Source of the DNA: Gluconobacter albidus
Lineage (GTDB): Bacteria; Pseudomonadota; Alphaproteobacteria; Acetobacterales; Acetobacteraceae
Direction of reading: 5' to 3'
DNA: 64,000 nucleotides
Assembly (NCBI RefSeq): GCF_002723915.1
Contig: NZ_BEWL01000002.1
Location: 372,001-436,000 of the forward strand
This document shows positions 1-64,000 of this stretch, piece after piece. The notes below the pieces were generated by a model. That model had not been told where the DNA came from, did not search any database, and was given only the letters and a program-made list of their open reading frames with translations. Positions within the stretch are counted from its first letter, which is position 1. Every line of letters begins with the position of its first letter. The translations under genes were made by a program, and so were the position numbers.

Positions 1-1338
1 AGCGTCGAAATGCTGATCCGTGCGGGTGTCATGCGGGTGGACGAGCAGGGGGCGCCGAAGGGGGAGCTGTTCTTCAACCGTGTGACGTTCCCGATCCGGG
101 ACCGGCGGGGGCGGATGATGTCCTTCGGTGCGCGGACGCTGGGAGACGGGCAGCCCAAATATCTCAATGGTCCGGAGACGGCGCTGTTCTCCAAGCGGCG
201 GACATTGTTCAATCTCGATCTGGCGCGGGAGGGTGTGCATCGCGGAGCGGATCTCGTGGTGGTCGAGGGGTATATGGACGTGATCGCCTTGGATCAGGCC
301 GGGTTTGGGGGGGCAGTCGCCCCTCTGGGCACCGCGATGGGGGAGGAGCAGCTTGAACTGCTGTGGCGCATGTCGCCGTCGCCGATCCTGTGTCTGGACG
401 GCGATGCGGCAGGGGCTCGGGCGGCGCTTCGTGTGTGTGAAGTTTCGCTGCCGCTGCTTTCACCGGAGCGGACGATCCGCTTCTGCCGGCTGGATGCGCA
501 GGACGATCCGGACAGTCTGATCCGCAGCCGTGGACCGCGGGCCATGCAGGAGGCCTTGTCAGGGGCGACGTCCATGGCGGAGGAGCTGTTCGGGCTTCTG
601 ACTGCAGGGCTGGTCGATCCGGGGCCGGATCAGCGGGCGGCGCTGCGGGAAAAGCTGGTGACGCTGTCGAAGCTGATCCCGGACAGGGCGTTGGCTTCGG
701 AATATCGCAGCACGCTGCTGGACATGTTCTTCGAGCGTTTCAGGCGAAAAAAGACTTTCCAGCGCAAGGGTGGCGAAAGTCTGAAGCTGTCCACGCAGGC
801 CCCCGGCGCGATGCGCGATGTGGAGTCGGGGAATGTGGAGCGGCTCAACATCATGACGGCGATGCTGCTGCGGCATCCCGATATCCTTCCGGAAGTGGAA
901 CAGGCCTATGCGGGGCTTTCTCTTCCGTCCGATCTGGATCGTTTGCGCTCGGCTCTTCTGGACTGGTCCTGTCAGGAAGAGGCGCGCGATGCCCTGACGG
1001 AAGAGAGCTGCATGGCGTGGCTTGAGGGACATGGACTGACGGATCTGGCCGAGGCGCTGAAAAGCGGGCCGTTGCCACGAAGTGTGGGAGACGGGAAGGT
1101 CCGAGACGAGGTTTTGACGGTGGATGTCATTGAAAGTTGGTGGCATTTTTATGCCTTGGTCAATTTTCAGACCTTCGAGCGCACTCTTGAAGAAGATGTG
1201 ACCAAAGCCGTGGTGAATGGTGACATGGAGTCTTTTGTGGACGAGAATGGCCAGAGCGGACTGCGCTTCCCCAGTGCGCTTATGACCCGGCTGCGTGTGC
1301 GCGACGCTTTGAAAAGCGGAGAGAGAGTCGGAGAGTGA
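1..1338 (+). CDS. dnaG: DNA primase DnaG, 5'-truncated by the window edge
   Basis: Makes the RNA primers for chromosomal replication at the fork. The reading frame is open from base 1, so the N-terminal zinc-binding domain and the start of the polymerase domain lie outside the window. About 445 residues are visible. The Toprim core is clear: EGYMD near visible residue 88 and LDGD near residue 131, which bind the catalytic metals. The C-terminal part is the less conserved helicase-interaction region. It is followed by rpoD after about 165 bp, matching the classic dnaG-rpoD macromolecular synthesis order. Identity is secure; only the start is missing. Confidence 0.95.
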   Translation, partial: SVEMLIRAGVMRVDEQGAPKGELFFNRVTFPIRDRRGRMMSFGARTLGDGQPKYLNGPETALFSKRRTLFNLDLAREGVHRGADLVVVEGYMDVIALDQAGFGGAVAPLGTAMGEEQLELLWRMSPSPILCLDGDAAGARAALRVCEVSLPLLSPERTIRFCRLDAQDDPDSLIRSRGPRAMQEALSGATSMAEELFGLLTAGLVDPGPDQRAALREKLVTLSKLIPDRALASEYRSTLLDMFFERFRRKKTFQRKGGESLKLSTQAPGAMRDVESGNVERLNIMTAMLLRHPDILPEVEQAYAGLSLPSDLDRLRSALLDWSCQEEARDALTEESCMAWLEGHGLTDLAEALKSGPLPRSVGDGKVRDEVLTVDVIESWWHFYALVNFQTFERTLEEDVTKAVVNGDMESFVDENGQSGLRFPSALMTRLRVRDALKSGERVGE

Positions 1339-1504
1339 CTGGACTGATGTAGCGGCAGGGCTTGTTGTAAAGAAATGGAATCGGAACGACTTTTATTCCC
1401 GAAAGGTTGCATTCTTTGGAGCCGCAATCTTGACTTCGGGCGAAGGATCGACCACCTGCACGCTGCCGGATTGCTAACTCGCGGCGGAGTTGACGGAGAG
1501 ACGA

Positions 1505-3463
<1,959 letters not shown>

Positions 3464-3484
3464 GCCGCCTGAGAGCGCGCGGCG

Positions 3485-4060
3485 GTGTTGCCGGACTGGC
3501 TCAGGCCGAAAGGGGCATCCACCCGTCTTGCGGTGGATGTCACTTTTCTGGAGGTGTGTTCGTCCCGGCCGTCTCCGGTTCTGCCGGAGGGGTTTTCTCT
3601 CTCCCGTATGACGGGGGATGAGGTAGTCGCGCTCTACCGCTTTCTGTATCTGACAGTCGGGCAGGATTACTGCTGGTGGATGCGCCGGTCGATGCCGGAT
3701 GCGGAACTGGGAGAAATCCTCCACGATCCAGCCGTTCATTTCATGGTTCTACGTGACAGCCGCGGCGAACCGGCGGGTTTCTATGAGCTGGATCTGAGGC
3801 AGGGCGGGGATGCCAATCTGGCCTATTTCGGTCTTCTGCCGCAGGCGATGGGGCGCGGGCTCGGAAGGGTGCTTCTGGACCATGCCGTTGCGCGGGCGTT
3901 CGGGGCAGGGAGCTGGAGGCTGAGGGTCAATACCTGCACGCTGGACCATCCCAATGCACTGCCGAATTATCGTCGGGCGGGATTTTCCGTCCGGCATATC
4001 GTGTCTGAAACATGGGACGTTCCAGACGAATATGTGCCGGAAAGGCTGAAGCGACTCTGA
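3485..4060 (+). CDS. GNAT-family N-acetyltransferase
   Basis: A 191-residue protein with a Gcn5-related acetyltransferase fold, which transfers an acetyl group from acetyl-CoA to an amine. The acetyl-CoA pyrophosphate-binding motif is visible as QAMGRGLGRVLL near residues 116-127, followed by the usual C-terminal strand with NALPNYRRAGF. The first 40 residues look unlike the core, and the GTG start has no strong ribosome binding site, so the true start may be further in, for example near the methionine of SRMTGDE. The substrate cannot be told from sequence. It follows rpoD by 21 bp and may be co-transcribed with it. Confidence 0.8.
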   Translation: MLPDWLRPKGASTRLAVDVTFLEVCSSRPSPVLPEGFSLSRMTGDEVVALYRFLYLTVGQDYCWWMRRSMPDAELGEILHDPAVHFMVLRDSRGEPAGFYELDLRQGGDANLAYFGLLPQAMGRGLGRVLLDHAVARAFGAGSWRLRVNTCTLDHPNALPNYRRAGFSVRHIVSETWDVPDEYVPERLKRL

Positions 4061-4068
4061 GTTAAGGC

Positions 4069-4096
4069 TTGCTTTTGGGGGCTGTGCGTGATTAAT
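4069..4096 (+). promoter_or_regulatory. candidate promoter of the rpsF operon
   Basis: TTGCTT (4069-4074) and ATTAAT (4091-4096) are separated by 16 bp, a fair sigma-70 match, about 120 bp upstream of rpsF. The leader between them and rpsF is GC-rich and contains a small inverted repeat (CCGG at 4168-4171 and 4178-4181). It could carry an S6:S18-type autoregulatory structure, but I cannot show that. Confidence 0.35.
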
Positions 4097-4219
4097 GCCG
4101 CCTTTCCCTGCCGGGCGATGTGGCATCGCACCGGCTATACCCGTGCCCTGAAACATGGGCCCTGTTTCCGGCATGGGCCGGGACCAGTCGCGGGTTGACC
4201 CAATCCGAAGGGAGTCTTC

Positions 4220-4702
4220 ATGCCATTGTATGAAAGCGTGCTCATCGCACGTAATGATGTGTCGCAGGCTCAGGTGGAAACCCTGGTCGAGACCATCGAA
4301 ACCCTGCTCAAGGACAACGGCGGTTCCATCCAGAAGCGTGAGTTCTGGGGCCTGCGTTCCCTCGCATACCGCATCAAGAAGAACCGCAAGGGCCATTACG
4401 TCCTGCTGGGCCTTGACTGCACCCCCGACACGCTGCGCGAAGTAGAGCGTCAGCTCGGCCTGAACGAAGACGTGCTGCGCGTTCTCACGCTGCGCGTTGA
4501 CGAGATCGACGAGAACCCCTCTCCGGTTCTGGCTCGCAAGAGCGACGATCGTGGCGATCGCGGTAACTTCCGTGGCGGCTCCAAGCCGGCTGGTCGTTTC
4601 GAGAGCGGCCGTGGCGGTCCACGTCGCAGCAGCGAAGATCGTGAGGAATATCGTGCACGTGGCGAGCATGACGATGTTCGCGAGACGGCTGGAGCGGAGT
4701 AA
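4220..4702 (+). CDS. rpsF: 30S ribosomal protein S6 with RG-rich tail
   Basis: Small-subunit ribosomal protein that pairs with S18 on the platform of the 30S particle. It begins [13 protein letters not shown], the typical S6 start, with AAGGGAG just upstream. The first 110 or so residues match the S6 fold, including the [19 protein letters not shown] segment that contacts 16S rRNA. The remaining 50 residues form a charged, glycine- and arginine-rich tail (for example NFRGG and GRGGPRR) that makes the protein (160 residues) longer than most S6 proteins. It is first in the rpsF-rpsR-rplI operon, five bases before rpsR. Confidence 0.96.
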
Positions 4703-4707
4703 GAATC

Positions 4708-4998
4708 ATGTCTGACACCATCACTCCCGACGTAAACGAAGTGAACCCCGCTGCCCGTCGCACGGCAGTTGGCGCACGTCGTCCGTTCTACCGTCGTCGC
4801 AAGTCCTGCCCGTTCTCCGGTGCCAATGCCCCGAAGATCGACTACAAGGACGTGCGTCTGCTGAGCCGCTTCCTTTCGGAGCGCGGCAAGATCGTGCCGA
4901 GCCGCATCACGGCCGTTTCGGCCAAGAAGCAGCGTGAGCTGGCGCAGGCGATCAAGCGCGCCCGTTTCCTCGCCCTGCTCCCCTACGTTGTGAACTGA
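4708..4998 (+). CDS. rpsR: 30S ribosomal protein S18
   Basis: Partner of S6 on the 30S platform. It has 96 residues. The conserved S18 core is clear: [19 protein letters not shown], then [19 protein letters not shown] and a basic C-terminal helix ending [12 protein letters not shown]. The first 25 residues ([18 protein letters not shown]) are an extension common in alphaproteobacteria. Middle gene of the rpsF-rpsR-rplI operon. Confidence 0.97.
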
Positions 4999-5008
4999 GG
5001 AGAGCATC

Positions 5009-5599
5009 ATGTCCCAGACCGCACTGATCCTGCTGCAGCGGGTCGAGCATCTCGGCCAGATGGGTGACCTGGTGCACGTGAAGCCGGGCTATGCCCGTAA
5101 CTTCCTGCTGCCCCAGGCCAAGGCCATGCGCGCCACGGTTGCCAACAAGAAGCGTTTCGAGACCGAGCGCGCCCAGCTTGAGGCCCAGAACCTCAAGAAG
5201 CGTGAAGAGGCCGAGCGTCTTGCCGAGCGCATGCACGAGCTGTCCGTTGTTGTCATCCGTCAGGCTGGCGACAGTGGCAGCCTGTATGGTTCTGTCAGCA
5301 CCCGCGACATCGCGGTTGCCGCTACGGATGCCGGCCTGACGATTTCGCGTCAGCAGGTTGTTCTGGCGTACCCGATCAAGCAGCTTGGCCTGACGGAAGC
5401 ACGCGTTGTGCTGCATCCGGAAGTTTCCATTCCGCTGACGGTTAACGTTGCCCGTTCCGCTGAAGAAGCAGAGCGTCAGGCTCGTGGCGAAGCAATCGGC
5501 GTGCAGGATGAGGATGAAAACATCCTTGGTGACCTGCAGGCTGAGAATGCTGCCGAAGAGGCTGCTGCCGAAGCTGGCGAGGCATCGGAAGAAGCCTGA
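5009..5599 (+). CDS. rplI: 50S ribosomal protein L9
   Basis: Binds 23S rRNA near the L1 stalk base and helps maintain reading frame. It has 196 residues. The N-terminal domain has the usual [19 protein letters not shown] signature, followed by the long connecting helix and a C-terminal domain. The last 35 residues are an extra acidic, alanine-rich tail absent from E. coli L9. An AGGAGAG ribosome binding site lies just before the ATG. Last gene of the operon, ending before a strong terminator. Confidence 0.97.
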
Positions 5600-5627
5600 G
5601 GCTTTTACCGCTGATCTCGTTCTGAAG

Positions 5628-5663
5628 AACCCGGCCGGGAATATTCCCGAGCCGGGTTTTTTT
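5628..5663 (+). terminator. intrinsic terminator of rpsF-rpsR-rplI
   Basis: AACCCGG (5628-5634) pairs with CCGGGTT, and an inner CGGGAATATTCCCG continues the stem; it is followed by seven Ts. It lies 28 bp after the rplI stop. Confidence 0.9.
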
Positions 5664-5738
5664 ATGTCCATTTGACTGGCAGGATACAACTACAGGCCCG
5701 CTGAGGCTTTTTCCCGGTATTGGAAACAGGAGATCGGA

Positions 5739-6959
5739 ATGAAGCGGATTCTGGATTTTGTCTTGCGGAAATTCATTCAGACGGGAAGCCTGCGAGTCGT
5801 ATTTAGCGATGGTATTGTCCGCACCTATCGCGGATCAAAGCCGGGACTTGAGGCTGGCCTGCATCTTCGGACAAAGCAGGCCGAACGCGCCCTGATCGTC
5901 AATTCCGGTCTTGCTTTCGGTGAGGAGTACATGGCGGGCAGCATCGTACCCGACGGATGTACGCTTGAAACGCTGCTGACGGTTCTGATGGAAAACATCA
6001 ACAGTCATGGTCATGTCTTCGAAGAAATCGAGGATCGTCTGCGTTATGTTACCCGGGCCTGGAAGACGCTGAATTCCCTGAAGACATCCCGAAGCAATGT
6101 GGCGCATCACTATGATCTGAACGGTACGCTGTACGATCTGTTTCTGGACGAGGACCGGCAGTATTCCTGTGCATATTTCGAGCGTGAGGACATGACGCTG
6201 GAGGAGGCGCAGGCTGCCAAGAAGCGGCATATCGCGTCCAAGCTCAATCTGGATCGGCCGGGGCTTGATGTGCTGGATATCGGGTGTGGCTGGGGCGGAA
6301 TGGCTCTGACGCTGGCGAAGGATTACGGCGCGCGGGTTCTGGGTATCACGCTGTCACGCGAGCAGCTTGGTGTGGCGCGGCAGCGTGCGAAGGAGGCAGG
6401 GCTTGACGGGCAGGTCCGGTTTGAACTGATTGATTACCGCAATCTGCATCAGCAGTTTGACCGGATTGTTTCGGTGGGCATGTTCGAACATGTGGGGCCG
6501 CCGCAGTTCGAGGCTTTTTTCCAGAAAGTGAAGGCCTGTCTGAAGCCGGACGGCGTGGCGCTGATCCACTCCATTGGACGGATGGACGGGCCAGGCACGA
6601 CCAATCCCTGGATCCAGAAATACATTTTTCCGGGCGGGTATTCACCGGCCCTGAGCGAGACGTTGGCAGCGATTGAGCGGTCGGGGCTGTGGATGACGGA
6701 CTGTGAGGTGCTGCGTCTGCATTATGCGCGCACGCTGGCGGAATGGCGCAAGCGCTTTGATGCCAACCGTGAAAAAATCCGGGCGCTGTATGACGAGCGG
6801 TTTGTCCGGATGTTCGAGTTCTATCTGGTGGGGGCAGAACTGTCGTTCCGGGTGCAGGGGCACATGAACTTCCAGCTTCAGCTGACGCGATCCATCGACG
6901 CTGTGCCGTTCACGCGGGACTATATGTTCGAGCGTGAACGGGAGAGCGCGAACCGGTAA
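5739..6959 (+). CDS. cfa: cyclopropane-fatty-acyl-phospholipid synthase
   Basis: Transfers a methylene group from S-adenosylmethionine to the double bond of unsaturated acyl chains in membrane phospholipids, giving cyclopropane fatty acids that aid acid and solvent tolerance. At 406 residues it matches the family. The SAM-binding motif I is at about residues 177-190 (VLDIGCGWGGMALTLA), followed by GITLSREQ and the VGMFEHVG segment of the active site. An AGGAGA ribosome binding site precedes the ATG. It stands alone after the ribosomal terminator and faces rsmA tail to tail. Confidence 0.93.
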   Translation: MKRILDFVLRKFIQTGSLRVVFSDGIVRTYRGSKPGLEAGLHLRTKQAERALIVNSGLAFGEEYMAGSIVPDGCTLETLLTVLMENINSHGHVFEEIEDRLRYVTRAWKTLNSLKTSRSNVAHHYDLNGTLYDLFLDEDRQYSCAYFEREDMTLEEAQAAKKRHIASKLNLDRPGLDVLDIGCGWGGMALTLAKDYGARVLGITLSREQLGVARQRAKEAGLDGQVRFELIDYRNLHQQFDRIVSVGMFEHVGPPQFEAFFQKVKACLKPDGVALIHSIGRMDGPGTTNPWIQKYIFPGGYSPALSETLAAIERSGLWMTDCEVLRLHYARTLAEWRKRFDANREKIRALYDERFVRMFEFYLVGAELSFRVQGHMNFQLQLTRSIDAVPFTRDYMFERERESANR

Positions 6960-6965
6960 GAGTTC

Positions 6966-7784
6966 TCAGCGGCTGGCGAGATTGAGTTCAGCCAGCCGTG
7001 CGAATTCGGCGACCGAGAGGGTTTCGGCGCGGCGGGTCGGCTCGATCCCAGCTTTTTCCAGAAGGCGTTCGCCGCCAATGGATTTCAGCGACGAGCGCAG
7101 CATCTTTCGGCGTTGTCCGAAAGCTGCGGCCGTGACCTGTTCCATGGCGCGGAACAATTGCGGGGACGGCTGCTCGGCGTGTGGGATGATGACGGCCACT
7201 GCGGAGTGGACTTTTGGGGGGGGGGAGAACGCTCCGGGCGGGATGCGCAGGGCGACCGAGCATGTGGCGCACCACTGGGCCAGCACCGCGAGGCGTCCGT
7301 AAGCCGAGCTACCCGGTTCCGCGCAGATCCGCTCGGCGACTTCGAGCTGAAACATCAGCGACAGCCGTTCCCATTGTACGGCCTGTCGCAGCCATCCGAC
7401 CAAGAGAGGCGTTGCGACGTTATAGGGCAGGTTGGCGATGATCTGGCGTGGGGCGGGGGCGAGGGTGGAGGCGTCCAGCTTCAGGGCGTCTTCGCGGACG
7501 ACGTGCAGGCGGCCCGGATAGTAGGTCGCCAGTTCGTCCAGAAGGGGCCAGGCGCGTTCGTCGATTTCCACGACATCGACGCGGGTGGCGGGCGTGTCCA
7601 GCAAGGCACGGGTCAGGCCGCCGGGGCCGGGGCCAATTTCAATGACGCTGCGTCCGGTCAGGTCGCCGCCGAGGCCTGCAATCCGGGCGCAGATGCCCGG
7701 ATCAAGGAGGAAGTGCTGGCCGAGGGATTTCTTGGCATCCAGACCATGGATCTGGATGGTGTCGCGCAGTGGGGGGAGAGACAC
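6966..7784 (-). CDS. rsmA: 16S rRNA dimethyladenosine transferase RsmA (KsgA)
   Basis: Dimethylates the two adjacent adenosines in the 3' terminal helix of 16S rRNA, a late quality step in 30S assembly. Recognised by KKSLGQHFLLDPGI at the N-terminus, the SAM motif VIEIGPGPGGLTRALL, and the catalytic NLPY motif (IIANLPYNVATPLL). I start it at GTG 7784, one base after the surA stop; this gives 272 residues and begins at VSLPPLRDT. A longer frame into surA exists but looks unlike the family. Translation is probably coupled to surA. In many proteobacteria pdxA lies between surA and rsmA; it is absent here. Confidence 0.93.
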   Translation of the reverse strand: MSLPPLRDTIQIHGLDAKKSLGQHFLLDPGICARIAGLGGDLTGRSVIEIGPGPGGLTRALLDTPATRVDVVEIDERAWPLLDELATYYPGRLHVVREDALKLDASTLAPAPRQIIANLPYNVATPLLVGWLRQAVQWERLSLMFQLEVAERICAEPGSSAYGRLAVLAQWCATCSVALRIPPGAFSPPPKVHSAVAVIIPHAEQPSPQLFRAMEQVTAAAFGQRRKMLRSSLKSIGGERLLEKAGIEPTRRAETLSVAEFARLAELNLASR

Positions 7785-7785
7785 G

Positions 7786-9150
7786 TCAGTTGGTGGCCTT
7801 GGCGGCAGGGCGCATCTCGATGATGGCGCGGCGCTGGAGGTCACGCTGAAGCTGGCGTGAGGCCTGCTCGACATGTTCGTTCATAAGCTGATCTGCGATT
7901 TCGCTGGGGCTTTGCTGCGCCAGGTTCTTTTCCTGCCGGTTGCAGACCATGAGCAGGGCGATACCGTCCATAGAGACCAGCGGGCGGCTGACCTTGTTGG
8001 GAGGCAGCGATTCGAGAACCGACTTCATCTGGGGCATAAGACGCTCCAGAATCTGCGAACCGGGATTTCCGGGGCGCTTTTCACCCAGAGACTTGTTGAG
8101 CGCTTCCATGGCGTCACAACTATGAACCGTCTGGACTGCAGAGGTTGCTTTCTGCAGGGCTGCGCGCTGCTGTTCGGTTGGGTTCTGCGGGTTCAGAGGG
8201 GCATCGAACGGGAAAAATGCCTGTCTCAGGTCAAGCTGGGTGCCCATCTGCTTGCCGACCACGCGCTTGGCCTGAACGGTGGCGATTACGAAGCCGCCCG
8301 CGACCTGAATGGGATTGGAGATGGCGCCGATCGGCATCTGGCGCACGATGTTGACGACCTGCGGGTCGAGGTTGTCTTCCTGCACCCAGCCCATGGAGCC
8401 GCCATCAAGGGCAGACTGGGCCTGCGAAAACTGGGCCGCCACGATCGGGAACGGTGCGCCTTCGCGGAGCTGGGAGATGATGGTTTTGGTGAAGGCGAGT
8501 TCGGCGTCGTCATGGCGGGGATCGGCGACGGGGACGAAAATTTCACTCATGAAATACTGGGCACGTCCCTGTTCGGCCTGGAGCGCCTGTTCGCGCTGGC
8601 TGATCTGGGTTGCCGTAATCCGACCTTCTTCGCCGAGCTTTTCGCGCAGCACCTGCATCCAGCCGATCTGAACGCGGATCTGGTCAATCAGTGTCGTAAG
8701 CGAGACGCCGTCCGAAGCAAGACGGTTGCGCAGGGCGTTCTTGGGCATCCCGTTGCGCTGCTCGATATTGGCGATCGCGGCTGCAATCTGATCAGGCTCC
8801 ACATTGATGTGGCGCTTGAGGATTTCCTGTGTTTTCAGGCGTTCGTCGATCAGCTGATGGATGATCTGGCCGCGCATGCGTCCCATGATTTCCGGGCTGA
8901 TGGGCAGGCCGGTTGAAAGCACGAAGAGCTTTGCGCGGTTATCCACGTCACGCTGCGTGAGAACTTGGCCGTTGATGACGGCAAGGATCTGGTCTTCCGG
9001 GGGCCTGACCGGGGCCGCGGCCTCTTTGGTGGCGGCAGGTTTCGTGGCCGCCTTGTGGTGCGGAGCGGCCATAGCCGGGAGAGTGGCCGAGAAAGCCAGA
9101 AGGACAGCCAGGGCCGTGGATGCGGTGCAATGGGTCTTGGACATGCTCAA
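7786..9150 (-). CDS. surA: periplasmic chaperone and peptidyl-prolyl isomerase SurA
   Basis: Periplasmic chaperone that escorts outer-membrane beta-barrel proteins, LptD among them, to the BAM complex. It has 454 residues. A Sec signal peptide is visible (hydrophobic run ending PAMAAP near residue 29), then the SurA N-terminal domain (ILAVINGQVLTQRDVDNRA), then a parvulin domain with the GGSMGWVQEDNLDPQ and GGFVIATV strands near residues 260-300. The start overlaps the lptD stop as ATGA. Being co-transcribed with lptD, its best known client, makes biological sense. Confidence 0.93.
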   Translation of the reverse strand: MSMSKTHCTASTALAVLLAFSATLPAMAAPHHKAATKPAATKEAAAPVRPPEDQILAVINGQVLTQRDVDNRAKLFVLSTGLPISPEIMGRMRGQIIHQLIDERLKTQEILKRHINVEPDQIAAAIANIEQRNGMPKNALRNRLASDGVSLTTLIDQIRVQIGWMQVLREKLGEEGRITATQISQREQALQAEQGRAQYFMSEIFVPVADPRHDDAELAFTKTIISQLREGAPFPIVAAQFSQAQSALDGGSMGWVQEDNLDPQVVNIVRQMPIGAISNPIQVAGGFVIATVQAKRVVGKQMGTQLDLRQAFFPFDAPLNPQNPTEQQRAALQKATSAVQTVHSCDAMEALNKSLGEKRPGNPGSQILERLMPQMKSVLESLPPNKVSRPLVSMDGIALLMVCNRQEKNLAQQSPSEIADQLMNEHVEQASRQLQRDLQRRAIIEMRPAAKATN

Positions 9151-11471
9151 CCGTTGATTCCGAAGGTGCCGATCGTCTTGAACGTGAAGTTGAAGAGGAT
9201 GGTCTCGTTACGCTGTTCGCCGCCGATACGGGTGTATTGTTTGATATACATGATATCCAGCCCGAAACAGTCATTGGAATAGCCGATTGTGCCGCCGTTG
9301 GCGACGAACTGTTTCCGGGACAGGCTGCGGCGGAAGAAACCCGATGCATGATAATTGCGCCAGTGGGTTGAGAACCCGCCTGTCACTTCGCTGGTTTTGA
9401 CCATGTACGGCGCGTTCGGGCCGTATTCGCGAAAGTTCGTTGCATAATAATAGTACGGTGTCACAGGAGCATAGACGTAGCCGCCCGTCAGGCGGAACAT
9501 CGGAACGCCTGTGCTGATCAGGCCTTCGCCGTAATCGAACTGGTGGGTCCAGGGATTGAAGCGGCCTCGCGCCGTCACATCCACATACTGGTTCGGGCTG
9601 ACACGTAGGCGGGCCACCGGGTCAGACAGGTGATGGTCGAGGCCGGAATAGGGCAGGCGGTTATGGTCGATATGCTGCTGGAAGCTTTCGCCGACGAGCA
9701 TATCGATCGCATGGCCGTTCCAAGACCAGTTCTGGTGGATGCCGACATTGGCGCGCAGGCCACCGTCAAGACGGTCGGTTCCAAGATAGCGGTTGAGGGA
9801 AAACAGCGTCGTGTCTGTGAACTCGTAGGACAGACTGTCTTCGTTGGGCAGGTGGCGGTTCTGCGAGTTGCCGGTGTTGGGGGCGGCGATGATCTGGGCA
9901 ATGGGTTCCAGAATCTGGGAGCCGTGTCCCTTTGCGAAGCTGCGGAGGAACGGCCAGTTCATGCGCAGGGCGATGGTCGGCTGGACCTGTCCCACGAGAT
10001 GGTTGCCGCCGGCATTCATGTAGTAGGTTGGCTGCTGGTAGGCCTGCGTGGCGTGATAGACCATCGAATCGATCCGCGCCGTCAGCAGGAACTGCTGGCC
10101 GAATTTGTTATGGAACGGACGGTCCCACTGGATGGCGGCCTGGCCACGCTGATCGTTGATGCCGTTTTTTCGGTACAGGTTGAAATCGGTCGTCTGTACG
10201 CTGAGTCGACCTCCGAACATGTCAGGCTGCCCCTGAAATGCATAGGTCAGTCGCGGCAGAGCCCAGGGCAGATCCGAGTTGCGGATGACGCCCTGGTTCA
10301 GGCCCTGATAGGCCTGTCCATCGAAGCGCAGGTAGGAGCCGACGCCGTATCCTTCAAGGAACAGGTTGGAGTTCAGCATTTCCTGACCGTAGCCGGGAAC
10401 GCGGTAGTCACGCATGTAGTTGGCGGAACTGGCGACGTTGATGTTGGCGCCGAGCTGCCAGTTGCGATTGAGGGCAAAATTGCCCCGACCGAATACATAA
10501 CCCTGAATGCCGTATTCGTTGGACGAACCGACATTGTTGCCGAAGGTGTTCGTGTAGCGGTTTTCGTCATGGGTGTCGTAGGCGACGCCGCCGGTCACAT
10601 CGATGGAGCCGAAGTTGAGACGGTTGCGGTACTGCGCGGTCAGTTCCGGGCCGGTTTTGGTGGAAACGAGGCCCCTGACCGTCAGATCCTGCTGTTCATC
10701 TATCGCCCAGAAATAGGGGAGTGTAAAATAGGTGCCGAGATAGCGGTCATGCGGGCTGATTCCCGGCATCAGGAAGCCGCTCTGGCGTTTCACGGACGGG
10801 TCGGTCATGGAGAAGAACGGGAAATAGAAGACCGGCAGGCCGAGCATCTTGAGCCAGGCGTGATCGAATTCGAGCCGCTTGTGTTGTACGTCCTGCGTCG
10901 CGTCGTAGGCTTGGAACTGCCAGAACGGCGGCAGATCGGGGTTCTTCTCGCAGATTTTGCAGGCCGTATAGACGGCGTGCGTCAGGTCATTGAGCATTCC
11001 GTTCGTACGGCGCATACCGTTGCCGGCCAGTTTGGCGTTGTCTTCCATGCGGATATAGATGCCACTGCCGATGCCGTCATGCATGCCGTGGCTGAACTCA
11101 ACATAATCGGCATAGGTCGTGCTGCCGTCGGGTTCCACGACCGCGACATGACCCTTTGCCGAAAGGATGCCGGTGCTGCGGTCATAGGTCACGCGGTCCG
11201 CGCGCATGGCGTGGTCGCCCTGCCAGACGCGCACATTGCCGTCCCATGTGATCAGACCGTTCTTCGCATAGCTTTCGCTATCGGCGAGATAGGTCAGTGG
11301 ATCAGTCTGGGAGGTGGGTTTTCCGACGACGATGATATGGGAGTTGTCACGCTGCATCGTGTTGGCAGACATTTTCTGCGGCGCCACGAGCGCGGTTCCA
11401 GCCATCAGTGTGGCACCGACGAACGAAGCGCGTCTGCGAGCGCGTGCTGGGAGCCACAGGGGCACCGTCAT
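9147..11471 (-). CDS. lptD: LPS-assembly outer membrane protein LptD
   Basis: Outer-membrane beta-barrel that inserts lipopolysaccharide into the outer leaflet together with the lipoprotein LptE. It has 774 residues. After a signal peptide comes an LptA/OstA-like jellyroll (residues about 60-200, with DGNVRVWQGDHAMRAD and ILSAKGHVAVVEPDG), then the barrel with many alternating aromatic strands. Cysteines appear in ACKICE. I chose ATG 11471 because it shares one base with the lptG stop (TGATG) and has a GGAGG ribosome binding site inside the end of lptG. The lptF-lptG-lptD-surA order is a well-built LPS export operon. Confidence 0.94.
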   Translation of the reverse strand: MTVPLWLPARARRRASFVGATLMAGTALVAPQKMSANTMQRDNSHIIVVGKPTSQTDPLTYLADSESYAKNGLITWDGNVRVWQGDHAMRADRVTYDRSTGILSAKGHVAVVEPDGSTTYADYVEFSHGMHDGIGSGIYIRMEDNAKLAGNGMRRTNGMLNDLTHAVYTACKICEKNPDLPPFWQFQAYDATQDVQHKRLEFDHAWLKMLGLPVFYFPFFSMTDPSVKRQSGFLMPGISPHDRYLGTYFTLPYFWAIDEQQDLTVRGLVSTKTGPELTAQYRNRLNFGSIDVTGGVAYDTHDENRYTNTFGNNVGSSNEYGIQGYVFGRGNFALNRNWQLGANINVASSANYMRDYRVPGYGQEMLNSNLFLEGYGVGSYLRFDGQAYQGLNQGVIRNSDLPWALPRLTYAFQGQPDMFGGRLSVQTTDFNLYRKNGINDQRGQAAIQWDRPFHNKFGQQFLLTARIDSMVYHATQAYQQPTYYMNAGGNHLVGQVQPTIALRMNWPFLRSFAKGHGSQILEPIAQIIAAPNTGNSQNRHLPNEDSLSYEFTDTTLFSLNRYLGTDRLDGGLRANVGIHQNWSWNGHAIDMLVGESFQQHIDHNRLPYSGLDHHLSDPVARLRVSPNQYVDVTARGRFNPWTHQFDYGEGLISTGVPMFRLTGGYVYAPVTPYYYYATNFREYGPNAPYMVKTSEVTGGFSTHWRNYHASGFFRRSLSRKQFVANGGTIGYSNDCFGLDIMYIKQYTRIGGEQRNETILFNFTFKTIGTFGING

Positions 11472-12661
11472 CAACCATCCTCCATGTGCAGCAAAAGCGC
11501 CACGGCGAGGCAGAGCCCCGCACCTGTCGGCGCCCATGCCGCAAGAACCGGTGGCAACGCACCGGATTCACCAAACTGTTCGGCCACTTTCGAGATGGTG
11601 AACAGCGCAAAGCCTGCGGCAATTCCCGATCCCAGCATCCGGGCTACGCCGCCGCGCCGTGTCGGACGCATCGAGAAGCCTGCAGATACCAATGCCATGG
11701 TCCCGGCCAGAATGGGAAGGGCCAGCAGCGACTGGAAATGAAGTCTGTGCCGGATCGAGGGGAATCCCGAGCGTTCCAGAAGGTTGATGAACCCCGGAAG
11801 CGCGAAGACCGAAAGCGTGTCGGGGGAGGCGAAACTTTCCTGTACACGACCGACTGTCAGGTCGGAGGGGAGGGTCATGTCACCGATCTTCTGGGGCAGG
11901 TGATCGGGGTGCAGTACGGAGGTATCGTGCAGCAGCCACTGGTGGTCGCCCAGAGCGCCATTGGGAGATTCGACGCGCAGGATCAGGCGGTCCCGGTCGT
12001 CGAGGCGGAAGATTGAAACACCGGAAACGTTCAATGCGCCGTTGACGAGATGGACGTCTTGCGCGTGCAGGATCGCAACGCCGTGAGGAACCAGCCCGTC
12101 ATCGGACTGTCTGAGCCACAGGGCGCCACCGTTCAGCGTCAGGGGGCCTCCGCCGGTGCGAAGATAGGTCTGATCCAGCATCTCGGCGCTGCGGAACATG
12201 TTCGACGACAGGGCGGAAATACCGGTTGTGGTCAGCAGGCCTGTCAGAAGCGCGCAGGCCAGCGGGCTGGCGAGGAACTGCCAGGCAGAAATGCCGGCAG
12301 CGCGAGCGACGATGAGTTCGGACGAGCGCGTCAGGCGCGAAAAGCAGACGATCCCGCCCAGCAGGATGCCGAAGGGTAGGACATAGATGATGTAGTAAGG
12401 CACATGCAGCGCCGCGATCTTGACGACGAGGCTGGCCGGAACATTGGGGCGCGTGGCCGCACGGCGCAGCAGGTCAATGAAATCGAACAGCGAGACCAGT
12501 CCGGTCAGGGCGAGCACCATGGACAGGGTGCTGAGCATGAACTGTCGGGCGATATAGATAGCCAGGGTCGTGGAAAAGCCGGCGTGGTCGTCGCGGGTGC
12601 TGAATACCTGAAACAGCGATGTCAGCCACGGGCCCAGACGCGGAGAGGCGATGCTTCTCAT
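11471..12661 (-). CDS. lptG: LPS export ABC transporter permease LptG
   Basis: Inner-membrane permease that, with LptF and the ATPase LptB, extracts LPS from the inner membrane and feeds it to the Lpt bridge. It has 396 residues in the YjgP/YjgQ family layout: three transmembrane helices, a large periplasmic beta-jellyroll (about residues 130-280), then three more helices. ATG 12661 overlaps the lptF stop (ATGA). It begins MRSIASPRLG; a longer in-frame start exists but would run further into lptF. Confidence 0.92.
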   Translation of the reverse strand: MRSIASPRLGPWLTSLFQVFSTRDDHAGFSTTLAIYIARQFMLSTLSMVLALTGLVSLFDFIDLLRRAATRPNVPASLVVKIAALHVPYYIIYVLPFGILLGGIVCFSRLTRSSELIVARAAGISAWQFLASPLACALLTGLLTTTGISALSSNMFRSAEMLDQTYLRTGGGPLTLNGGALWLRQSDDGLVPHGVAILHAQDVHLVNGALNVSGVSIFRLDDRDRLILRVESPNGALGDHQWLLHDTSVLHPDHLPQKIGDMTLPSDLTVGRVQESFASPDTLSVFALPGFINLLERSGFPSIRHRLHFQSLLALPILAGTMALVSAGFSMRPTRRGGVARMLGSGIAAGFALFTISKVAEQFGESGALPPVLAAWAPTGAGLCLAVALLLHMEDG

Positions 12662-13827
12662 CGGGAGGCCTCCGGCGAAGGAGTCAGGGGGACAGGCTGC
12701 TTCACGCTTCCGGTCCACTGTTCGAGGAACAGCAGGACGGCGCAGACGACTGCGGGCAGGAGGGCTTCAAGCCAGATGAGCGGCACCAGCGCAAGATGTC
12801 GTCCGGCGAGGTTCTGGAGCATGAGCGACAGGGCCAGCAGACCGACGACCGTGAGGATGGCGGTCAGGGGGCGGGTGATATTGCCATGCCGGGAGAACGC
12901 GCCACGCAGCACTGTGACCAGACCGATCATCGCAAAGGACAAGGCAGTCAGGGGAGAGGTAAGCCGTCGCCAGCCCACGACGATGTTTTTGCCGCGATCG
13001 CGTTCGGAGACTTCGTGAGGGTCGGGATGAAACAGTTCGTGGAGTGACATCTCGTCCGGGTCCCTGTCTTCGTGACTGTTCCGGCGCCCTGAGGTCAGGT
13101 CGATGGTGTTGCGTCCGAAGGTCAGGACGTTCAGTCGTCCGGTATGGCGGTCGATTTCCTCACGCGAGCCGTCATAGAGGACGACGCGGGGCTGGTCGTT
13201 TACCACGACCATGGTGCCGCGCTCCGCGAGGATCGTGGTGTGGGAATCGAGATTGCGGTCGTCTTCGACCAAGACGCCGTGAAGCTGTCCGTCACTCGTC
13301 CGCCCACGCACATAGACGGTCATGTCTCCGGAAAGGCTGGTGAAGACGCCGTCTTGAAGCAGGAAGGCCGCCATGCGGTTGCGGATTTGGAATTCGTAGC
13401 GGTGAAACGCATGGTAGGACACGGGGGCGAGCCACAGGGTCAGGGTATAGCACAGCGCCACTGAGAAAAATGCGCAGAGCAGTCCCGGTCTGGCCAGTTC
13501 CAGCGGGGAGCGCCCGGCGGCGCGCATGACCGTGAGTTCCCGGTCCCCGACCATTCGCTGATAGGTGAACAGCACCACGAGAAAGGTCGTGATCGGAAGG
13601 ATGACGGCGATGAAGGTCGGGAGCATCAGCGAGGTGAGCTGGATGAACACGCGCAGTGACAGGCCGTGCTGGACCACCATCGAGACGAAATGCAGCGACT
13701 GGGTCAGCCAGATCAGGGCTGTTGCACCTCCGGTCAGCGCCAGCAGGGCGATGAGGAGCTGACGGAGAATGTAGCGGTCGAGCAGAGGCAGGATCTGCCG
13801 CCCGGAAGTACCGGAGGATGAGGCCAT
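12658..13827 (-). CDS. lptF: LPS export ABC transporter permease LptF
   Basis: Partner of LptG in the LptB2FG extractor. It has 389 residues and the same layout: an N-terminal LLDRYILRQLL amphipathic start and three helices, a periplasmic domain with ERGTMVVVNDQPRVVLYDGSREE, and three C-terminal helices. The stop overlaps the lptG start. A short GAAGGG ribosome binding site sits close to the ATG. It lies 57 bp downstream of the coiled-coil membrane protein gene. Confidence 0.92.
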   Translation of the reverse strand: MASSSGTSGRQILPLLDRYILRQLLIALLALTGGATALIWLTQSLHFVSMVVQHGLSLRVFIQLTSLMLPTFIAVILPITTFLVVLFTYQRMVGDRELTVMRAAGRSPLELARPGLLCAFFSVALCYTLTLWLAPVSYHAFHRYEFQIRNRMAAFLLQDGVFTSLSGDMTVYVRGRTSDGQLHGVLVEDDRNLDSHTTILAERGTMVVVNDQPRVVLYDGSREEIDRHTGRLNVLTFGRNTIDLTSGRRNSHEDRDPDEMSLHELFHPDPHEVSERDRGKNIVVGWRRLTSPLTALSFAMIGLVTVLRGAFSRHGNITRPLTAILTVVGLLALSLMLQNLAGRHLALVPLIWLEALLPAVVCAVLLFLEQWTGSVKQPVPLTPSPEASR

Positions 13828-13884
13828 GGCCCTTCATCTATCCCTAGCGCGTGGCGGGAGGAAGGCGAAAAAACGAAACAGTTT

Positions 13885-14382
13885 CTATCGCAGATAGGCG
13901 GCCCGGTCGATGGGCACCCTTGTGGCCGACAGGCTGTGATAGAGTTGTGTTCCGGCAATACCGACCAGAAGGCCAGCACCCGCCGCGAAGGCGAGGGCGA
14001 TATAACGCCAGGGTTTCTGCATCCGGAAGGTGGCCACTTCCACCTGGAGCAGTCCCATGTCCATCTGGCAGCGCCCGAGCCGAAGCTGGGCAGCGCGGGT
14101 ATCGGTTTCGCTCTGGCTGAGGCGGTGTTCCAGATCCTGAACGCGCTCGCGCAGGCCTCTTTCCCGCGTTGCGGTGTCTCGCTGGGCGATGGTGCCGATA
14201 CGCGTGATGAACAGGTTTTTCAGTGCGCCGCCCGTGACGCCGTCGCGGCGGGCCATCTGGCGGATCCGTTCCAGCGCCGTGGCGGCATGGCCGGGCTGCT
14301 CGTCCAGCACCAGCGCCAGAATATCGGAGAGGATTTTGATTTCCCTCGGGTCGATGTCTTTGGGATCCGGCGCACGGGCCAT
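13885..14382 (-). CDS. uncharacterised coiled-coil protein with one membrane segment
   Basis: A 165-residue protein I do not recognise. Residues 1-60 look helical and soluble (MARAPDPKDIDPREIKILSD). Residues about 65-115 form a heptad-like coiled coil rich in R, E and Q (RERGLRERVQDLEHRLSQSE). A single transmembrane helix follows near residues 128-150 (YIALAFAAGAGLLVGIAG), with a short tail. It starts two bases after the tsaC stop, so it is probably translated with it, and it precedes lptF. The layout suggests an inner-membrane-anchored cytoplasmic coil. No function can be assigned. Confidence 0.75.
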   Translation of the reverse strand: MARAPDPKDIDPREIKILSDILALVLDEQPGHAATALERIRQMARRDGVTGGALKNLFITRIGTIAQRDTATRERGLRERVQDLEHRLSQSETDTRAAQLRLGRCQMDMGLLQVEVATFRMQKPWRYIALAFAAGAGLLVGIAGTQLYHSLSATRVPIDRAAYLR

Positions 14383-14384
14383 GC

Positions 14385-15410
14385 TCAGGACGGTGCCATG
14401 GTGTCTGCGTGGGTATCGGTGCGGGGTTCGGCCGCGCGGCGCAGACGGTCACGGATCGCGAGGCCCAGCCCGTGACGGGGTATCGTCTGTGCAGCAATGG
14501 TTTTCAGGCCGCGTCGGCTGCCTTCTGCATCCAGAAAACGCAGTCCGGCGAAAAGACGGGCCGCTGCTTCTTCAAGATTGCCGCTTTCGCTCAGGTTCCA
14601 TGTCAGGCCCGCGCCAGGAAACGGGCGACCGAAAGCAAGCTGGGCCTCGTCGGGCGCAATGGAGGTCACGTCCAGCCTGACGGGTAGGCTGGGAGCATAA
14701 TGCGAAGCCAGTCTGCCGGGAGAGGCGGGTGCGATTTCGGCGAAATCGTCCGGATGGCGGATCGGGCCGCACAGATCGTTCAGTTCCTCGAGCGTGACTC
14801 CGCCCGGACGCAGAAGAACCGGCACGTTCCGGGTCAGGTCCAGCACAGTGCTTTCCACGCCGATGGAACAGGGGCCGGAATCCAGAACCGCGTCGATCCG
14901 GCCGTCAAGCGAACGCAGGACGTGGAACGCGTCGGACGGGCTGACGGTGCCCGAGACGTTGGCGGATGGTGCTGCAACTGGCGCGCCCACTTCGCGCAGG
15001 AGCGCCAGTGCCGTTTTTCCACGCGGCACACGCAGGGCGAGGGTGGAGAGCCCGGCGGCGGCGAGGTCCGAGACGGTCGAGTTCGGGGAGCGGGGCAGCA
15101 CCATCGTCAGCGGGCCGGGCCAGAACCGCTCGGCCAGTGTATGGGCGATTTCCTTCATCCTGCCGCTGAGCGACGCCTGTGCGAAGGCGCTTTCGGCATC
15201 GGGCAGGTGGCTGATGAGCGGGTTGAAGCGCGGGCGCCCCTTGGCGGCGAAAATTCGGGCGACAGCGGTGTCGGATGAGGCGATGGCCCCAAGGCCGTAG
15301 ACGGTCTCGGTACCGAAGGCGACAAGCTTTCCGGCTTTCAGAAGCTCCGCCGCGCGGCGGATACCTTCGGGCGTGGCTGTCAGGCGTTCGGTATGCGGCG
15401 TGTCGCTCAA
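14385..15410 (-). CDS. tsaC: threonylcarbamoyl-AMP synthase (Sua5/YrdC/TsaC)
   Basis: Makes threonylcarbamoyl-AMP from threonine, bicarbonate and ATP, the first step of the t6A modification at position 37 of ANN-decoding tRNAs. The YrdC domain covers residues 10-205, with GTETVYGLGAIASS, KGRPRFNPL and SANVSGT. A C-terminal Sua5 domain follows, so this is the long Sua5 form (341 residues) rather than short TsaC. The start is a TTG at 15410 that overlaps the cysQ stop (TTGA) and has an excellent GGGAGG site seven bases upstream. A longer frame exists upstream but would lie inside cysQ. Confidence 0.92.
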   Translation of the reverse strand: MSDTPHTERLTATPEGIRRAAELLKAGKLVAFGTETVYGLGAIASSDTAVARIFAAKGRPRFNPLISHLPDAESAFAQASLSGRMKEIAHTLAERFWPGPLTMVLPRSPNSTVSDLAAAGLSTLALRVPRGKTALALLREVGAPVAAPSANVSGTVSPSDAFHVLRSLDGRIDAVLDSGPCSIGVESTVLDLTRNVPVLLRPGGVTLEELNDLCGPIRHPDDFAEIAPASPGRLASHYAPSLPVRLDVTSIAPDEAQLAFGRPFPGAGLTWNLSESGNLEEAAARLFAGLRFLDAEGSRRGLKTIAAQTIPRHGLGLAIRDRLRRAAEPRTDTHADTMAPS

Positions 15411-16204
15411 GATGCACCTCCCGTGCAGTAAAAGGATGAATTCAGTCGGCCCGGCTTTCCATAGCGCAGGGGCTGGCTGTCCGCATCCAGAAGGGCGCCG
15501 CCTGCGGCTTCGAGAATGGCCTGTGGAGCGGCGGTGTCCCATTCCATGGTGGGGCCGAAGCGGGGATAGAAATCCGCCGATCCTTCCGCGACGCGCATGA
15601 ATTTGACCGAAGAGGACAGTTTGTCGATGGACGCGACTTTTCGTCCCGCCAGCCAGCGTTCCAGCAGTTCCGGGTCGCCATGATGGCTGGAGGCCAGCAC
15701 GCGCAGGCCCTCGGCAGACGGTGTTGCGGTCCGGATCGGGGTGTTGTGGGTGCCGTCCCACCGGTGAGCGCCAAGGCCCTGACCGCCGCTGTAGATCAGT
15801 CCGTAACCGGGAAGCGCCACAACGCCCAGAACCGGGCGGTCATGGCGGACGAGGCCGATATTGACCGTGAAATCCCTGCCACCCGATGCAAAACCCCGAG
15901 TGCCGTCCAGCGGATCGACCAGCCAGTAGGCGTCTCCTGCGATGACGCGGATCCCGGCCGACATTTCTTCCTCGCCGATGGCGGGAATGGACGGACAGGC
16001 CGCGCGCAGGCCGGAGAGGATATGATGTTCGGATGCGTGGTCCGCTTCCGTGACGGGGGAGGCGTCGTCCTTGATGTCCGTGCGAAAACCGCGTGCGCGG
16101 ATAGCGTTGATGATGTCCGAGGCTTCGGAGGCGAGCCGGAATGCCAGATCCAGAAGGGCGCGGTCATCGTTCGCGGGGACGGTAATGAGGGAAGCGGAAG
16201 TCAT
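15407..16204 (-). CDS. cysQ: 3'(2'),5'-bisphosphate nucleotidase CysQ
   Basis: Inositol-monophosphatase-fold enzyme that hydrolyses 3'-phosphoadenosine 5'-phosphate, a by-product of sulfate assimilation, to AMP. It has 265 residues. Metal-binding motifs are clear: GEEE near residue 78, DPLDGTRGF near residues 98-106, and EWDTAAPQAIL near residues 222-232. The DPLDGT...F pattern fits CysQ better than SuhB, although substrate choice in this family is hard to call. It overlaps tsaC by a few bases. Confidence 0.88.
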   Translation of the reverse strand: MTSASLITVPANDDRALLDLAFRLASEASDIINAIRARGFRTDIKDDASPVTEADHASEHHILSGLRAACPSIPAIGEEEMSAGIRVIAGDAYWLVDPLDGTRGFASGGRDFTVNIGLVRHDRPVLGVVALPGYGLIYSGGQGLGAHRWDGTHNTPIRTATPSAEGLRVLASSHHGDPELLERWLAGRKVASIDKLSSSVKFMRVAEGSADFYPRFGPTMEWDTAAPQAILEAAGGALLDADSQPLRYGKPGRLNSSFYCTGGAS

Positions 16205-16257
16205 TCGTCCAGACTACTCCAAGAAGGCTTTTGCGTCATGTGCTGATACAGGCGGTT

Positions 16258-16896
16258 TTACTGCGGACAGGTCGGCACAGGTTCATGAGGGCCGTTCCAT
16301 GTTGCGAACGGGATTTTTGTCGCGGCGCGGAGGGCGATGTCCGCATGGCAGGTCGTGACCGGGGATGCGATTGTGGACAGGGGCCTGAAAGTGAACGCCG
16401 TGGTGCCGGGTTCGCCGTCTTCGCGTGTCAGCTGATAGATCCGGACATGCGCCGGGCTGGGCTGCGGGACGGGATGGCCGCCCATATCGCGCGTTGCAAT
16501 GAACAGCAGAAGGCTGGATTTTCCGTTCACCCGGGCCGTGGCGAAATGGACGGTCTGGATTGCGTCTTCGCCGGTATGGGGACTGTCCGCAAGCATGTCG
16601 GCGAGCGGAGCGTTAGGGGCCGCGTCCTGTCTGTCCACGAGGTCGGCCTGATCGGGTTGTTCGGCATCGGGGGTGGTGACGGCATAGAGATGATAGCCCC
16701 ATGCGTTTCCGTTTTCGCGCCAGAACGGCGTGACTGTTATGGCGGGAAAGCCCTTCGGGTGCAGGGTTACCGGGCTTTTGCCGATCAGGATGGGCGTAAT
16801 TTCGGTGATCCGGGGCGCTGTGGGAGCGGCATGTCCTTTCGGGAGGCCGAGCGCGACGGCGGAGCAGAGCAGGATCTTCAGGGCGGTGCGGCGCAT
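16258..16896 (-). CDS. secreted protein of unknown function
   Basis: A 212-residue protein with a Sec signal peptide (MRRTALKILLCSAVALGL, cleavage probably after GHA). The mature part is predicted beta-rich and has two cysteines (TTCHADIAL and the C-terminal PTCPQ) that could form a disulfide. I recognise no domain. It lies 53 bp upstream of cysQ on the same strand and diverges from pepA. It is probably periplasmic. Confidence 0.7.
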   Translation of the reverse strand: MRRTALKILLCSAVALGLPKGHAAPTAPRITEITPILIGKSPVTLHPKGFPAITVTPFWRENGNAWGYHLYAVTTPDAEQPDQADLVDRQDAAPNAPLADMLADSPHTGEDAIQTVHFATARVNGKSSLLLFIATRDMGGHPVPQPSPAHVRIYQLTREDGEPGTTAFTFRPLSTIASPVTTCHADIALRAATKIPFATWNGPHEPVPTCPQ

Positions 16897-16987
16897 GGAA
16901 GGTCTTTCTCGGGGGAGGGCTTGTATGCCGGGGCGGTGTTTCCGATAACGGAGCTGACGATTTCATGTTCCAGACGACAGGGCCATC

Positions 16988-18460
16988 ATGCTTTCAGTGA
17001 TTTTCGATTCCCTTCCTGCTTTTTCAGCAGATGCGCCCCATGCGGTTGTGTTGCTGTGCGAGACTGTCGGTGGCGAGACGTTCTCGGCGCTGGACAAGGC
17101 GACGGCCGGTGCGGTGTCGCGCGCCGTTGCCCTCAAAGGTTTCAAGGGGGAAGCCGGACAGAGCGTGGTGCTGCCGGCTCCGGCTGAGGGGCTGTCGCAG
17201 ATCGTTCTCGCCGGGGTGATGCCGAAGGGTGGCGCCGCTGTGGATGCCGTGGCGGTCGAGAACGCTGCGGGTCGGGCGGTGCGGCTGCTGGATGGCGTTG
17301 AAAGCGCGGTCCTGGTCGTGTCCGGGGCGCTGGAACAGTTTGCTCCGGAAGCGGGGCTGGGCGCGCGTCTGGCGTCCTATGATTTCGACCTGTATCGCAC
17401 CAAGAAACCCGGGGGGCGTCCGGTCCTGAAGGCGCTGACCGTCGCGGTGTCGGACGTGGTGGTAGCCAAGGCACGCTGGACGGCTCTGGATGCGGTGTCG
17501 CAGGGTGTGATCCTGACGCGCAATCTCGTGAGCGAGCCGCCGAATGTGCTTTATCCTCAGAGCTTTACGCAGCGGATTGAAGACCTGCGTGAGCTTGGCC
17601 TGACGGTTGAGGTTCTGGACGAAAGCGCCATGACGGAGCTTGGTTTCGGTGCGCTTCTGGGTGTGGCGCAGGGCAGTGTTCACAAGCCGCGGACGGTGAT
17701 TGTCCGTCACAATGGCGGTGGCAGCGAGGCGCCTCTGGCGTTCATCGGCAAGGGTGTGACGTTCGACAGTGGTGGCATTTCCATCAAGCCCGCGGCCGGT
17801 ATGGACGAGATGAAGACCGATATGGGCGGCGCTGCGACCGTAATTGGCCTCATGAGTGCGCTGGCCCGTCGCAAGGCGCCGGTCAATGCGATCGGTGTGG
17901 TCGGGCTGGTTGAGAACATGGTGTCCGGCGGGGCGCAGCGTCCGGGCGATATCGTGCGGGCCTATGACGGGCAGACGATCGAAGTCCTCAATACCGATGC
18001 GGAAGGGCGTCTCGTTCTGGCGGATGTGCTGTCTTACACGCGCAAGCGGTTCAACCCGAAGCTCATGGTCAATCTCGCCACGCTGACGGGCGCGATCGTG
18101 GTCAGCCTTGGCTATGAAAATGCCGGTCTGTTCAGCAACAGCGATGCGCTGGCCAAGGGGCTTTCGGAAGCCGGAACGCAGGTGGGTGAAGGTCTGTGGC
18201 GGATGCCGATGGGCGAGGCCTATAACCGCGAAATCGATTCCGATATTGCCGACATGAAGAATATCGGCGGGCGTCCGGGCAGCGCGATCCTTGCGGCGGA
18301 ATTCCTCAAGCGCTTTGTGGGTGACACGGACTGGGCGCATCTCGATATCGCCGGGACGGCCTGGAAGACCAAGGCGTCCGCCATTGCACCGAAGGGCGCG
18401 ACAGGCTTTGGCGTGCGGCTGCTGGACCGTTTTGTGAAGGCGCATGAAGCCAGCGCCTGA
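16988..18460 (+). CDS. pepA: leucyl aminopeptidase (PepA, M17 family)
   Basis: Cytosolic dinuclear-metal aminopeptidase that removes N-terminal residues from peptides. It has 490 residues. The catalytic C-terminal domain shows the metal and substrate ligands: GKGVTFDSGGISIKP near residues 256-270, MKTDMGGAA near 277, and the family signature NTDAEGRL near residues 335-342. E. coli PepA also binds DNA in Xer recombination and carAB control; whether this one does is unknown. It overlaps holC by 17 bp. Confidence 0.95.
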   Translation: MLSVIFDSLPAFSADAPHAVVLLCETVGGETFSALDKATAGAVSRAVALKGFKGEAGQSVVLPAPAEGLSQIVLAGVMPKGGAAVDAVAVENAAGRAVRLLDGVESAVLVVSGALEQFAPEAGLGARLASYDFDLYRTKKPGGRPVLKALTVAVSDVVVAKARWTALDAVSQGVILTRNLVSEPPNVLYPQSFTQRIEDLRELGLTVEVLDESAMTELGFGALLGVAQGSVHKPRTVIVRHNGGGSEAPLAFIGKGVTFDSGGISIKPAAGMDEMKTDMGGAATVIGLMSALARRKAPVNAIGVVGLVENMVSGGAQRPGDIVRAYDGQTIEVLNTDAEGRLVLADVLSYTRKRFNPKLMVNLATLTGAIVVSLGYENAGLFSNSDALAKGLSEAGTQVGEGLWRMPMGEAYNREIDSDIADMKNIGGRPGSAILAAEFLKRFVGDTDWAHLDIAGTAWKTKASAIAPKGATGFGVRLLDRFVKAHEASA

Positions 18461-18920
18461 GGATCGGGATCACGCTGTGGATGTCGGGTTCTATCATCTG
18501 ACGCGTACGCCGCTTGAAGAGGCGCTTCCGGCCCTTCTGGGCCGGACGCTGGAGGCGGGAGAGCGCGCGCTCGTGCGTTGTCCGGATGCGGCGGCGGTCA
18601 TGGCGCTGGATACGGCGCTCTGGGCGTGTCGGGACCCGGTATGGCTTCCGCATGGGACTGCAAAGAACGGTCATGCGGCCCGGCAGCCGATCTGGCTGAC
18701 GGAAGGCGAAGACGTGCCGAATGGGGCGCGCTTCCTGTTTCGGGTCGATGGGGCGGGGGAGAATGATTTCGCGCCCTTCACCCGGATTTTCGATCTGTTT
18801 GATGGTGGCAATCTGCAATCCGTGCAGCGGGCAAGAGACCGCTGGATTGCGATGAAATCCTCTGGTCACAGTCTCGTGTACTGGAAACAGGAAGAGCGAG
18901 GCTGGAAAAAGGCAGGGTAA
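18444..18920 (+). CDS. holC: DNA polymerase III chi subunit HolC
   Basis: Clamp-loader accessory protein that links DNA polymerase III to single-stranded DNA-binding protein. It has 158 residues with the HolC pattern: VGFYHLTRTPLEEALPALL at the N-terminus, RALVRCPDAAAVMALDTALW, then PIWL and the terminal ARDRWIAMKSSGHSLVYWKQ helix-strand. The pepA-holC pairing is widespread in proteobacteria, which supports the call. The start lies inside pepA, so translation is probably coupled. Confidence 0.9.
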   Translation: MKPAPEDRDHAVDVGFYHLTRTPLEEALPALLGRTLEAGERALVRCPDAAAVMALDTALWACRDPVWLPHGTAKNGHAARQPIWLTEGEDVPNGARFLFRVDGAGENDFAPFTRIFDLFDGGNLQSVQRARDRWIAMKSSGHSLVYWKQEERGWKKAG

Positions 18921-19005
18921 GGTTTCAAACTGTGTCTGAACCCATTGATGGAAGGGGCCGTCTGATCTGGGGCGTCTTTCATGTCACTGGAGAGGACGCC
19001 TGACT

Positions 19006-20094
19006 GTGCCGGACCCCACGAATTCTTCCCCTGATCCTCTGAAAACCGATTTGCGTCGCGTCGATATCAATCCTGATTTCTGGTATCCGCTGGCGTGGTC
19101 GAAGGATCTCAAACGCGGGAAGACGATCGGGCGTCGGTTCGGACGTCATCCCATTGCGCTGGTACGGCCTTCGGAAGGCAGCGTGTTTGCGCTGGAAGAC
19201 CGGTGCGCGCACCGGCAGGTTCCGCTCAGTCTGGGCAAGGTCAGCGGTGAGGCTGTTCAGTGCTGTTATCACGGCTGGGCGTATGGCCGTTCGGGCCGCT
19301 GCATCGACGTGCCGTATCTGGGCAAGGGCAAGCTTCCGAACGGTGTGAGGACCTATCCCTGCCGTGAAGCGGGCGGCATGATTTTCATTTTTCCCGGTGA
19401 TGCGGCGAAAGCGGAAAGCGTTCCCCTGCCGGCACTGGCGCAGGTGGACAATCCGGCATTCAAGACGCGGCATTTCAGCCCTGTCGTGAAATGCCATTAC
19501 ACGTTCATGCATGAAAACCTGATGGACATGAACCATCAGTTCTTGCACCGCCGCCAGATGGGGCAGATCAAGGCGCGTTTTCTGGGGCAGGATGCGGGCG
19601 AGGGCTTCATTGAGGCGCGCTATAGTTTCGCACGCAGCGGCACCCAGCAGCCTCTGGCGGAGCGGCTGATTTTCGGCAAGCACCACGATGATCCGGGCCG
19701 GGAGCAGCCGGTTGAGGAAATCGTCAGTATCCGCACGACCTATCCGTATCAGAGCCTGAAAATCCATGACAAGGATGGCGACCTGATCATGGAGCTGTTC
19801 AGTGTTTATGTTCCGGACAGTGCAGATGGCATGAGCACGCAGACGTTTGGTCTGCTATCGGTGCTGCGCCCCAAAACGCCATTCCTGATTGATGTGATCT
19901 GGCCCGCGCTGGGCGTTTTCACGAACCGGATCTTTGAAGAAGACCGGGAGATCATGGAACTGGAGCAGAGTGCCTGGCGGGATCTGGGGGGGGATCACAA
20001 CGTCGAGGTTTTCCCCATCGTGCGAAAGCTGCGCGACCTTCTGAAGGTCAGTGGAATTGTGAGGGAACAGACGGCTGATCCTGTCGTTGTCTAG
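19006..20094 (+). CDS. Rieske non-heme iron oxygenase, terminal oxygenase component
   Basis: A 362-residue ring-hydroxylating or demethylating oxygenase subunit. The N-terminal Rieske [2Fe-2S] domain has C67-x-H69 and C86-x2-H89. The catalytic domain carries the mononuclear iron triad within HENLMDMNHQFLH: D174, H177 and H181. Layout and length resemble vanillate O-demethylase and related single-component oxygenases. The substrate is unknown. Such enzymes need a reductase partner, and none is encoded beside it. The start is GTG 19006 with a GAGAGGA site upstream. It is followed after 35 bp by an aldo/keto reductase gene. Confidence 0.85.
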   Translation: MPDPTNSSPDPLKTDLRRVDINPDFWYPLAWSKDLKRGKTIGRRFGRHPIALVRPSEGSVFALEDRCAHRQVPLSLGKVSGEAVQCCYHGWAYGRSGRCIDVPYLGKGKLPNGVRTYPCREAGGMIFIFPGDAAKAESVPLPALAQVDNPAFKTRHFSPVVKCHYTFMHENLMDMNHQFLHRRQMGQIKARFLGQDAGEGFIEARYSFARSGTQQPLAERLIFGKHHDDPGREQPVEEIVSIRTTYPYQSLKIHDKDGDLIMELFSVYVPDSADGMSTQTFGLLSVLRPKTPFLIDVIWPALGVFTNRIFEEDREIMELEQSAWRDLGGDHNVEVFPIVRKLRDLLKVSGIVREQTADPVVV

Positions 20095-20129
20095 AGACAT
20101 GGGTCTGGGGATACGGACAGGAGACGGTC

Positions 20130-20975
20130 ATGAAAACAGTCACGCTCAGGAATGGTGTTACGGTTCCGGCACTGGGGTTGGGAACCTGGAATATCGGCGA
20201 CAGCGCTTCACGGCGCAGCAGCGAAATAGAGAGCCTGCGAAAAGGGCTTGAAGCTGGTCTGCGGGTTGTGGATACGGCCGAGATGTATGGCAACGGCCGC
20301 TCGGAAGATCTGGTCGGGGAAGCCATCGCGGATGTGCGCGACGAGGTTTATCTCGTCAGCAAGGTCGTGCCGTCCAATGCGTCTTATGACGGAGTCCATG
20401 AGGCGTGCCGGCGTTCCCTGAAGCATCTGGATACGGACTGGCTGGATCTGTATCTGCTGCACTGGCATGGGGGGACGCCGCTTGACGAGACAATCCAGGC
20501 CTTTGAGGATCTGAAGGACGATGGTCTGATCCGGGGCTGGGGCGTATCGAACTTCGATGTCGATGACATGGAAGAGGTCGAAAACCTCTCCGGGAACTGT
20601 CTGGTCAATCAGGTTCTGTATAATCTGGAGCACCGAGGGACGGAGTTCGATCTTCTGGAGCATGATCTGAAATCCGGAACGGTGACGATGGCCTATTCGC
20701 CGCTCGGGCAAGGTGGGGAGCTTCTGGAGCATCCGGCCCTGAGAGAGGTGGCATCACGGCACGAGACGTCGCTCGGGCCTGCCGATCCGGCGCAGATTGC
20801 TCTGGCCTGGGTGCTGCGTCGGCCGAATGTTCTGGCCATTCCGAAGGCCGCATCTCCGGAGCATGTGGCGGGAAATCTTGCCAGTCTGGAGATCAGCCTG
20901 ACGGATGCGGATCTCAAAACGCTTGACGGCGCTTTCCCTTCTCCGAAACGCAAGCTATCTCTCGCCATGATCTGA
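20130..20975 (+). CDS. aldo/keto reductase
   Basis: NADPH-dependent oxidoreductase of the AKR superfamily, 281 residues with a TIM barrel. The catalytic tetrad is visible: D48, Y53, K78 and H111 (VVDTAEMYGNG, LVSKVV and LLHWHG). The C-terminal cofactor-binding segment is AIPKAASPEHVAGN. It resembles the 2,5-diketogluconate reductase/prostaglandin F synthase branch. Acetic acid bacteria carry many such ketose and aldehyde reductases, but the substrate cannot be fixed here. AGGAGA precedes the ATG. It may be co-transcribed with the Rieske oxygenase. Confidence 0.88.
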   Translation: MKTVTLRNGVTVPALGLGTWNIGDSASRRSSEIESLRKGLEAGLRVVDTAEMYGNGRSEDLVGEAIADVRDEVYLVSKVVPSNASYDGVHEACRRSLKHLDTDWLDLYLLHWHGGTPLDETIQAFEDLKDDGLIRGWGVSNFDVDDMEEVENLSGNCLVNQVLYNLEHRGTEFDLLEHDLKSGTVTMAYSPLGQGGELLEHPALREVASRHETSLGPADPAQIALAWVLRRPNVLAIPKAASPEHVAGNLASLEISLTDADLKTLDGAFPSPKRKLSLAMI

Positions 20976-21085
20976 CGGTCGTGATGGTTGCGGTCCGTTC
21001 TCCCTAACCTGCGGACCGCGCCCTGCATATTTTCACGTCCCTGTTCCATACTGATCCGGTTTCCCTTTGCCTCGCGGTTCTGGTT

Positions 21086-22324
21086 GTGCCTGCCTGTGTG
21101 TTGGCGCTTCAGCCGGGGCGGTTCGGGCAGGCCGTAACCGTCTGTCTGGCGGCCCTGGCTGCAGTACTGGCGCTTTCGCCAGCTGTTCTGGCCGTTGCAT
21201 TGGGTGTGATTGCGGCGCAGGAGCGGGATGCCTGTCCGGCGGTGTGGAGCGTTCCGGTTCTGCTGCTGAGCGTGTTGTTCCCTGCCCAGACGCCTGTTCT
21301 GCTGGGGCTGCTGCCTGTTCTGTTCTGGCCTGCGCTTGTGCGTCGCAGGGACGGGGGCTGTTCTGCCGTTATGAGCATTCTGGGGGTGTCGCTGGTGTGG
21401 CATGCTTCAGACGTCGTGTCGGCCGAGCTGGTTGCGGGTCTGGGCCTGTGTATGCTCGGGTTGATCGGATGGTCCGTTCTGGGAGCGCATCGGGCTGGAA
21501 ATCTGGGGCTTTTGCGTCCCGTTCTGCTGATGGTTCTGGTGGTGGCGGCGCAGGGCGAGGGTCTGGCGGTCTGTGCCCGGATTGCGCTGGAAGCCACGCT
21601 TCTTGATCTTGTCACGCTGGCTCTGACGGCATCACTGGGGCTCCGGTTTCCGATGCTGGCCGTATTGCGCCTGCCGTTTCCGCCTCTGCCCGGACTGGTT
21701 GTGCTGTGGCTCGGAATTCATGCCGCGCTGGGCCTGGCCGCGGGTGTCGAGGGCTGGAGCGTGCTTGGCGTGGCGGTGGCGCTGCTTCTCGGCGTTCTGG
21801 CGCTGTCCGATCTGCTCGCCGTGGGACGGCAGATGTCTGCGGTGCAGGTGGCCGTATCCGGGGTTTCCGTGTTGCTGCTGGGGGCTGGAAGCCTGCTGCT
21901 GCCGGCTCTGGTGTTCGGGATGACAAGCCCTGCGTTGCACGTTGTGGGAGGAGAATGGGTCTGGCCCATCTGGAGTATCGGTGCGGGCGACGGCTCCCAT
22001 TTCCGGCTGATGGCCTTCGTGATGGTCGGAGCCGTAATCTGGATCGTTCTTGTGCGTCCTTGGCGGAGTATTGGCGGGATCGTTCAGGCGGCCTCCACAC
22101 TTGCTCCGGCGCTGGCAAGGCTGCTCTCGTCAGGCGATGCCCTGTTTGAAGAGGCGCCATCTCTGGGCTGGAGCCTGCGGCGCTTTATCGTGTCGGGGCG
22201 GGTTCGTTTCAGGGCGCTGAAAGGGATGAAAGCGCCCGTTTTGCACGATCTGCGACAGGGGGCGGTGGGCCTCTGGCTTGTTCTTCTCGGGCTCGTCCTC
22301 GCGGTTCTGGGAGTGATGACGTGA
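21086..22324 (+). CDS. HyfB-like membrane subunit of hydrogenase-4/Ehr-type complex, shortened
   Basis: A 412-residue, very hydrophobic protein that opens a six-gene overlapping operon. Its place in the operon and a PPLPGLVVLWL helix, resembling the PPLNGFISEW helix of HyfB/NuoL-type antiporter subunits, support the call. It is much shorter than E. coli HyfB (over 600 residues). I do not see the helix with the conserved KAGMMPLHSWLP lysine and histidine. The first usable start is GTG 21086, but the frame stays open upstream for about 80 bp without ATG, GTG or TTG, so the true N-terminus may be longer. It ends with a basic loop and one last helix. Confidence 0.6.
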   Translation: MPACVLALQPGRFGQAVTVCLAALAAVLALSPAVLAVALGVIAAQERDACPAVWSVPVLLLSVLFPAQTPVLLGLLPVLFWPALVRRRDGGCSAVMSILGVSLVWHASDVVSAELVAGLGLCMLGLIGWSVLGAHRAGNLGLLRPVLLMVLVVAAQGEGLAVCARIALEATLLDLVTLALTASLGLRFPMLAVLRLPFPPLPGLVVLWLGIHAALGLAAGVEGWSVLGVAVALLLGVLALSDLLAVGRQMSAVQVAVSGVSVLLLGAGSLLLPALVFGMTSPALHVVGGEWVWPIWSIGAGDGSHFRLMAFVMVGAVIWIVLVRPWRSIGGIVQAASTLAPALARLLSSGDALFEEAPSLGWSLRRFIVSGRVRFRALKGMKAPVLHDLRQGAVGLWLVLLGLVLAVLGVMT

Positions 22325-23193
22325 TGGCGCATGAAGCCGGACTGATCGCGCTGTCAGTGCTGGAAGCCCTGTTTCAGGTAGGGCTGCTGCTTGTTCTGGC
22401 ACCTGTGCTGGGATGGTGTCTGGACAGTCTGCCATTCTGGCTGGCTGGCCGGTCGGGGGGCGCGGTGCGGTTTCGCCTTTTTGGTGCAGGGCGTTTCTGG
22501 AAAGCCGTGCTTCGCAGCCCGTTGGGGGGGCGTTCTGCGCCCGCGCTGACCGTGGGGGTTCTGGCGCTCGTCTGTCTGCCTGCGGTGACTACGGGATCAG
22601 TCTTGTCCCCGTTTGCGGACCCGCTCGTCATGGGCCTGATGCTGTTGATGGGACGTGGATTTCTGGGGGCGGGCGTTCTGTCGGGAGAGGCGTCGCGGCT
22701 GGGGCCGGCGGTTCTGCTGCTCTGTCTGACGGAGGCTCTGATCGCGCTGGCTGCTCCGGGGACGGATGGCCTTGGGGGGCTGTGTGCGATGTTGCATATC
22801 GAGCCCGAACCCGGTCTGGAGGGAGCGCTTGCCGCCTGTGCGCTGGCTCTGGGGATTGCGTGTCCTCCGCTGCGTTCCGAGGACGTGACTGATATGCTGT
22901 CTGGACTGCAGGACCGGCAGGAGCGCGAGGCGGCGCGCTGCATCGCCGATGTGCTGAATTGTGCATGGCTGCTGCTGCTGGCTGATCTGGCATGGCCGGT
23001 GAGCGTGGGGCTCGCGCAGGGAGGCGTTCAGGGCTGGTGGCTCGGGCTGGTTGCGCTTGTCGCACGGCTGGCGCTGGCTGTGGGCGTGGCGGTCGGGTTG
23101 AGACTGATGGCGCAGGAGCGGAGCGCACGTTTGACGGCGCTGTTTGCGGGCGTGGCGCTTCTTCTGGCTCTGGCGGGGAGGTTTGGCACATGA
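22324..23193 (+). CDS. HyfC-like (NuoH-like) membrane subunit
   Basis: A 289-residue membrane protein matching the NuoH/HyfC position, which anchors the hydrophilic arm and forms the quinone or ion entry channel in complex I relatives. About seven hydrophobic segments are visible. The acidic cytoplasmic loop that reads IPFDVAEAEQELQEGP in E. coli HyfC is represented here by CPPLRSEDVTDMLSGLQDRQ, with fewer conserved acids. The ATG shares one base with the upstream stop (TGATG); a GTG at 22321 is an alternative. It overlaps the next gene as ATGA. Confidence 0.65.
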   Translation: MAHEAGLIALSVLEALFQVGLLLVLAPVLGWCLDSLPFWLAGRSGGAVRFRLFGAGRFWKAVLRSPLGGRSAPALTVGVLALVCLPAVTTGSVLSPFADPLVMGLMLLMGRGFLGAGVLSGEASRLGPAVLLLCLTEALIALAAPGTDGLGGLCAMLHIEPEPGLEGALAACALALGIACPPLRSEDVTDMLSGLQDRQEREAARCIADVLNCAWLLLLADLAWPVSVGLAQGGVQGWWLGLVALVARLALAVGVAVGLRLMAQERSARLTALFAGVALLLALAGRFGT

Positions 23194-23711
23194 TCGTTGG
23201 GTTCGGACTTCTCCTTCTGCTGGCTTTTGCGGGTCTGGGAAAAGACGGGCGGGGGCTGCCGCTTTACGGGGCAGTCTGCGCATTTGCCGGGGCGACGGTC
23301 TGCTCGGGACTGATGGCGCTGCTGACATCCGTGGCGCTGATCGGACTGAACGTCCTGGCGTGGATCTGGCTGAGGCGCTTTGCGCCGGAAGCGCCGGATC
23401 GGGCCGCTGTTCTGCCGGTTGTGGGCACGCTTGTCCTGCTTCTGGCGCTTGGTCTGTCAGGGGCGGGTCTGGGACTTGCTCCGGTTCTGGGTGCGGGCGC
23501 GGTTCTGGCAGGATTGTGTGGCGCGGCCTGGGGAACGCCGCTGGTTCAGTTCACGGGACTACTCCGCGCTGCGGACGGACTGGTTGTTGTCGCCTGCGTT
23601 CTGAATTCATGGCCGCTTTTTGCCGTTGCTCTGAGTCTGTGGGGTGTTCTGGCCGCACTGGGCATTACGCTGCTGCCGCGTCTGGCATGGCGGCGGGTGG
23701 AGGACGTCTGA
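23190..23711 (+). CDS. HyfE-like membrane subunit
   Basis: A 173-residue protein with about six transmembrane segments, equivalent in position and size to HyfE, the NuoK-like part of hydrogenase-4. It begins MIVGFGLLLLLAF. The ATG overlaps the upstream stop (ATGA) and its own stop overlaps the next start (TGATG), so all these genes are translationally coupled. Assignment rests on order, size and hydrophobic profile; I see no single diagnostic motif. Confidence 0.55.
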   Translation: MIVGFGLLLLLAFAGLGKDGRGLPLYGAVCAFAGATVCSGLMALLTSVALIGLNVLAWIWLRRFAPEAPDRAAVLPVVGTLVLLLALGLSGAGLGLAPVLGAGAVLAGLCGAAWGTPLVQFTGLLRAADGLVVVACVLNSWPLFAVALSLWGVLAALGITLLPRLAWRRVEDV

Positions 23712-24799
23712 TGCATCCGCTCGCACCCGTCGGTACGCTGTTTGCCGTTACCGTCTGGCCGCTTCTGGCAGCGTTTCTGCTGTGTCTGACGCCTGAAAAC
23801 CGGCAGTCCGCCAGCAGTCGGACATTTGCCGTGGCCGGACTTGTCATCACGCCGCTGGCCGTGTGGCTGATGCCGGGCACGGATGCGCTGGCCGCTGCGT
23901 GTTCCTGCATCGTGACGGCCATTCCGCTTCTTCTCCCGCAGGCCCGGGACCGGACCGGACGGATTTTGCCGTTTCTGGTGACGGGATGCGCGCTGCTGGC
24001 GCTGAATGTCCATTCGGCGTTCGCGGTGACGATCCTGTGTGGCGCGGGAACGGTTCTTCTGGCGTGGCGCGAGGGGCGTGGCCCCCGTCAGGCCGCGATT
24101 GTGTGGGACATCGCGCGCAGCCGGCTCGGGGGCGTGGTTCTGGGGCTTCTGGGCGCGTCGCTTCTGCCGATGCAGCAGTCGTCTCTGGGAGCGGTTCTGC
24201 TGACGGTCGGGCTGTGCATGGTGGCGGGTCTGGGACCGTCACCCGCGCCTGCTCCGGAGGCGGCGCTTCTGGATACGGGGCTGCGGTTTGCGGCACTGAT
24301 GCTGATGTTGCGCCTGAGTGCCTATCCGCTGGTCCATCTGCTCATGCTGGTTGCGGGCTTTGGAACCCTCCTCATGCTGGTGTTGTCACGTTCGACGGGA
24401 CGGACGATTTCCCTGCCGATACTGTCGGCGCTGGGTGCTGTTGCGGCCGCGACCGGCGAAGGTCCGGCGCTCGTCCTGCTGCTTCTGTCCGCGCTCGGAC
24501 TGGCCGTTCTGGATCTGCACGAGGCCGAGGAGGCGGAGGTCATCGGGGCAGGAGCCGCACCATGGCCGGTGTTCTGTGCGCTGGTCGGGATCGGGCGGTC
24601 GCTTGAAACCGCACAGCTTGTTCTGCTGGTGTTGTGTCTGCTGCCTGCTTTGTGGTCCGTACGTCCTATGACCCTGCTGCCAGCGTTCGGGCGGCCAGAA
24701 CGGGGGATTGTCGCAGTGATGCAGGCTGTGCTGCTGCTGGGCGGGCTGTGTGGTCCGCTATTGCTGGCGTGGCATCCGGTGACGGGGTGGCGGCCATGA
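23711..24799 (+). CDS. HyfF-like antiporter-type membrane subunit, degenerate
   Basis: A 362-residue polytopic membrane protein between the HyfE-like and HyfG-like genes, where HyfF (a NuoN/M-type antiporter module) belongs. E. coli HyfF is over 500 residues. The segment RLSAYPLVHLLMLVAGFGTLL, followed by SLPILSALGAVAAATGE, resembles the helices around the broken helix of antiporter modules. The conserved lysines and histidine expected in the ion path are not evident. Start and stop both overlap neighbours. A structural rather than pumping role is possible; that is inference. Confidence 0.55.
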   Translation: MHPLAPVGTLFAVTVWPLLAAFLLCLTPENRQSASSRTFAVAGLVITPLAVWLMPGTDALAAACSCIVTAIPLLLPQARDRTGRILPFLVTGCALLALNVHSAFAVTILCGAGTVLLAWREGRGPRQAAIVWDIARSRLGGVVLGLLGASLLPMQQSSLGAVLLTVGLCMVAGLGPSPAPAPEAALLDTGLRFAALMLMLRLSAYPLVHLLMLVAGFGTLLMLVLSRSTGRTISLPILSALGAVAAATGEGPALVLLLLSALGLAVLDLHEAEEAEVIGAGAAPWPVFCALVGIGRSLETAQLVLLVLCLLPALWSVRPMTLLPAFGRPERGIVAVMQAVLLLGGLCGPLLLAWHPVTGWRP

Positions 24800-26235
24800 A
24801 AAGCATGGGGCGGATCATCCGTAGTGGAGAGCGTGTGGCGCTGTCGCATTATCATCTCGATCCTGCGCAGTGGAGCGACATGCTCTGTGCTCCGGGCGCG
24901 ACGCTGCCACTGATCTCATGCTGGGCGAATGATTCCCGCGCCTATGTCCTGCTGCTGGAGGGGGACTGTCCGCTTCTGGCGAGCACGATTGTGGAAGAGC
25001 GCCGGTATCTGGCGCCTTCATCGCGGTTTGCCGGGGCGGAATGGGGGGAGCGCGTCTCGTATGATCTGTATGGCGTCGAGGCCATGGATGCGTGTGGCAA
25101 CGGAACGCCGGCGCTGGATGAAGGCGGATGGACGTCTACATGGCCGTTGTCGTCCCGGCCGGGACCGGCGTCGGGTGGTCTGCGTCCGCTCGCGGGGAGT
25201 CATTTTCTGCGTCCGGAGCAGACGGGGCTGAGTGGCCCTCTGGACCTGTCTTTCGAAGTTCTGAAAGGGAAAGTCCGGACTGTGGATGTCTGCGCGGGCG
25301 GGGCGCATCGGGGGGTGGTGTCCCGTCTTTTGGGGAAGACACCGGAAGAGGCCATGTTCCTCGTGGCGCGGATGACGGCGGGTGCGTTTGTGGCGTATCC
25401 TCTTGCCTTTGCGCGCGCTGTGGCGCAGGCGCGGGGGCAGGTTCCGGGGCCGGGAATTCGGGATGTGTGGATGATCCTGCTGGAGATCGAGCGGATGTCG
25501 CTCCATCTGTTTGACATGGCCCGGACGGCGCGGGGTGTGGATGCGGAGCTTCTGGCGACACATTGCGATCATGCGCGTGAAGCCATTGCGCAGGCCTGTT
25601 CGGAGCAGGGCGTGTCGCGTCGTCTGATGGATACGGTGAGTTGTGGTGGTTTTCGCGAGGGGCTGGAGATCGTCCCGCTGGCGCAGGCGGTTCATGCGGC
25701 GATGCAGCCACGTCTTGCGGCGCTGGAGGAGCTTCACCGGGTCTTTGCGTCCCGTCTGAACGGGTTTGCGGTTCTGGATGTGCGGCTGGCCGAGCGTTTT
25801 GCCGTTGGAGGCGTGACGGGGCGTGCGAGCGGCCGCAGCATGGATATGCGGCGGCGGGAAGCCGGAATGCGGCTGGAGGCACTGCGGGCGACGGGATCGA
25901 GCCGGGGCGATGCCCGGGCGCGTGACGGATTGCGGCTTGCGGAAATCAGAGATTCGCTGAAGCTGATGGAACGGATTCTGGGGAGCATCGGTCTGGAGGA
26001 TGACGAGCCCGCGCCGGATCGTACGGATGAGGGCATTGGCGTGGCCGAGGGGGCACGCGGAGATGTGTGGTACTGGGTACGGCTGAAAAACGGCCGGATC
26101 GAGAACCTGCATGTCCGCGATCCGGGTGTATCGGTTCTACCGGTTCTGGGGGCGATGCTGCGGGGTTGTCCCATCGAGCGGGTACCCGCAGCTCTGGGCT
26201 CGATCGGACTCTCTCCAGCGGGGATCGCGTTGTGA
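24796..26235 (+). CDS. HyfG-like large subunit lacking the NiFe cysteine motifs
   Basis: A 479-residue fusion of a NuoC-like domain (residues 1-125, with FAGAEWGERVSYDLYGVEAM) and a NuoD/NiFe large-subunit domain (residues 130-479, with GAHRGVVSRLLG and LEIERMSLHLFDMA), as in HyfG/HycE. Catalytic subunits have ERICGIC and DPCxxC. Here the first reads ARMTAGA (residues 191-197), with both cysteines replaced. The second reads MLRGCPIERV near residue 458, with one cysteine at most. It therefore should not hold a NiFe centre and is closer to the Ehr (energy-converting-hydrogenase-related) group. It overlaps both neighbours by four bases. Confidence 0.8.
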   Translation: MKSMGRIIRSGERVALSHYHLDPAQWSDMLCAPGATLPLISCWANDSRAYVLLLEGDCPLLASTIVEERRYLAPSSRFAGAEWGERVSYDLYGVEAMDACGNGTPALDEGGWTSTWPLSSRPGPASGGLRPLAGSHFLRPEQTGLSGPLDLSFEVLKGKVRTVDVCAGGAHRGVVSRLLGKTPEEAMFLVARMTAGAFVAYPLAFARAVAQARGQVPGPGIRDVWMILLEIERMSLHLFDMARTARGVDAELLATHCDHAREAIAQACSEQGVSRRLMDTVSCGGFREGLEIVPLAQAVHAAMQPRLAALEELHRVFASRLNGFAVLDVRLAERFAVGGVTGRASGRSMDMRRREAGMRLEALRATGSSRGDARARDGLRLAEIRDSLKLMERILGSIGLEDDEPAPDRTDEGIGVAEGARGDVWYWVRLKNGRIENLHVRDPGVSVLPVLGAMLRGCPIERVPAALGSIGLSPAGIAL

Positions 26236-26717
26236 ACGCTCTGCGACGGACGGGCCCTCTGAGCCTGCTTTACGCCTTCATGGATGCGCGGCGCTGGCGT
26301 CCCTCCACAGAGGGGGTGTCTGTGGGGCGTGAGCGTCCGATCGGGTTGTATGTGCTGGAGACGGGGGGATGCGAGGGCTGCTTCATGGAGATCGAGTCCC
26401 TGAAAGGCAGTGCTTTCGCTCTGGAGCAGGCGGGTTTTGTTTGTGTGAGCGATCCGGCGGATGCGGACTGGCTGCTGCTGACTGGCGCGGTGACGCGCGT
26501 CTGTGCCGAGATGGTGGACCGGGTGTGGCGGGCAATGCCACCGGGCCGAAGCCTGATTGCGGTGGGGGCCTGTGCGGTCGATGGAGGGCCGTTTCCGGCC
26601 AGTTATGCGACGCTGGGCGGCTTGCAGGCCCTGACGCCGGTGCGGCGTGCGATTCCGGGCTGTCCTCCCGCGCCGCAGGAGATCCTGCAGGCCCTTCAGG
26701 AGCTGGCGCGGGTCTGA
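26232..26717 (+). CDS. HyfI-like (NuoB-like) [4Fe-4S] small subunit
   Basis: A 161-residue small subunit of the complex-I/hydrogenase-4 family that holds the cluster next to the large subunit. All four cluster ligands appear intact: C47 and C50 (GGCEGCFMEIE), C114 (VGACAVDGG) and C144 (PGCPPAPQE). The GTG start overlaps the HyfG-like stop (GTGA). It is the last gene of the operon. No HyfA- or HyfH-type ferredoxin subunit with two 4Fe-4S motifs is present, so this is the only iron-sulfur cluster encoded in the locus. Confidence 0.85.
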   Translation: MNALRRTGPLSLLYAFMDARRWRPSTEGVSVGRERPIGLYVLETGGCEGCFMEIESLKGSAFALEQAGFVCVSDPADADWLLLTGAVTRVCAEMVDRVWRAMPPGRSLIAVGACAVDGGPFPASYATLGGLQALTPVRRAIPGCPPAPQEILQALQELARV

Positions 26718-26882
26718 TCGCGATATTCTGAAACTGGAAATTGCCTGAAACAACGAAGTTTTGTCTTCGGACGGCTTGTCGTGACACGGTTTCGCGTTAA
26801 AGCAGACGGGCGCACTGGATGCGTTTTCCATGAGGTCCGGCCGCCTGTCGTTCAGGTCGCCGCACAGAGCACAGGGCTTGAG

Positions 26883-27818
26883 ATGGCTGATTATCGCCTT
26901 GGAATTGATCTTGGTGGCACGAAGATCGAAATCGCGGTTCTGAATCGTTCGGGCGATCTCGTCCTGCGGGAACGGATTGCCAATCCCGGTATTTATAACG
27001 AGGCCGTTCTGGCGATCCGGGATCTGGTTGCGGATGTGGATCACCGTCTGGGTGCGGTGCCGAGCCACCGCGTCTCGGCGGGGCAGCACACCTCCACTCT
27101 GGGCATCGGGATTCCGGGATCAATCTCGCCAGAGAGCGGGCTGATCAAGAATGCCAATGCAACCTGGCTGAACAACCAGCCTTTCGGGCACGATCTGGAG
27201 GCCGCGCTGGCACGTCCGGTCCGGACGGAAAACGACGCCAACTGCTTTGCGCTGTCTGAGGCCGCCGATGGTGCGGCCAAGGGCATGCTGACCGTTTTCG
27301 GTGTCATCATCGGAACGGGCATGGGCGCGGGCATCGTCAATAACGGCCGCGTTCTGGAGGGCCGTCATCATATTGCTGGTGAATGGGGGCATCTGCCTCT
27401 GCCCTGGCCGACGGAAGAAGATGCGCCGGCGCGCGAGTGCTTCTGTGGGAACAAGGGCTGCATGGAGCGCTACCTTTCGGGCCCGGCACTTGCGGCGGAC
27501 TGGAAAGGACCGGGCCATCGCAATACGGCCGGGATCGAAGAGGCTGCGGCCAATGGTGATCAGGCGGCGATTGCAGCGCTCGGTCGTTATACTGAGCGTT
27601 TTGCCCGGGCCTGTGCCATGGTCATCAACTTCCTTGATCCGGATGTGATCGTCCTCGGTGGTGGCGTCTCCAACCTTCACACGCTGTATGAGCGCGTGCC
27701 GCCGCTTCTGGCCAAGCATGTCATTACGCCGGTCTGCACAACGCCGATCGTGCGGAACAAGCATGGTGACAGCTCTGGTGTGCGTGGTGCGGCATGGCTG
27801 TGGGACGTGACGGAATAA
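26883..27818 (+). CDS. ROK-family sugar kinase, probable fructokinase
   Basis: ATP-dependent hexose kinase of 311 residues. It begins MADYRLGIDLGGTKIE, the ROK phosphate-binding loop. The zinc-binding signature is complete: the histidine in EWGHLPLP and the cysteines in ECFCGNKGCMERYLSG. TENDANCFALSE carries the catalytic aspartate. The pattern fits Mak-type fructokinase, which would supply fructose 6-phosphate, but glucose or N-acetylglucosamine specificity cannot be excluded. I chose ATG 26883; an in-frame GTG at 26781 would add 34 residues unlike the family. It ends before a bidirectional terminator. Confidence 0.87.
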   Translation: MADYRLGIDLGGTKIEIAVLNRSGDLVLRERIANPGIYNEAVLAIRDLVADVDHRLGAVPSHRVSAGQHTSTLGIGIPGSISPESGLIKNANATWLNNQPFGHDLEAALARPVRTENDANCFALSEAADGAAKGMLTVFGVIIGTGMGAGIVNNGRVLEGRHHIAGEWGHLPLPWPTEEDAPARECFCGNKGCMERYLSGPALAADWKGPGHRNTAGIEEAAANGDQAAIAALGRYTERFARACAMVINFLDPDVIVLGGGVSNLHTLYERVPPLLAKHVITPVCTTPIVRNKHGDSSGVRGAAWLWDVTE

Positions 27819-27840
27819 GCCTGTCGCGTATCGGACATGA

Positions 27841-27874
27841 AAAAGGCCGCCCGGATATCCGGGCGGCCTTTTTT
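27841..27874. terminator. bidirectional intrinsic terminator
   Basis: A near-perfect palindrome: AAGGCCGCCCGG then ATAT-centred CCGGGCGGCCTT, flanked by A and T runs on both sides. It lies between the ROK kinase and the convergent pssA and can serve both. Confidence 0.92.
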
Positions 27875-27891
27875 GTTGGTATTTCCTGCTC

Positions 27892-28797
27892 TCAGGCAGG
27901 TTCTTCTTCCACCGTTTCCGACATCTCTTCCGCCGCCAGTTTCAGGCGGTGGTAGGAGCGGCGGGAGAAGGGCAGGATCGCGATATAGAGCAGCCCCGCA
28001 CCTGCGAGGGCGCCCCAGGGGTCCGCGACCAGAAGGGCGGCATACAGGCCGGTCCCGAGCATCAGGGGCAGGACGTAGCGCGCCGGGACCTTGAAGTTCT
28101 TGAACGACCAGACCGGAAGCGTCGAGACCAGCAGCAGCCCCGTGACGATCAGGCAGACGGCCGAGACGAGAGGCAGGCGGGCGAACGCGGCCAGACCTTC
28201 GGCATGGAGGCGGTCGGCTTCGAGGCCGAGGAAGACCGGGAACAGTACCAGCCCGGCGCCCGCAGGGGCCGGGACACCCGTGAAGAAGCTGTAGGAATAT
28301 TCCGGCTTGTCGTCGTCATCGAGGCTCGCGTTGAAGCGGGCCAGACGCAGTGCCATGCAGACCGTGAACAGGATGCACGGGACGAAAGAATAGCGTCCGG
28401 CATGTTCGAGGGACCACATCAGCAGGACGAAGGACGGCGCGACGCCGAAGCAGACGAAGTCCGACAGGCTGTCGAATTCCGCGCCGAAGCGGGTGGCGCC
28501 TTTGAGGAGGCGCGCGATGCGTCCGTCGAGTCCGTCGATGCAGGCGGCGATCAGGAGTGCTACGGCCGCGGGTTCGAACTGGTGTTCGAGCGCGAACCGC
28601 ATGCCGCTGAGCCCGGCGCAGAGGCCGAGCATCGTCATGATGTTGGGGATGAGGCGGTTGAACGACGGCCCGCGCACCCGCGTGCGGGGGCTGCGCCCCA
28701 TGCGGCGGAGTCTGCGCCGGATGCGACGCTTTCGGCCAGAGGCGCTAACGGACTGGGCGGGTTCGCGGGTGGGGTCAACCGTCGGAGGCGTGGTCAT
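27892..28797 (-). CDS. pssA: CDP-diacylglycerol-serine O-phosphatidyltransferase
   Basis: Makes phosphatidylserine from CDP-diacylglycerol and serine, the first step to phosphatidylethanolamine. It has 301 residues. The CDP-alcohol phosphatidyltransferase signature is DGLDGRIARLLKGATRFGAEFDSLSD, of the form DGx2ARx8Gx3Dx3D, near residues 88-113, followed by about six more transmembrane helices. The N-terminus is basic (GRKRRIRRRLRRMGR). The start is ATG 28797, 14 bp after the psd stop, so psd-pssA form one operon on this strand. Confidence 0.93.
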   Translation of the reverse strand: MTTPPTVDPTREPAQSVSASGRKRRIRRRLRRMGRSPRTRVRGPSFNRLIPNIMTMLGLCAGLSGMRFALEHQFEPAAVALLIAACIDGLDGRIARLLKGATRFGAEFDSLSDFVCFGVAPSFVLLMWSLEHAGRYSFVPCILFTVCMALRLARFNASLDDDDKPEYSYSFFTGVPAPAGAGLVLFPVFLGLEADRLHAEGLAAFARLPLVSAVCLIVTGLLLVSTLPVWSFKNFKVPARYVLPLMLGTGLYAALLVADPWGALAGAGLLYIAILPFSRRSYHRLKLAAEEMSETVEEEPA

Positions 28798-28811
28798 GTA
28801 TGGCGTCTGGC

Positions 28812-29489
28812 TCAGAGCGTCGCCAGGACGGTTTCGCCGCCAACCATTGTCTGCCCCTCCACAACCAGAGGCTCGACGCCAGGCGGCAGATAGACGTCGG
28901 TGCGGGAGCCGAAGCGGATCAGGCCGAAGCGCTCGCCCGCTTCCATGCGGTCCCCTTCTTCGACGAAACACAGGATGCGGCGTGCGATCAGGCCAGCAAT
29001 CTGGACGACGCCGATATTGCGGCCATCCGGCAGCGTCAGGCGCAGTTCGTTGCGTTCGTTGTGTTCCGACGCCTTGTCGAGGCTGGCATTGAGGAATTTG
29101 CCAGCGTGATAGGCGATCTTTGTCACTTCACCGGCGGCGGGCATCCGGTTGATATGGACGTTCAGCACCGAGAGGAACGTCGAGACGCGCCAGACCGGCG
29201 TGTGGCCCATTTCCAGCGCGGGCGGCGGCGTGACGAGGGCGACGGATGTGACGCGGCCATCGGCGGATGCCAGCACCAGATCGGCGCGCGGCGGCGGGGT
29301 GCGTTTGGGATCGCGGAAGAAGTACAGGCAGAACGCCGTGAAGGCGATACCTGCATTGCCCAGCAGGCGCGTGGCGCGCCAGGGCGTGGCCCGTCCGAGC
29401 AGCCCGACGAACGAACCGGCGAGGAGGAAGGGAGTCGCGGCGCGGTGCGGCGGCGACAGGACAAGCTTGAAGGACTGGATCAGCGACAT
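28812..29489 (-). CDS. psd: phosphatidylserine decarboxylase
   Basis: Converts phosphatidylserine to phosphatidylethanolamine using a self-made pyruvoyl group. At 225 residues it belongs to the short PSD-A class. The self-cleavage site is the GS pair in LIRFGSRTDVYLP near residue 200, where serine becomes the pyruvoyl. Other conserved parts are YFFRDPKRTPPP, STFLSVLNVHINRMP and HNERNELRL. I chose ATG 29489 (MSLIQSFKLV); a TTG at 29525 would add 12 residues. It lies directly upstream of pssA. Confidence 0.93.
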   Translation of the reverse strand: MSLIQSFKLVLSPPHRAATPFLLAGSFVGLLGRATPWRATRLLGNAGIAFTAFCLYFFRDPKRTPPPRADLVLASADGRVTSVALVTPPPALEMGHTPVWRVSTFLSVLNVHINRMPAAGEVTKIAYHAGKFLNASLDKASEHNERNELRLTLPDGRNIGVVQIAGLIARRILCFVEEGDRMEAGERFGLIRFGSRTDVYLPPGVEPLVVEGQTMVGGETVLATL

Positions 29490-29568
29490 GGAACGCACTC
29501 TTACGGCACACGGCGGGAGGGTCAAGAATTCGCCACAAAGAAGGCGTTTTTCGGGCAGGTTTTCTGCT

Positions 29569-30285
29569 TCAGGCGGGTCTGGCGACCTGTTGGAGGAGCG
29601 GGGCGGCCAGTTTGTCGTCGATCAGGGGTGTTCCGGCATAGGCATTCTTGCGGGCCGTGACGAGGTGAACGCCGCCACAGGGCAGGCGCAGCCCGTGCCC
29701 GATCCGCTCCACGAGGCGTCCATGTGTGGCGGAAAGAGCGGCGGGGGGCGCCATCAGCGCCCCTGAGTGATGGTCGATCCGGAAAAGGGTCTGGTCGAGC
29801 AGGCGGGTCAACTGGCGGCTGCTATAGGGAATGCCGTGGCCGAAAGGGGTGGCATCGGTATGCGCCCAGTAGCCTGAACGGTTGGGCACGATCAGGATCA
29901 GGACGCCGTCATCGGTGAGGGTGCGCCAGATGGCGCGCAGGAAATCCGGCGCGACACGTGTGAATTCGAGGCCATGAACCACAAGCACCACGTCCATCGA
30001 AAGGTCGTCGAAAGGCAGGCGACCGCTGTCGACGATGCAGTCCCTCGGGGACGGGTGACGTGTTTTCTGGGTCTGGGCGTGAAGCAGGCGCGCGGAGACT
30101 GCGAATTCGGCACTTTCGGGAAGATAGGGCGCTGTGTAGCCTATGCCGAGAATGCGTCGCCCCCGCATGGGGGGCATGATGCGTCGCAGGCGCTCGTTGA
30201 GGAGCAGGGCCGTGCGCTGTCCCTGTCGGCTTTCATAGAAAGTGGCGGCATCATCGGAACGGATGCGGGCCAGGGACGTCAGCAT
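29569..30285 (-). CDS. class I SAM-dependent methyltransferase
   Basis: A 238-residue methyltransferase-fold protein. Motif I is GRRILGIGYTAPYLPE, with the central glycines partly changed compared with the usual GxGxG. It continues with DSGRLPFDDLSMDVVLVVHGLEF, which matches motifs II and III of class I enzymes, and DDGVLILIVPNRSGYWAH. The target is unknown. It diverges from gloB with a 40 bp gap. A methyltransferase gene beside gloB is a familiar alphaproteobacterial arrangement. Confidence 0.8.
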   Translation of the reverse strand: MLTSLARIRSDDAATFYESRQGQRTALLLNERLRRIMPPMRGRRILGIGYTAPYLPESAEFAVSARLLHAQTQKTRHPSPRDCIVDSGRLPFDDLSMDVVLVVHGLEFTRVAPDFLRAIWRTLTDDGVLILIVPNRSGYWAHTDATPFGHGIPYSSRQLTRLLDQTLFRIDHHSGALMAPPAALSATHGRLVERIGHGLRLPCGGVHLVTARKNAYAGTPLIDDKLAAPLLQQVARPA

Positions 30286-30325
30286 GCAGGTACCTCATCA
30301 GCGGGACAGTCCAAGGGGAACAGTC

Positions 30326-31042
30326 ATGCCACTTGATATCAAGCCGATTCCGGTTCTGTCGGACAATTATGCCTGGCTGCTGACGACGCCGCAGGGTGCG
30401 CGGGCCGTCGTGGACCCTGGCGAGCCCAGGCCGGTCATGGACGAAATCGGGGAGGGGCGGCTGGATATGATCCTGCTGACCCATCATCACGCCGATCATA
30501 CGGCCGGGACGGAGGCATTGCGGGAGCGATATGGCGCGCAGGTTTGCGGGCCGCGCCAGAAGCAGGAATGGCTCCCCCGGCTGGATCACGCCGTTGAGGG
30601 TGGGGACGTCGTTTCTCTGGGGAGCACGCAGATCCGGGTTCTGTCCACGCCGGGTCATGCGGTGGGGCATGTGTCGTATGTCGTGGACGAGGTTCCGGCG
30701 CTGTTCTGCGGGGATGTGCTGTTCAGTCTCGGCTGCGGGCGGTTGCTGGAAGGCACGGCGCAGGAACTGTTCGACAGTCTGAACGGCTATGACAGTCTGC
30801 CAGACAGCACGCTTGTCTGTGCCGGGCATGAATATACGCGCTCGAACCTGGCGTTCGCGCTACATGTCGATCCGGATAATGCTGCCCTGAAGGCGCGGGC
30901 CGGGGAAGTTGAACGTCTGCTGGAAGCCGGGCGGCCGACGCTTCCCGTGGCGCTGGGCGTGGAGCGCAGGACAAACCCGTTTCTGCTTGCGCCGGATGTT
31001 GAGACCTTCGCGCGGCTGCGCAGGGAAAAGGATACGTTCTGA
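30326..31042 (+). CDS. gloB: hydroxyacylglutathione hydrolase (glyoxalase II)
   Basis: Hydrolyses S-lactoylglutathione to lactate and glutathione, the second step of methylglyoxal detoxification. It has 238 residues with a metallo-beta-lactamase fold. The dinuclear metal motif is THHHADHTAG near residues 52-61, then TPGHAVGHVSY, FCGDVLFSLGCGR and AGHEYTRSNLAFA in the order expected of glyoxalase II. The C-terminal HAGH-type domain is shorter than in E. coli but present. I chose ATG 30326 because AAGGGGAA lies just upstream; a longer in-frame start exists. Confidence 0.93.
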   Translation: MPLDIKPIPVLSDNYAWLLTTPQGARAVVDPGEPRPVMDEIGEGRLDMILLTHHHADHTAGTEALRERYGAQVCGPRQKQEWLPRLDHAVEGGDVVSLGSTQIRVLSTPGHAVGHVSYVVDEVPALFCGDVLFSLGCGRLLEGTAQELFDSLNGYDSLPDSTLVCAGHEYTRSNLAFALHVDPDNAALKARAGEVERLLEAGRPTLPVALGVERRTNPFLLAPDVETFARLRREKDTF

Positions 31043-31048
31043 AGGAAC

Positions 31049-31085
31049 AAAAAAGCCCCGCTCGCAAGAGACGGGGCTTTTTTTT
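31049..31085. terminator. bidirectional terminator between gloB and the cio operon
   Basis: AAAAAAGCCCCG (31049-31060), an inner CTC-GCAA-GAG tetraloop hairpin, then CGGGGC and a T run. It terminates gloB and, on the other strand, the convergent cioA-cioB-small-subunit operon. Confidence 0.92.
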
Positions 31086-31100
31086 GGCATTGTCAGGCTG

Positions 31101-31250
31101 TTACCAGCCGAAGATGACCTTCTTGAGCAGTTCGGCGCCGAGGCCTACTACAACGACGCCGCCAGCCCAGATTGCTACGAACCAGCCCACGCGTTTCATC
31201 CAGTTCAGAAAGCCCGGTTTCTCGTCCGGCTGACCGTATTCGATGCGCAT
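31101..31250 (-). CDS. small single-helix subunit of cytochrome bd (DUF2474/CydX-like)
   Basis: A 49-residue ORF read directly from the sequence. It begins MRIEYGQPDEKPGFLNWMKR and ends ELLKKVIFGW. One transmembrane helix, GWFVAIWAGGVVVVGLGAEL, spans residues 22-41. A GAAGGA ribosome binding site precedes the ATG by eight bases. It starts 18 bp after the cioB stop on the same strand. Single-helix proteins next to cioAB/cydAB (CydX, CydY/DUF2474) are known third subunits that stabilise the oxidase haems. Position, size and the W-K-R-x-G-W-F pattern fit the DUF2474 group; the assignment is by context. Confidence 0.8.
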   Translation of the reverse strand: MRIEYGQPDEKPGFLNWMKRVGWFVAIWAGGVVVVGLGAELLKKVIFGW

Positions 31251-31268
31251 GGGTCTGGTCCTTCGCCG

Positions 31269-32294
31269 TTAGTGATAGTGGTGCCCGGCGGACATTTTTC
31301 CGCGGAACACATAGTACGAATAGGCAGTGTAGGAGAGGATCAGCGGCAGGAGGAACATCGTGCCGACCAGAAGGAAGGTCTGGCTTTCCGGCGGAGAGGA
31401 TGCCTGCCAGATGGTGATGGTCGGTGGCACGATATAGGGCCACACATTGATGCCCAGACCGCTGAAGCACAGGAAAAACAGGCCCAGTGTCGCGATGAAC
31501 GGCAGCAGGTGCGAGCGCGGGTTGCGCAGTCCGAGGAACAGTGCTGCTGCCAGCACGAGGACTGCAACCGGAACCGGCGCTACCAGAGCGAACTGCGGCA
31601 TGTCCAGCCAGTGCTGCATGTAAGTGGTGTGGAGCATCGGCGTCCAGATCGAGACGAGCGCGATCGTCGCCAGCATGAGGCCGCCGAGGACGAAGGAGAT
31701 CCGGCGCATCGCATCATGCAGTTCGCCTTCGCATCGCCACAGAAGCCATGTGGCGCCAAGAAGCGCATAACCGATGACGACGGCGAGGCCGCAGAACAGG
31801 GCGAACGGGGTCAACCAGTCGAAGCTGGAACCGACGAACACGTTATTCTCGACTTTGATGCCCTGAACGAGTGTTCCCAGAATGACGCCCTGCATGAAGG
31901 CTGCCACGATGGAGCCGCCGCAGAACGACGTGTCCCAGAAGAACTGGCTCATGGGCGATTCCGACTTGAAGCGGAATTCGAAGGACACGCCGCGCAGGAT
32001 CAGGGCCAGCAGCATGAACAGGATCGGCAGATAGAGCGCTGGGAGGATCGTGCCATAGGCGACGGGGAAGACGCCGTAGAGCGCTGCGCCGCCAAAGATC
32101 ATCCAGGTTTCGTTGCCGTCCCAGACAGGGGCGACCGTGTTGACCATGAGGTTGCGGTGATCGTGGTCCTTTTCCTTGAGGAAAAGGATGCCGATCCCGA
32201 GGTCGAAACCATCAAGGCAGACATAGAGGAAGATGGCGGTTGCTGCGAGCAGCGCCCAGACCACCGGAAGCCAGAAGCCGGCTGTTTCTGTCAT
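31269..32294 (-). CDS. cydB: cytochrome bd-type quinol oxidase subunit II (CioB/CydB)
   Basis: Second membrane subunit of the bd-type ubiquinol oxidase. It has 341 residues and eight to nine helices. It begins WLPVVWALLAATAIFLYVCLDGFDLGIGIL, the family start, with WDGNETWMIFGGAALYG near residues 58-72. It forms a heterodimer with CioA and carries no haem ligand of its own. It starts five bases after the cioA stop, with GGAG just upstream of the ATG. In acetic acid bacteria the enzyme is the cyanide-insensitive, low-coupling branch of the respiratory chain. Confidence 0.95.
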   Translation of the reverse strand: MTETAGFWLPVVWALLAATAIFLYVCLDGFDLGIGILFLKEKDHDHRNLMVNTVAPVWDGNETWMIFGGAALYGVFPVAYGTILPALYLPILFMLLALILRGVSFEFRFKSESPMSQFFWDTSFCGGSIVAAFMQGVILGTLVQGIKVENNVFVGSSFDWLTPFALFCGLAVVIGYALLGATWLLWRCEGELHDAMRRISFVLGGLMLATIALVSIWTPMLHTTYMQHWLDMPQFALVAPVPVAVLVLAAALFLGLRNPRSHLLPFIATLGLFFLCFSGLGINVWPYIVPPTITIWQASSPPESQTFLLVGTMFLLPLILSYTAYSYYVFRGKMSAGHHYH

Positions 32295-32299
32295 GGTTC

Positions 32300-33739
32300 T
32301 TACTCCGCCATGCCAGCGCCGGCCGCAGGGCTGGACGGGGGCTGATGAGAGACCTGTGTTGTACCTGCGGCACGCTGGGGCTGGTCCTCGGCGGGGCCAT
32401 GCTGGTCCGCATGCGGTTCTTCAGCAAAGGTCCGCAGAAGGATGGTGATGCCACCCATGAACACGATGAAATAGACGATGATGAAAGCGATCATCGACGT
32501 TGCGATACTCGGCAGGGCGATCGGCGAGACACTGTCGGCGGTCCGCATCAGACCATAGACAGTGAAGGGCTGACGGCCGACTTCGGTCGTAACCCAGCCA
32601 CACAGCAGGGCGAGGAAGCCTGCCGGGGACATGAACAGGGCAACCCGGTGCAGCAGCGGCGTATCGTACAGCTTGCCTTTCCACCGCAGATACAGCGACC
32701 ACAGACCGACCAGCACCATCAGCATGCCCAGGGCCACCATGATGCGGAACGAGAAGAACAGCAGTGGGGAATAGGCACGGTCTTCCTTTGGGAAGTCCTT
32801 CAGGCCCGGAACCTTGCCGTCGAGGCTGTGCGTCAGGATCAGCGATCCCATATAGGGGATGGCGATCTTGTAATGGGTTGTCTCGTTCTTCATGTCCGGG
32901 ATGCCGAACAGCAACTCCGGCGCGCGGCTTTCGGACTCCCAGTCGCCTTCGATGGCGGCGATTTTGGCGGGCTGGTATTCCAGCGTGTTCAGACCCTGCG
33001 TATCACCGGCTAGAACCTGGATCGGGGAGACGATGGCAGCCATCCACATGGCCATGGAGAACATCAGGCGGACCTGTTCGGACGCCTGACGGCCTTCACG
33101 ACGCGCCTTGAGCAAGTGCCATCCGGCCACGCCTGCCACGATGAATGCCACACACAGGAATGCTGCGAGGCCCATATGGACGATGCGGTACGGGAAAGAC
33201 GGGTTGAAGACGATCTGCCACCAGTCGACAGGCAGGAAGCGGCCGGTGGCTTCGTCGATGCGATAGCCACGCGGGGTCTGCATCCACGAGTTGGACGACA
33301 GGATCCAGCTCATGGAAATCAGTGTGCCGATCGAGACCATGCAGGTGGCTGCGAAATGCAGGCCTTTGCCGACGCGGTTGAGACCGAACATCATGACGCC
33401 GAGAAAGCCGGCTTCAAGGAAGAAGGCCGTCATGACCTCATAGGCCAGCATCGGGCCGAGGATCGGACCTGCTTTCTGCGAGAAGGCCGACCAGTTCGTT
33501 CCGAACTCGTAGGACATGACGAGGCCGGAGACCACGCCCATGCCGAAGACGACGGAGAAAACTTTCAGCCAGTATTTGAAAAGGTCCAGATAGGCACTGC
33601 GGCCTGTCTTGAGCCAGAGTCCTTCAAGAACAGCGAGATAGGCTGCGAGGCCGATCGAGAAGGCCGGGAACACGATGTGAAACCCGACCGTGAACGCGAA
33701 CTGGAACCGCGCCAGGAATAAAGCCGAGAGGCCAAACAT
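32300..33739 (-). CDS. cydA: cytochrome bd-type quinol oxidase subunit I (CioA/CydA)
   Basis: Haem-bearing subunit that oxidises ubiquinol and reduces oxygen to water without pumping protons. It has 479 residues. The haem ligand near the N-terminus is in ARFQFAFTVGFHIVFPAFS, and SFRIMVALGMLMV carries the conserved methionine. The quinol-site segment is GWVTTEVGRQPF near residues 385-396, where E. coli has GRQPW. The Q-loop is short, as in the cyanide-insensitive (CioA) branch. I chose ATG 33739 (MFGLSALFLARFQ); the longer frame lacks a family-like start. Confidence 0.95.
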   Translation of the reverse strand: MFGLSALFLARFQFAFTVGFHIVFPAFSIGLAAYLAVLEGLWLKTGRSAYLDLFKYWLKVFSVVFGMGVVSGLVMSYEFGTNWSAFSQKAGPILGPMLAYEVMTAFFLEAGFLGVMMFGLNRVGKGLHFAATCMVSIGTLISMSWILSSNSWMQTPRGYRIDEATGRFLPVDWWQIVFNPSFPYRIVHMGLAAFLCVAFIVAGVAGWHLLKARREGRQASEQVRLMFSMAMWMAAIVSPIQVLAGDTQGLNTLEYQPAKIAAIEGDWESESRAPELLFGIPDMKNETTHYKIAIPYMGSLILTHSLDGKVPGLKDFPKEDRAYSPLLFFSFRIMVALGMLMVLVGLWSLYLRWKGKLYDTPLLHRVALFMSPAGFLALLCGWVTTEVGRQPFTVYGLMRTADSVSPIALPSIATSMIAFIIVYFIVFMGGITILLRTFAEEPHADQHGPAEDQPQRAAGTTQVSHQPPSSPAAGAGMAE

Positions 33740-33918
33740 TTCGGTTGCCTTCTGGATAGATGGCGAGTGGCAGATCCCGTCAGAAGCAATGTCGCTCCCC
33801 AAGGGGTCTGACGCACGCAGAACGAGAGTAACGAAGTTGTGATCGTTTCGTGTGTCGCCGTCTTTTGAACCTCCAGAACGTGTTTGGCTAGAGAAAGTTC
33901 TGTGTTCAGGCGGTGTTT

Positions 33919-33932
33919 TTGATGGAAATCAA
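33919..33932. promoter_or_regulatory. FNR/Anr-type binding site upstream of cioAB
   Basis: TTGAT-GGAA-ATCAA, an exact match to the FNR consensus TTGAT-N4-ATCAA. It lies 180 bp upstream of the cioA start, in the gap before the DUF2125 gene. Only cioA-cioB and the small subunit lie downstream, so it probably gives oxygen-responsive control of the oxidase. On the minus strand a weak -10 (TCTAGC, 33887-33892) would place the site near -45. Confidence 0.75.
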
Positions 33933-33958
33933 CCGGCGGCTTCGGGTCCTGGCAGCTC

Positions 33959-35017
33959 TCAGGGGAGAGGAGCTTTTCCGTTGAAAAGCGCGGAAAACGC
34001 CTGCGTATCGGGAAGGATCTCCCCGTTGACGACAGGGATCGCCATCGAAAGTGGCTGTCCGTTTCTAGCCTGTCGGGTGGAAGTTTTTTCCAGAGCCTTG
34101 CGGAGAGCGACCTGAAGGTCCGGTGCGAGGTGCGACTCTATTTCAGGTTGGGCCAGAAGCCGGTCTGCGAGGGTCTGCCATTGGATCACGGTGAGAGTGA
34201 GCGTGCCATTCCGGCTCGGGAGTGCCATGGCGCCGGACAGGATGATGCGGCTGTTTGTGGAAGCTGGCGAGGCCGAGGCGTCCTGAAGCAGAAGGCGTCC
34301 GTACGAACTCGGGTCGAGAAGCGAGAGTTCTGTGGAGGCGTCGGATGCTGTCAGGGCAAGCGCAAGATGCATTTGATGGAGGTCGACGGAGGCGCCATAG
34401 GGCAATGGAAACCCTGACAGATCAGCTGCTTTTGCGTCTATGCCGAGCCGTGTTGCACCGGCCAGGGCTTCGGGAAAGCGGATGAGGCGTCCAGAGAGGT
34501 TTTTTGCGAAGATCTGCTTGTCAGGCCAGTGCCCGGAGAAAGCCAGTTTAAGCTGTGAGACGGAAAAACACAGATCCTGTGGATTTTTGAAACGAATCTG
34601 AAGGTCTGCAGTTACAAAGGTCAGGATCGCATTATTCAGGACAAGTCGCGCAGCCTGATGCCCTGTCAGGGAAACCGGCAGTTCCGCGCCAAGTAAAAAG
34701 GGCCATGATCCCCCAAGGCGGAGATGCTCTGCGGCCCACCCAGCATCGTAGGGCGCACCGGACGATGCTGGATGTGTGGCGTCCAGACGGTCCAGTTCCA
34801 CCCATGCGCCGAACGGCCAGCCGCCCCTGTGCGACGGAGTCGTGTTAACGACCCAGCCGTTTTTGCGTGCAGTAGCGATGGCAGTGTGGGCGACGGTTTC
34901 CAGTCTGTGGACGGTGTGACGCCAGCAGAGTGTATCGAGGAAGGTCGATATTGCGAGAATGGCAATCAATACCACAGCGTATCTGCTGTAACGGACAGTA
35001 AAGAACAAGCGATCCAT
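33959..35017 (-). CDS. DUF2125-family envelope protein
   Basis: A 352-residue protein with one N-terminal membrane anchor (YAVVLIAILAISTFLDTLCW, residues 12-31) and a long predicted beta-rich periplasmic part. It matches the DUF2125 family of alphaproteobacteria: WVVNTTPSHRGGWPFGAWVEL near residues 54-74, and repeated short strands thereafter. The function is unknown; the fold recalls proteins that bridge or scan the periplasm. I chose ATG 35017 (MDRLFFTVRY) because AAAAGAGAT precedes it. It stands alone between cioA and plsC. Confidence 0.78.
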   Translation of the reverse strand: MDRLFFTVRYSRYAVVLIAILAISTFLDTLCWRHTVHRLETVAHTAIATARKNGWVVNTTPSHRGGWPFGAWVELDRLDATHPASSGAPYDAGWAAEHLRLGGSWPFLLGAELPVSLTGHQAARLVLNNAILTFVTADLQIRFKNPQDLCFSVSQLKLAFSGHWPDKQIFAKNLSGRLIRFPEALAGATRLGIDAKAADLSGFPLPYGASVDLHQMHLALALTASDASTELSLLDPSSYGRLLLQDASASPASTNSRIILSGAMALPSRNGTLTLTVIQWQTLADRLLAQPEIESHLAPDLQVALRKALEKTSTRQARNGQPLSMAIPVVNGEILPDTQAFSALFNGKAPLP

Positions 35018-35266
35018 TGAGCATCTCTTTTCGGGATTGGCTGCGGGATTGGTCAACCCCCGTCTGTTTTATCCCCAGCCGTGGAGAGTGCCTTGGGAAT
35101 GCGGGAAAATACGCCTGCCTGAGGGTTTTTCAGAAACGCCCTGAAGCTGATGTGGCAATGAAAACCGCAGAAAATCAAAGGATATGGAGAATTTGTTAAT
35201 GATAGGACGCCAGAAGTATCCTGTTTTTACAAGATCGTTGAAAGATTTCAGTTTTTTTCTGATCAG

Positions 35267-36019
35267 TCAGATTTTTCCCGGGTCCACAGAGTTATCCACA
35301 GGGTCTCGGGGCAACGCATGGGTTGTACACAGTTCGTCCCATGCGCTCTCCAGTCCTTCGGTAAAAGCTCGGCGTTCCTGCCGCGGCGGGAGGGGCTGGC
35401 CGATCACGACGTGTACGACGCCCGGACGTTTGAGCCAGGGGTGCCGGTCCCAGAAGAGGCCTGAATCGGTTGCGACAGGCACGACGGGAACGTTGGCCTG
35501 CCGGGCCAGAGCCACGATACCGGGCTGGATCGGATGGCGTTCGCCGGGAAGGGTGCGGGTGCCCTCGGGGAAGATGATGATCTGGCGGTTTGCGTCGTGA
35601 GCGGATTTTGCATCCTGCATCATGGTGCGCAGGGCTTTTGATCCGGCTTTCCGGTCAACCGAGATCATGCCGGTCAGGCGCAGCATTGGGCCGACGACGG
35701 GAATACGGGTCAGTTCCGTTTTGATGATGTAGTCGGGGCGGTCAACCAGCGTCATCCAGATGAAGCCATCGAAGAAGGACTGGTGCTGCGAGGCTATCAG
35801 CAGCGGACCGGGCGGCAGGTTATCCTGGCCGCTGATCTCGATCCGGACCGAGCAGATGCGGGTAAAGCCGAACAGAACGGCTCGTGCCCAGAATTTTGCA
35901 TAGGAAAGAGCCAGATCCTGATTTTTCATCAGGCGGATCGGAATGGTTCCGACGCCCATGAACAGGGTGATCCAGAAGAGATAGAGATTGAACAGGACGC
36001 CGCGCAGAATGCTCATCAT
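35267..36019 (-). CDS. plsC: 1-acyl-sn-glycerol-3-phosphate acyltransferase
   Basis: Acylates lysophosphatidic acid to phosphatidic acid, the second acylation of phospholipid synthesis. It has 250 residues, with an N-terminal membrane helix and then the acyltransferase motifs: HQSFFD (the HX4D catalytic motif) near residue 78, SVDRKAG near 119, FPEGTRTLPGE near 148 and VPVVPVATDSG near 176. The start at MMSILRG is the first ATG and has only a weak ribosome binding site; a TTG 36 bases earlier is possible. It is last in the ftsE-ftsX-DUF218-plsC run. Confidence 0.92.
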   Translation of the reverse strand: MMSILRGVLFNLYLFWITLFMGVGTIPIRLMKNQDLALSYAKFWARAVLFGFTRICSVRIEISGQDNLPPGPLLIASQHQSFFDGFIWMTLVDRPDYIIKTELTRIPVVGPMLRLTGMISVDRKAGSKALRTMMQDAKSAHDANRQIIIFPEGTRTLPGERHPIQPGIVALARQANVPVVPVATDSGLFWDRHPWLKRPGVVHVVIGQPLPPRQERRAFTEGLESAWDELCTTHALPRDPVDNSVDPGKI

Positions 36020-36061
36020 GGTGTTCTGCACACCAGAAAACGGGGGCAGGCACAAGGGCTG

Positions 36062-36655
36062 TCAGGCGCCATCCAGTCCTTCGCGACCATCTGGCAGGCC
36101 TGTCAGGACACCGATTTCGGCTCCGAGCAGCTTGTTGTATTCCCGAAACATCAGGAACAGGATTTTGTAGGAAAGGGTGCCTTGCAGGGCAAGTGGCACG
36201 ACGGGGTAGGGCATGAGGTCCAAGTCGGGGGCCGTCCTGTGGATTTCGAGAACGGCGCGGCGGATGTGATAGCCGGCGGTGACGACAAGAACACGATGGA
36301 GGTGGTTTTCTGTTGCCCACTCGGCTGTTTCGTGGGCGTTGCCGATCGTACTGGTGGCGCGGCGACCCAGAGTGATGCGCGCGGCCAGAGGCGAGGACAG
36401 CGATTCCTGCTGAAGATGAAGGATATGTTGCAGCGTGACGTGGGGGCCAACACCTGAAATCAACAGCAGGTGTCCGTATCCGCCCCGCAGCAGGGTAATG
36501 GCTGTATCGACGCGCTGCTCTCCGCCGGTCAGTGCGACGATGCCATCGCAGACAGTGGCAGTGACGGGAGGCTTGCTGGCGTCCTGAATAAACCAGGCGA
36601 AGCCCGCCAGCCAGAGCCCTCCCAGGGCCAGACATGCCCGGAAAAAGCGTCTCAT
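36062..36655 (-). CDS. DUF218/YdcF-family membrane-anchored protein
   Basis: A 197-residue protein with an N-terminal membrane helix (ACLALGGLWLAGFAWFIQ) and a DUF218 domain: DGIVALTGGEQRVDTAITLLRGG near residues 37-59, and ATENHLHRVLVVTAGYHIRRA near 113-133. Relatives SanA, ElyC and YdcF affect envelope integrity and peptidoglycan precursor supply, but the chemistry is unresolved. ATG 36655 overlaps the ftsX stop (ATGA). It sits between ftsX and plsC. Confidence 0.82.
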   Translation of the reverse strand: MRRFFRACLALGGLWLAGFAWFIQDASKPPVTATVCDGIVALTGGEQRVDTAITLLRGGYGHLLLISGVGPHVTLQHILHLQQESLSSPLAARITLGRRATSTIGNAHETAEWATENHLHRVLVVTAGYHIRRAVLEIHRTAPDLDLMPYPVVPLALQGTLSYKILFLMFREYNKLLGAEIGVLTGLPDGREGLDGA

Positions 36656-37560
36656 GGCAGGCGCCGCAGCCAGACAAGTACGACGGTTTGCGCCGTGAGC
36701 CAGCCCAGGCCGGCGGCGATCAGGGGCAGGGCGCCGAGTTCTTCGAGGAGCATGCGCGGCAGGACGTGCAGGGTGCTCCACCATGTGGCGATCAGGGCGT
36801 CCCATGTGCTGGCGGGAGAGGCGGCAGCAGGGGCGCCATGTGAAAAGGGTGTGAGCTTCCGGGCCAGCATGGTGATGACCGGGCTCAGGAGCAGCAGGCC
36901 GACGAGGCTTCCGGCGAGACTGAGCAGCGCGGCCCGTCCTGCGATCCGACTGGAAATTGTCAAGTCTCCGGCACCCAGGAAATGGACGATTTCGACGGAT
37001 TTGCGCTGGGCCATGACGGAGCGACGGACGGTCATGCCGACCGAAAGGACCGCAATGGCCGCAATGAGGCTCACGGCCAGCCAGGCGCAGGCGATCAGGC
37101 TGTTTCCCAGACCGTTGAGGCGCTCGCCCCAGCGGCGATCTTCTTCCACCACGGCTTCAGGCAGGACGCCCTGTACGATTGTGCCCAGATCGGGAGTGCC
37201 GGTATGGGCGACGATCAGGACCACGGGCAATGAGAGGCCGGGAAGGCCTGCGCTTTCAGAGACCTGCCCCAGCCAGGGAGCGAGAAGGGTCTGGACCTCT
37301 TTGGTGGAGAGTTCACGGACGGTCGTGACATCTGGCGTTTTGGTCAGGGTCTGGATCAGGGTGTGGGTACGGTCTGCGAGCTGGGGTGTATCGGACGGAA
37401 TCTCGATCGTGGTTGCGTTGCGGGCGGCGCCGGACCAGCTTTCAGCAAGGGTCTGCACGCCTGCCAGGCCGGCGAGCGAAAGGCCTGCGAGCAGCGTCAT
37501 GAGTGCGACGAGAAGCGGCAGGCTGCCCGAGCGCAGCCCGGGGGAGACCGGAGCGCTCAT
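36652..37560 (-). CDS. ftsX: cell division protein FtsX
   Basis: Membrane partner of the ATPase FtsE; the pair transmits a signal through the membrane that activates peptidoglycan hydrolases at the septum. It has 302 residues and four helices, with the extracellular loop between helices 1 and 2 (residues about 45-155) and the typical cluster of three helices at the C-terminus (LISLAGSLVG-type segments). The start overlaps the ftsE stop. The sequence is diverged, but order and layout are convincing. Confidence 0.88.
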   Translation of the reverse strand: MSAPVSPGLRSGSLPLLVALMTLLAGLSLAGLAGVQTLAESWSGAARNATTIEIPSDTPQLADRTHTLIQTLTKTPDVTTVRELSTKEVQTLLAPWLGQVSESAGLPGLSLPVVLIVAHTGTPDLGTIVQGVLPEAVVEEDRRWGERLNGLGNSLIACAWLAVSLIAAIAVLSVGMTVRRSVMAQRKSVEIVHFLGAGDLTISSRIAGRAALLSLAGSLVGLLLLSPVITMLARKLTPFSHGAPAAASPASTWDALIATWWSTLHVLPRMLLEELGALPLIAAGLGWLTAQTVVLVWLRRLP

Positions 37561-38258
37561 GAGCGTTCTCCCCGTCGCACGGACATCCCGCCCTGAATGT
37601 CGGTATTTGCGATCGTGCCGTCCTGAAGAACGATCGAGGCTGCCGGGGCTTCGTGGACCAGAGCCTCGTTATGGGTGGCGACGATGACGGTCGTACCCAT
37701 TTCGATCAGTTCCTGAAATGTCGTCAGAAGCCGCCGGGCCTGCGCATCTTCCAGCGCGTTGGTCGGTTCATCTGCGAGCAGCAGCTCAGGACGCCCGATC
37801 AGGGCGCGGGCAATGGCGGTGCGTTGCTGTTCGCCGCCCGAAAGGGTTCCCGGACGTTTGTCGGCCAGATGCGCGACGTCCAGCCATTCCAGAACGGCGA
37901 AAGCCTCCCGCCTGGTATCGCGTTCGGAGGCGCCGCGCAGACGGAGCGGAAGCGCCACATTGTCGAACACTGTCCATTCCCCGATCAGGCGATAGTCCTG
38001 GGGAACAAAGCCGATTCTTCGGCGCAGGTTTCGCAGAGTCGCGCGGCTGGCATGTGTGACGGAAACGCCAAGCAGGTCCATCTGACCGGCGGACGGGCGT
38101 GTCTCCAGTGTCAGGAGGCGCAGAAGACTCGATTTGCCTGCGCCGGATGGTCCGAGCAGCCAGCGGAACTCCCCCTGCGGCACGGAAAGGGTCAGGTTCC
38201 GCAAGACCGGCTGTCCTACGCCGGGGGGCATCATCGAGACATTCAGGAGGCGGATCAT
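37557..38258 (-). CDS. ftsE: cell division ATP-binding protein FtsE
   Basis: ABC-type ATPase of the FtsEX complex, 233 residues. Walker A is GPSGAGKSS near residues 36-44, the signature LSGGEQQRTAIARAL near 138-152, and Walker B ELLLADEPTNALE near 157-169. Closest to the FtsE/LolD type; pairing with ftsX fixes the identity. The upstream region shared with the zinc-ribbon gene is AT-rich. Confidence 0.93.
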   Translation of the reverse strand: MIRLLNVSMMPPGVGQPVLRNLTLSVPQGEFRWLLGPSGAGKSSLLRLLTLETRPSAGQMDLLGVSVTHASRATLRNLRRRIGFVPQDYRLIGEWTVFDNVALPLRLRGASERDTRREAFAVLEWLDVAHLADKRPGTLSGGEQQRTAIARALIGRPELLLADEPTNALEDAQARRLLTTFQELIEMGTTVIVATHNEALVHEAPAASIVLQDGTIANTDIQGGMSVRRGERS

Positions 38259-38288
38259 GATGCTTTCATTGAAAAGTGGAGCAATCTA

Positions 38289-38300
38289 TTAACCATTTAA
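38289..38300. promoter_or_regulatory. possible CtrA half-site between ftsE and the zinc-ribbon gene
   Basis: TTAACCAT followed directly by TTAA, in the 123 bp divergent gap. TTAACCAT matches the half-site bound by the cell-cycle regulator CtrA in Caulobacter. The spacing differs from the full TTAA-N7-TTAA site, so this is a weak candidate. Confidence 0.3.
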
Positions 38301-38381
38301 TAACGATCATTTCGTCATAACAGGCAAGCACACGGCTCAGGCTAGGCCGGATCGGAGCCAGCTGTCGAAGGGATTGATTGA

Positions 38382-38870
38382 ATGCGCATTGAATGCCCCC
38401 ATTGTCATGCGGTCTTTGAGGTGCCGGAGGCGATGGCAAAAGGGGTCAAGCGGTTGCGCTGCGCCAATTGCGGAGACAGTTGGGAAATGGCCGCGCCCGT
38501 GGCGACGACGTCGCACGAAGTGCTTTCTGAGGCTGCGCCGACTGTTTTTGAAGTTCCGGAAGAAGAAAGCGCCGGGAAGCCGGTTGTGGCAGAGAAGCCC
38601 GCGTCCGGGACGGAAGGAACGTTCCGCGCCACCGGGGCGATGGCCGGGCGAAATATTGCGCGTCGTTCAGCTGTTCTGCATTCCCGTTCAACCGGTGACG
38701 TGCAGGCACCGGCTGATCTGAGTGGCCCGTCGATGATCGGGTCTACCGGGCTCTGGGCCGCGGCCTGGGGTGCCAGCCTTGTTCTGGCAGGCTCCGGAGT
38801 TGCGGCATTGTGGTACTGCAAGGGAGCGGGCCTGTTCGGATTTTTTCCGGGGCGCGGACATTTTTACTGA
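38382..38870 (+). CDS. zinc-ribbon (MJ0042-type) membrane protein
   Basis: A 162-residue protein. The N-terminal MJ0042/zf-ribbon motif has two CxxC pairs, MRIECPHCHAVFEVP and RLRCANCGDSWEM, in residues 1-35. A long unstructured, charged linker follows, then one transmembrane helix near residues 125-145. Alphaproteobacteria usually carry one such protein beside the ftsEX locus, often annotated as a zinc-finger or thioredoxin-like protein. The function is unknown. It is transcribed divergently from ftsE. Confidence 0.8.
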   Translation: MRIECPHCHAVFEVPEAMAKGVKRLRCANCGDSWEMAAPVATTSHEVLSEAAPTVFEVPEEESAGKPVVAEKPASGTEGTFRATGAMAGRNIARRSAVLHSRSTGDVQAPADLSGPSMIGSTGLWAAAWGASLVLAGSGVAALWYCKGAGLFGFFPGRGHFY

Positions 38871-38899
38871 GCCCCAGGCTGAATTGCGGCCGCCTTGTT

Positions 38900-39310
38900 T
38901 TACATGTTGCGGGCGGCGAGGGCTGAGATCGTGGCGCCGATGGCGGCTACCGCCATGAGCAGAATACCGTCAAAAATGAGGGAACCTGGCGTCACGAGAT
39001 GGCTGCCGACCTGAAGATGGGTTGGAAGGGTTCCGGCGACATGGTTCATGATGTCACGCGCCTGCGGATCGGCACTGGCTGCGCTGGTTGTGATCGCATT
39101 GACGATATGCGGAAGAATGTACCAGCCCAGCCCCAGGATCAGCAGCAGGGGAGCCAGAAGTTCCGCAACCTGCTGGGCCAGATAGAAGGCGAAATAGCAG
39201 ACTGACCACACGCCCATCCGGATCATCGAGGATGTTGTGAGCGATGACCCGCTTTGGCTTCTGCTGCCAAGGAGGCGGTCCGTGATATGGGGGGGGGGCT
39301 GCATGTCCAT
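38900..39310 (-). CDS. uncharacterised membrane protein
   Basis: A 136-residue protein with two clear hydrophobic segments: residues about 33-65 (VCYFAFYLAQQVAELLAPLL and following) and 108-133 near the C-terminus. The loop between them is polar with a few histidines. I do not recognise it. The start is taken at MDMQPPPHITD; an upstream methionine at 39337 is possible. It diverges from the sensor kinase and faces the zinc-ribbon gene tail to tail. Confidence 0.6.
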   Translation of the reverse strand: MDMQPPPHITDRLLGSRSQSGSSLTTSSMIRMGVWSVCYFAFYLAQQVAELLAPLLLILGLGWYILPHIVNAITTSAASADPQARDIMNHVAGTLPTHLQVGSHLVTPGSLIFDGILLMAVAAIGATISALAARNM

Positions 39311-39427
39311 GAGATATGGCTTCCAGTGGTCCGGCAACGGGAGTTAGTGTTCGTCACTGAAATCGGACGAATGGTTCACTTCGGACTAGCTGCAAGAGAT
39401 CGCCAATGCAAACTTTCCCGTGCCGTC

Positions 39428-41248
39428 ATGCCTTTTCCTGAATTCGAGATGCCGATGGTAACGCCGAACATGCCCCGGGTCGTTCTGGTGGAGCCTGACT
39501 GCGACCATGCCCGGCAGATTGCCCGGATTCTGGTCAATGAGGGCTTTGCGCTCACTTGCGCAACCAGCGGCGAAGAAGGGCTGGGCACGATCGAGGATAC
39601 GATGCCCGATCTGGTGGTGGCCTGTACCGAGCTTCCGGGGATGAGTGGTGGCCAGCTTGCGCGGCGACTGCGGCTGGATGCGCTGACCCGCAATATTCCC
39701 ATTCTGATGCTGACGGAAGATGCGTCGCCGGGCGTCGAGCGCGAGGGGCTGGAGAGCGGGGCTGACGCCTATATTTCAAAATCGGCGCATCCTGACCTGA
39801 TGGTTCTGCGGATGCGAGCGCTGTTGCGGGAGGGGCCTGAGCTTCTTCAGGTTGACGAGGCGTCCCGGTTGCGTCGGGCACGGATCGTGATCGTTAATTC
39901 ACCACGGGAGGATGAGGACGAGGAAGATGCAGTCGAAGAAGCGCCCGAAACAACGCTGGGAGAGCTGCTCTGGCGTGACGGGCACACCGTTACGTCCATT
40001 GAGCGTTCGGACGATCTGATCGACGGTGGTTGGCTGCGGGGGGCGGACAGTCCGGACTGTCTGGTGCTTGAACTCGGGAGCGGAGACGAAGATCTGAAAT
40101 TCTGTCGCCTTCTGGACGCCCGGCGGCAGGCTGTTCTGGAGGCGGGCGGAATTCCGTTCCGGACATTGGGAATCGTGGAGGCATCGCGGTTCAGGCGCCA
40201 GTCTTCGGGCGAGTTTTTTGAGGCCGGAATTGATGATCTGGTGCCCAGCGATATCGCGCTTGAGGCCCTTGCCATGCGAATTCGGACGCTGGCCCAGCGC
40301 AGGATGGCGCAGGACGAGTTTCGTCAGCAGGAAATCGAGCGTCAGCAGAATGCGCTGACGCTGGAGGCCGCGCGGGCCAAGGCGGAAATGGCCGAAGCCT
40401 TGGCGCAGGCCAATATGGAACTTGCGCGCACGAACGAGCGGCTTCTTCAGGCGCAGTCCAAGCTCGTGCAGACGGCGAAAATGGCCTCGCTGGGCGAACT
40501 GGTGGCTGGGATTGCGCATGAGATCAACAACCCGCTGGCTTTCACGATTGCGCATGCCGATACGGTGACGCGGACGCTCAAACGTCTGCAGGGCGTCAAT
40601 GCGTCTGACGAAGCAGTCTCACTGACAAAAAAAGGCATGTCGCGGCTGGAATCCATGAAACTTGGACTGCAGCGTATTCAAAATCTTGTGCTGAGTTTGC
40701 GACGGTTTTCGCGCCTTGATGAGAGCTCGTTTCAGAAAGTTGATGTGCCTGCGGCTCTGGAGACAGCGCTTGCTTTGCTGGCTCATAAGCTGGGGCCGGG
40801 AATTGTGGTTCGGAAGGATCTTCAGGCTCCGGCAGAACTGGTCTGTCAGCCGGCTTTTCTCAATCAGGTTGTCATGAACATCATCTCCAATGCGGCGGAT
40901 GCGCTGGCGGACATCTCTTCGGATGGGGATGTGGTGCGAGGTACGATCGTCATCGCCTCGCGGCTGGAGAACGGGCGCTATGAAATGAGCGTGAGCGATG
41001 ATGGACCGGGCCTTCCGCATGAACTGCGAACACGGATCTTTGACCCGTTTTTCACGACCAAACCTGTGGGAACCGGGACGGGGCTGGGGCTGGCCATTGC
41101 CTATAGTGTCATGGAGGCGCATGACGGAACGATTGAAGTAATGGACGCCAATCTGCCGGGCGGGCATGGCATCGGAGCCTGTTTCCGGCTGAGTCTGCCC
41201 GTTCGCATGACCGAGGAGGGGCCGGTGGCGACTGGCCGCGCAGCATGA
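39428..41248 (+). CDS. soluble sensor histidine kinase with two degenerate receiver domains
   Basis: A 606-residue protein without membrane helices. Two receiver-like domains come first. In the first (residues 15-130) the phosphate-accepting position is C66 (DLVVACTELPGMSG) although the K of YISKSA remains. The second (about 142-290) has LVLELGSG with E in place of D. A coiled coil follows (300-350), then HisKA with H364 (AGIAHEINNPLA) and a HATPase domain (NIISNAADAL, DDGPGLP, GTGLGLAIAY). The start is uncertain: ATG 39428 lacks a strong ribosome binding site. It overlaps the next kinase by four bases. Confidence 0.85.
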   Translation: MPFPEFEMPMVTPNMPRVVLVEPDCDHARQIARILVNEGFALTCATSGEEGLGTIEDTMPDLVVACTELPGMSGGQLARRLRLDALTRNIPILMLTEDASPGVEREGLESGADAYISKSAHPDLMVLRMRALLREGPELLQVDEASRLRRARIVIVNSPREDEDEEDAVEEAPETTLGELLWRDGHTVTSIERSDDLIDGGWLRGADSPDCLVLELGSGDEDLKFCRLLDARRQAVLEAGGIPFRTLGIVEASRFRRQSSGEFFEAGIDDLVPSDIALEALAMRIRTLAQRRMAQDEFRQQEIERQQNALTLEAARAKAEMAEALAQANMELARTNERLLQAQSKLVQTAKMASLGELVAGIAHEINNPLAFTIAHADTVTRTLKRLQGVNASDEAVSLTKKGMSRLESMKLGLQRIQNLVLSLRRFSRLDESSFQKVDVPAALETALALLAHKLGPGIVVRKDLQAPAELVCQPAFLNQVVMNIISNAADALADISSDGDVVRGTIVIASRLENGRYEMSVSDDGPGLPHELRTRIFDPFFTTKPVGTGTGLGLAIAYSVMEAHDGTIEVMDANLPGGHGIGACFRLSLPVRMTEEGPVATGRAA

Positions 41249-43215
41249 CTTTCTGGAGCGCAAAAGGACCGTCGCGTCCTCTGATTTTGCTGGTGGACGA
41301 TGAGGAGGAAATCCTTGTCGCCCTGACGGACCTGCTGGAAGACCAGTATGAAATCCTGTCCACGACGGATCCGCTGCGGGCGCTGGATCTGCTGCGGGAG
41401 CACAGGGATGTTGCGACTATCATTTCCGATCAGCGGATGCCCGGCCTGACTGGAGACCAGCTGCTGATGCAGGCGCGGGGGTTTTCGGACGCGCGCAGCA
41501 TTCTACTGACGGGATATGCGGATCTGGAGGCCGTCGTATCGGCGCTGAATCAGGGGCAGGTTCAGGCATATGTGCACAAGCCGTGGGATTCGGATGCGCT
41601 ACGGTCGCTGGTCGGTGAGGTCACGCAGCATTGTCTGGCACAGCGGGCGTTACGGACCGAGCAGGCTCTGCTGCGTGGATTAATGGAAGCGCTGCCGATC
41701 GGACTGGTCTTTTCGGATCGGGACGGCCGGTGCATCCGCAGCAATGTGCGGGATGAAGCCGAGAGCGGCGCCGAGACCGAGCAGGCTCATTTTCCTGAAA
41801 GTCTTTGGCCGGAGGTTTCGGCCATGCGGGAGGGCGTTCGCAGGTCGGGGCAGGAAGAGCGTCTGGTTGGGGAAGTTCTTGCAGAAGAGGGCGGCAAGGC
41901 CTCAACCCGGTGGCACGAACTGACGCGGCTGGCGCTGGCATGGCCGGAAGGTGCGTCTTCGCAGGATGCCTGGCAGGTCAGCATGGACCGCGATGTGACC
42001 TCGCGCGTTGTTATGGAATCTCGGCTTCGACAGGCGGAAAAGCTTCAGTCCCTGGGGACGCTTGCAGGGGGAATCGCGCATGATTTCAATAATCTGCTCG
42101 CAGCGATTTCTGGATCTCTCGAACTGCTGGAAGATATCGCCGATCTGGACGAGGCCTCTGTGGCACTGCTGCGCAATGCTGCGGATTCAGCGCAGCGTGG
42201 AGCGGTTCTGACACGACGGCTGCTTCAGTTCGGCCGCCCGCGTGAAGCACGTCTGTCGGCGGTGTCCCTGGAGCAGCTTTTGCCCGGTTTGACGGATCTT
42301 CTGCGTCAGAGCCTCAAGAAGCGCGGTGCGCCTGCAGTGGCGTCGCCCTGCGCGCTATGTGTCGAAGATCTGCCGCAGGATCTGCCGCTGGTCTGGTCGG
42401 ATGCTGACCAGCTTGAAATGGCGCTTCTGAACCTGTGTGTGAATGCGCGCGATGCCATGGCCGATGGTGGAACGGTGCAGATCAGTGCGCGGATTGTGGA
42501 TCAGAAGCGAACGGACCTGCCTGCGGAATGCTGCCCAGAGCGGGCTGTGGCGCTGGACGTCGTGGATGAAGGGGCGGGCATGACACCCGAAATTGCGGCG
42601 AGAATTTTCGACCCGTTCTTCACGACCAAGGATGTCGGGCGCGGGACGGGGCTGGGGCTGTCGAGCGTGTATGGATTCCTCAGCCGCAGTTACGGGGAAA
42701 TCACCGTAGAGAGCGTCGTGGGTGAGGGAACGCGCATGACGCTGATTCTGCCTGTGGCGCGGAGTGGGCAGCAGCGGATCAGTCAGCCGGAACGTTCCGG
42801 TGGGACGGTTGGACGGTCGCTGAAGGTTCTGGTGTTGGATGATGAAGCGCCGGTACGGATGGTGACGGCAGGTTTCCTTGCACAGGACGGGCACGAGGTA
42901 ACGGCTGTGGCTTCGCTGGAAGAGGCGCTGAACTCTGTCGATCCGGCATCCCGCTTCGATCTGGCGATCATTGATATGCGGATGCCCGAGCATGATGGCC
43001 TGACCTGTGCGGCGGCGTTACAGAAAGCGATGGCGGGATTGAAGGTCCTGTTTATCAGCGGACATACAGATGATATGCCGACGCCTGAAAACGGTCTGCT
43101 TCTGCCAAAGCCTTTTACGCAGGATGCCTTGCGCGGGGCTGTTGCCGAGACCATGCGGAACGGTAACGTGAGCATGGAGCAGAGGTCTGTAATGGAGATT
43201 GTAACGCGTGAGTGA
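41245..43215 (+). CDS. soluble hybrid histidine kinase (REC-HisKA-HATPase-REC)
   Basis: A 656-residue hybrid kinase. An N-terminal receiver with D62 (TIISDQRMPGLTG) is followed by a short sensor-like region (about 140-265). HisKA has H279 in GTLAGGIAHDFNNLLAAI, the CckA-like form; the HATPase domain has LNLCVNARDAM, DEGAGMTPEIA and GRGTGLGLSSVYGF; a C-terminal receiver has D577 (IIDMRMPEHDG). All phosphorelay residues appear intact. The kinase core is CckA-like, but there are no membrane helices. The start overlaps the upstream kinase stop (ATGA), so the two probably form one signalling unit. The output partner is not in the window. Confidence 0.88.
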   Translation: MTFWSAKGPSRPLILLVDDEEEILVALTDLLEDQYEILSTTDPLRALDLLREHRDVATIISDQRMPGLTGDQLLMQARGFSDARSILLTGYADLEAVVSALNQGQVQAYVHKPWDSDALRSLVGEVTQHCLAQRALRTEQALLRGLMEALPIGLVFSDRDGRCIRSNVRDEAESGAETEQAHFPESLWPEVSAMREGVRRSGQEERLVGEVLAEEGGKASTRWHELTRLALAWPEGASSQDAWQVSMDRDVTSRVVMESRLRQAEKLQSLGTLAGGIAHDFNNLLAAISGSLELLEDIADLDEASVALLRNAADSAQRGAVLTRRLLQFGRPREARLSAVSLEQLLPGLTDLLRQSLKKRGAPAVASPCALCVEDLPQDLPLVWSDADQLEMALLNLCVNARDAMADGGTVQISARIVDQKRTDLPAECCPERAVALDVVDEGAGMTPEIAARIFDPFFTTKDVGRGTGLGLSSVYGFLSRSYGEITVESVVGEGTRMTLILPVARSGQQRISQPERSGGTVGRSLKVLVLDDEAPVRMVTAGFLAQDGHEVTAVASLEEALNSVDPASRFDLAIIDMRMPEHDGLTCAAALQKAMAGLKVLFISGHTDDMPTPENGLLLPKPFTQDALRGAVAETMRNGNVSMEQRSVMEIVTRE

Positions 43216-43648
43216 TGCCTATCTTGTGCCCCAGGAAGACACGGCTGCTGCTGCCATTGAGGAGATCGAGGCGGAGCTGGGTCTGTTTGATGACTGGATG
43301 GAGCGTTATCAGTACATCATCGAGATGGGACGCAAGCTGCCACCTTTTCCGGAAGAATGGCAGGATGACGCCCATCGTGTCCCCGGCTGTCAGAGTCAGG
43401 TCTGGCTTGAGGCCGTTGAACGGGATGGAAAGCTGTTTTTTGCAGGTGCGTCCGATGCCGCGATCGTTCAGGGGCTCGTGGCACTTCTGCTGAGGGTTTA
43501 CTCAGGCCGGACCAATGCGGAAATTCTTGGGACGAGCCCGGTGTTTTTGCATGATATGGGTCTGGTCAAGGCACTTTCGACCAATCGTGGCAACGGGGTC
43601 GAAGCCATGGCGCAGGCCATTCAGAAACGGGCTGCTCTCCCGGTGTGA
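43208..43648 (+). CDS. sufE: cysteine desulfuration protein SufE
   Basis: Accepts sulfane sulfur from SufS and passes it to SufBCD during iron-sulfur cluster assembly. It has 146 residues. The acceptor cysteine is in RVPGCQSQVWLEA near residues 56-68, and FDDWMERYQYIIEMGRKLPP is the family start. It overlaps the hybrid kinase by eight bases, an unusual neighbour, so it may be transcribed with the kinase genes. The suf operon itself is not in the window. Confidence 0.93.
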   Translation: MSDAYLVPQEDTAAAAIEEIEAELGLFDDWMERYQYIIEMGRKLPPFPEEWQDDAHRVPGCQSQVWLEAVERDGKLFFAGASDAAIVQGLVALLLRVYSGRTNAEILGTSPVFLHDMGLVKALSTNRGNGVEAMAQAIQKRAALPV

Positions 43649-43649
43649 G

Positions 43650-43680
43650 AAACCCCCGTTGGCCGGAGCCTTCGGGGGTG
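43650..43680. terminator. terminator between sufE and the convergent small gene
   Basis: ACCCCCG (43652-43658) pairs with CGGGGGT (43673-43679), with a GC-rich loop that can also fold (GGCCGGAGCC). On the minus strand it is followed by TTT, so it fits best as terminator of the small Cys-rich gene. It also ends sufE. Confidence 0.6.
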
Positions 43681-43687
43681 TGACGTA

Positions 43688-43897
43688 TTACTTGGGTGCT
43701 GTTGCAGGAGCCGTGCTGCTGGCGGGTGCAGGACACTTCGTGAACTTGCCTTTTGCGTCCCGGCAGGGCTTCGGCTTCTGCGGTGCCTCGCATTTTGTGA
43801 ACTTGCCCTTGTCGTCACGACAGGGCTTGGCGTGAGCCATCTGGGCACCGAGGGCCATAACGGCAAGTGCGGCAACGGACAGGCGACGGAATGACAT
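43688..43897 (-). CDS. small secreted protein with duplicated Cys motif
   Basis: A 69-residue protein with a Sec signal peptide (RRLSVAALAVMALGAQMAHA, residues 4-23). The mature part holds two near-identical copies of KPCRDxKGKFTKC (x is D, then A) separated by seven residues, each with a C-x9-C pair, and ends in an Ala/Pro/Thr tail. Each repeat could be a small disulfide hairpin. Similar CRDxKGKFxKC units occur in short secreted proteins of alphaproteobacteria; I know no function. The start is ATG 43897 with GGAGA eight bases upstream. Confidence 0.75.
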   Translation of the reverse strand: MSFRRLSVAALAVMALGAQMAHAKPCRDDKGKFTKCEAPQKPKPCRDAKGKFTKCPAPASSTAPATAPK

Positions 43898-43975
43898 GGT
43901 GAAGGTCTCCAGAGCAGGACCGGGTCGTGTAAGCCGTGTCCCGGATTTGTGGAAATCATGCAATATGTTTCGGGT

Positions 43976-43994
43976 ATGAGGCAAGTTGCCTCAT
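43976..43994. promoter_or_regulatory. 19-bp perfect palindrome upstream of the small secreted protein gene
   Basis: ATGAGGCAA-G-TTGCCTCAT. It lies 79 bp upstream of the small gene and 10 bp beyond the TonB-like gene stop. On the minus strand its TTGCCT could serve as a -35 with CATGAT as -10 (18 bp spacing), which would make it an operator. A short hairpin is the alternative. Confidence 0.4.
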
Positions 43995-44004
43995 TGCCGC
44001 CGAA

Positions 44005-44658
44005 CTAGCGAAATCCCTTCTGATCCACGGGATGAGATGAGTCCCAGTTGATGCTGCCGTGATACTGCGCCGAAACGGGCTGACCGTCCTTCAGGGCCGG
44101 ATAGTATCTTGCAAGACCGAAATAAGCGAGCGATGCCTGTTTCAGGATAGCGGGGCCTTCGCTGGCGGTGCAGTCATGGGCGACACCGATCGGATCAACC
44201 TGGCAGGTGACGGCGATGTGCGCGCCAAGAGCGGCAACATCTGCCGCTTCGGGATAATGGGGCGGTGCTGAATGGAGCTTATCGAGCAGCGGGGTCGTCA
44301 GGTCGGGGTGCACGTGAAAAGTGTATGCATATTCCCATGTGCTCTGAACGGGGCTGCCATGTTCGTAAGCTGGCAGGAATTTCGAGCTATAGGCCAGATG
44401 TTCGGCAGCGAGCGCGAAATCCGGCTGTGAGGCGGAGGCCTCACACTCTGTGGGAAAACCCGTGGCACTGATGGTGCAGCGGATATGGGCCGTACCGCTT
44501 TTGCGTTGTTCGAGTTCCGCCGGCGGGTAGATGAGCTGACCATGATGGTGGGGGTCCAGCATTGCTCCGAGAGACTGATCCTCGGCGCGTGCTGTTATCA
44601 TCGTACTTAAAAATACGACCGTTACAGCGAGTGCGGGGCGGGCGGCGGGCAATCTCAT
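44005..44658 (-). CDS. secreted protein with two TonB-C-like domains
   Basis: A 217-residue protein with a Sec signal peptide (LAVTVVFLSTMITARA, residues 10-25). Two units resemble the TonB C-terminal fold: residues about 43-117 (YPPAELEQRKSGTAHIRCTI) and 131-207 (HYPEAADVAALGAHIAVTCQ). Each has the YP-x-n-G-x-V pattern followed by a cysteine pair (C62/C72 type and C152/C163 type). There is no proline-rich spacer and no retained membrane anchor, so it is unlikely to be a true energy transducer. It lies downstream of glucose dehydrogenase but is separated by a terminator. Confidence 0.65.
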   Translation of the reverse strand: MRLPAARPALAVTVVFLSTMITARAEDQSLGAMLDPHHHGQLIYPPAELEQRKSGTAHIRCTISATGFPTECEASASQPDFALAAEHLAYSSKFLPAYEHGSPVQSTWEYAYTFHVHPDLTTPLLDKLHSAPPHYPEAADVAALGAHIAVTCQVDPIGVAHDCTASEGPAILKQASLAYFGLARYYPALKDGQPVSAQYHGSINWDSSHPVDQKGFR

Positions 44659-44683
44659 GGCATGTCTTTCGTCTGCGACCGAA

Positions 44684-44711
44684 GTATTACCATATGTAAC
44701 GAACGTGTCTG
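44684..44711 (-). promoter_or_regulatory. candidate promoter of the TonB-C-like gene
   Basis: On the minus strand, CAGACA (44706-44711) and TAATAC (44684-44689) are spaced by 16 bp, about 26 bp before the start codon. The -10 is good, the -35 is moderate. Confidence 0.3.
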
Positions 44712-44730
44712 TGGCCAGTACGCTGCAATA

Positions 44731-44768
44731 AAAAAAGGGGAGATGCCGGGTGGCACCTCCCCTTTTTT
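44731..44768. terminator. terminator of glucose dehydrogenase
   Basis: AAAAAAGGGGAG, an inner TGCC-GGGT-GGCA hairpin, then CTCCCCTTTTTT. It is symmetric, with runs on both sides. It lies 24 bp after the gcd stop on the minus strand. Confidence 0.92.
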
Positions 44769-44791
44769 ATGGTTTTTCTGGTTCTGTCAGA

Positions 44792-47218
44792 TCATTTCTG
44801 ATCGGGCAGGGCGTAGGCGATGATATCATCGCCCATGCGGGTCGGGAACGAGTTGTGTCCGCCAGCATAGGTCACGATGTACTGCTTGCCATTGATGGCA
44901 TACGTCATCGGTGTGTTCTGGGCGCCGGCCGGCAAACGATCCTGCCACAGGACCTTGCCTGTCGTCAGGTTGTAAGCCCGGATGTAGTAATCCATGGACG
45001 ACGTCAGGATGCCGATGTTTCCGGCCGTGGAGAGCGGGCCACCAAGGCTCGGGACACCGATCTTGATCGGCGGCAGCGGGATCGGCAGGGAGCTTCCGTA
45101 CATGGAATCCCGCAGGGTGCCATTACGGTGCTGCCAGACGACCTTGTTGGTCTTCAGGTCAATACCAGCGACATAGCCCCAGGGCGGCGTACGGCAGGGC
45201 ATCTTGATGCCGAGCGGTAGCAGCACCGGATCCAGGAACGGATGCAGGTTGACGGCATACGGAATGCCATAGTTGTGCTGCAGGCCGGTTTCGCCACCTG
45301 TGCCCTTGGCGTTTTCTTCAGGCCAGAGCGGGTTACCCGGTCCGCGGGGAACCAACTGGGAGACGAACGGCAGGGAGATCGGGTTGGCGAAGGCCACCTG
45401 ACGCTGCGGATCGACGGCCAGACCGCCCCATTCGAACATGCCCAGATCGCCAGGGAAGATTAGCGAACCCTTGAGCGACGGCGGCGTGAAGGGGCCTTCG
45501 TAGCGCAGGGTGTGGAAATAGATGCTGCAGAACATCTGGTCGAAGATCGTGCCGCCCCAGATATCGGAGTCGTTCAGCGGGTTCTTCGGACGCAGGGTCA
45601 GCTGTGACATCCGCTGTGTGGGGCTGGTGTAATCGCCCGGAGCAGCGCCACCCGGAACCGGGGTTTCCGGTGCAGGGACGATTTCCTTTCCAGTGCGGCG
45701 GTCGAGCACGAAGATGTCGCCGGTCTTGGTCGGAGCGTAGATGGCCGGAACAAGCGTGCCGTCCTTCTGCGTGATGTCCACAAGGCTTGGCTGGGACGGA
45801 ACGTCCATGTCCCACAGGTCGTGGTGAACCGTCTGGTAGAACCAGGCAAGCTTACCCGTGTCTGCGTTGAGCGCGATGATGCCCGGAGCAAAACGCTCGG
45901 AGTCCTTCGTGCGGTCACCGCCCCACTGGTCGGGAGTGCCCACGCCCATCGGGATATACACGAGGTTCAGGTTACGGTCGTAGGACGACACGATCCAGGA
46001 ATTCGGGGAGTTCGGGTGAAAGACAGGATGGCTTTCATCCGGAAGCTGGTTCGGATCGGGATTCGATGCATCGAACACCCAGACGCGCTTGCCGGTATAG
46101 ACATCAAATGCCTGCGTGGCGCCCGAAGCCTGCTTGACGGAACCGTTATCGGTGATCGCGCTGTTGGCGATGATCAGCTTGTCCGTGATGACCGGCGGGG
46201 ACGTCGGTTCATACTGACCAGGCGTTGTATACGGCTGGTTCGGAACGCGCAGACCGATTTCACCATCGGTGCCAAAGCCTGAGCAGGTCTTGCCCGTATC
46301 GGCGTCGATCTCGACAAGACGGCCATCATTGACCGGGAGGATGATGCGCTTGGCGCAGTCCGTCGGTGCGGGATTACCATCGGAATCGGTCGCGTTGGCC
46401 GGGGTCTCGTGGAAGCTGACGCCGCGGCAGGTCAGGTGCTGGAAGCCGGGATTGATCTGGAGTTTCGGATCATAAACCCATTTGACGTTGCCGGTCGCAC
46501 CGTCGATCGCAAACAGCTTCTGGTGCAGGGAGCACATGTAAAGCGTATTGTTGAATTCGATCGGGGTTGCTTCGTTCGTCGCTTCGCCCGGGTCGTTGGA
46601 TGTCATCATATCCCCGGTATGGATATGCCACGCGACCTTGAGACTGCTGACGTTCGATGCGTTAACCTGGTTCAGCGGGGACCAGCGGTCACCAGCCTGC
46701 GTGCGGCCATAGGCGTGCCATTCGCTGGCCGGGACGTTGTCCGGGTCGGCGGGGGAGGCGTTTGCGATCTGCGTCGGCAGCTCGCCGCTGATGTCATGCG
46801 GGTCCGTGAAGAGGCTGGCGAACAGGGCCAGAACCGCAACGCCAACCGCACCTGCGAGCGGGAGCACGGTCGTCCGCGTACCGCCGATCTGGCGGGAGAC
46901 GAACGGCAGAAGCAGCCAGATGCCAAGGATGATGACGATGTCCGAACGCGGGATCAGGGCCCAGATGTCGAGACCGACAACGGTGAGTTCCCAGATGACC
47001 GTTGCGAATACGACGACTGCAAACAGGTAGAGTGCAGCCGGATTGCGCCGGAATGAGAGGAAAGCCGTGGCGAGGAGCGCCACGCCGAGGAGGGCATAAT
47101 AGAGAGGGCCGCCGATAGCGGCGACCCATGCGCCGCCAACGGTAAGGATCGCGCCGCAAAGCGCGAAGACCGCGGCCGTTATCAGGGCCCAGAGCCCTGG
47201 CCGGGATGATGTGCTCAT
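44792..47218 (-). CDS. gcd: membrane-bound PQQ-dependent glucose dehydrogenase
   Basis: Oxidises D-glucose to gluconolactone at the periplasmic face, using pyrroloquinoline quinone and passing electrons to ubiquinone. It has 808 residues, equal to the known Gluconobacter enzyme. Five transmembrane helices occupy residues 1-140. The eight-bladed propeller follows, with typical tryptophan-docking repeats (HHDLWDMDVPSQPSLVD near residue 460, YIRAYNLTTGKVLWQDRLP near 755). I chose ATG 47218 because AGGAA lies five bases upstream. PQQ synthesis genes are not in the window. This enzyme feeds the quinone pool used by the bd-type oxidase. Confidence 0.96.
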   Translation of the reverse strand: MSTSSRPGLWALITAAVFALCGAILTVGGAWVAAIGGPLYYALLGVALLATAFLSFRRNPAALYLFAVVVFATVIWELTVVGLDIWALIPRSDIVIILGIWLLLPFVSRQIGGTRTTVLPLAGAVGVAVLALFASLFTDPHDISGELPTQIANASPADPDNVPASEWHAYGRTQAGDRWSPLNQVNASNVSSLKVAWHIHTGDMMTSNDPGEATNEATPIEFNNTLYMCSLHQKLFAIDGATGNVKWVYDPKLQINPGFQHLTCRGVSFHETPANATDSDGNPAPTDCAKRIILPVNDGRLVEIDADTGKTCSGFGTDGEIGLRVPNQPYTTPGQYEPTSPPVITDKLIIANSAITDNGSVKQASGATQAFDVYTGKRVWVFDASNPDPNQLPDESHPVFHPNSPNSWIVSSYDRNLNLVYIPMGVGTPDQWGGDRTKDSERFAPGIIALNADTGKLAWFYQTVHHDLWDMDVPSQPSLVDITQKDGTLVPAIYAPTKTGDIFVLDRRTGKEIVPAPETPVPGGAAPGDYTSPTQRMSQLTLRPKNPLNDSDIWGGTIFDQMFCSIYFHTLRYEGPFTPPSLKGSLIFPGDLGMFEWGGLAVDPQRQVAFANPISLPFVSQLVPRGPGNPLWPEENAKGTGGETGLQHNYGIPYAVNLHPFLDPVLLPLGIKMPCRTPPWGYVAGIDLKTNKVVWQHRNGTLRDSMYGSSLPIPLPPIKIGVPSLGGPLSTAGNIGILTSSMDYYIRAYNLTTGKVLWQDRLPAGAQNTPMTYAINGKQYIVTYAGGHNSFPTRMGDDIIAYALPDQK

Positions 47219-47346
47219 GATGTTCCTGAAGATGTTGTTCTGGTGCAGCACGGTGACTTCCGGACAAAGCACATGGAAGGATATCAAGGGTCAAGATGTC
47301 AGAAGGTTCATCTTGCTCACGTCACTGTGAGGACATTCACGTCGTC

Positions 47347-47375
47347 GTGACTTGAGGAAAGGGACCACTTATGAT
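47347..47375 (+). promoter_or_regulatory. candidate promoter of the rpmI-rplT-pheST operon
   Basis: GTGACT (47347-47352), a 17 bp spacer, and TATGAT (47370-47375), a good sigma-70 match. A start near 47382 would give a leader of about 147 bases before rpmI. Confidence 0.5.
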
Positions 47376-47412
47376 TGAGCGTTCAAGAAAATAATGCGCT
47401 TGCAGAATACTT

Positions 47413-47501
47413 TGTCCTCGGATAAGGACACCGCTTCCGCGCACGCGTCCGGGCCACGAGTGGCATGCCCGGCCGTGCAGAGTCCTTACTGTGTGTAGGA
47501 C
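47413..47501 (+). promoter_or_regulatory. three-hairpin leader of rpmI-rplT, candidate autoregulatory RNA
   Basis: Hairpin 1: TGTCCT (47413-47418) with AGGACA (47425-47430). Hairpin 2: CCGGGC (47449-47454) with GCCCGG (47467-47472), CA/TG inside. Hairpin 3: GTCCT-T-AC (47482-47489) with GTAGGAC (47495-47501). The 3' arm of hairpin 1 can also pair with the 5' arm of hairpin 3 (AGGAC with GTCCT), so two folds compete. L20-repressed leaders use similar long-range pairing. Confidence 0.45.
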
Positions 47502-47528
47502 CAATCGTTTACGGCGAGGGAGACCGAA

Positions 47529-47729
47529 ATGCCCAAGATGAAGACCAAGTCGTCGGTCAAGAAGCGGTTCAAGATCACCGCGACCGGCAAAGTGATGTGC
47601 GGCCCAGGCAACAAGCGCCATGGCCTTATCAACCGTCCGCAGAAGATGAAGCGCACCAACCGTGGTCCCCAGACCATGACGGACATGGATGCGAAGACAA
47701 TCAAGCAGTGGGCGCCCTACGGGCTCTGA
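47529..47729 (+). CDS. rpmI: 50S ribosomal protein L35
   Basis: A 66-residue basic ribosomal protein of the large subunit. It begins [22 protein letters not shown] and contains the family [17 protein letters not shown] segment. A GAGGGAGA ribosome binding site lies just upstream. First gene of the rpmI-rplT-pheS-pheT group, 14 bp before rplT. Confidence 0.97.
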
Positions 47730-47743
47730 GGAGATAAGGTACT

Positions 47744-48100
47744 ATGGCACGTGTCAAGCGGGGCGTAACGTCGCACGCCCGTCACAAGAAGGTTCTCGGG
47801 CTCGCCAAGGGCTATCGCGGCCGTTCTTCCACGAACTATCGCATTGCTCTGGAGCGCGTCGAGAAGGCGCTGCGTTATGCGTATCGTGACCGTCGCAACA
47901 AGAAGCGTGATTTCCGCGCCCTGTGGATCCAGCGTATCAACGCTGCCGTCCGCGAGCACGGTCTGACCTACAGCCGCTTCATCAACGGTCTGGACAAGGC
48001 TGGCATCGAGATCGACCGTAAGGTCCTCGCTGCTATTGCGTTTGACGATAGCGCCGCTTTCGGTGAAATCGTGAAGAAGGCCCAGGCCGCTCTCGGCTGA
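47744..48100 (+). CDS. rplT: 50S ribosomal protein L20
   Basis: A 118-residue 23S rRNA-binding protein needed early in 50S assembly, and the known repressor of its own operon in several bacteria. Recognised by [37 protein letters not shown] and the conserved [19 protein letters not shown]. It is followed by a strong hairpin before pheS. Confidence 0.97.
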
Positions 48101-48139
48101 GCTTTTCCGGCTTGACCCCCCTGGGGGTCTGGTGACTGG

Positions 48140-48176
48140 CGGGCCGTCCTGTTATCAGGACGGCCCGTTTTGTTTT
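48140..48176 (+). terminator. strong hairpin between rplT and pheS
   Basis: An 11-bp perfect stem, CGGGCCGTCCT with AGGACGGCCCG, and a six-base loop, followed by TTTTGTTTT. It is an intrinsic terminator or attenuator placed 22 bp before the pheS start, so it may limit read-through into pheST. Confidence 0.85.
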
Positions 48177-48197
48177 GTGCTGCAGGAGATGGGCGGT

Positions 48198-49268
48198 ATG
48201 GCTGACGATCTCGATATACTCAGGAATGACACGCTGGCCGCGCTGGCCGGAGCGCAGGACCGCGCGCAGTGGGACGCGATCCGCGTCGGAACACTGGGCA
48301 AATCCGGTGCGCTGACCGGGCTGCTCAAGCAACTCGGAAAGCTGGAGCCTGAGGAGCGCAAGGAGCGCGGTCAGGCGCTGAACCGTCTGCGCGATGAACT
48401 GACGGCGGCTGTCGAGGCGCGTGGTCGCGATCTTGAGGAAGAAGCGCTTCAGGCCCGTCTGCGCTCCGAGCGCGTGGATGTGACGATGCCAGCCCCTGCG
48501 GTTGTGACGGGCACCATCCATCCCATCAGCCGTACCATTGAAGAAATGACAGCCATTTTCGGCGCGATGGGTTTTTCCGTTGCCGAAGGGCCGGATATCG
48601 AGAGCCAGTGGCACAATTTCTCGGCGCTCAACACGCCGGACCACCATCCTGCGCGGACCGAGCACGACACGTTCTATCTGCCGCCGGAGGCTGAAGGCGG
48701 TGAGCCACGGGTGTTGCGGACGCAGACATCGGGCGTGCAGATCCGAACGATGTTGGGCGAAAAGCCGCCGATCCGCATTATTGCCCCTGGGCGCACCTAT
48801 CGTGCGGACCATGATGCCACGCATTCGCCGATGTTTCATCAGTGCGAAGGTCTGGTGGTGGATCGCAATATCACGCTCGGTCACCTCAAGGGCTGCCTGA
48901 TCGAGTTCCTGCGTGTCTATTTCGACAAGCCGAACCTGCCGGTTCGTTTTCGCGCTTCCTATTTCCCGTTCACCGAGCCTTCCATGGAAGTCGATATCGG
49001 CTGGTCGAAGGCGACAGGCGAGATCGGTGGCGGGTCTGACTGGCTTGAGGTTCTGGGCTCGGGGATGATCCATCCGCGGGTTCTGGCGAATTGCGGACTG
49101 GACCCGGCCGAATGGCAGGGATTTGCATTCGGAATGGGAATTGAGCGACTGGCGATGCTGAAGAATGGCATCCCTGATCTGCGCTCTTTCTATGAAAGTG
49201 ATCTGCGCTGGCTGCGGCACTATGGATTTTCGGCGTTTTCGCCTGCCACGCTGACGGAGGGCGTGTGA
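48198..49268 (+). CDS. pheS: phenylalanyl-tRNA synthetase alpha subunit
   Basis: Catalytic subunit of the alpha2-beta2 enzyme that charges tRNA-Phe. It has 356 residues. Class II motifs are visible: motif 2 around HSPMFHQCEGLVVD near residues 210-224, FRASYFPFTEPSMEVDIGW near 250-268, and motif 3 GFAFGMGIERLAML near 310-323. I chose ATG 48198 with GGAG nine bases upstream; ATG 48189 is too close to the same site. It ends two bases before pheT. Confidence 0.95.
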   Translation: MADDLDILRNDTLAALAGAQDRAQWDAIRVGTLGKSGALTGLLKQLGKLEPEERKERGQALNRLRDELTAAVEARGRDLEEEALQARLRSERVDVTMPAPAVVTGTIHPISRTIEEMTAIFGAMGFSVAEGPDIESQWHNFSALNTPDHHPARTEHDTFYLPPEAEGGEPRVLRTQTSGVQIRTMLGEKPPIRIIAPGRTYRADHDATHSPMFHQCEGLVVDRNITLGHLKGCLIEFLRVYFDKPNLPVRFRASYFPFTEPSMEVDIGWSKATGEIGGGSDWLEVLGSGMIHPRVLANCGLDPAEWQGFAFGMGIERLAMLKNGIPDLRSFYESDLRWLRHYGFSAFSPATLTEGV

Positions 49269-49269
49269 C

Positions 49270-51738
49270 ATGAAGTTCTCTCTCTCATGGCTGCGTGAAC
49301 ATCTTGATTTTACAGCTTCTGTTGAAGACATCTGCGCCCGGATGAATGTCATCGGGCTTGAGGTCGAGGGCGTTGAAAACCCTGCCGACAGCCTTGTGGG
49401 CTTCCGGACGGCCAAGATTGTCGAAGCGCATCGCCATCCTGATGCAGACCGGCTTCAGGTCTGTCGTGTGGCGGCAGGCGGCGGCTTTGAAGATGTGCAG
49501 GTCGTCTGTGGTGCGGCGAATGCGCGTGCAGGGCTGCATGTGATTTTTGCGACGCCGGGGACGTATGTTCCCGGGCTCGACATTACCATCAAGAAGGGCA
49601 AGATCCGCGGGCAGGACAGCAACGGAATGCTGTGCTCCCTGAAGGAACTGGGGCTGGGCGAGGAAAGCAACGGGATTGCCGAGCTTTCCGAGGCGGCTCC
49701 GATCGGAGAATCTTACGCAGCCTATGCTGAACTCGATGATCCGGTCATCGAGATCGCGATTACGCCCAACCGGGGTGATGCGCTGAGTATTCGTGGCATT
49801 GCGCGGGATCTGGCTGCGGCGGGCATCGGGCGTCTCAAGCCCTGGCTTACCGAAGCGGTTGAAGGGGATTTCCCGTCGCCTCTGGCGTGGAAGACTGAAC
49901 ATCCGGCCTGCCCGTATATTGTTGGGCGCGTTATTCGGAATGTGAAAAACGGGCCGAGCCCGGACTGGCTGCGGCGGCGTCTGGAAGCTGTTGGGGTCAA
50001 GCCGATTTCGGCGCTCGTCGATGTGACGAATTACCTCACATACGATCTTGGTCGTCCGCTGCATGTCTTTGATCTTGCAAAACTTAAAGGCGATACGCTG
50101 ACGGTGACACATGCCGCCCGCGAGACCTTTACCGGCCTTGATGGGCGCGAATATGTGCTCGGCACCGAGGACATGGTCATTGTCGATGAAGCCGGGGTGC
50201 AGTCGCTCGCGGGCCTGATCGGTGGTGAGAGCAGTGGCGTTGATGAGAACACCACCGATGTGTTCGTGGAATCGGCGCTCTTTGACGCAGTTCGGATTGC
50301 CCTGACCGGGCGTCGTCTGGCCATTCATACCGATGCGCGCCAGCGTTTTGAGCGTGGGATTGATCCGGCACAGGTTCTCAATGGGCTTGAAGCCGCCACG
50401 ATCATGATCCGCGATCTGTGTGGCGGTGAGGTCAGCGAGATTACCGAAGCGGGCATTCTGCCCGACTGGAAGCGGACGGCGACGCTGCGTTTCGAGCGTC
50501 TGAAGACGCTGGGGGGCGTCGATCTTACAGCCGAAGATGCTGTACGCTCGCTTGAGCATCTCGGTTTCGAGGTGACGGAGCAAACGGCAGACGCTGCGAC
50601 GTTCCTGGTGCCGTCCTGGCGGAACGACATCGCTTCGGGACAGGTTCTGGCCCAGGCGCCGACACTGAATGCGGATGTGGCTGCGAAAGCTGCCGGGCAT
50701 GTTCAGGCCATGGAAGCGGAATGCGATCTTCTTGAAGAAGTGCTGCGTCTTTACGGACTGGACAATGTTCCGGCAGTGGCGCTGCCGCAGGCAACGGTGG
50801 TTCCGGCTCCGGCCGTGACGTCTCTTCAGGCGCGCGCGGCACTGCTGCGGCGGATCTGTGCGGCGCGCGGACTGACTGAGACGGTCGGCTTTTCCTTTGT
50901 GGCGCAGGATGATGCGGCGCTGTTCGGAGAGCTTCCGGAAACGCAGCATCTTCTGAACCCGATCGCCACGGATCTGGACCAGCTTCGTCCGACCCCGCTG
51001 GTCAATCTGGCGCGGGCACTGTCGCGCAATCTGGCGCGCGGTCTTGGCGTTTCGGGCGAGGGTGCGCTGTTTGAGGTTGGACCGAGCTTTGATGCGACGG
51101 GTCAGCATCTGCGTCTTGCCGGTCTTCGGGCCGGGTTGACCACGCGTGAGCCGGGTGTTGCTGCGCATGAAGCCAGCCTGTGGGATGCGAAGGCGGATCT
51201 GTTGGCGGCTCTGGTGGCTCTGGGGGTGCCGGAAGCGGCTTTGTCCGTGACGGCAGATGCGCCGGGGTTCTATCATCCGGGTCGTTCCGGGCAGGTTCGG
51301 CAGGGGCCAAAGACGGTTCTGGGGACGTTCGGAGAACTGCATCCGCGTGTTGCGCGGGCATTGGGCCTGAGCGGGACCGTGGTGGCGTTTGAAGTCTATC
51401 TGGATCAGGTGCCGCAGCCGAAGGTGAAGCGGAAATCCGCGCCTGTGCTGTCATCGTTGCAGCCTGTCCGGCGGGACTTTGCTTTCGTTGCTGGACCGGA
51501 TGTCGAAATCCAGGCTGTTCTGAAGGCGGTTCGGATGGCGGATCGCAATCTGGTGCAGGATGTGCGTCTGTTTGACGTGTTCGAAGGCGGCAGCCTGCCA
51601 GAGGGGCATCGCTCCCTCGGTGTGGAAGTGGTCTTGCAGCCGCAGGGCGAGAGTCTTACGGATACGCAGCTTGAAGCGGTTTCCAAATCGGTGGAAGCTG
51701 CGGTTCTCAAGGCAACAGGGGCAGTATTGCGTCGATGA
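49270..51738 (+). CDS. pheT: phenylalanyl-tRNA synthetase beta subunit
   Basis: Large subunit that carries the editing and tRNA-binding domains. It has 822 residues. In order: an EMAP/tRNA-binding domain (residues 40-150, with AHRHPDADRLQVCRV), the B3/B4 editing domain (about 210-380), the B5 domain, the catalytic-like core, and the C-terminal anticodon-binding FDX-ACB domain (about 728-820, with RDFAFVAGPDVEIQAV). It overlaps lpxB by four bases, an unusual pairing with a lipid A gene. Confidence 0.96.
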   Translation: MKFSLSWLREHLDFTASVEDICARMNVIGLEVEGVENPADSLVGFRTAKIVEAHRHPDADRLQVCRVAAGGGFEDVQVVCGAANARAGLHVIFATPGTYVPGLDITIKKGKIRGQDSNGMLCSLKELGLGEESNGIAELSEAAPIGESYAAYAELDDPVIEIAITPNRGDALSIRGIARDLAAAGIGRLKPWLTEAVEGDFPSPLAWKTEHPACPYIVGRVIRNVKNGPSPDWLRRRLEAVGVKPISALVDVTNYLTYDLGRPLHVFDLAKLKGDTLTVTHAARETFTGLDGREYVLGTEDMVIVDEAGVQSLAGLIGGESSGVDENTTDVFVESALFDAVRIALTGRRLAIHTDARQRFERGIDPAQVLNGLEAATIMIRDLCGGEVSEITEAGILPDWKRTATLRFERLKTLGGVDLTAEDAVRSLEHLGFEVTEQTADAATFLVPSWRNDIASGQVLAQAPTLNADVAAKAAGHVQAMEAECDLLEEVLRLYGLDNVPAVALPQATVVPAPAVTSLQARAALLRRICAARGLTETVGFSFVAQDDAALFGELPETQHLLNPIATDLDQLRPTPLVNLARALSRNLARGLGVSGEGALFEVGPSFDATGQHLRLAGLRAGLTTREPGVAAHEASLWDAKADLLAALVALGVPEAALSVTADAPGFYHPGRSGQVRQGPKTVLGTFGELHPRVARALGLSGTVVAFEVYLDQVPQPKVKRKSAPVLSSLQPVRRDFAFVAGPDVEIQAVLKAVRMADRNLVQDVRLFDVFEGGSLPEGHRSLGVEVVLQPQGESLTDTQLEAVSKSVEAAVLKATGAVLRR

Positions 51739-52982
51739 GCTCTCTTCCAGAATCCGGATCTGACGGACAGTCCACGGTGGACCCCTCCCAAACGACCATG
51801 CCTTTGCCCCGTTACGGGCGGGTGATCTGGATTCTGGCAGGCGAGGCCAGTGGAGACGTGATTGGAGCGCGCCTGATGCAGGCGCTTCATGCACAGGACC
51901 CTTCGCTGGTTTTCGCAGGCGTCGGGGGCGGCCGTATGGAAGCTCTGGGGCTGCACAGCCTGTTTCCCATGAGCGATTTGGCGGTGATGGGGCTTGTCGA
52001 AGTGCTGCCCCGTCTGCGGCATCTGTCGCAGCGACTTCTGGAGGCCGTTCAGGATATCGAACTGCGCAAGCCCGATCTTGTCGTGACGATCGACAGTCCG
52101 GGTTTTTCCCTGCGCCTCTTGCAGAAGATCGAGCGTTCCGGAATCAAGCGCGTTCATTATGTGGCGCCGCAGGTCTGGGCCTGGCGGGAAAGCCGGGTCA
52201 AGGAATTCCCTGGTCTGTGGGACAGGCTTCTTTGCCTGCTGCCTTTTGAACCTGAATGGTTTGCAAAGCGCGGTCTTGAGGGGCGGTTTGTCGGGCATCC
52301 GGTGCTTCAGTCGGGCGTGCGGCAGGGGAATGCGCAGCGGTTCAGGCTGAGGCACAATATTCCGGCCAATGCGCCCGTCGTGATCCTGATGCCGGGCAGC
52401 CGGCGCTCGGAAGCCCCCCGGCTTCTGCCCGTTTTCCGTAAGATGCTGGATCTTCTGCGGGTGCAGTATCCGGATATCTGTCCTGTGATTCCGGTTGCGC
52501 CTGTCATTGCGCCGACGATCCGTCAACTGATCCGCAAATGGCCGATCCAGCCGCATATTGTTACCGATATTCATGACAAGCACGATGCCTTTGCGGCTGC
52601 GCAGTGTGCCCTGACCAAGTCAGGGACCTCCACGCTGGAACTCGCGATGGGCAATGTGCCGATGGCGGTGACGTATCGGGTCAATCCGGTGACGGCGACG
52701 ATCGCGCGGCGCCTGATCAAGGTTCCGCATGTGGCGATGGTCAATCTGCTGGCGGGGCGGGAGGTGGTGCCGGAACTGCTTCAGGAAGACTGTACGCCGA
52801 AGAAGCTGGCTGAGATGGTCTCGAAGCTGTTGAGCGATCCGCAGATGGTGGAAAAGCAGCGTATGGCGTTTGCTGACGTGCTTGAGATGCTCGCACCGCC
52901 TGTGGGGACACCCGCTGATGCGGCCGCTGCCGAGATCATGGATCTGCTGAACGAACCGGTTTCCCGGTCGTCCAGCATCTGA
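51735..52982 (+). CDS. lpxB: lipid-A-disaccharide synthase
   Basis: Glycosyltransferase of family GT19 that joins UDP-diacylglucosamine to lipid X during lipid A synthesis, at the inner membrane. It has 415 residues. The family start ILAGEASGDVIGARLMQAL lies near residue 33; YVAPQVWAWRESRV near 140 and LTKSGTSTLELA near 293 are characteristic. The first 28 residues (serine-rich) are an extension; an alternative start is the methionine of TMPLPRYGRV. The start overlaps the pheT stop (ATGA). It faces trpS tail to tail with a four-base gap. Confidence 0.95.
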   Translation: MSSLPESGSDGQSTVDPSQTTMPLPRYGRVIWILAGEASGDVIGARLMQALHAQDPSLVFAGVGGGRMEALGLHSLFPMSDLAVMGLVEVLPRLRHLSQRLLEAVQDIELRKPDLVVTIDSPGFSLRLLQKIERSGIKRVHYVAPQVWAWRESRVKEFPGLWDRLLCLLPFEPEWFAKRGLEGRFVGHPVLQSGVRQGNAQRFRLRHNIPANAPVVILMPGSRRSEAPRLLPVFRKMLDLLRVQYPDICPVIPVAPVIAPTIRQLIRKWPIQPHIVTDIHDKHDAFAAAQCALTKSGTSTLELAMGNVPMAVTYRVNPVTATIARRLIKVPHVAMVNLLAGREVVPELLQEDCTPKKLAEMVSKLLSDPQMVEKQRMAFADVLEMLAPPVGTPADAAAAEIMDLLNEPVSRSSSI

Positions 52983-52986
52983 AATC

Positions 52987-53976
52987 CTAGCGCAGGAAGC
53001 CGACGAGGCGTTCGGCTTCCTGAACGATCGGTTCCGAAACGCTGTTTGCACGTTCGGCACCGGCACGCAGGACCGAGAGCAGATGTGCTTCGTCCTGAAG
53101 CAGGCGCTGCGTTTCGCTGGCGACCGGGGCCAGACGTTCCACCAGAAGATCCGCGAGAGCATTCTTGAACGGGCCAAAGCCCTGACCGCTGAAGCGGGCC
53201 AGAATGTCTGTCGGTGTTTCATCCGACATGGCTGCATAGATGGAGACGAGGTTCCGGGCTTCCGGACGTTCGCTCAGGCCGTCCATTTCGCTGGGGAGCG
53301 GTTCGGAATCGGTCTTGGCGCGTCGGATTTTCAGGGCGATGTCGTCTGCGGTGTCGGTCAGGACAATGCGGCTTTGTTCTGACGGGTCGGACTTGGACAT
53401 TTTCTTGCTGCCGTCGCGCAGGCTCATGACGCGGGCTGCGGCGGGAGGGATGAAGGCCTCCACCTGCGGGAAAAACTCCACGCCCATGTCGTGATTGAAT
53501 TTCTGGCCGATGTCGTTGGTGAGCTCGATATGCTGGCGCTGGTCTTCGCCGACGGGGACGCGGGTTGCGTGGAAGGCCAGAATGTCAGCCGCCATCAGGT
53601 TCGGATAGACATAAAGGCCCGCCGAATGGTTTTCGCGGTTCTTGCCGGCCTTGTCCTTGAACTGGGTCATGCGGTTGAGCCAGCCGAGGCGTGAGACGCA
53701 GTTGAAAATCCAGCCGAGACGGGCATGCGCGCTGACGGCGGACTGGTTGTACAGGCGTGTGGGTTCGATTCCGGCGGCCAGAAGACAGGCCGTTGAGCCG
53801 AGTGTCTGTTCACGCAGGGTCTGCGGGTCCCAGGGCATGGTGATGGAATGCAGGTCCACCAGACAGAAGACGCAGTCATGGTCTTTCTGCAGCGTAACCC
53901 AGTTGCGGATTGCTCCGAGATAATTGCCCAGATGGGGAATGCCGGTTGGCTGGATGCCGGAAAATACGCGCTGCAT
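52987..53976 (-). CDS. trpS: tryptophanyl-tRNA synthetase
   Basis: Class I synthetase charging tRNA-Trp. It has 329 residues. The HIGH-type motif is PHLGNYLGA near residue 14, and the KMSKS motif is KKMSKSDPSEQSRI near residue 200. FSGIQPTG at the start is the family signature. I chose ATG 53976; the longer frame would overlap the cytochrome gene. It lies 55 bp downstream of the c-type cytochrome gene on the same strand. Confidence 0.95.
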   Translation of the reverse strand: MQRVFSGIQPTGIPHLGNYLGAIRNWVTLQKDHDCVFCLVDLHSITMPWDPQTLREQTLGSTACLLAAGIEPTRLYNQSAVSAHARLGWIFNCVSRLGWLNRMTQFKDKAGKNRENHSAGLYVYPNLMAADILAFHATRVPVGEDQRQHIELTNDIGQKFNHDMGVEFFPQVEAFIPPAAARVMSLRDGSKKMSKSDPSEQSRIVLTDTADDIALKIRRAKTDSEPLPSEMDGLSERPEARNLVSIYAAMSDETPTDILARFSGQGFGPFKNALADLLVERLAPVASETQRLLQDEAHLLSVLRAGAERANSVSEPIVQEAERLVGFLR

Positions 53977-54031
53977 GGGTTCTGTCTTCAGTTGCTGGGA
54001 AAGGGAGCAGGGATGGGGGAAGCGGGCGGCT

Positions 54032-54517
54032 TCACTGAACGGGCGTCTGCAGGTCGAGCTTCTGCCGTTCCTGCAAAACATCCGTCGCCGACATCGGATG
54101 AGCCCGTGCGGCTGCGATGTCGGCGGCGGTGAATGTGGGGGCGTCTGCGGGCATTTCCTGACTTGCGACGAATGTCAGGATACGCGCGATCTCGTCGTTG
54201 GAGAGGCGATGGAAGGACGGCATGGAACTGTTGTAATGGCCGTCTCCCGCTGTGATGGGGCCGTCCAGTCCGTAAAGCAGGACGTCGGCCAGGTAGTGGT
54301 GCCCGGCAGGAGTTCGTGCGATCGGGCCAACGCGGCCAAAAATCGGGGCGACTTCAGAAACCTGACCATGACCGCCGTGATGGCAGATGCTGCATTCATT
54401 GGAGTATTCACGCGGGGCCTGAACACGATTTTCCCAGGCATGGCCGACAACGAAGACCGCCACCATGAAAATGGCGAGAAACAGGGGAAGTCGGACAGCT
54501 GGGTCAATTCTGATCAC
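54032..54517 (-). CDS. membrane-anchored monohaem c-type cytochrome
   Basis: A roughly 161-residue protein with one N-terminal hydrophobic segment (LFLAIFMVAVFVVGHAW, residues 12-28) that is a signal anchor or uncleaved signal. The haem c attachment site is CSICHHGGHG (C42 to H46). A likely axial methionine lies in NSSMPSFHRLSNDEIARIL. The fold resembles cytochrome c class I with a loop near TPAGHHYLADVLLYGLDG. The start is uncertain: GTG 54517 is chosen, and TTG 54553 would add 12 residues. Its electron partner is unknown. Confidence 0.8.
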   Translation of the reverse strand: MIRIDPAVRLPLFLAIFMVAVFVVGHAWENRVQAPREYSNECSICHHGGHGQVSEVAPIFGRVGPIARTPAGHHYLADVLLYGLDGPITAGDGHYNSSMPSFHRLSNDEIARILTFVASQEMPADAPTFTAADIAAARAHPMSATDVLQERQKLDLQTPVQ

Positions 54518-54612
54518 AGTGTCGTTGTCGCATCTTCGGAGGCGTTTCAGCAAGTCCGGGGCTTGGCAAATCGGCTGTAATAGGGCTCATGGCGCTATCG
54601 GAAGGAGAAGCC

Positions 54613-55179
54613 ATGACCGTCAGAGGCCGTCTTGTAGTGTATGTGGGGCCGATGTTTGCCGGGAAATCCGCACATCTGATTGCCGCAGCGAAAAAGCAGG
54701 CAGATGTACTGGCGCTCAAGCCGGGCTTTGATACGCGAGATGGTTCCGAACTTGTCAGCCGGGACGGATCCCATCTTGCTGCGGTTTCGGCGAACGTATG
54801 GCCCGCAGAGGCACACCGGTACAGCCATGTCGTTCTGGATGAGGGGCAGTTCTGGGTCTCGCCGCATTATCGGGGCGATATCGTTCAGGATATTCAAAAC
54901 GTCCGGGCGCAGGGCGTGGATGTGACGGTCGGGGGGCTGGATACCGATTACCGGCGTATCCCGTTCGACGTCATGGAGCGGCTGCGGGATGAGGCAGATG
55001 AGGTCATTGTTCTGACAGCGCGCTGTCATGTCTGCGGGGCGCCAGCGGCATGGACCGCAAAAACCCATGATACGGGTCATCTTCTGGAGACGGGCGATCA
55101 GGAGCTTTATGAGGCGCGTTGCGATGCGCACTGGACCCTTCCGGAGGCAGCCCTGAAGAGGGGCTCCGGAAGGGGATAA
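54613..55179 (+). CDS. tdk: thymidine kinase
   Basis: Phosphorylates thymidine to dTMP in the salvage pathway. It has 188 residues in the TK1-like class. The P-loop is GPMFAGKSAHLI near residues 13-24, the catalytic acidic site VVLDEGQFW near residue 77, and a zinc-ribbon CHVCGAPAAW near residue 138 with a partner cysteine at EARCDAHW near residue 172. GGAAGGAG precedes the ATG. It diverges from the cytochrome gene. Confidence 0.92.
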   Translation: MTVRGRLVVYVGPMFAGKSAHLIAAAKKQADVLALKPGFDTRDGSELVSRDGSHLAAVSANVWPAEAHRYSHVVLDEGQFWVSPHYRGDIVQDIQNVRAQGVDVTVGGLDTDYRRIPFDVMERLRDEADEVIVLTARCHVCGAPAAWTAKTHDTGHLLETGDQELYEARCDAHWTLPEAALKRGSGRG

Positions 55180-55185
55180 CGGTTT

Positions 55186-55692
55186 TTACTGCTGGCCGCC
55201 GCCGCCGTTATTGACGCCCAGAAGGCGGATCTTGAAAATCAGCGGGCTGTTGGGCGGGATAATGCCCATGGAGCGCTTGCCGTAGCCGAGATTGGGCGGC
55301 AGGTAGAGCATCCATTCATCGCCCACATGCATCATGGGAAGGGCTTCGAGCCAGCCCTGCACGAGGCCGTCGAGCGGCATTTCCATGTAGGCACCGCTGC
55401 CATGCTGGTCAGAGCTGTCGAAAATACCGCCATCGGGGAGGCGGCCTTCGTAGATGACCATGATGGTGGAGCCGTGATGCGGGCTGTCACCATCTTTTGG
55501 GCCTGACTGGAGAACCTTGTAGGCCAGGCCGTCCGGCAGGGTCTTGACGCCCGGTTCAGCATGGATTTTCGCCATGAACTGCGCGGGCGTCAGGTCGGAA
55601 TCATCCACTGGCTTCGGGGCGCCCGAGCAGCCCGTCAGGGCAAAGGCACCACACAGGGCGAAAGCGGATGTAAGACGGATCAGACTGGTCAT
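55186..55692 (-). CDS. FKBP-type peptidyl-prolyl isomerase lipoprotein
   Basis: A 168-residue lipoprotein. The signal peptide ends in the lipobox LTGCSG (cysteine 22), so it should be anchored to a membrane. The FKBP domain covers residues about 70-160: GSTIMVIYEGRLPDGGIFDSS, then LVQGWLEALPMMHVGDEWMLYLPPNLGYG and NSPLIFKIRLL. This is the FkpA/MIP-like arrangement, although the dimerisation domain is short. It ends in a glycine-rich tail (NNGGGGQQ). It probably helps envelope protein folding. It lies 26 bp downstream of argG on the same strand. Confidence 0.88.
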   Translation of the reverse strand: MTSLIRLTSAFALCGAFALTGCSGAPKPVDDSDLTPAQFMAKIHAEPGVKTLPDGLAYKVLQSGPKDGDSPHHGSTIMVIYEGRLPDGGIFDSSDQHGSGAYMEMPLDGLVQGWLEALPMMHVGDEWMLYLPPNLGYGKRSMGIIPPNSPLIFKIRLLGVNNGGGGQQ

Positions 55693-55718
55693 GGTCCCCC
55701 GGGGAGTCAGTTGAGAAA

Positions 55719-56951
55719 TCAGAGCGTGCCGCCACGACGGCCGATCTGACCGCCGAGCCGCAGGCGCAGGGCGTTGAGCTTGATGAAGCCTTGGGCATCC
55801 TGCTGATTATAGGCGCCTTCGTCGTCCTCGAAAGTCACGACGCGGGTATCGTACAGGCTGTGGGGGCTTTCACGGCCGACGCAGGTCACATTGCCCTTGT
55901 ACAGGCGCATGCGGACACGGCCGGTGACGGAATGCTGGCTGGTGTCGATGAGAGCCTGCAGCATGCGGCGCTCTGGCGAGAACCAGAAACCGTTATAGAT
56001 GATTTCGGCGTAGCGCGGCATGATGCTGTCCTTGAGATGGGCAGCTTCGCGGTCGAGCGTGATGCTTTCGATGGAGCGGTGCGCGGCCAGCAGGATCGTG
56101 CCGCCCGGCGTTTCGTAGATGCCGCGGGATTTCATGCCCACGAAGCGGTTTTCCACGATGTCGAGACGACCGATGCCGTTGTCGCGGCCCAGTTCGTTCA
56201 GACGGGTCAGCAGAGTTGCCGGGGTCATCTCGACGCCGTTAATGGCGACCGGATCACCGCTGACGAAGTCGATGGCAATTTCGGTTGCGACGTCAGGGGC
56301 GGCTTCCGGAGAGATCGTACGCTGGAAAACGATTTCCTCGGCGGCGATCGACGGATCTTCGAGCAGCTTGCCTTCGGAAGAGGAGTGCAGAAGATTCGCA
56401 TCCACGGAGAACGGGGCTTCGCCGCGCTTGTCCTTCGTGACAGGGATCTGGTTCTCTTCGGCGAAGGCAAGGAGCTTCGTGCGGGACGTCAGGTCCCACT
56501 CACGCCAGGGTGCGATGACCTTCACGTCCGGCTTGAGCGAATAATAGCCGAGTTCGAAGCGGACCTGATCGTTACCCTTGCCGGTCGCACCATGCGCCAC
56601 GGCGTCGGCACCGACGGCTTCGGCAATCTCGATCTGGCGTTGTGCAATTAGCGGACGGGCGATGGAGGTGCCTAGCAGGTACTGGCCTTCATAGAGCGTG
56701 TTGGCCCGGAACATCGGGAACACGAAATCCTTGACGAAGGTTTCGCGCAGATCCTCGACGAAGATTTCCTTGACGCCGAACATCTCGGCCTTTTTGCGGG
56801 CCGGCTCCAGCTCTTCGCCCTGTCCGAGATCGGCGGTGAAGGTGACAACCTCGCAGTTATAGGTTTTCTGAAGCCAGCGAAGGATAACCGAAGTGTCCAG
56901 GCCGCCAGAATAGGCGAGCACAACTTTCTTGACGTCCTGGTGGGCACTCAT
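55719..56951 (-). CDS. argG: argininosuccinate synthase
   Basis: Joins citrulline and aspartate with ATP to give argininosuccinate in arginine synthesis. It has 410 residues. The N-type ATP pyrophosphatase loop is [14 protein letters not shown] near residues 11-24. [19 protein letters not shown] near 117 and RREDRG-type segments fit the family. It ends with [12 protein letters not shown]. No other arginine genes are in the window. Upstream are 77 bp separating it from the rlmN gene. Confidence 0.96.
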
Positions 56952-57028
56952 AACGGTGTGGTCCTTGGTGTGTTTCGTTTGAGAAGCGTTTCTAGCAGTT
57001 CAGCCGACAGAGGGAAACCGGGCGTGTG

Positions 57029-58252
57029 TCAGGTATCCGATGCGGCAGTGCGACGCTGGCGTTCGCTTTCGGTTTTCAACTGCCCGCAGGCCGCGAGGAT
57101 GTCCTGTCCGCGGGCTGCGCGGATGGGGGAGGCGAACCCTGCGTCCATCACGATATTGGCGAATTTCGCAATCTGCGCGCGGCTGGAAGGCTGGAAGTCC
57201 GAGCCGGGCCAGGGGTTGAACGGGATCAGATTCACCTTGGCCGGCAGATCGCGGATCAGGCGCACCAGTTCGCGGGCATCGGCTTCGCTGTCGTTCACGC
57301 CGCGGAGCATGATGTATTCGAAGGTAATGCGCCGCGCATTGGACGCAGCCGGATAGCGGCGGCAGGCAGCGATCAGCTCTTCGATCGGGTATTTGCGGTT
57401 CAGCGGGACGATCTGGTCACGCAGTTCGTTCGTCACGGCATGCAGGGAGATGGCCAGATTGATTCCAAGTTCCTCGCCACAGCGGTCCATCATCGGGACT
57501 ACACCGGATGTTGAGAGCGTGATGCGGCGGCGGGAGAGGGCGATACCCTCGCCATCCATGATAATCCGCATGGCCTTGGCGACGTTTTCGTAATTATAGA
57601 GCGGCTCGCCCATACCCATCAGCACGATCGTGGACAGATAACGCGGCATGTCCGCGCTGGGGCTGGGCCATTCGCCATAGCTGTCGCGGGCGGCCATGAA
57701 CTGGCCGACGATCTCGGCAGGGCCGAGGTTGCGGACGAGTTTCTGGGTGCCGGTGTGGCAGAAGGTGCAGGACAGGGTGCAGCCGACCTGCGAGGAAATG
57801 CAGACGGCGCCGCGGTCTTCCCGACGGTCCGGAATATAGACTGTCTCAGCTTCCTGACCGTCGCGGAAGCGGAAAAGGAACTTGCGCGTCTCGTCTATGG
57901 AGGTCTGTTCGGTGGCCGTCGTGGGGCGGCTGACGACGAAGTGCTCGGCGAGTTTGGCCTGCATCGGCTTGGCGATGGTTGTCATGGCCGAAAAATCGGT
58001 GGCGCCCTGATGGTAAATCCAGTGCCAGAGCTGCTTGGCGCGGAAGGGCTTCTCGCCGATATCCGTCATGAGCGCTGCCAGCTCTTCGCGTGATAGGCCC
58101 ACCAGATCGCGTCGTCCGTCCGCGAGACGCGCCTCGGGCGGTGCGAAGAGAGCGGATTTCGCGTGGATACGCTCGCGCTCGGCTGCGTTCAGGTCGTCGG
58201 AGGCGACGGAATTGATTCGGGGGCGGATGTCGGGATGGATTACGGCTGTCAT
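57029..58252 (-). CDS. rlmN: dual-specificity RNA methyltransferase RlmN
   Basis: Radical SAM enzyme that methylates C2 of adenosine 2503 in 23S rRNA and adenosine 37 in some tRNAs. It has 407 residues. The radical-SAM cluster motif is [11 protein letters not shown] near residues 157-167. [17 protein letters not shown] near residue 70 and [13 protein letters not shown] near the C-terminus, which carries a catalytic cysteine, fit RlmN. The N-terminal 35 residues are an extension. It shares its strand with argG. Confidence 0.95.
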
Positions 58253-58332
58253 GACGGCGGAGCCATAGCACGGAGAAGACCCGAATTTCCAAAGGAAAAG
58301 CGCGGTCTTTCCGGTAAAACCGTTTTGGAAAA

Positions 58333-59094
58333 CTATTTCGCGGTGGGCTGTGTCGTATCAGTTTTGCGGGCTGCGATCAGGAATTCGCGGTTGCCTTCGG
58401 GGCCGGTGATGGGGCTGGCCTCGATCCCGAGGACGTCCCAGCCGGGGAGGGCTGCGAACCATTCCCGGATTTCTTCGCAGACACGTTCATGGACCGCAGG
58501 GTCGCGGACGACGCCTTTGGCCCCGACTTCCCCGCGTCCGGCTTCGAACTGGGGCTTGATGAGGGCGACGGCCCAGGCATCCGGCGTGGTGAGTTCAAGG
58601 GCTGCGGGCAGGACGGTGCGCAGGCCGATGAAGCTCGCGTCGCAGACGACAATTCCGGCAGGCTCAGGAATCTGTTCGGCAGTCAGGGCGCGGGCGTTCG
58701 TCTTTTCCATGACGATGACGCGTTCGTCCGAGCGGATTTTCCAGGCGAGCTGTCCGTGTCCGACATCCACGGCATAGACCTTTTCGGCGCCGTGGGTCAG
58801 CAGGACGTCCGTGAAGCCACCGGTCGAGGCACCCACGTCAATAGCAATGCGGCCTTTAGGGTCCAGCCCGAAATGTTCGATGGCGTGAATCAGCTTGAGG
58901 CCACCGCGCGAGACCCAGGGATGGTCCTGGCCTTTGAGGGCGAGGGGGGCATCCTCGGGAAGCTGGTCGCCGGCCTTCGCAATCCGGCGGTCACTGGTAT
59001 AGACGAGGCCAGCCATGATCAGGGCCTGAGCCCGTGTCCGGCTTTCGACCAGCCCCCTGTCAACGAGGAGCTGGTCGGCGCGGCGTTTGGCCAT
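58333..59094 (-). CDS. tlyA: TlyA-family rRNA methyltransferase / haemolysin A-like
   Basis: A 253-residue protein with an N-terminal S4 RNA-binding domain ([21 protein letters not shown]) and an FtsJ-like methyltransferase domain ([20 protein letters not shown] near residues 80-99, [14 protein letters not shown] near 152-165). Members methylate 2'-O positions in 16S and 23S rRNA; the haemolysin name is historical. It lies immediately downstream of dxs, which is a common and conserved pairing. Confidence 0.9.
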
Positions 59095-59101
59095 CAGTCG
59101 C

Positions 59102-61084
59102 TCAGGCGGACTGCTGGGCGACGTCTACGCCCAGGGCAGCGGCGGCGACATGCACGATGTTCGGCGCGGTCAGGCCGGCTTCCTCGTACTGGGCGTCCTG
59201 CGTGTTGTGGTCGATGTAACGATCCGGCAGGGCGAGCGGCCGGAACTTGACCTTGTCCAGCAGGCCGGTCTCGGCAAGGTGCTGAACGACGAGGCTGCTG
59301 AAGCCGCCAATGGCACCTTCTTCAAGCGTGATGAAGACTTCGTGCTGGTTGGCCAGATCTTCGACCAGAGCCTTGTCGATTGGCTTGGCGAAGCGGGCAT
59401 CCGCAACTGTGACCGGAACGCCCTGTGCGGCCAGCTGGTCGGCGGCGCGCAGGGATTCGTGGATACGGGGGCCAAGCGACAGGATGGCGACGCCACCGCG
59501 GGCGTTCGGCGCGCGACGGGCTTCGCGGACGATGCGGCCCTTGCCGATTTCCAGAACTTCGCCCTTTTCAGGCAGATCAAGGCCGATGCCGTTGCCACGC
59601 GGGTAGCGGAAGGCGATCGGTCCGGCGTCATATTCGCAGGCCGTAGCCGTAGCGTGCAGCAGTTCGATTTCGTCGCACGGCGCCATCACGACCATGTTCG
59701 GAAGGCAGCACAGGTAGTTGAGATCGAACGAACCGGCATGGGTGGCGCCATCGGCACCGACCAGACCGGCGCGGTCGATGGCGAAACGGACCGGAAGGTT
59801 CTGGAGCGCGACGTCATGCACGACCTGATCGTAGGCGCGCTGCAGGAAGGTCGAATAGATCGCGCAGAACGGGCGCAGACCTTCAGATGCAATACCAGCG
59901 GCGAAGGTGACGGCGTGCTGTTCGGCAATCCCGACGTCAAAGAAGCGGTCCGGATAGGCCTTTGCGAATGCGCTCAGACCCGTGCCGGACGGCATGGCGG
60001 CGGTGATCGTAACCAGCTTGTCGTCGGTCTTGGCGCGGCGCATCAGTTCGCGGCTGAAGATGGACGTGTAGCTCGGGGGACCGGCTGGAGCCTTCTTCTG
60101 CTCGCCCGTGACAACGTTGAACTTGCTGACGGCGTGATACTTGTCACCGGCGGCTTCGGCGGGTTTGTAGCCGCGGCCCTTCTCGGTGATGATGTGCAGC
60201 AGGATCGGACCCTGATCGTCGGCATCGCGCAGGTTACGCAGGATCGGCACGAGCTGGCTCATGTCGTGGCCGTTGACCGGGCCAACGTAGTAGAAGCCGA
60301 GTTCTTCAAACAGCGTGCCGCCGGTGATCAGGCCGCGGGCATATTCTTCGGCGCGCTTGGCGGTGCGCTCGATCTTGCCCGGAAGGCGCTTGGCGACCTT
60401 GCCGGCGAGATCGCGCAGGCTGAAAAACTGGCGCGAGGACATCAGACGCGACAGGTAGTCCGACATCGAGCCGACCGGCGGGGCGATCGACATTTCGTTG
60501 TCGTTCAGCACCACGATCAGACGGTTCGCGCCAGGGCCTGCGACTGCGGCGTTGTTCATGGCTTCATAGGCCATGCCAGCCGAAATCGAGCCATCTCCGA
60601 TCACGGCAATCACGTTGCGCTCGTGGTAGCTCGGGTCTTCTTCCGCGCGCAGATGGTGCGCAACGGCCATGCCGAGGCCAGCCGAGATCGACGTCGAGGA
60701 ATGCGCTGCGCCGAACGGGTCGTATTCGCTTTCCGCGCGGCGGGTGAAGCCGGACAGCCCCTCGGGCTGACGCAGGGTGCGGATCCGGTCGCGGCGGCCG
60801 GTCAGGATCTTGTGCGGGTAAGCCTGATGACCGACGTCCCAGATGATGCGGTCATCGGGTGTGTTGAAGACGGCGTGCAGGGCAACGGTCAGTTCGACCA
60901 CGCCGAGAGAGGCGCCGAGATGGCCACCCGTGGTGGAGACGGCGTCAACGGTTTCCGAGCGCAGTTCGTCGGCAAGCTGCTTGAGCTGGTCGACGGACAG
61001 GTTCCGCATGTCGGCAGGGAAGCGGACGCGATCCAGTTCGGGATAGCGGCCATAGGTGGGAATCGTGGAGGACTTCTTGCTCAT
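59102..61084 (-). CDS. dxs: 1-deoxy-D-xylulose-5-phosphate synthase
   Basis: First enzyme of the MEP isoprenoid pathway, joining pyruvate and glyceraldehyde 3-phosphate with thiamine diphosphate. It has 660 residues. The N-terminal half shows [18 protein letters not shown] near residue 75 and the ThDP/Mg motif [15 protein letters not shown] near residue 150. The C-terminal transketolase-like half includes [15 protein letters not shown] near residue 380 and [17 protein letters not shown] 61084 has AGGAA nine bases upstream and lies four bases after the ispA stop. It probably supplies the chain that makes ubiquinone, hopanoids and undecaprenyl phosphate. Confidence 0.96.
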
Positions 61085-61088
61085 GGGA

Positions 61089-61994
61089 TCAGTTCCTGCG
61101 CTCGACGACATAATCTGCCAGTGCCCTGAGGGCGTCGGCCTGTGCACCGAAAGATGAAAGTGCCTCCCGGGCCCGGTCGCTCAGGCGACGGGCCTCGGCT
61201 CGGGCACCGTCGATGCCAAGCAGGGAGACATAGGTTGATTTGCCGCTGGCTTCGTCCTTGCCCGCGGTTTTGCCGAGTTCCTCGGCTGTGGCTGTGGAAT
61301 CCAGAACGTCATCGGCAACCTGAAACGCCGTGCCCAGATCGCGGCCATAAGCGACGATGGCGGCGCGGCGTTCGTCGTCCACATCGGCCAGAATGGCGCC
61401 GGATTCAGCCGCATAGCGGATGAGGGCGCCGGTTTTTAAGGCGTGCAGACGGCGTACCTGATCCAGGGGCAGGGCGCGGCCTTCGCCACGGATGTCGATG
61501 ACCTGACCACCAACCATGCCTGCCGACCCGGAGGCCTGCGCAAGGGCAAGGGCCAGATTGGCGCGGACGGCCGGATTGGGGCTGGTTTCGGGTTCGACAA
61601 GAATTTCGAAAGCACGGGTCTGCAGGGCGTCGCCTGCCAGAATCGCGATGGCTTCGTCGAACTGCTTGTGCGTGGATGGCTGCCCGCGTCGCAGGTCGTC
61701 ATCATCCATGGAGGGCAGGTCGTCATGGACCAGCGAATAGGCGTGCAGCAGTTCGACCGACGCGGCAACACGCAGGGCAGCCTCGCGGTCTGCGCCAAAC
61801 AGTGTCGCGACTTCGACGGCCAGAAAACCGCGCAGACGCTTGCCGCCGCCAAGGGCGGCATAACGCATGGCGTCCAGAAGGACGGACTCGTCCCCCGGAA
61901 CCATGGGCAGCAGAGCGTCGATCGTGTTTTCGATTTCGGCACAGGCGCGGGCGAGCGCGTCTTTCAGGGAAACAGACGGGGTAGAGACATTCAT
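61089..61994 (-). CDS. ispA: farnesyl diphosphate synthase / short-chain polyprenyl synthase
   Basis: Condenses isopentenyl and allylic diphosphates to farnesyl diphosphate. It has 301 residues. The first aspartate-rich motif is [14 protein letters not shown] near residues 93-106, and the second is [18 protein letters not shown] near 223-240. [17 protein letters not shown] near residue 50 is the conserved IPP-binding segment. The start overlaps xseB by four bases and the stop is four bases from dxs. The xseB-ispA-dxs order is a classical proteobacterial operon. Confidence 0.95.
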
Positions 61995-62254
61995 CGGCCG
62001 GATTCTCCGGTATCGGCAAGAGGCTCCGTGCCTGTCGTGCCGTCATCGTTCTGCACGATGGCACGCACACGCATCTCGGCCTCTCCCAGCTTCGCGTCGC
62101 AATGTCTGCGCAGGGCAGCACCGCGTTCATAGGCGGAAATAGCGTCCTCGAGCTTCATCTGGCCGCCTTCAAGGCCACGGACGATCCTCTCCAGTTCGGA
62201 CAGGGCATCCTCAAAAGACAGGGCATCCATGGGGGCATCAATGGGTTCGGGCAT
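61991..62254 (-). CDS. xseB: exodeoxyribonuclease VII small subunit
   Basis: Small subunit of exonuclease VII, which degrades single-stranded DNA from both ends; XseA is not in the window. It has 87 residues with the family pattern LSFEDALSELERIVRGLEGGQMKLEDAISAYERG (residues about 12-45), helical throughout. I chose ATG 62254 (MPEPIDAPMD); GAGGC lies upstream. First gene of xseB-ispA-dxs. Confidence 0.93.
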   Translation of the reverse strand: MPEPIDAPMDALSFEDALSELERIVRGLEGGQMKLEDAISAYERGAALRRHCDAKLGEAEMRVRAIVQNDDGTTGTEPLADTGESGR

Positions 62255-62295
62255 GAAAAGCCTCAAGGCACACTTTGGAACAAGGTAGCGAGGGG

Positions 62296-62323
62296 ATTAC
62301 AGGCAGAAGACAGTTTTTGCCAG
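62296..62323 (-). promoter_or_regulatory. candidate promoter of xseB-ispA-dxs-tlyA
   Basis: On the minus strand, CTGGCA (62318-62323) and TGTAAT (62296-62301) are separated by 16 bp, about 40 bp before the xseB start. Both hexamers match sigma-70 reasonably. Confidence 0.4.
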
Positions 62324-62351
62324 CCCCGACCACGGGAACGCTGGAGTTTCC

Positions 62352-62606
62352 TCAGGACGGTGACGTTTCTGCACGTCGCCGGATTACGAAGGAAAGCATG
62401 CCTGCGGCTTCTGTGAACGCAATGAGCGCATGGCCGGTTTCGCGGCAGTAGGACTGAAAATCCGCCACTGAAGCGCGATCCGTGGCGAGGACGCGCAGCT
62501 TCGCGCCCGGGGCCATGTCGCGGAGGGCACGATTGGCTTTGAGGACGGGCATGGGGCAAGCCAGACCACGCAGATCGAGAAGTGTTTCTGTCGGAGGAAC
62601 AGTCAT
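62352..62606 (-). CDS. TusA/SirA-family sulfurtransferase-like protein
   Basis: An 84-residue protein with the TusA fold signature: LLDLRGLACPMPVLKANRAL near residues 9-28, with the single conserved cysteine C17 in CPMPVLK, the expected sulfane-sulfur carrier residue. The rest (FQSYCRETGHALI) follows the family. It could relay sulfur for tRNA thiolation or molybdenum cofactor synthesis, but partners are not visible. It is upstream of xseB on the same strand, 97 bp away. Confidence 0.85.
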   Translation of the reverse strand: MTVPPTETLLDLRGLACPMPVLKANRALRDMAPGAKLRVLATDRASVADFQSYCRETGHALIAFTEAAGMLSFVIRRRAETSPS

Positions 62607-62684
62607 GGGGCACGACTATGCGCCCATCTTTGGAGGGGGCCAAGTCGGCTTTTGGTGCGCTTGTCTGAGGGTTTCAGGTTTTCG

Positions 62685-62713
62685 TTGATAAATCAGGCGT
62701 TTGTTTCTATATT
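62685..62713 (+). promoter_or_regulatory. strong sigma-70-like promoter before the lysis cassette
   Basis: TTGATA (62685-62690), a 17 bp spacer, and TATATT (62708-62713). One of the best hexamer pairs in the window. Transcription would start near 62720 and meet the terminator at once. Confidence 0.65.
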
Positions 62714-62729
62714 AATGGCTTAATGCCAC

Positions 62730-62760
62730 AAAAGCGTTCCTCTCGGGGAGCGCTTTTTTT
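62730..62760 (+). terminator. intrinsic terminator just after the cassette promoter
   Basis: AAAAGCG-TTCC, loop TCTC, GGGG-AGCGCTT, then seven Ts. The stem is about nine pairs with one G-T. It would release an RNA of about 40 bases unless read through, leaving the downstream phage-like genes controlled by read-through or antitermination. Confidence 0.75.
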
Positions 62761-62774
62761 ATTGGGGGAACGGC

Positions 62775-62921
62775 ATGTCGGACGGGGAAGGCCAGGCAGT
62801 TAGTCTGGCTGATGGAAATGAGAGACGCGCCTATACGCTGCGGATGCTCGAGGATCGGGTTCTGCGACTGGAGACGATCGCGGGGGGGCTTTCGGATCGA
62901 TATGAGGAACTGCGCACCTAG
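62775..62921 (+). CDS. N-terminal part of a coiled-coil holin-like protein, ended by an amber codon
   Basis: A 48-codon frame with a strong GGGGGAA ribosome binding site. It reads MSDGEGQAVSLADGNERR and continues into a coiled coil (RMLEDRVLRLETIAGG). It stops at TAG 62919-62921. The next codon is ATG in the same frame, and the coiled coil carries on there. This therefore looks like the first half of one 114-codon gene split by a single nonsense codon. Confidence 0.5.
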   Translation: MSDGEGQAVSLADGNERRAYTLRMLEDRVLRLETIAGGLSDRYEELRT

Positions 62922-63119
62922 ATGCGGCAGGAAATCTCGTCGCTGCGGGATCAAATGAAACTGCTGGAGACGAAGGTTGATGAGGGGAATCGTGTGGTCA
63001 ACGGGAAGCTGGACCGGCTGATCGGGGGGCGGGCGGTCATTACGGGGATCATCACGCTGGCCACATCCATTCTGGGGACGGGCATGGTGCATGTTGCCCT
63101 GTCCCTGACCACAAAGTGA
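62922..63119 (+). CDS. coiled-coil and membrane-helix protein (holin/XhlA-like)
   Basis: A 65-residue protein in the same frame as the preceding ORF, beginning directly after its TAG. Residues 1-35 form a coiled coil (MRQEISSLRDQMKLLETKVDE). One transmembrane helix follows near residues 40-60 (VITGIITLATSILGTGMVHV). This layout matches small phage lysis proteins of the XhlA kind, which act with a holin and endolysin. A GAGGAA lies 12 bases before the ATG, a little far. It is followed by the endolysin-like gene after nine bases. Confidence 0.55.
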   Translation: MRQEISSLRDQMKLLETKVDEGNRVVNGKLDRLIGGRAVITGIITLATSILGTGMVHVALSLTTK

Positions 63120-63128
63120 GGAGATGCC

Positions 63129-63608
63129 ATGAGTGGAATTGATGCAGGCCAGCTCAAGCATCTCGTGGTCGCTCCCGCACTGGCGGCGCTCGGGCTGGAT
63201 GGGGATGTTGCGGTCAATCTGGTGACGGGCACGGCCCTTGCGGAAAGTCGGGGAACATATGTCCGGCAGATCGGTGGCGGTCCGGCTCTGGGTTTGTGGC
63301 AGATGGAGCCAGCGACGCATGACGACTGCTGGGTCAACTTTCTGTGTTATCCGGCGGGCAGGAGGTTCGAGCGGATTCTGGAGGGGATGCTTTCGCAGGA
63401 TCTGCCACGAAGCGCGCAGCTTGTCTCCAATTTGAGATATGCATCGGCAATGGCCCGCATCCGGTATTACCGGACGCCGGTCTCACTGCCGTCGTCCAGC
63501 GATCCGGCGGTTCTGAGCCGTTTTCACAAGCAGTATTACAACACGGCCGCCGGGGCAGCTGACCCTGTGGCCAATATCCCGTTTTTCCGTCAGGCGGTTC
63601 TGGTCTGA
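63129..63608 (+). CDS. phage-type peptidoglycan hydrolase (endolysin-like)
   Basis: A 159-residue protein. Residues about 33-60 read TGTALAESRGTYVRQIGG then PALGLWQMEPATHDDCW, like the glutamate-containing motif of lysozyme or transglycosylase-type phage lysins (E followed by the GLWQxEP segment). No signal peptide is visible, so export would need a holin. GAGGAGA precedes the ATG. It sits beside the coiled-coil holin-like gene, forming a small lysis cassette. The exact enzyme class is not settled. Confidence 0.65.
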   Translation: MSGIDAGQLKHLVVAPALAALGLDGDVAVNLVTGTALAESRGTYVRQIGGGPALGLWQMEPATHDDCWVNFLCYPAGRRFERILEGMLSQDLPRSAQLVSNLRYASAMARIRYYRTPVSLPSSSDPAVLSRFHKQYYNTAAGAADPVANIPFFRQAVLV

Positions 63609-63619
63609 AGGGAGAGGGA

Positions 63620-63659
63620 GCGGTGTCGGGGAATGTATGCATCACGCTCCCGACACCGC
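63620..63659. repeat. 11-bp inverted repeat after the endolysin-like gene
   Basis: GCGGTGTCGGG (63620-63630) and CCCGACACCGC (63649-63659), loop 18 bases. GGGAGCG at the left edge can also pair with CGCTCCC in the loop. No T run follows on either strand, so it is not a standard intrinsic terminator. Confidence 0.6.
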
Positions 63660-63667
63660 ATGACTGT

Positions 63668-63681
63668 TTAAACCGGTTTAA
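63668..63681. promoter_or_regulatory. 14-bp palindrome resembling a LacI-family operator
   Basis: TTAAACCGGTTTAA, a perfect palindrome with a central CG. LacI/GalR-family operators have this form. It lies in the convergent gap between the endolysin-like gene and the gene at the right edge, which is an unusual place for an operator. Confidence 0.4.
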
Positions 63682-63723
63682 TATGACGGAATAGTGGCAG
63701 ATGACGCCGGAAAGCAGGCCGTT

Positions 63724-64000
63724 TCAGGTTCGGGATGTAGAAAGTGGCAACGTTCGCGCAGACAGGTCGCCTTTGAACGTCGTGCTACCCGTATGTGTCA
63801 GTGACAGGCCACGGTGGAGGGAGACGCGCCCTCCGATTGTGATCCAGCGACGGCAGAAGGCGAAATCTTCGGAAAGATAGGTCCGGGTTTCCGGGTCGAT
63901 CAGGCAGTCGAACAGGGCATAGGCGTCTGACGACGGAGCTTGCGAAGTCTGGCCTTCGGACTTCGCGTCGATGCGGCTGTATCGGGTCTCGGGATAGTGG
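63724..64000 (-). CDS. C-terminal part of an unidentified protein, cut by the window edge
   Basis: An open minus-strand frame of about 91 codons with no start in the window, ending at TGA 63724-63726. It reads LFDCLIDPETRTYLSEDFAFC then RRWITIGGRVSLHRGLSLTH and ends FKGDLSARTLPLSTS. The YLSEDFAFCRRW...LTHTG...FKGD pattern resembles the end of proteins in glycosyltransferase-like families, but I cannot confirm that. It may belong to the same phage-derived or accessory region. Confidence 0.5.
   Translation of the reverse strand, partial: HYPETRYSRIDAKSEGQTSQAPSSDAYALFDCLIDPETRTYLSEDFAFCRRWITIGGRVSLHRGLSLTHTGSTTFKGDLSARTLPLSTSRT

Follow-up and report, generated by a model that had tools for sequence, protein, structure and literature searches.

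A putative Ehr-type complex of Gluconobacter albidus with apparent loss of the canonical ion-translocation residues

The 64-kb stretch of Gluconobacter albidus DNA analysed here (the window) carries at positions 21086–26717 six co-directional open frames, related to hydrogenase-4 and respiratory complex I, in which each start overlaps the preceding stop by 1 to 4 bases. The locus raises the question what such a complex is kept for: both the hydrogen-making site and the standard pump residues have been lost, yet selection has kept the genes in vinegar bacteria and numerous relatives, so that the complex probably has another job. Judged from the sequences, it is by descent an Ehr complex, a kind already known, on which Marreiros et al. 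reportedly wrote in 2013. According to excerpts of three papers, Ehr complexes possess group-4-hydrogenase-like subunits without the NiFe ligands together with HyfE-/NuoL-like membrane subunits, and their function is unsettled (PMC6349859, PMC10284858, PMC7894505); charge translocation is suspected on account of the antiporter-like subunits, as stated in an excerpt of PMC6349859.

Gene layout and descent of the subunits

All features lie on the + strand. Subunit B (HyfB/EhrA/NuoL-like by descent, 21086..22324) comprises 412 aa from a GTG and has no Pfam match; its start codon is uncertain, as ATG is absent and a longer N-terminus is possible. It is followed by subunit C (HyfC/NuoH-like by descent, 22324..23193, starting with ATG at 22324 or GTG at 22321), subunit E (HyfE-like by descent, 23190..23711, 173 aa) and subunit F (HyfF/NuoM-like by descent, 23711..24799, 362 aa from the ATG at 23711). 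The large subunit G (HyfG/NuoCD/EhrL-like, 24796..26235, 479 aa) matches PF00346 with E = 7.7e-14, and the small subunit I (HyfI/NuoB/EhrS-like, 26232..26717, 161 aa from GTG) matches PF01058 with E = 2.4e-24. The frames are intact and the order B-C-E-F-G-I was found again across the family operons, which bears out the six overlapping genes described in the first-pass annotation. Its term "minimal Ehr-type" holds with respect to the type; "minimal" as a trait special to this locus is unsupported, since other operons of the family have these six genes in the same order.

For the comparison a family set of 95 operons was used, 92 of which were classified as pump-intact (29) or pump-lost (63, namely the window operon, 15 named Gluconobacter loci and 47 others). 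The automatic rule left L085, L154 and L168 unclassified, and in L168 the genes for B, C, E and F were not found near G. Among the pump-lost operons seven are without an aligned F and one without an aligned B.

The HyfB-, HyfC-, HyfE- and HyfF-like names had been overstated from the window sequence: B, C, E and F of the window gave no Pfam match at E ≤ 1 and nothing in NCBIfam beyond one match at E = 0.94, so that these names are not readable from the window alone. They are nevertheless supported through intermediate relatives. For subunit B the profile of the window-type set matches that of the intermediates with E = 1.4e-18 and the latter matches pump-intact B with 6.6e-47, while the direct match of window-type to pump-intact B reaches 1.8e-4 over 67 columns. 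The C profiles match the intermediates with 1.5e-26 and pump-intact C directly with 7.5e-12. For E and F the values are 2.1e-23 and 7.2e-30 to the intermediates and 1.3e-9 and 8.8e-16 from these to the pump-intact subunits; the direct profile match of window-type E and F to pump-intact E and F was not significant. Profile chain and gene order together place antiporter-like and NuoH-like membrane subunits in the operon by descent. AlphaFold models of F and B (14 Gluconobacter rows each) were unusable, with a mean pLDDT of 45.6 and 45.7, respectively.

In their order and by descent, B, C, E, F, G and I correspond to E. coli hydrogenase-4 (Hyf). Unlike in Hyf, genes for HyfA, D, H and J are missing from the operon, as are the NiFe cysteines, the pump residues and the C-terminal extension of the large subunit. 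A gene for an electron donor is not among the six, and the CxxCxxCxxxC ferredoxin motif is absent from the stop-to-stop frames of at least 50 codons in the 64-kb window, in keeping with the earlier statement that a ferredoxin subunit is missing and one cluster site is left. In L055 and L057, G and I are separated by a gene of ~958 codons, which was considered as a partner and rejected as TonB receptor-like; we presume that it encodes such a receptor.

Metal site, cluster ligands and quinone positions

In the alignment with E. coli HyfG, residues 191–197 of subunit G (ARMTAGA, 25366..25386) take the place of RVCGIC, with Thr and Ala at the two Cys positions, as the first-pass annotation had proposed for the RICGIC-type motif; R192 is invariant in all 92 classified operons. 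Its reading of LRGCP as the C-terminal NiFe motif has to be given up as a misalignment. LRGCP pairs with LRGNT of HyfG, and its Cys occurs in the window, L032, L033 and L034 only among 56 aligned operons. The DPCYSC column is instead occupied by LSPAGI (residues 472–477, 26209..26226), and subunit G ends two residues after it, whereas HyfG continues for 35 residues past the same motif. All four NiFe cysteines are thus missing from the large subunit, as they are in 94 of the 95 operons, and L080 has one of four. This large subunit is the only PF00346 protein of the window genome, in which no match was found to the NiFe maturation protein HypD (present in 18 of 120 family genomes). An active hydrogenase was rejected on the missing NiFe cysteines and HypD, and the description as an Ehr-type complex without NiFe site is supported by them. 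Ehr complexes such as GSU0739-45 of Geobacter sulfurreducens are alike in that neither their large nor their small subunit, both group-4-hydrogenase-like, carries NiFe ligands.

The His, Arg and Glu residues that are invariant in subunit G are common to HyfG and NuoD, including the ExxRxxxH residues and the HRG motif, which in subunit G of the window contains H171 (25306..25308), a residue that is the same in 92/92 classified operons. These are shared with respiratory complex I (Nuo), as is the NuoB/NuoCD-like module; unlike Nuo, the operon has neither a gene of the NADH module nor the quinone Tyr of NuoD nor the antiporter Lys/Glu. The quinone Tyr is found in none of the 92 classified operons, and consequently there is no positive sign of a quinone site. 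The His pair of NuoD is absent from the window, its second member occurring in 0/29 pump-intact and 5/63 pump-lost operons. The suggested exchange of electrons with quinone may still take place, but these positions speak against a NuoD-type site.

The small subunit holds all four cysteines of a 4Fe-4S cluster noted earlier (C47, C50, C114 and C144; codons starting at 26370, 26379, 26571 and 26661, assigned by Cys conservation). The set is complete in 85 of 87 small subunits and in 53 of 55 of the pump-lost class. In L158 and L167 the operon is present and three of the four cysteines are lost, which indicates, against the reading preferred below, that the cluster is not needed everywhere. A profile search detected the small subunit in 17/17 genomes, including those of six loci that miss it within their 16-kb stretch.

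Loss of the ion-translocation residues

B and F of the window are without the canonical TM5 Glu, TM7 Lys and TM12 Lys/Glu, an absence the first-pass annotation did not mention. The columns of NuoL E144, K229 and H338 read E, K and H in 27/27 aligned pump-intact B subunits, versus no Glu, no Lys and one His (L065) among 62 aligned pump-lost ones. In F, Lys occupies the column of NuoM K234 in 26 of 28 pump-intact operons, the two exceptions being wrongly picked frames, and in 0/56 pump-lost operons; Glu at E144 is found in one of the 56 (L140). Counts that need no alignment agree: with some rows dropped by length filters, buried Lys is zero in 40/60 pump-lost versus 0/24 pump-intact B and in 46/56 versus 6/28 F. 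In the window, B has no buried Lys, F is lysine-free throughout, E has zero buried charged residues and C lacks the acidic residues that the pump-intact clade conserves. That lysine was lost through composition alone is only partly excluded: B and E have the same mean total Lys in both clades (5.5 and 1.2, respectively), but the mean falls in pump-lost F (2.6 vs 5.4) and C (2.0 vs 5.2). With the canonical Lys, Glu and His missing from B and F, and without an acidic column in C that the pump-lost clade as a whole conserves, the earlier suggestion of a redox-linked ion channel is weakened.

On a large-subunit tree of 86 rows pump loss appears as one change (SH-aLRT 99), and a 55-row tree, in which L154 was assigned to the lost class by hand, supports the pump-lost clade with 100/98; near-identical Gluconobacter rows were omitted from both. 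The trees fit a loss of the canonical pump residues in one ancestral event. F of the early-branching L154 is near-canonical, with the TM5 Glu retained and TM7 Lys and TM12 Glu both replaced by Leu; this one transitional sequence suggests that the latter two went before the remaining decay.

Where dS could be computed, dN/dS amounted to 0.04–0.37 for all six genes, corresponding to purifying selection; elsewhere dN/dS was alike in pump-intact and pump-lost pairs. With the frames open, a pseudogene or decaying operon was rejected, and the earlier view that the operon is under selection is upheld. Neither of the two signs that the first-pass annotation had named as counter-evidence, frameshifts or a dN/dS close to 1, turned up.

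Possible functions of the complex

We favor, at a probability of roughly 0.45, an Ehr-derived, non-pumping, membrane-anchored complex which would pass electrons via one [4Fe-4S] cluster. Within this reading, Ehr identity together with the loss of the canonical pump residues is very probable on sequence grounds, and the absence of ion pumping is probable; single-cluster electron transfer as the function is a tentative assignment, somewhat short of an even chance. The four membrane proteins would now anchor the complex, and single electrons would travel through the G-I module between a soluble donor and a membrane acceptor without energy storage. The acceptor would probably be ubiquinone, bound at a site that differs from the one in NuoD. 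For Ehr, the antiporter-like subunits are the ground for the charge translocation suspected in excerpts of PMC6349859; in the window complex these subunits are without the canonical residues.

There is some, if a minor, chance that the complex is a structural relic without redox turnover, whose subunits stabilize either the membrane or a different membrane protein. A precedent exists in the same family, where, according to parts of PMC10715153, bc1 and a COX1-like protein are retained without cofactor ligands; for the deranged bc1 of Acetobacteraceae, a different complex likewise kept after the loss of key ligands, a stabilizing role was proposed there. The lineage of L158 and L167, which has lost cluster ligands as well, points the same way, as does mean identity in the pump-lost clade, where the membrane subunits trail the large subunit further (0.27 for B and 0.45 for G) than they do in the pump-intact clade (0.55 and 0.62). 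A pure scaffold falls short, however, of explaining the cluster cysteines kept almost throughout the pump-lost class and the invariant charged residues of G. Furthermore, stabilization of complex I is impossible in the window genome, which has no other PF00346 protein.

Rather unlikely as well is a scenario in which the machine would have dropped its metal site and its pump, the latter in one ancestor, and then been inherited as a redox or sensing device with a single cluster and a link to NAD supply, with the cluster ligands lost afterwards too in at least one descendant lineage. If true, this would be a new functional class in the complex-I superfamily. A sensor of redox or NAD status, whose cluster would inform a partner of redox state or O2 and whose small subunit would be co-expressed with NAD synthesis genes, is quite improbable. 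In 8 of the 11 small-subunit stretches retrieved (four genera), nrtR-nadA-nadB-nadC follow the small-subunit gene immediately and in the same direction, and in L059 and L065 the next gene after it is nrtR, which gives a lead to NAD metabolism. This synteny is, however, clade-limited: the window is without a nad gene and its genome without NrtR, and in many genomes the small-subunit gene and the nad genes are unlinked, and the arrangement may be an inherited neighbourhood.

Similarly doubtful is a re-routed pump or channel that would still move ions by other residues. Many predicted membrane segments are retained (pump-lost medians of 14 in B, 13 in F, 8 in C and 6 in E), and after length filtering the mean of buried Asp/Glu in pump-lost versus pump-intact operons is not lower in B (3.7 vs 2.7) and roughly the same in F (3.1 vs 3.4) and C (2.7 vs 3.2). 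A few charged positions are conserved in a 24-row set including the window: D328 in B, and R184 and D207 in C (trimmed-row numbering). Against such a pump stand the uncharged interior of window E and the absence of any charged column at ≥ 90% in B, C, E and F across the pump-lost clade, compared with 10–29 per subunit in the pump-intact clade, although the more divergent pump-lost rows lower their own count. A misread functioning [NiFe] hydrogenase or complex I, for which overall homology speaks, can practically be dismissed in view of the missing NiFe cysteines, HypD and window ferredoxin motif.

By title or abstract opening, no Ehr complex without pump residues was found among the papers that the literature searches listed. 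Term searches of the main texts on G. oxydans B58 transposon screens (PMC8602642, PMC12041372) and 621H RNA-seq (PMC5756330) yielded nothing on the complex; in excerpts, PMC12361115 does not mention Ehr, and the sole hydrogenase mention found in PMC10715153 concerns a type 1 hydrogenase. According to part of PMC8602642, transposon knockout collections exist for Gluconobacter. The complex would be the second kind among the retained but degenerate respiratory enzymes of Acetobacteraceae. Moreover, relatives with and without pump residues share gene order and redox module, and thereby offer a natural experiment on the coupling of redox chemistry to ion pumping in complex-I-like machines. One genome carries both a pump-intact and a pump-lost copy.

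The operon and the names of its subunits

The six genes, located in a genome of 3.29 Mb, follow the order B-C-E-F-G-I, the end of each overlapping the start of the next: B at 21086-22324, C at 22324-23193, E at 23190-23711, F at 23711-24799 (without any Lys whatsoever), G at 24796-26235 and I at 26232-26717. Thus, the arrangement of six overlapping genes proposed in the first-pass annotation was confirmed over 21086-26717. The large subunit (G; PF00346, E = 7.7e-14) and the small subunit (I; PF01058, E = 2.4e-24) matched Pfam above cut-off. PF00346 occurs at a single place in the genome, which is this operon, and HypD was not found in the genome. Among named organisms, Gluconobacter kondonii has the nearest large subunit (95% identity), with G. 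cerevisiae equally close. Upstream of the operon lies an aldo/keto reductase gene (PF00248, 20130-20972), and a similar frame was observed in 23 loci besides the window and the named Gluconobacter loci; two genes upstream, a frame at 19006-20094 presumably encodes a Rieske-type oxygenase.

The membrane subunits B, C, E and F gave zero Pfam matches at E ≤ 1. Their HyfB/C/E/F names, proposed earlier, lack a direct Pfam match but hold by descent and gene order, as judged from sequence profiles, because a profile chain via intermediates links each subunit. The chain leads from a 24-row set including the window (23 rows for F) over intermediate relatives to pump-intact relatives, which carry the pump residues of complex-I-type antiporter subunits (TM5 Glu, TM7 Lys, TM12 Lys/Glu of B and F). 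Between window-set profiles and intermediates, E was 1.4e-18 for B, 1.5e-26 for C, 2.1e-23 for E and 7.2e-30 for F; between intermediates and pump-intact profiles it was 6.6e-47, 6.6e-44, 1.3e-9 and 8.8e-16, respectively, the best match being their own subunit in every case. Directly compared with the pump-intact profiles, the window set gave a strong match for C (7.5e-12), a partial one, spanning 67 columns, for B (1.8e-4) and no significant match for E (0.03) and F (0.065). For the pump-intact operon L082, B reached 3.2e-167 to the NCBI hydrogenase-4 subunit B model (under the model cut-off) and F 2.6e-170 to the subunit F model (over the cut-off).

Selection on the operon, claimed from its intact frames, was corroborated by Nei-Gojobori dN/dS values, rough where dS is high, between the window and nine relatives with the same genus code (pairs with saturated dS excluded): 0.14-0.37 for B, 0.12-0.35 for C, 0.04-0.19 for E, 0.09-0.19 for F, 0.07-0.24 for G and 0.09-0.23 for I, i.e. 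0.04-0.37 over the six genes and not near 1, with 0.07-0.17 for the flanking pepA.

Loss of the NiFe site and of the pump residues

Ninety-five operons were extracted, the window and 94 loci. The proposed loss of the NiFe cysteines was borne out, 94 of the 95 operons having no Cys at the four NiFe positions; the large subunit of L080 is the only one with a lone Cys, at the second position. In the window, R192 occupies the column of the RVCGIC Arg, and the two Cys of this motif are replaced by Thr and Ala. The C-terminal LRGCP, previously taken as the DPCxxC equivalent, was not retained, for the alignment places LSPAGI, at the extreme C-terminus, in the DPCYSC column. Among the 92 classified operons CxxC occurs anywhere in the large subunit once (L043). 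All 92 share H171, R192 and E230; the R233 column carries Arg in 89 and Lys in the other three, and H237 is conserved in 88. The NuoD quinone Tyr was found in 0/92 classified operons; of the two quinone His, the second is present in 0/29 pump-intact and 5/63 pump-lost operons, and the first, that of GPxH, in 29/29 and 4/63.

Operons were classed as pump-intact when B or F has Glu in the TM5 column and Lys in the TM7 column, yielding 29 pump-intact, 63 pump-lost (including the window) and 3 unclassified operons. The pump roles of these residues are those of E. coli complex I, and the identity of the NuoL/NuoM reference residues was confirmed in the E. coli sequences. In B, the NuoL E144/K229/H338 columns hold E, K and H in all 27 aligned pump-intact operons, whereas the 62 aligned pump-lost ones have no Glu at E144, no Lys at K229, neither Glu nor Lys at K399, and His at H338 once (L065). 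In F, Lys occupies the NuoM K234 column in 26/28 pump-intact operons (in the two exceptions the wrong frame was picked, an alternative frame in the same locus having the motif) and in 0/56 pump-lost ones; of these, L140 alone has Glu at E144 and L084 alone is acidic at E407. C follows the same trend: many columns are acidic in at least 90% of the pump-intact clade, whereas no column reaches this level in the pump-lost clade, though its rows are more divergent.

An alignment-free count agrees with the loss: buried Lys is absent in 40/60 (B), 46/56 (F), 50/63 (C) and 51/56 (E) pump-lost subunits versus 0/24, 6/28, 3/27 and 5/29 pump-intact ones, total Lys too being reduced in pump-lost F and C. 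The corresponding count of buried Asp/Glu is out of line with it, with pump-lost versus pump-intact means of 3.7 vs 2.7 (B), 3.1 vs 3.4 (F), 2.7 vs 3.2 (C) and 0.45 vs 1.45 (E).

On large-subunit trees the pump-lost clade sits inside pump-intact rows. The loss is a single change on the 86-row tree (SH-aLRT 99) and on the 55-row tree (support 100/98; one change in 200/200 bootstrap trees), in which the state of L154, outside the automatic classes, was set by hand to lost. L154 is sister to the remaining pump-lost operons (94/83). Its F still matches the pump-intact profile (7.2e-102) and retains the TM5 Glu, with Leu at the TM7 Lys and TM12 Glu; its B lies beyond the contig end, so that the loss is seen in F only. 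The same genome (G151) also holds a pump-intact second copy, L176, with TM7 Lys motifs in B and F. The pump-lost F profile matched 2/289 genomes sampled across the class, both Acetobacteraceae; its reach is limited, since it missed two further Acetobacteraceae among the genomes listed.

Interpretation of the pump-lost complex

Judged from its sequence, the window complex is an Ehr, an already known kind, in a variant which lost the pump residues once and kept the redox module. Most likely it would act as a non-pumping module transferring electrons through one cluster. Counting against this reading are the buried acids persisting in B, F and C, and the operons L158 and L167, whose small subunits retain just one of the four cluster Cys, with the operon frames open and dN/dS of 0.12-0.38 for B, C, G and I; their complex may possibly be cofactor-free altogether. 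A rival reading, a role as scaffold, is supported by the nearest precedent for the window complex, the deranged yet retained bc1 complex of Acetobacteraceae, described with a COX1-like protein in PMC10715153. For Ehr complexes, PMC6349859, PMC10284858 and PMC7894505 give the absence of NiFe ligands, an unsettled function and suspected charge translocation. No description of an Ehr complex without pump residues was found in a search of mainly openly accessible papers, mostly at title and abstract level; within the literature searched the variant is apparently undescribed.

Distribution and neighborhood of the small subunit

The small-subunit profile matches 196/200 Acetobacteraceae genomes. In 169 (hand count) the best E is ≤ 1e-31, and these were counted as having this complex; the 27 others, at about 1e-22 to 1e-30, presumably match NuoB. 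A large-subunit match was obtained in 273/299 genomes, NuoD-like matches included. In six loci (L058, L060-L062, L064, L076) the small-subunit gene is absent from the 16-kb stretch and located elsewhere in the genome; it was present in 17/17 genomes searched.

In 8 of 11 small-subunit stretches (L102-L104, L106-L108, L173, L174; genera g23, g85, g9, g47) nrtR, nadA, nadB and nadC come directly after the gene in the same orientation, their families being verified in L102, L103 and L106 and assigned by similarity in the others. The exceptions are L105, where the neighbors are presumably rplU, rpmA and obg, L172, where nad genes were looked for and none found, and L175, with nadCBA on the opposite strand about 2.4 kb away and nrtR not found. 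In L059 and L065 nrtR follows a small subunit adjoining the B-G genes; L052, L053, L056, L057 and L066 have nad genes downstream, in the opposite orientation. Small subunit and NrtR are ≤ 10 kb apart in at least 13 genomes by hand count (G149, G192, G085, G008, G022, G079, G025, G046, G101, G061, G136, G158, G032) and unlinked in many others, among the matches listed; NrtR was not found in the window genome. The gene neighborhoods thus offer a lead to a possible tie between the small subunit and NAD genes.

In L168 (G011) large- and small-subunit genes were present, and no B, C, E or F was found within the 10-kb stretch. L055 and L057 carry a frame of about 958 codons between G and I, which in L055 we take to be a TonB-dependent receptor.
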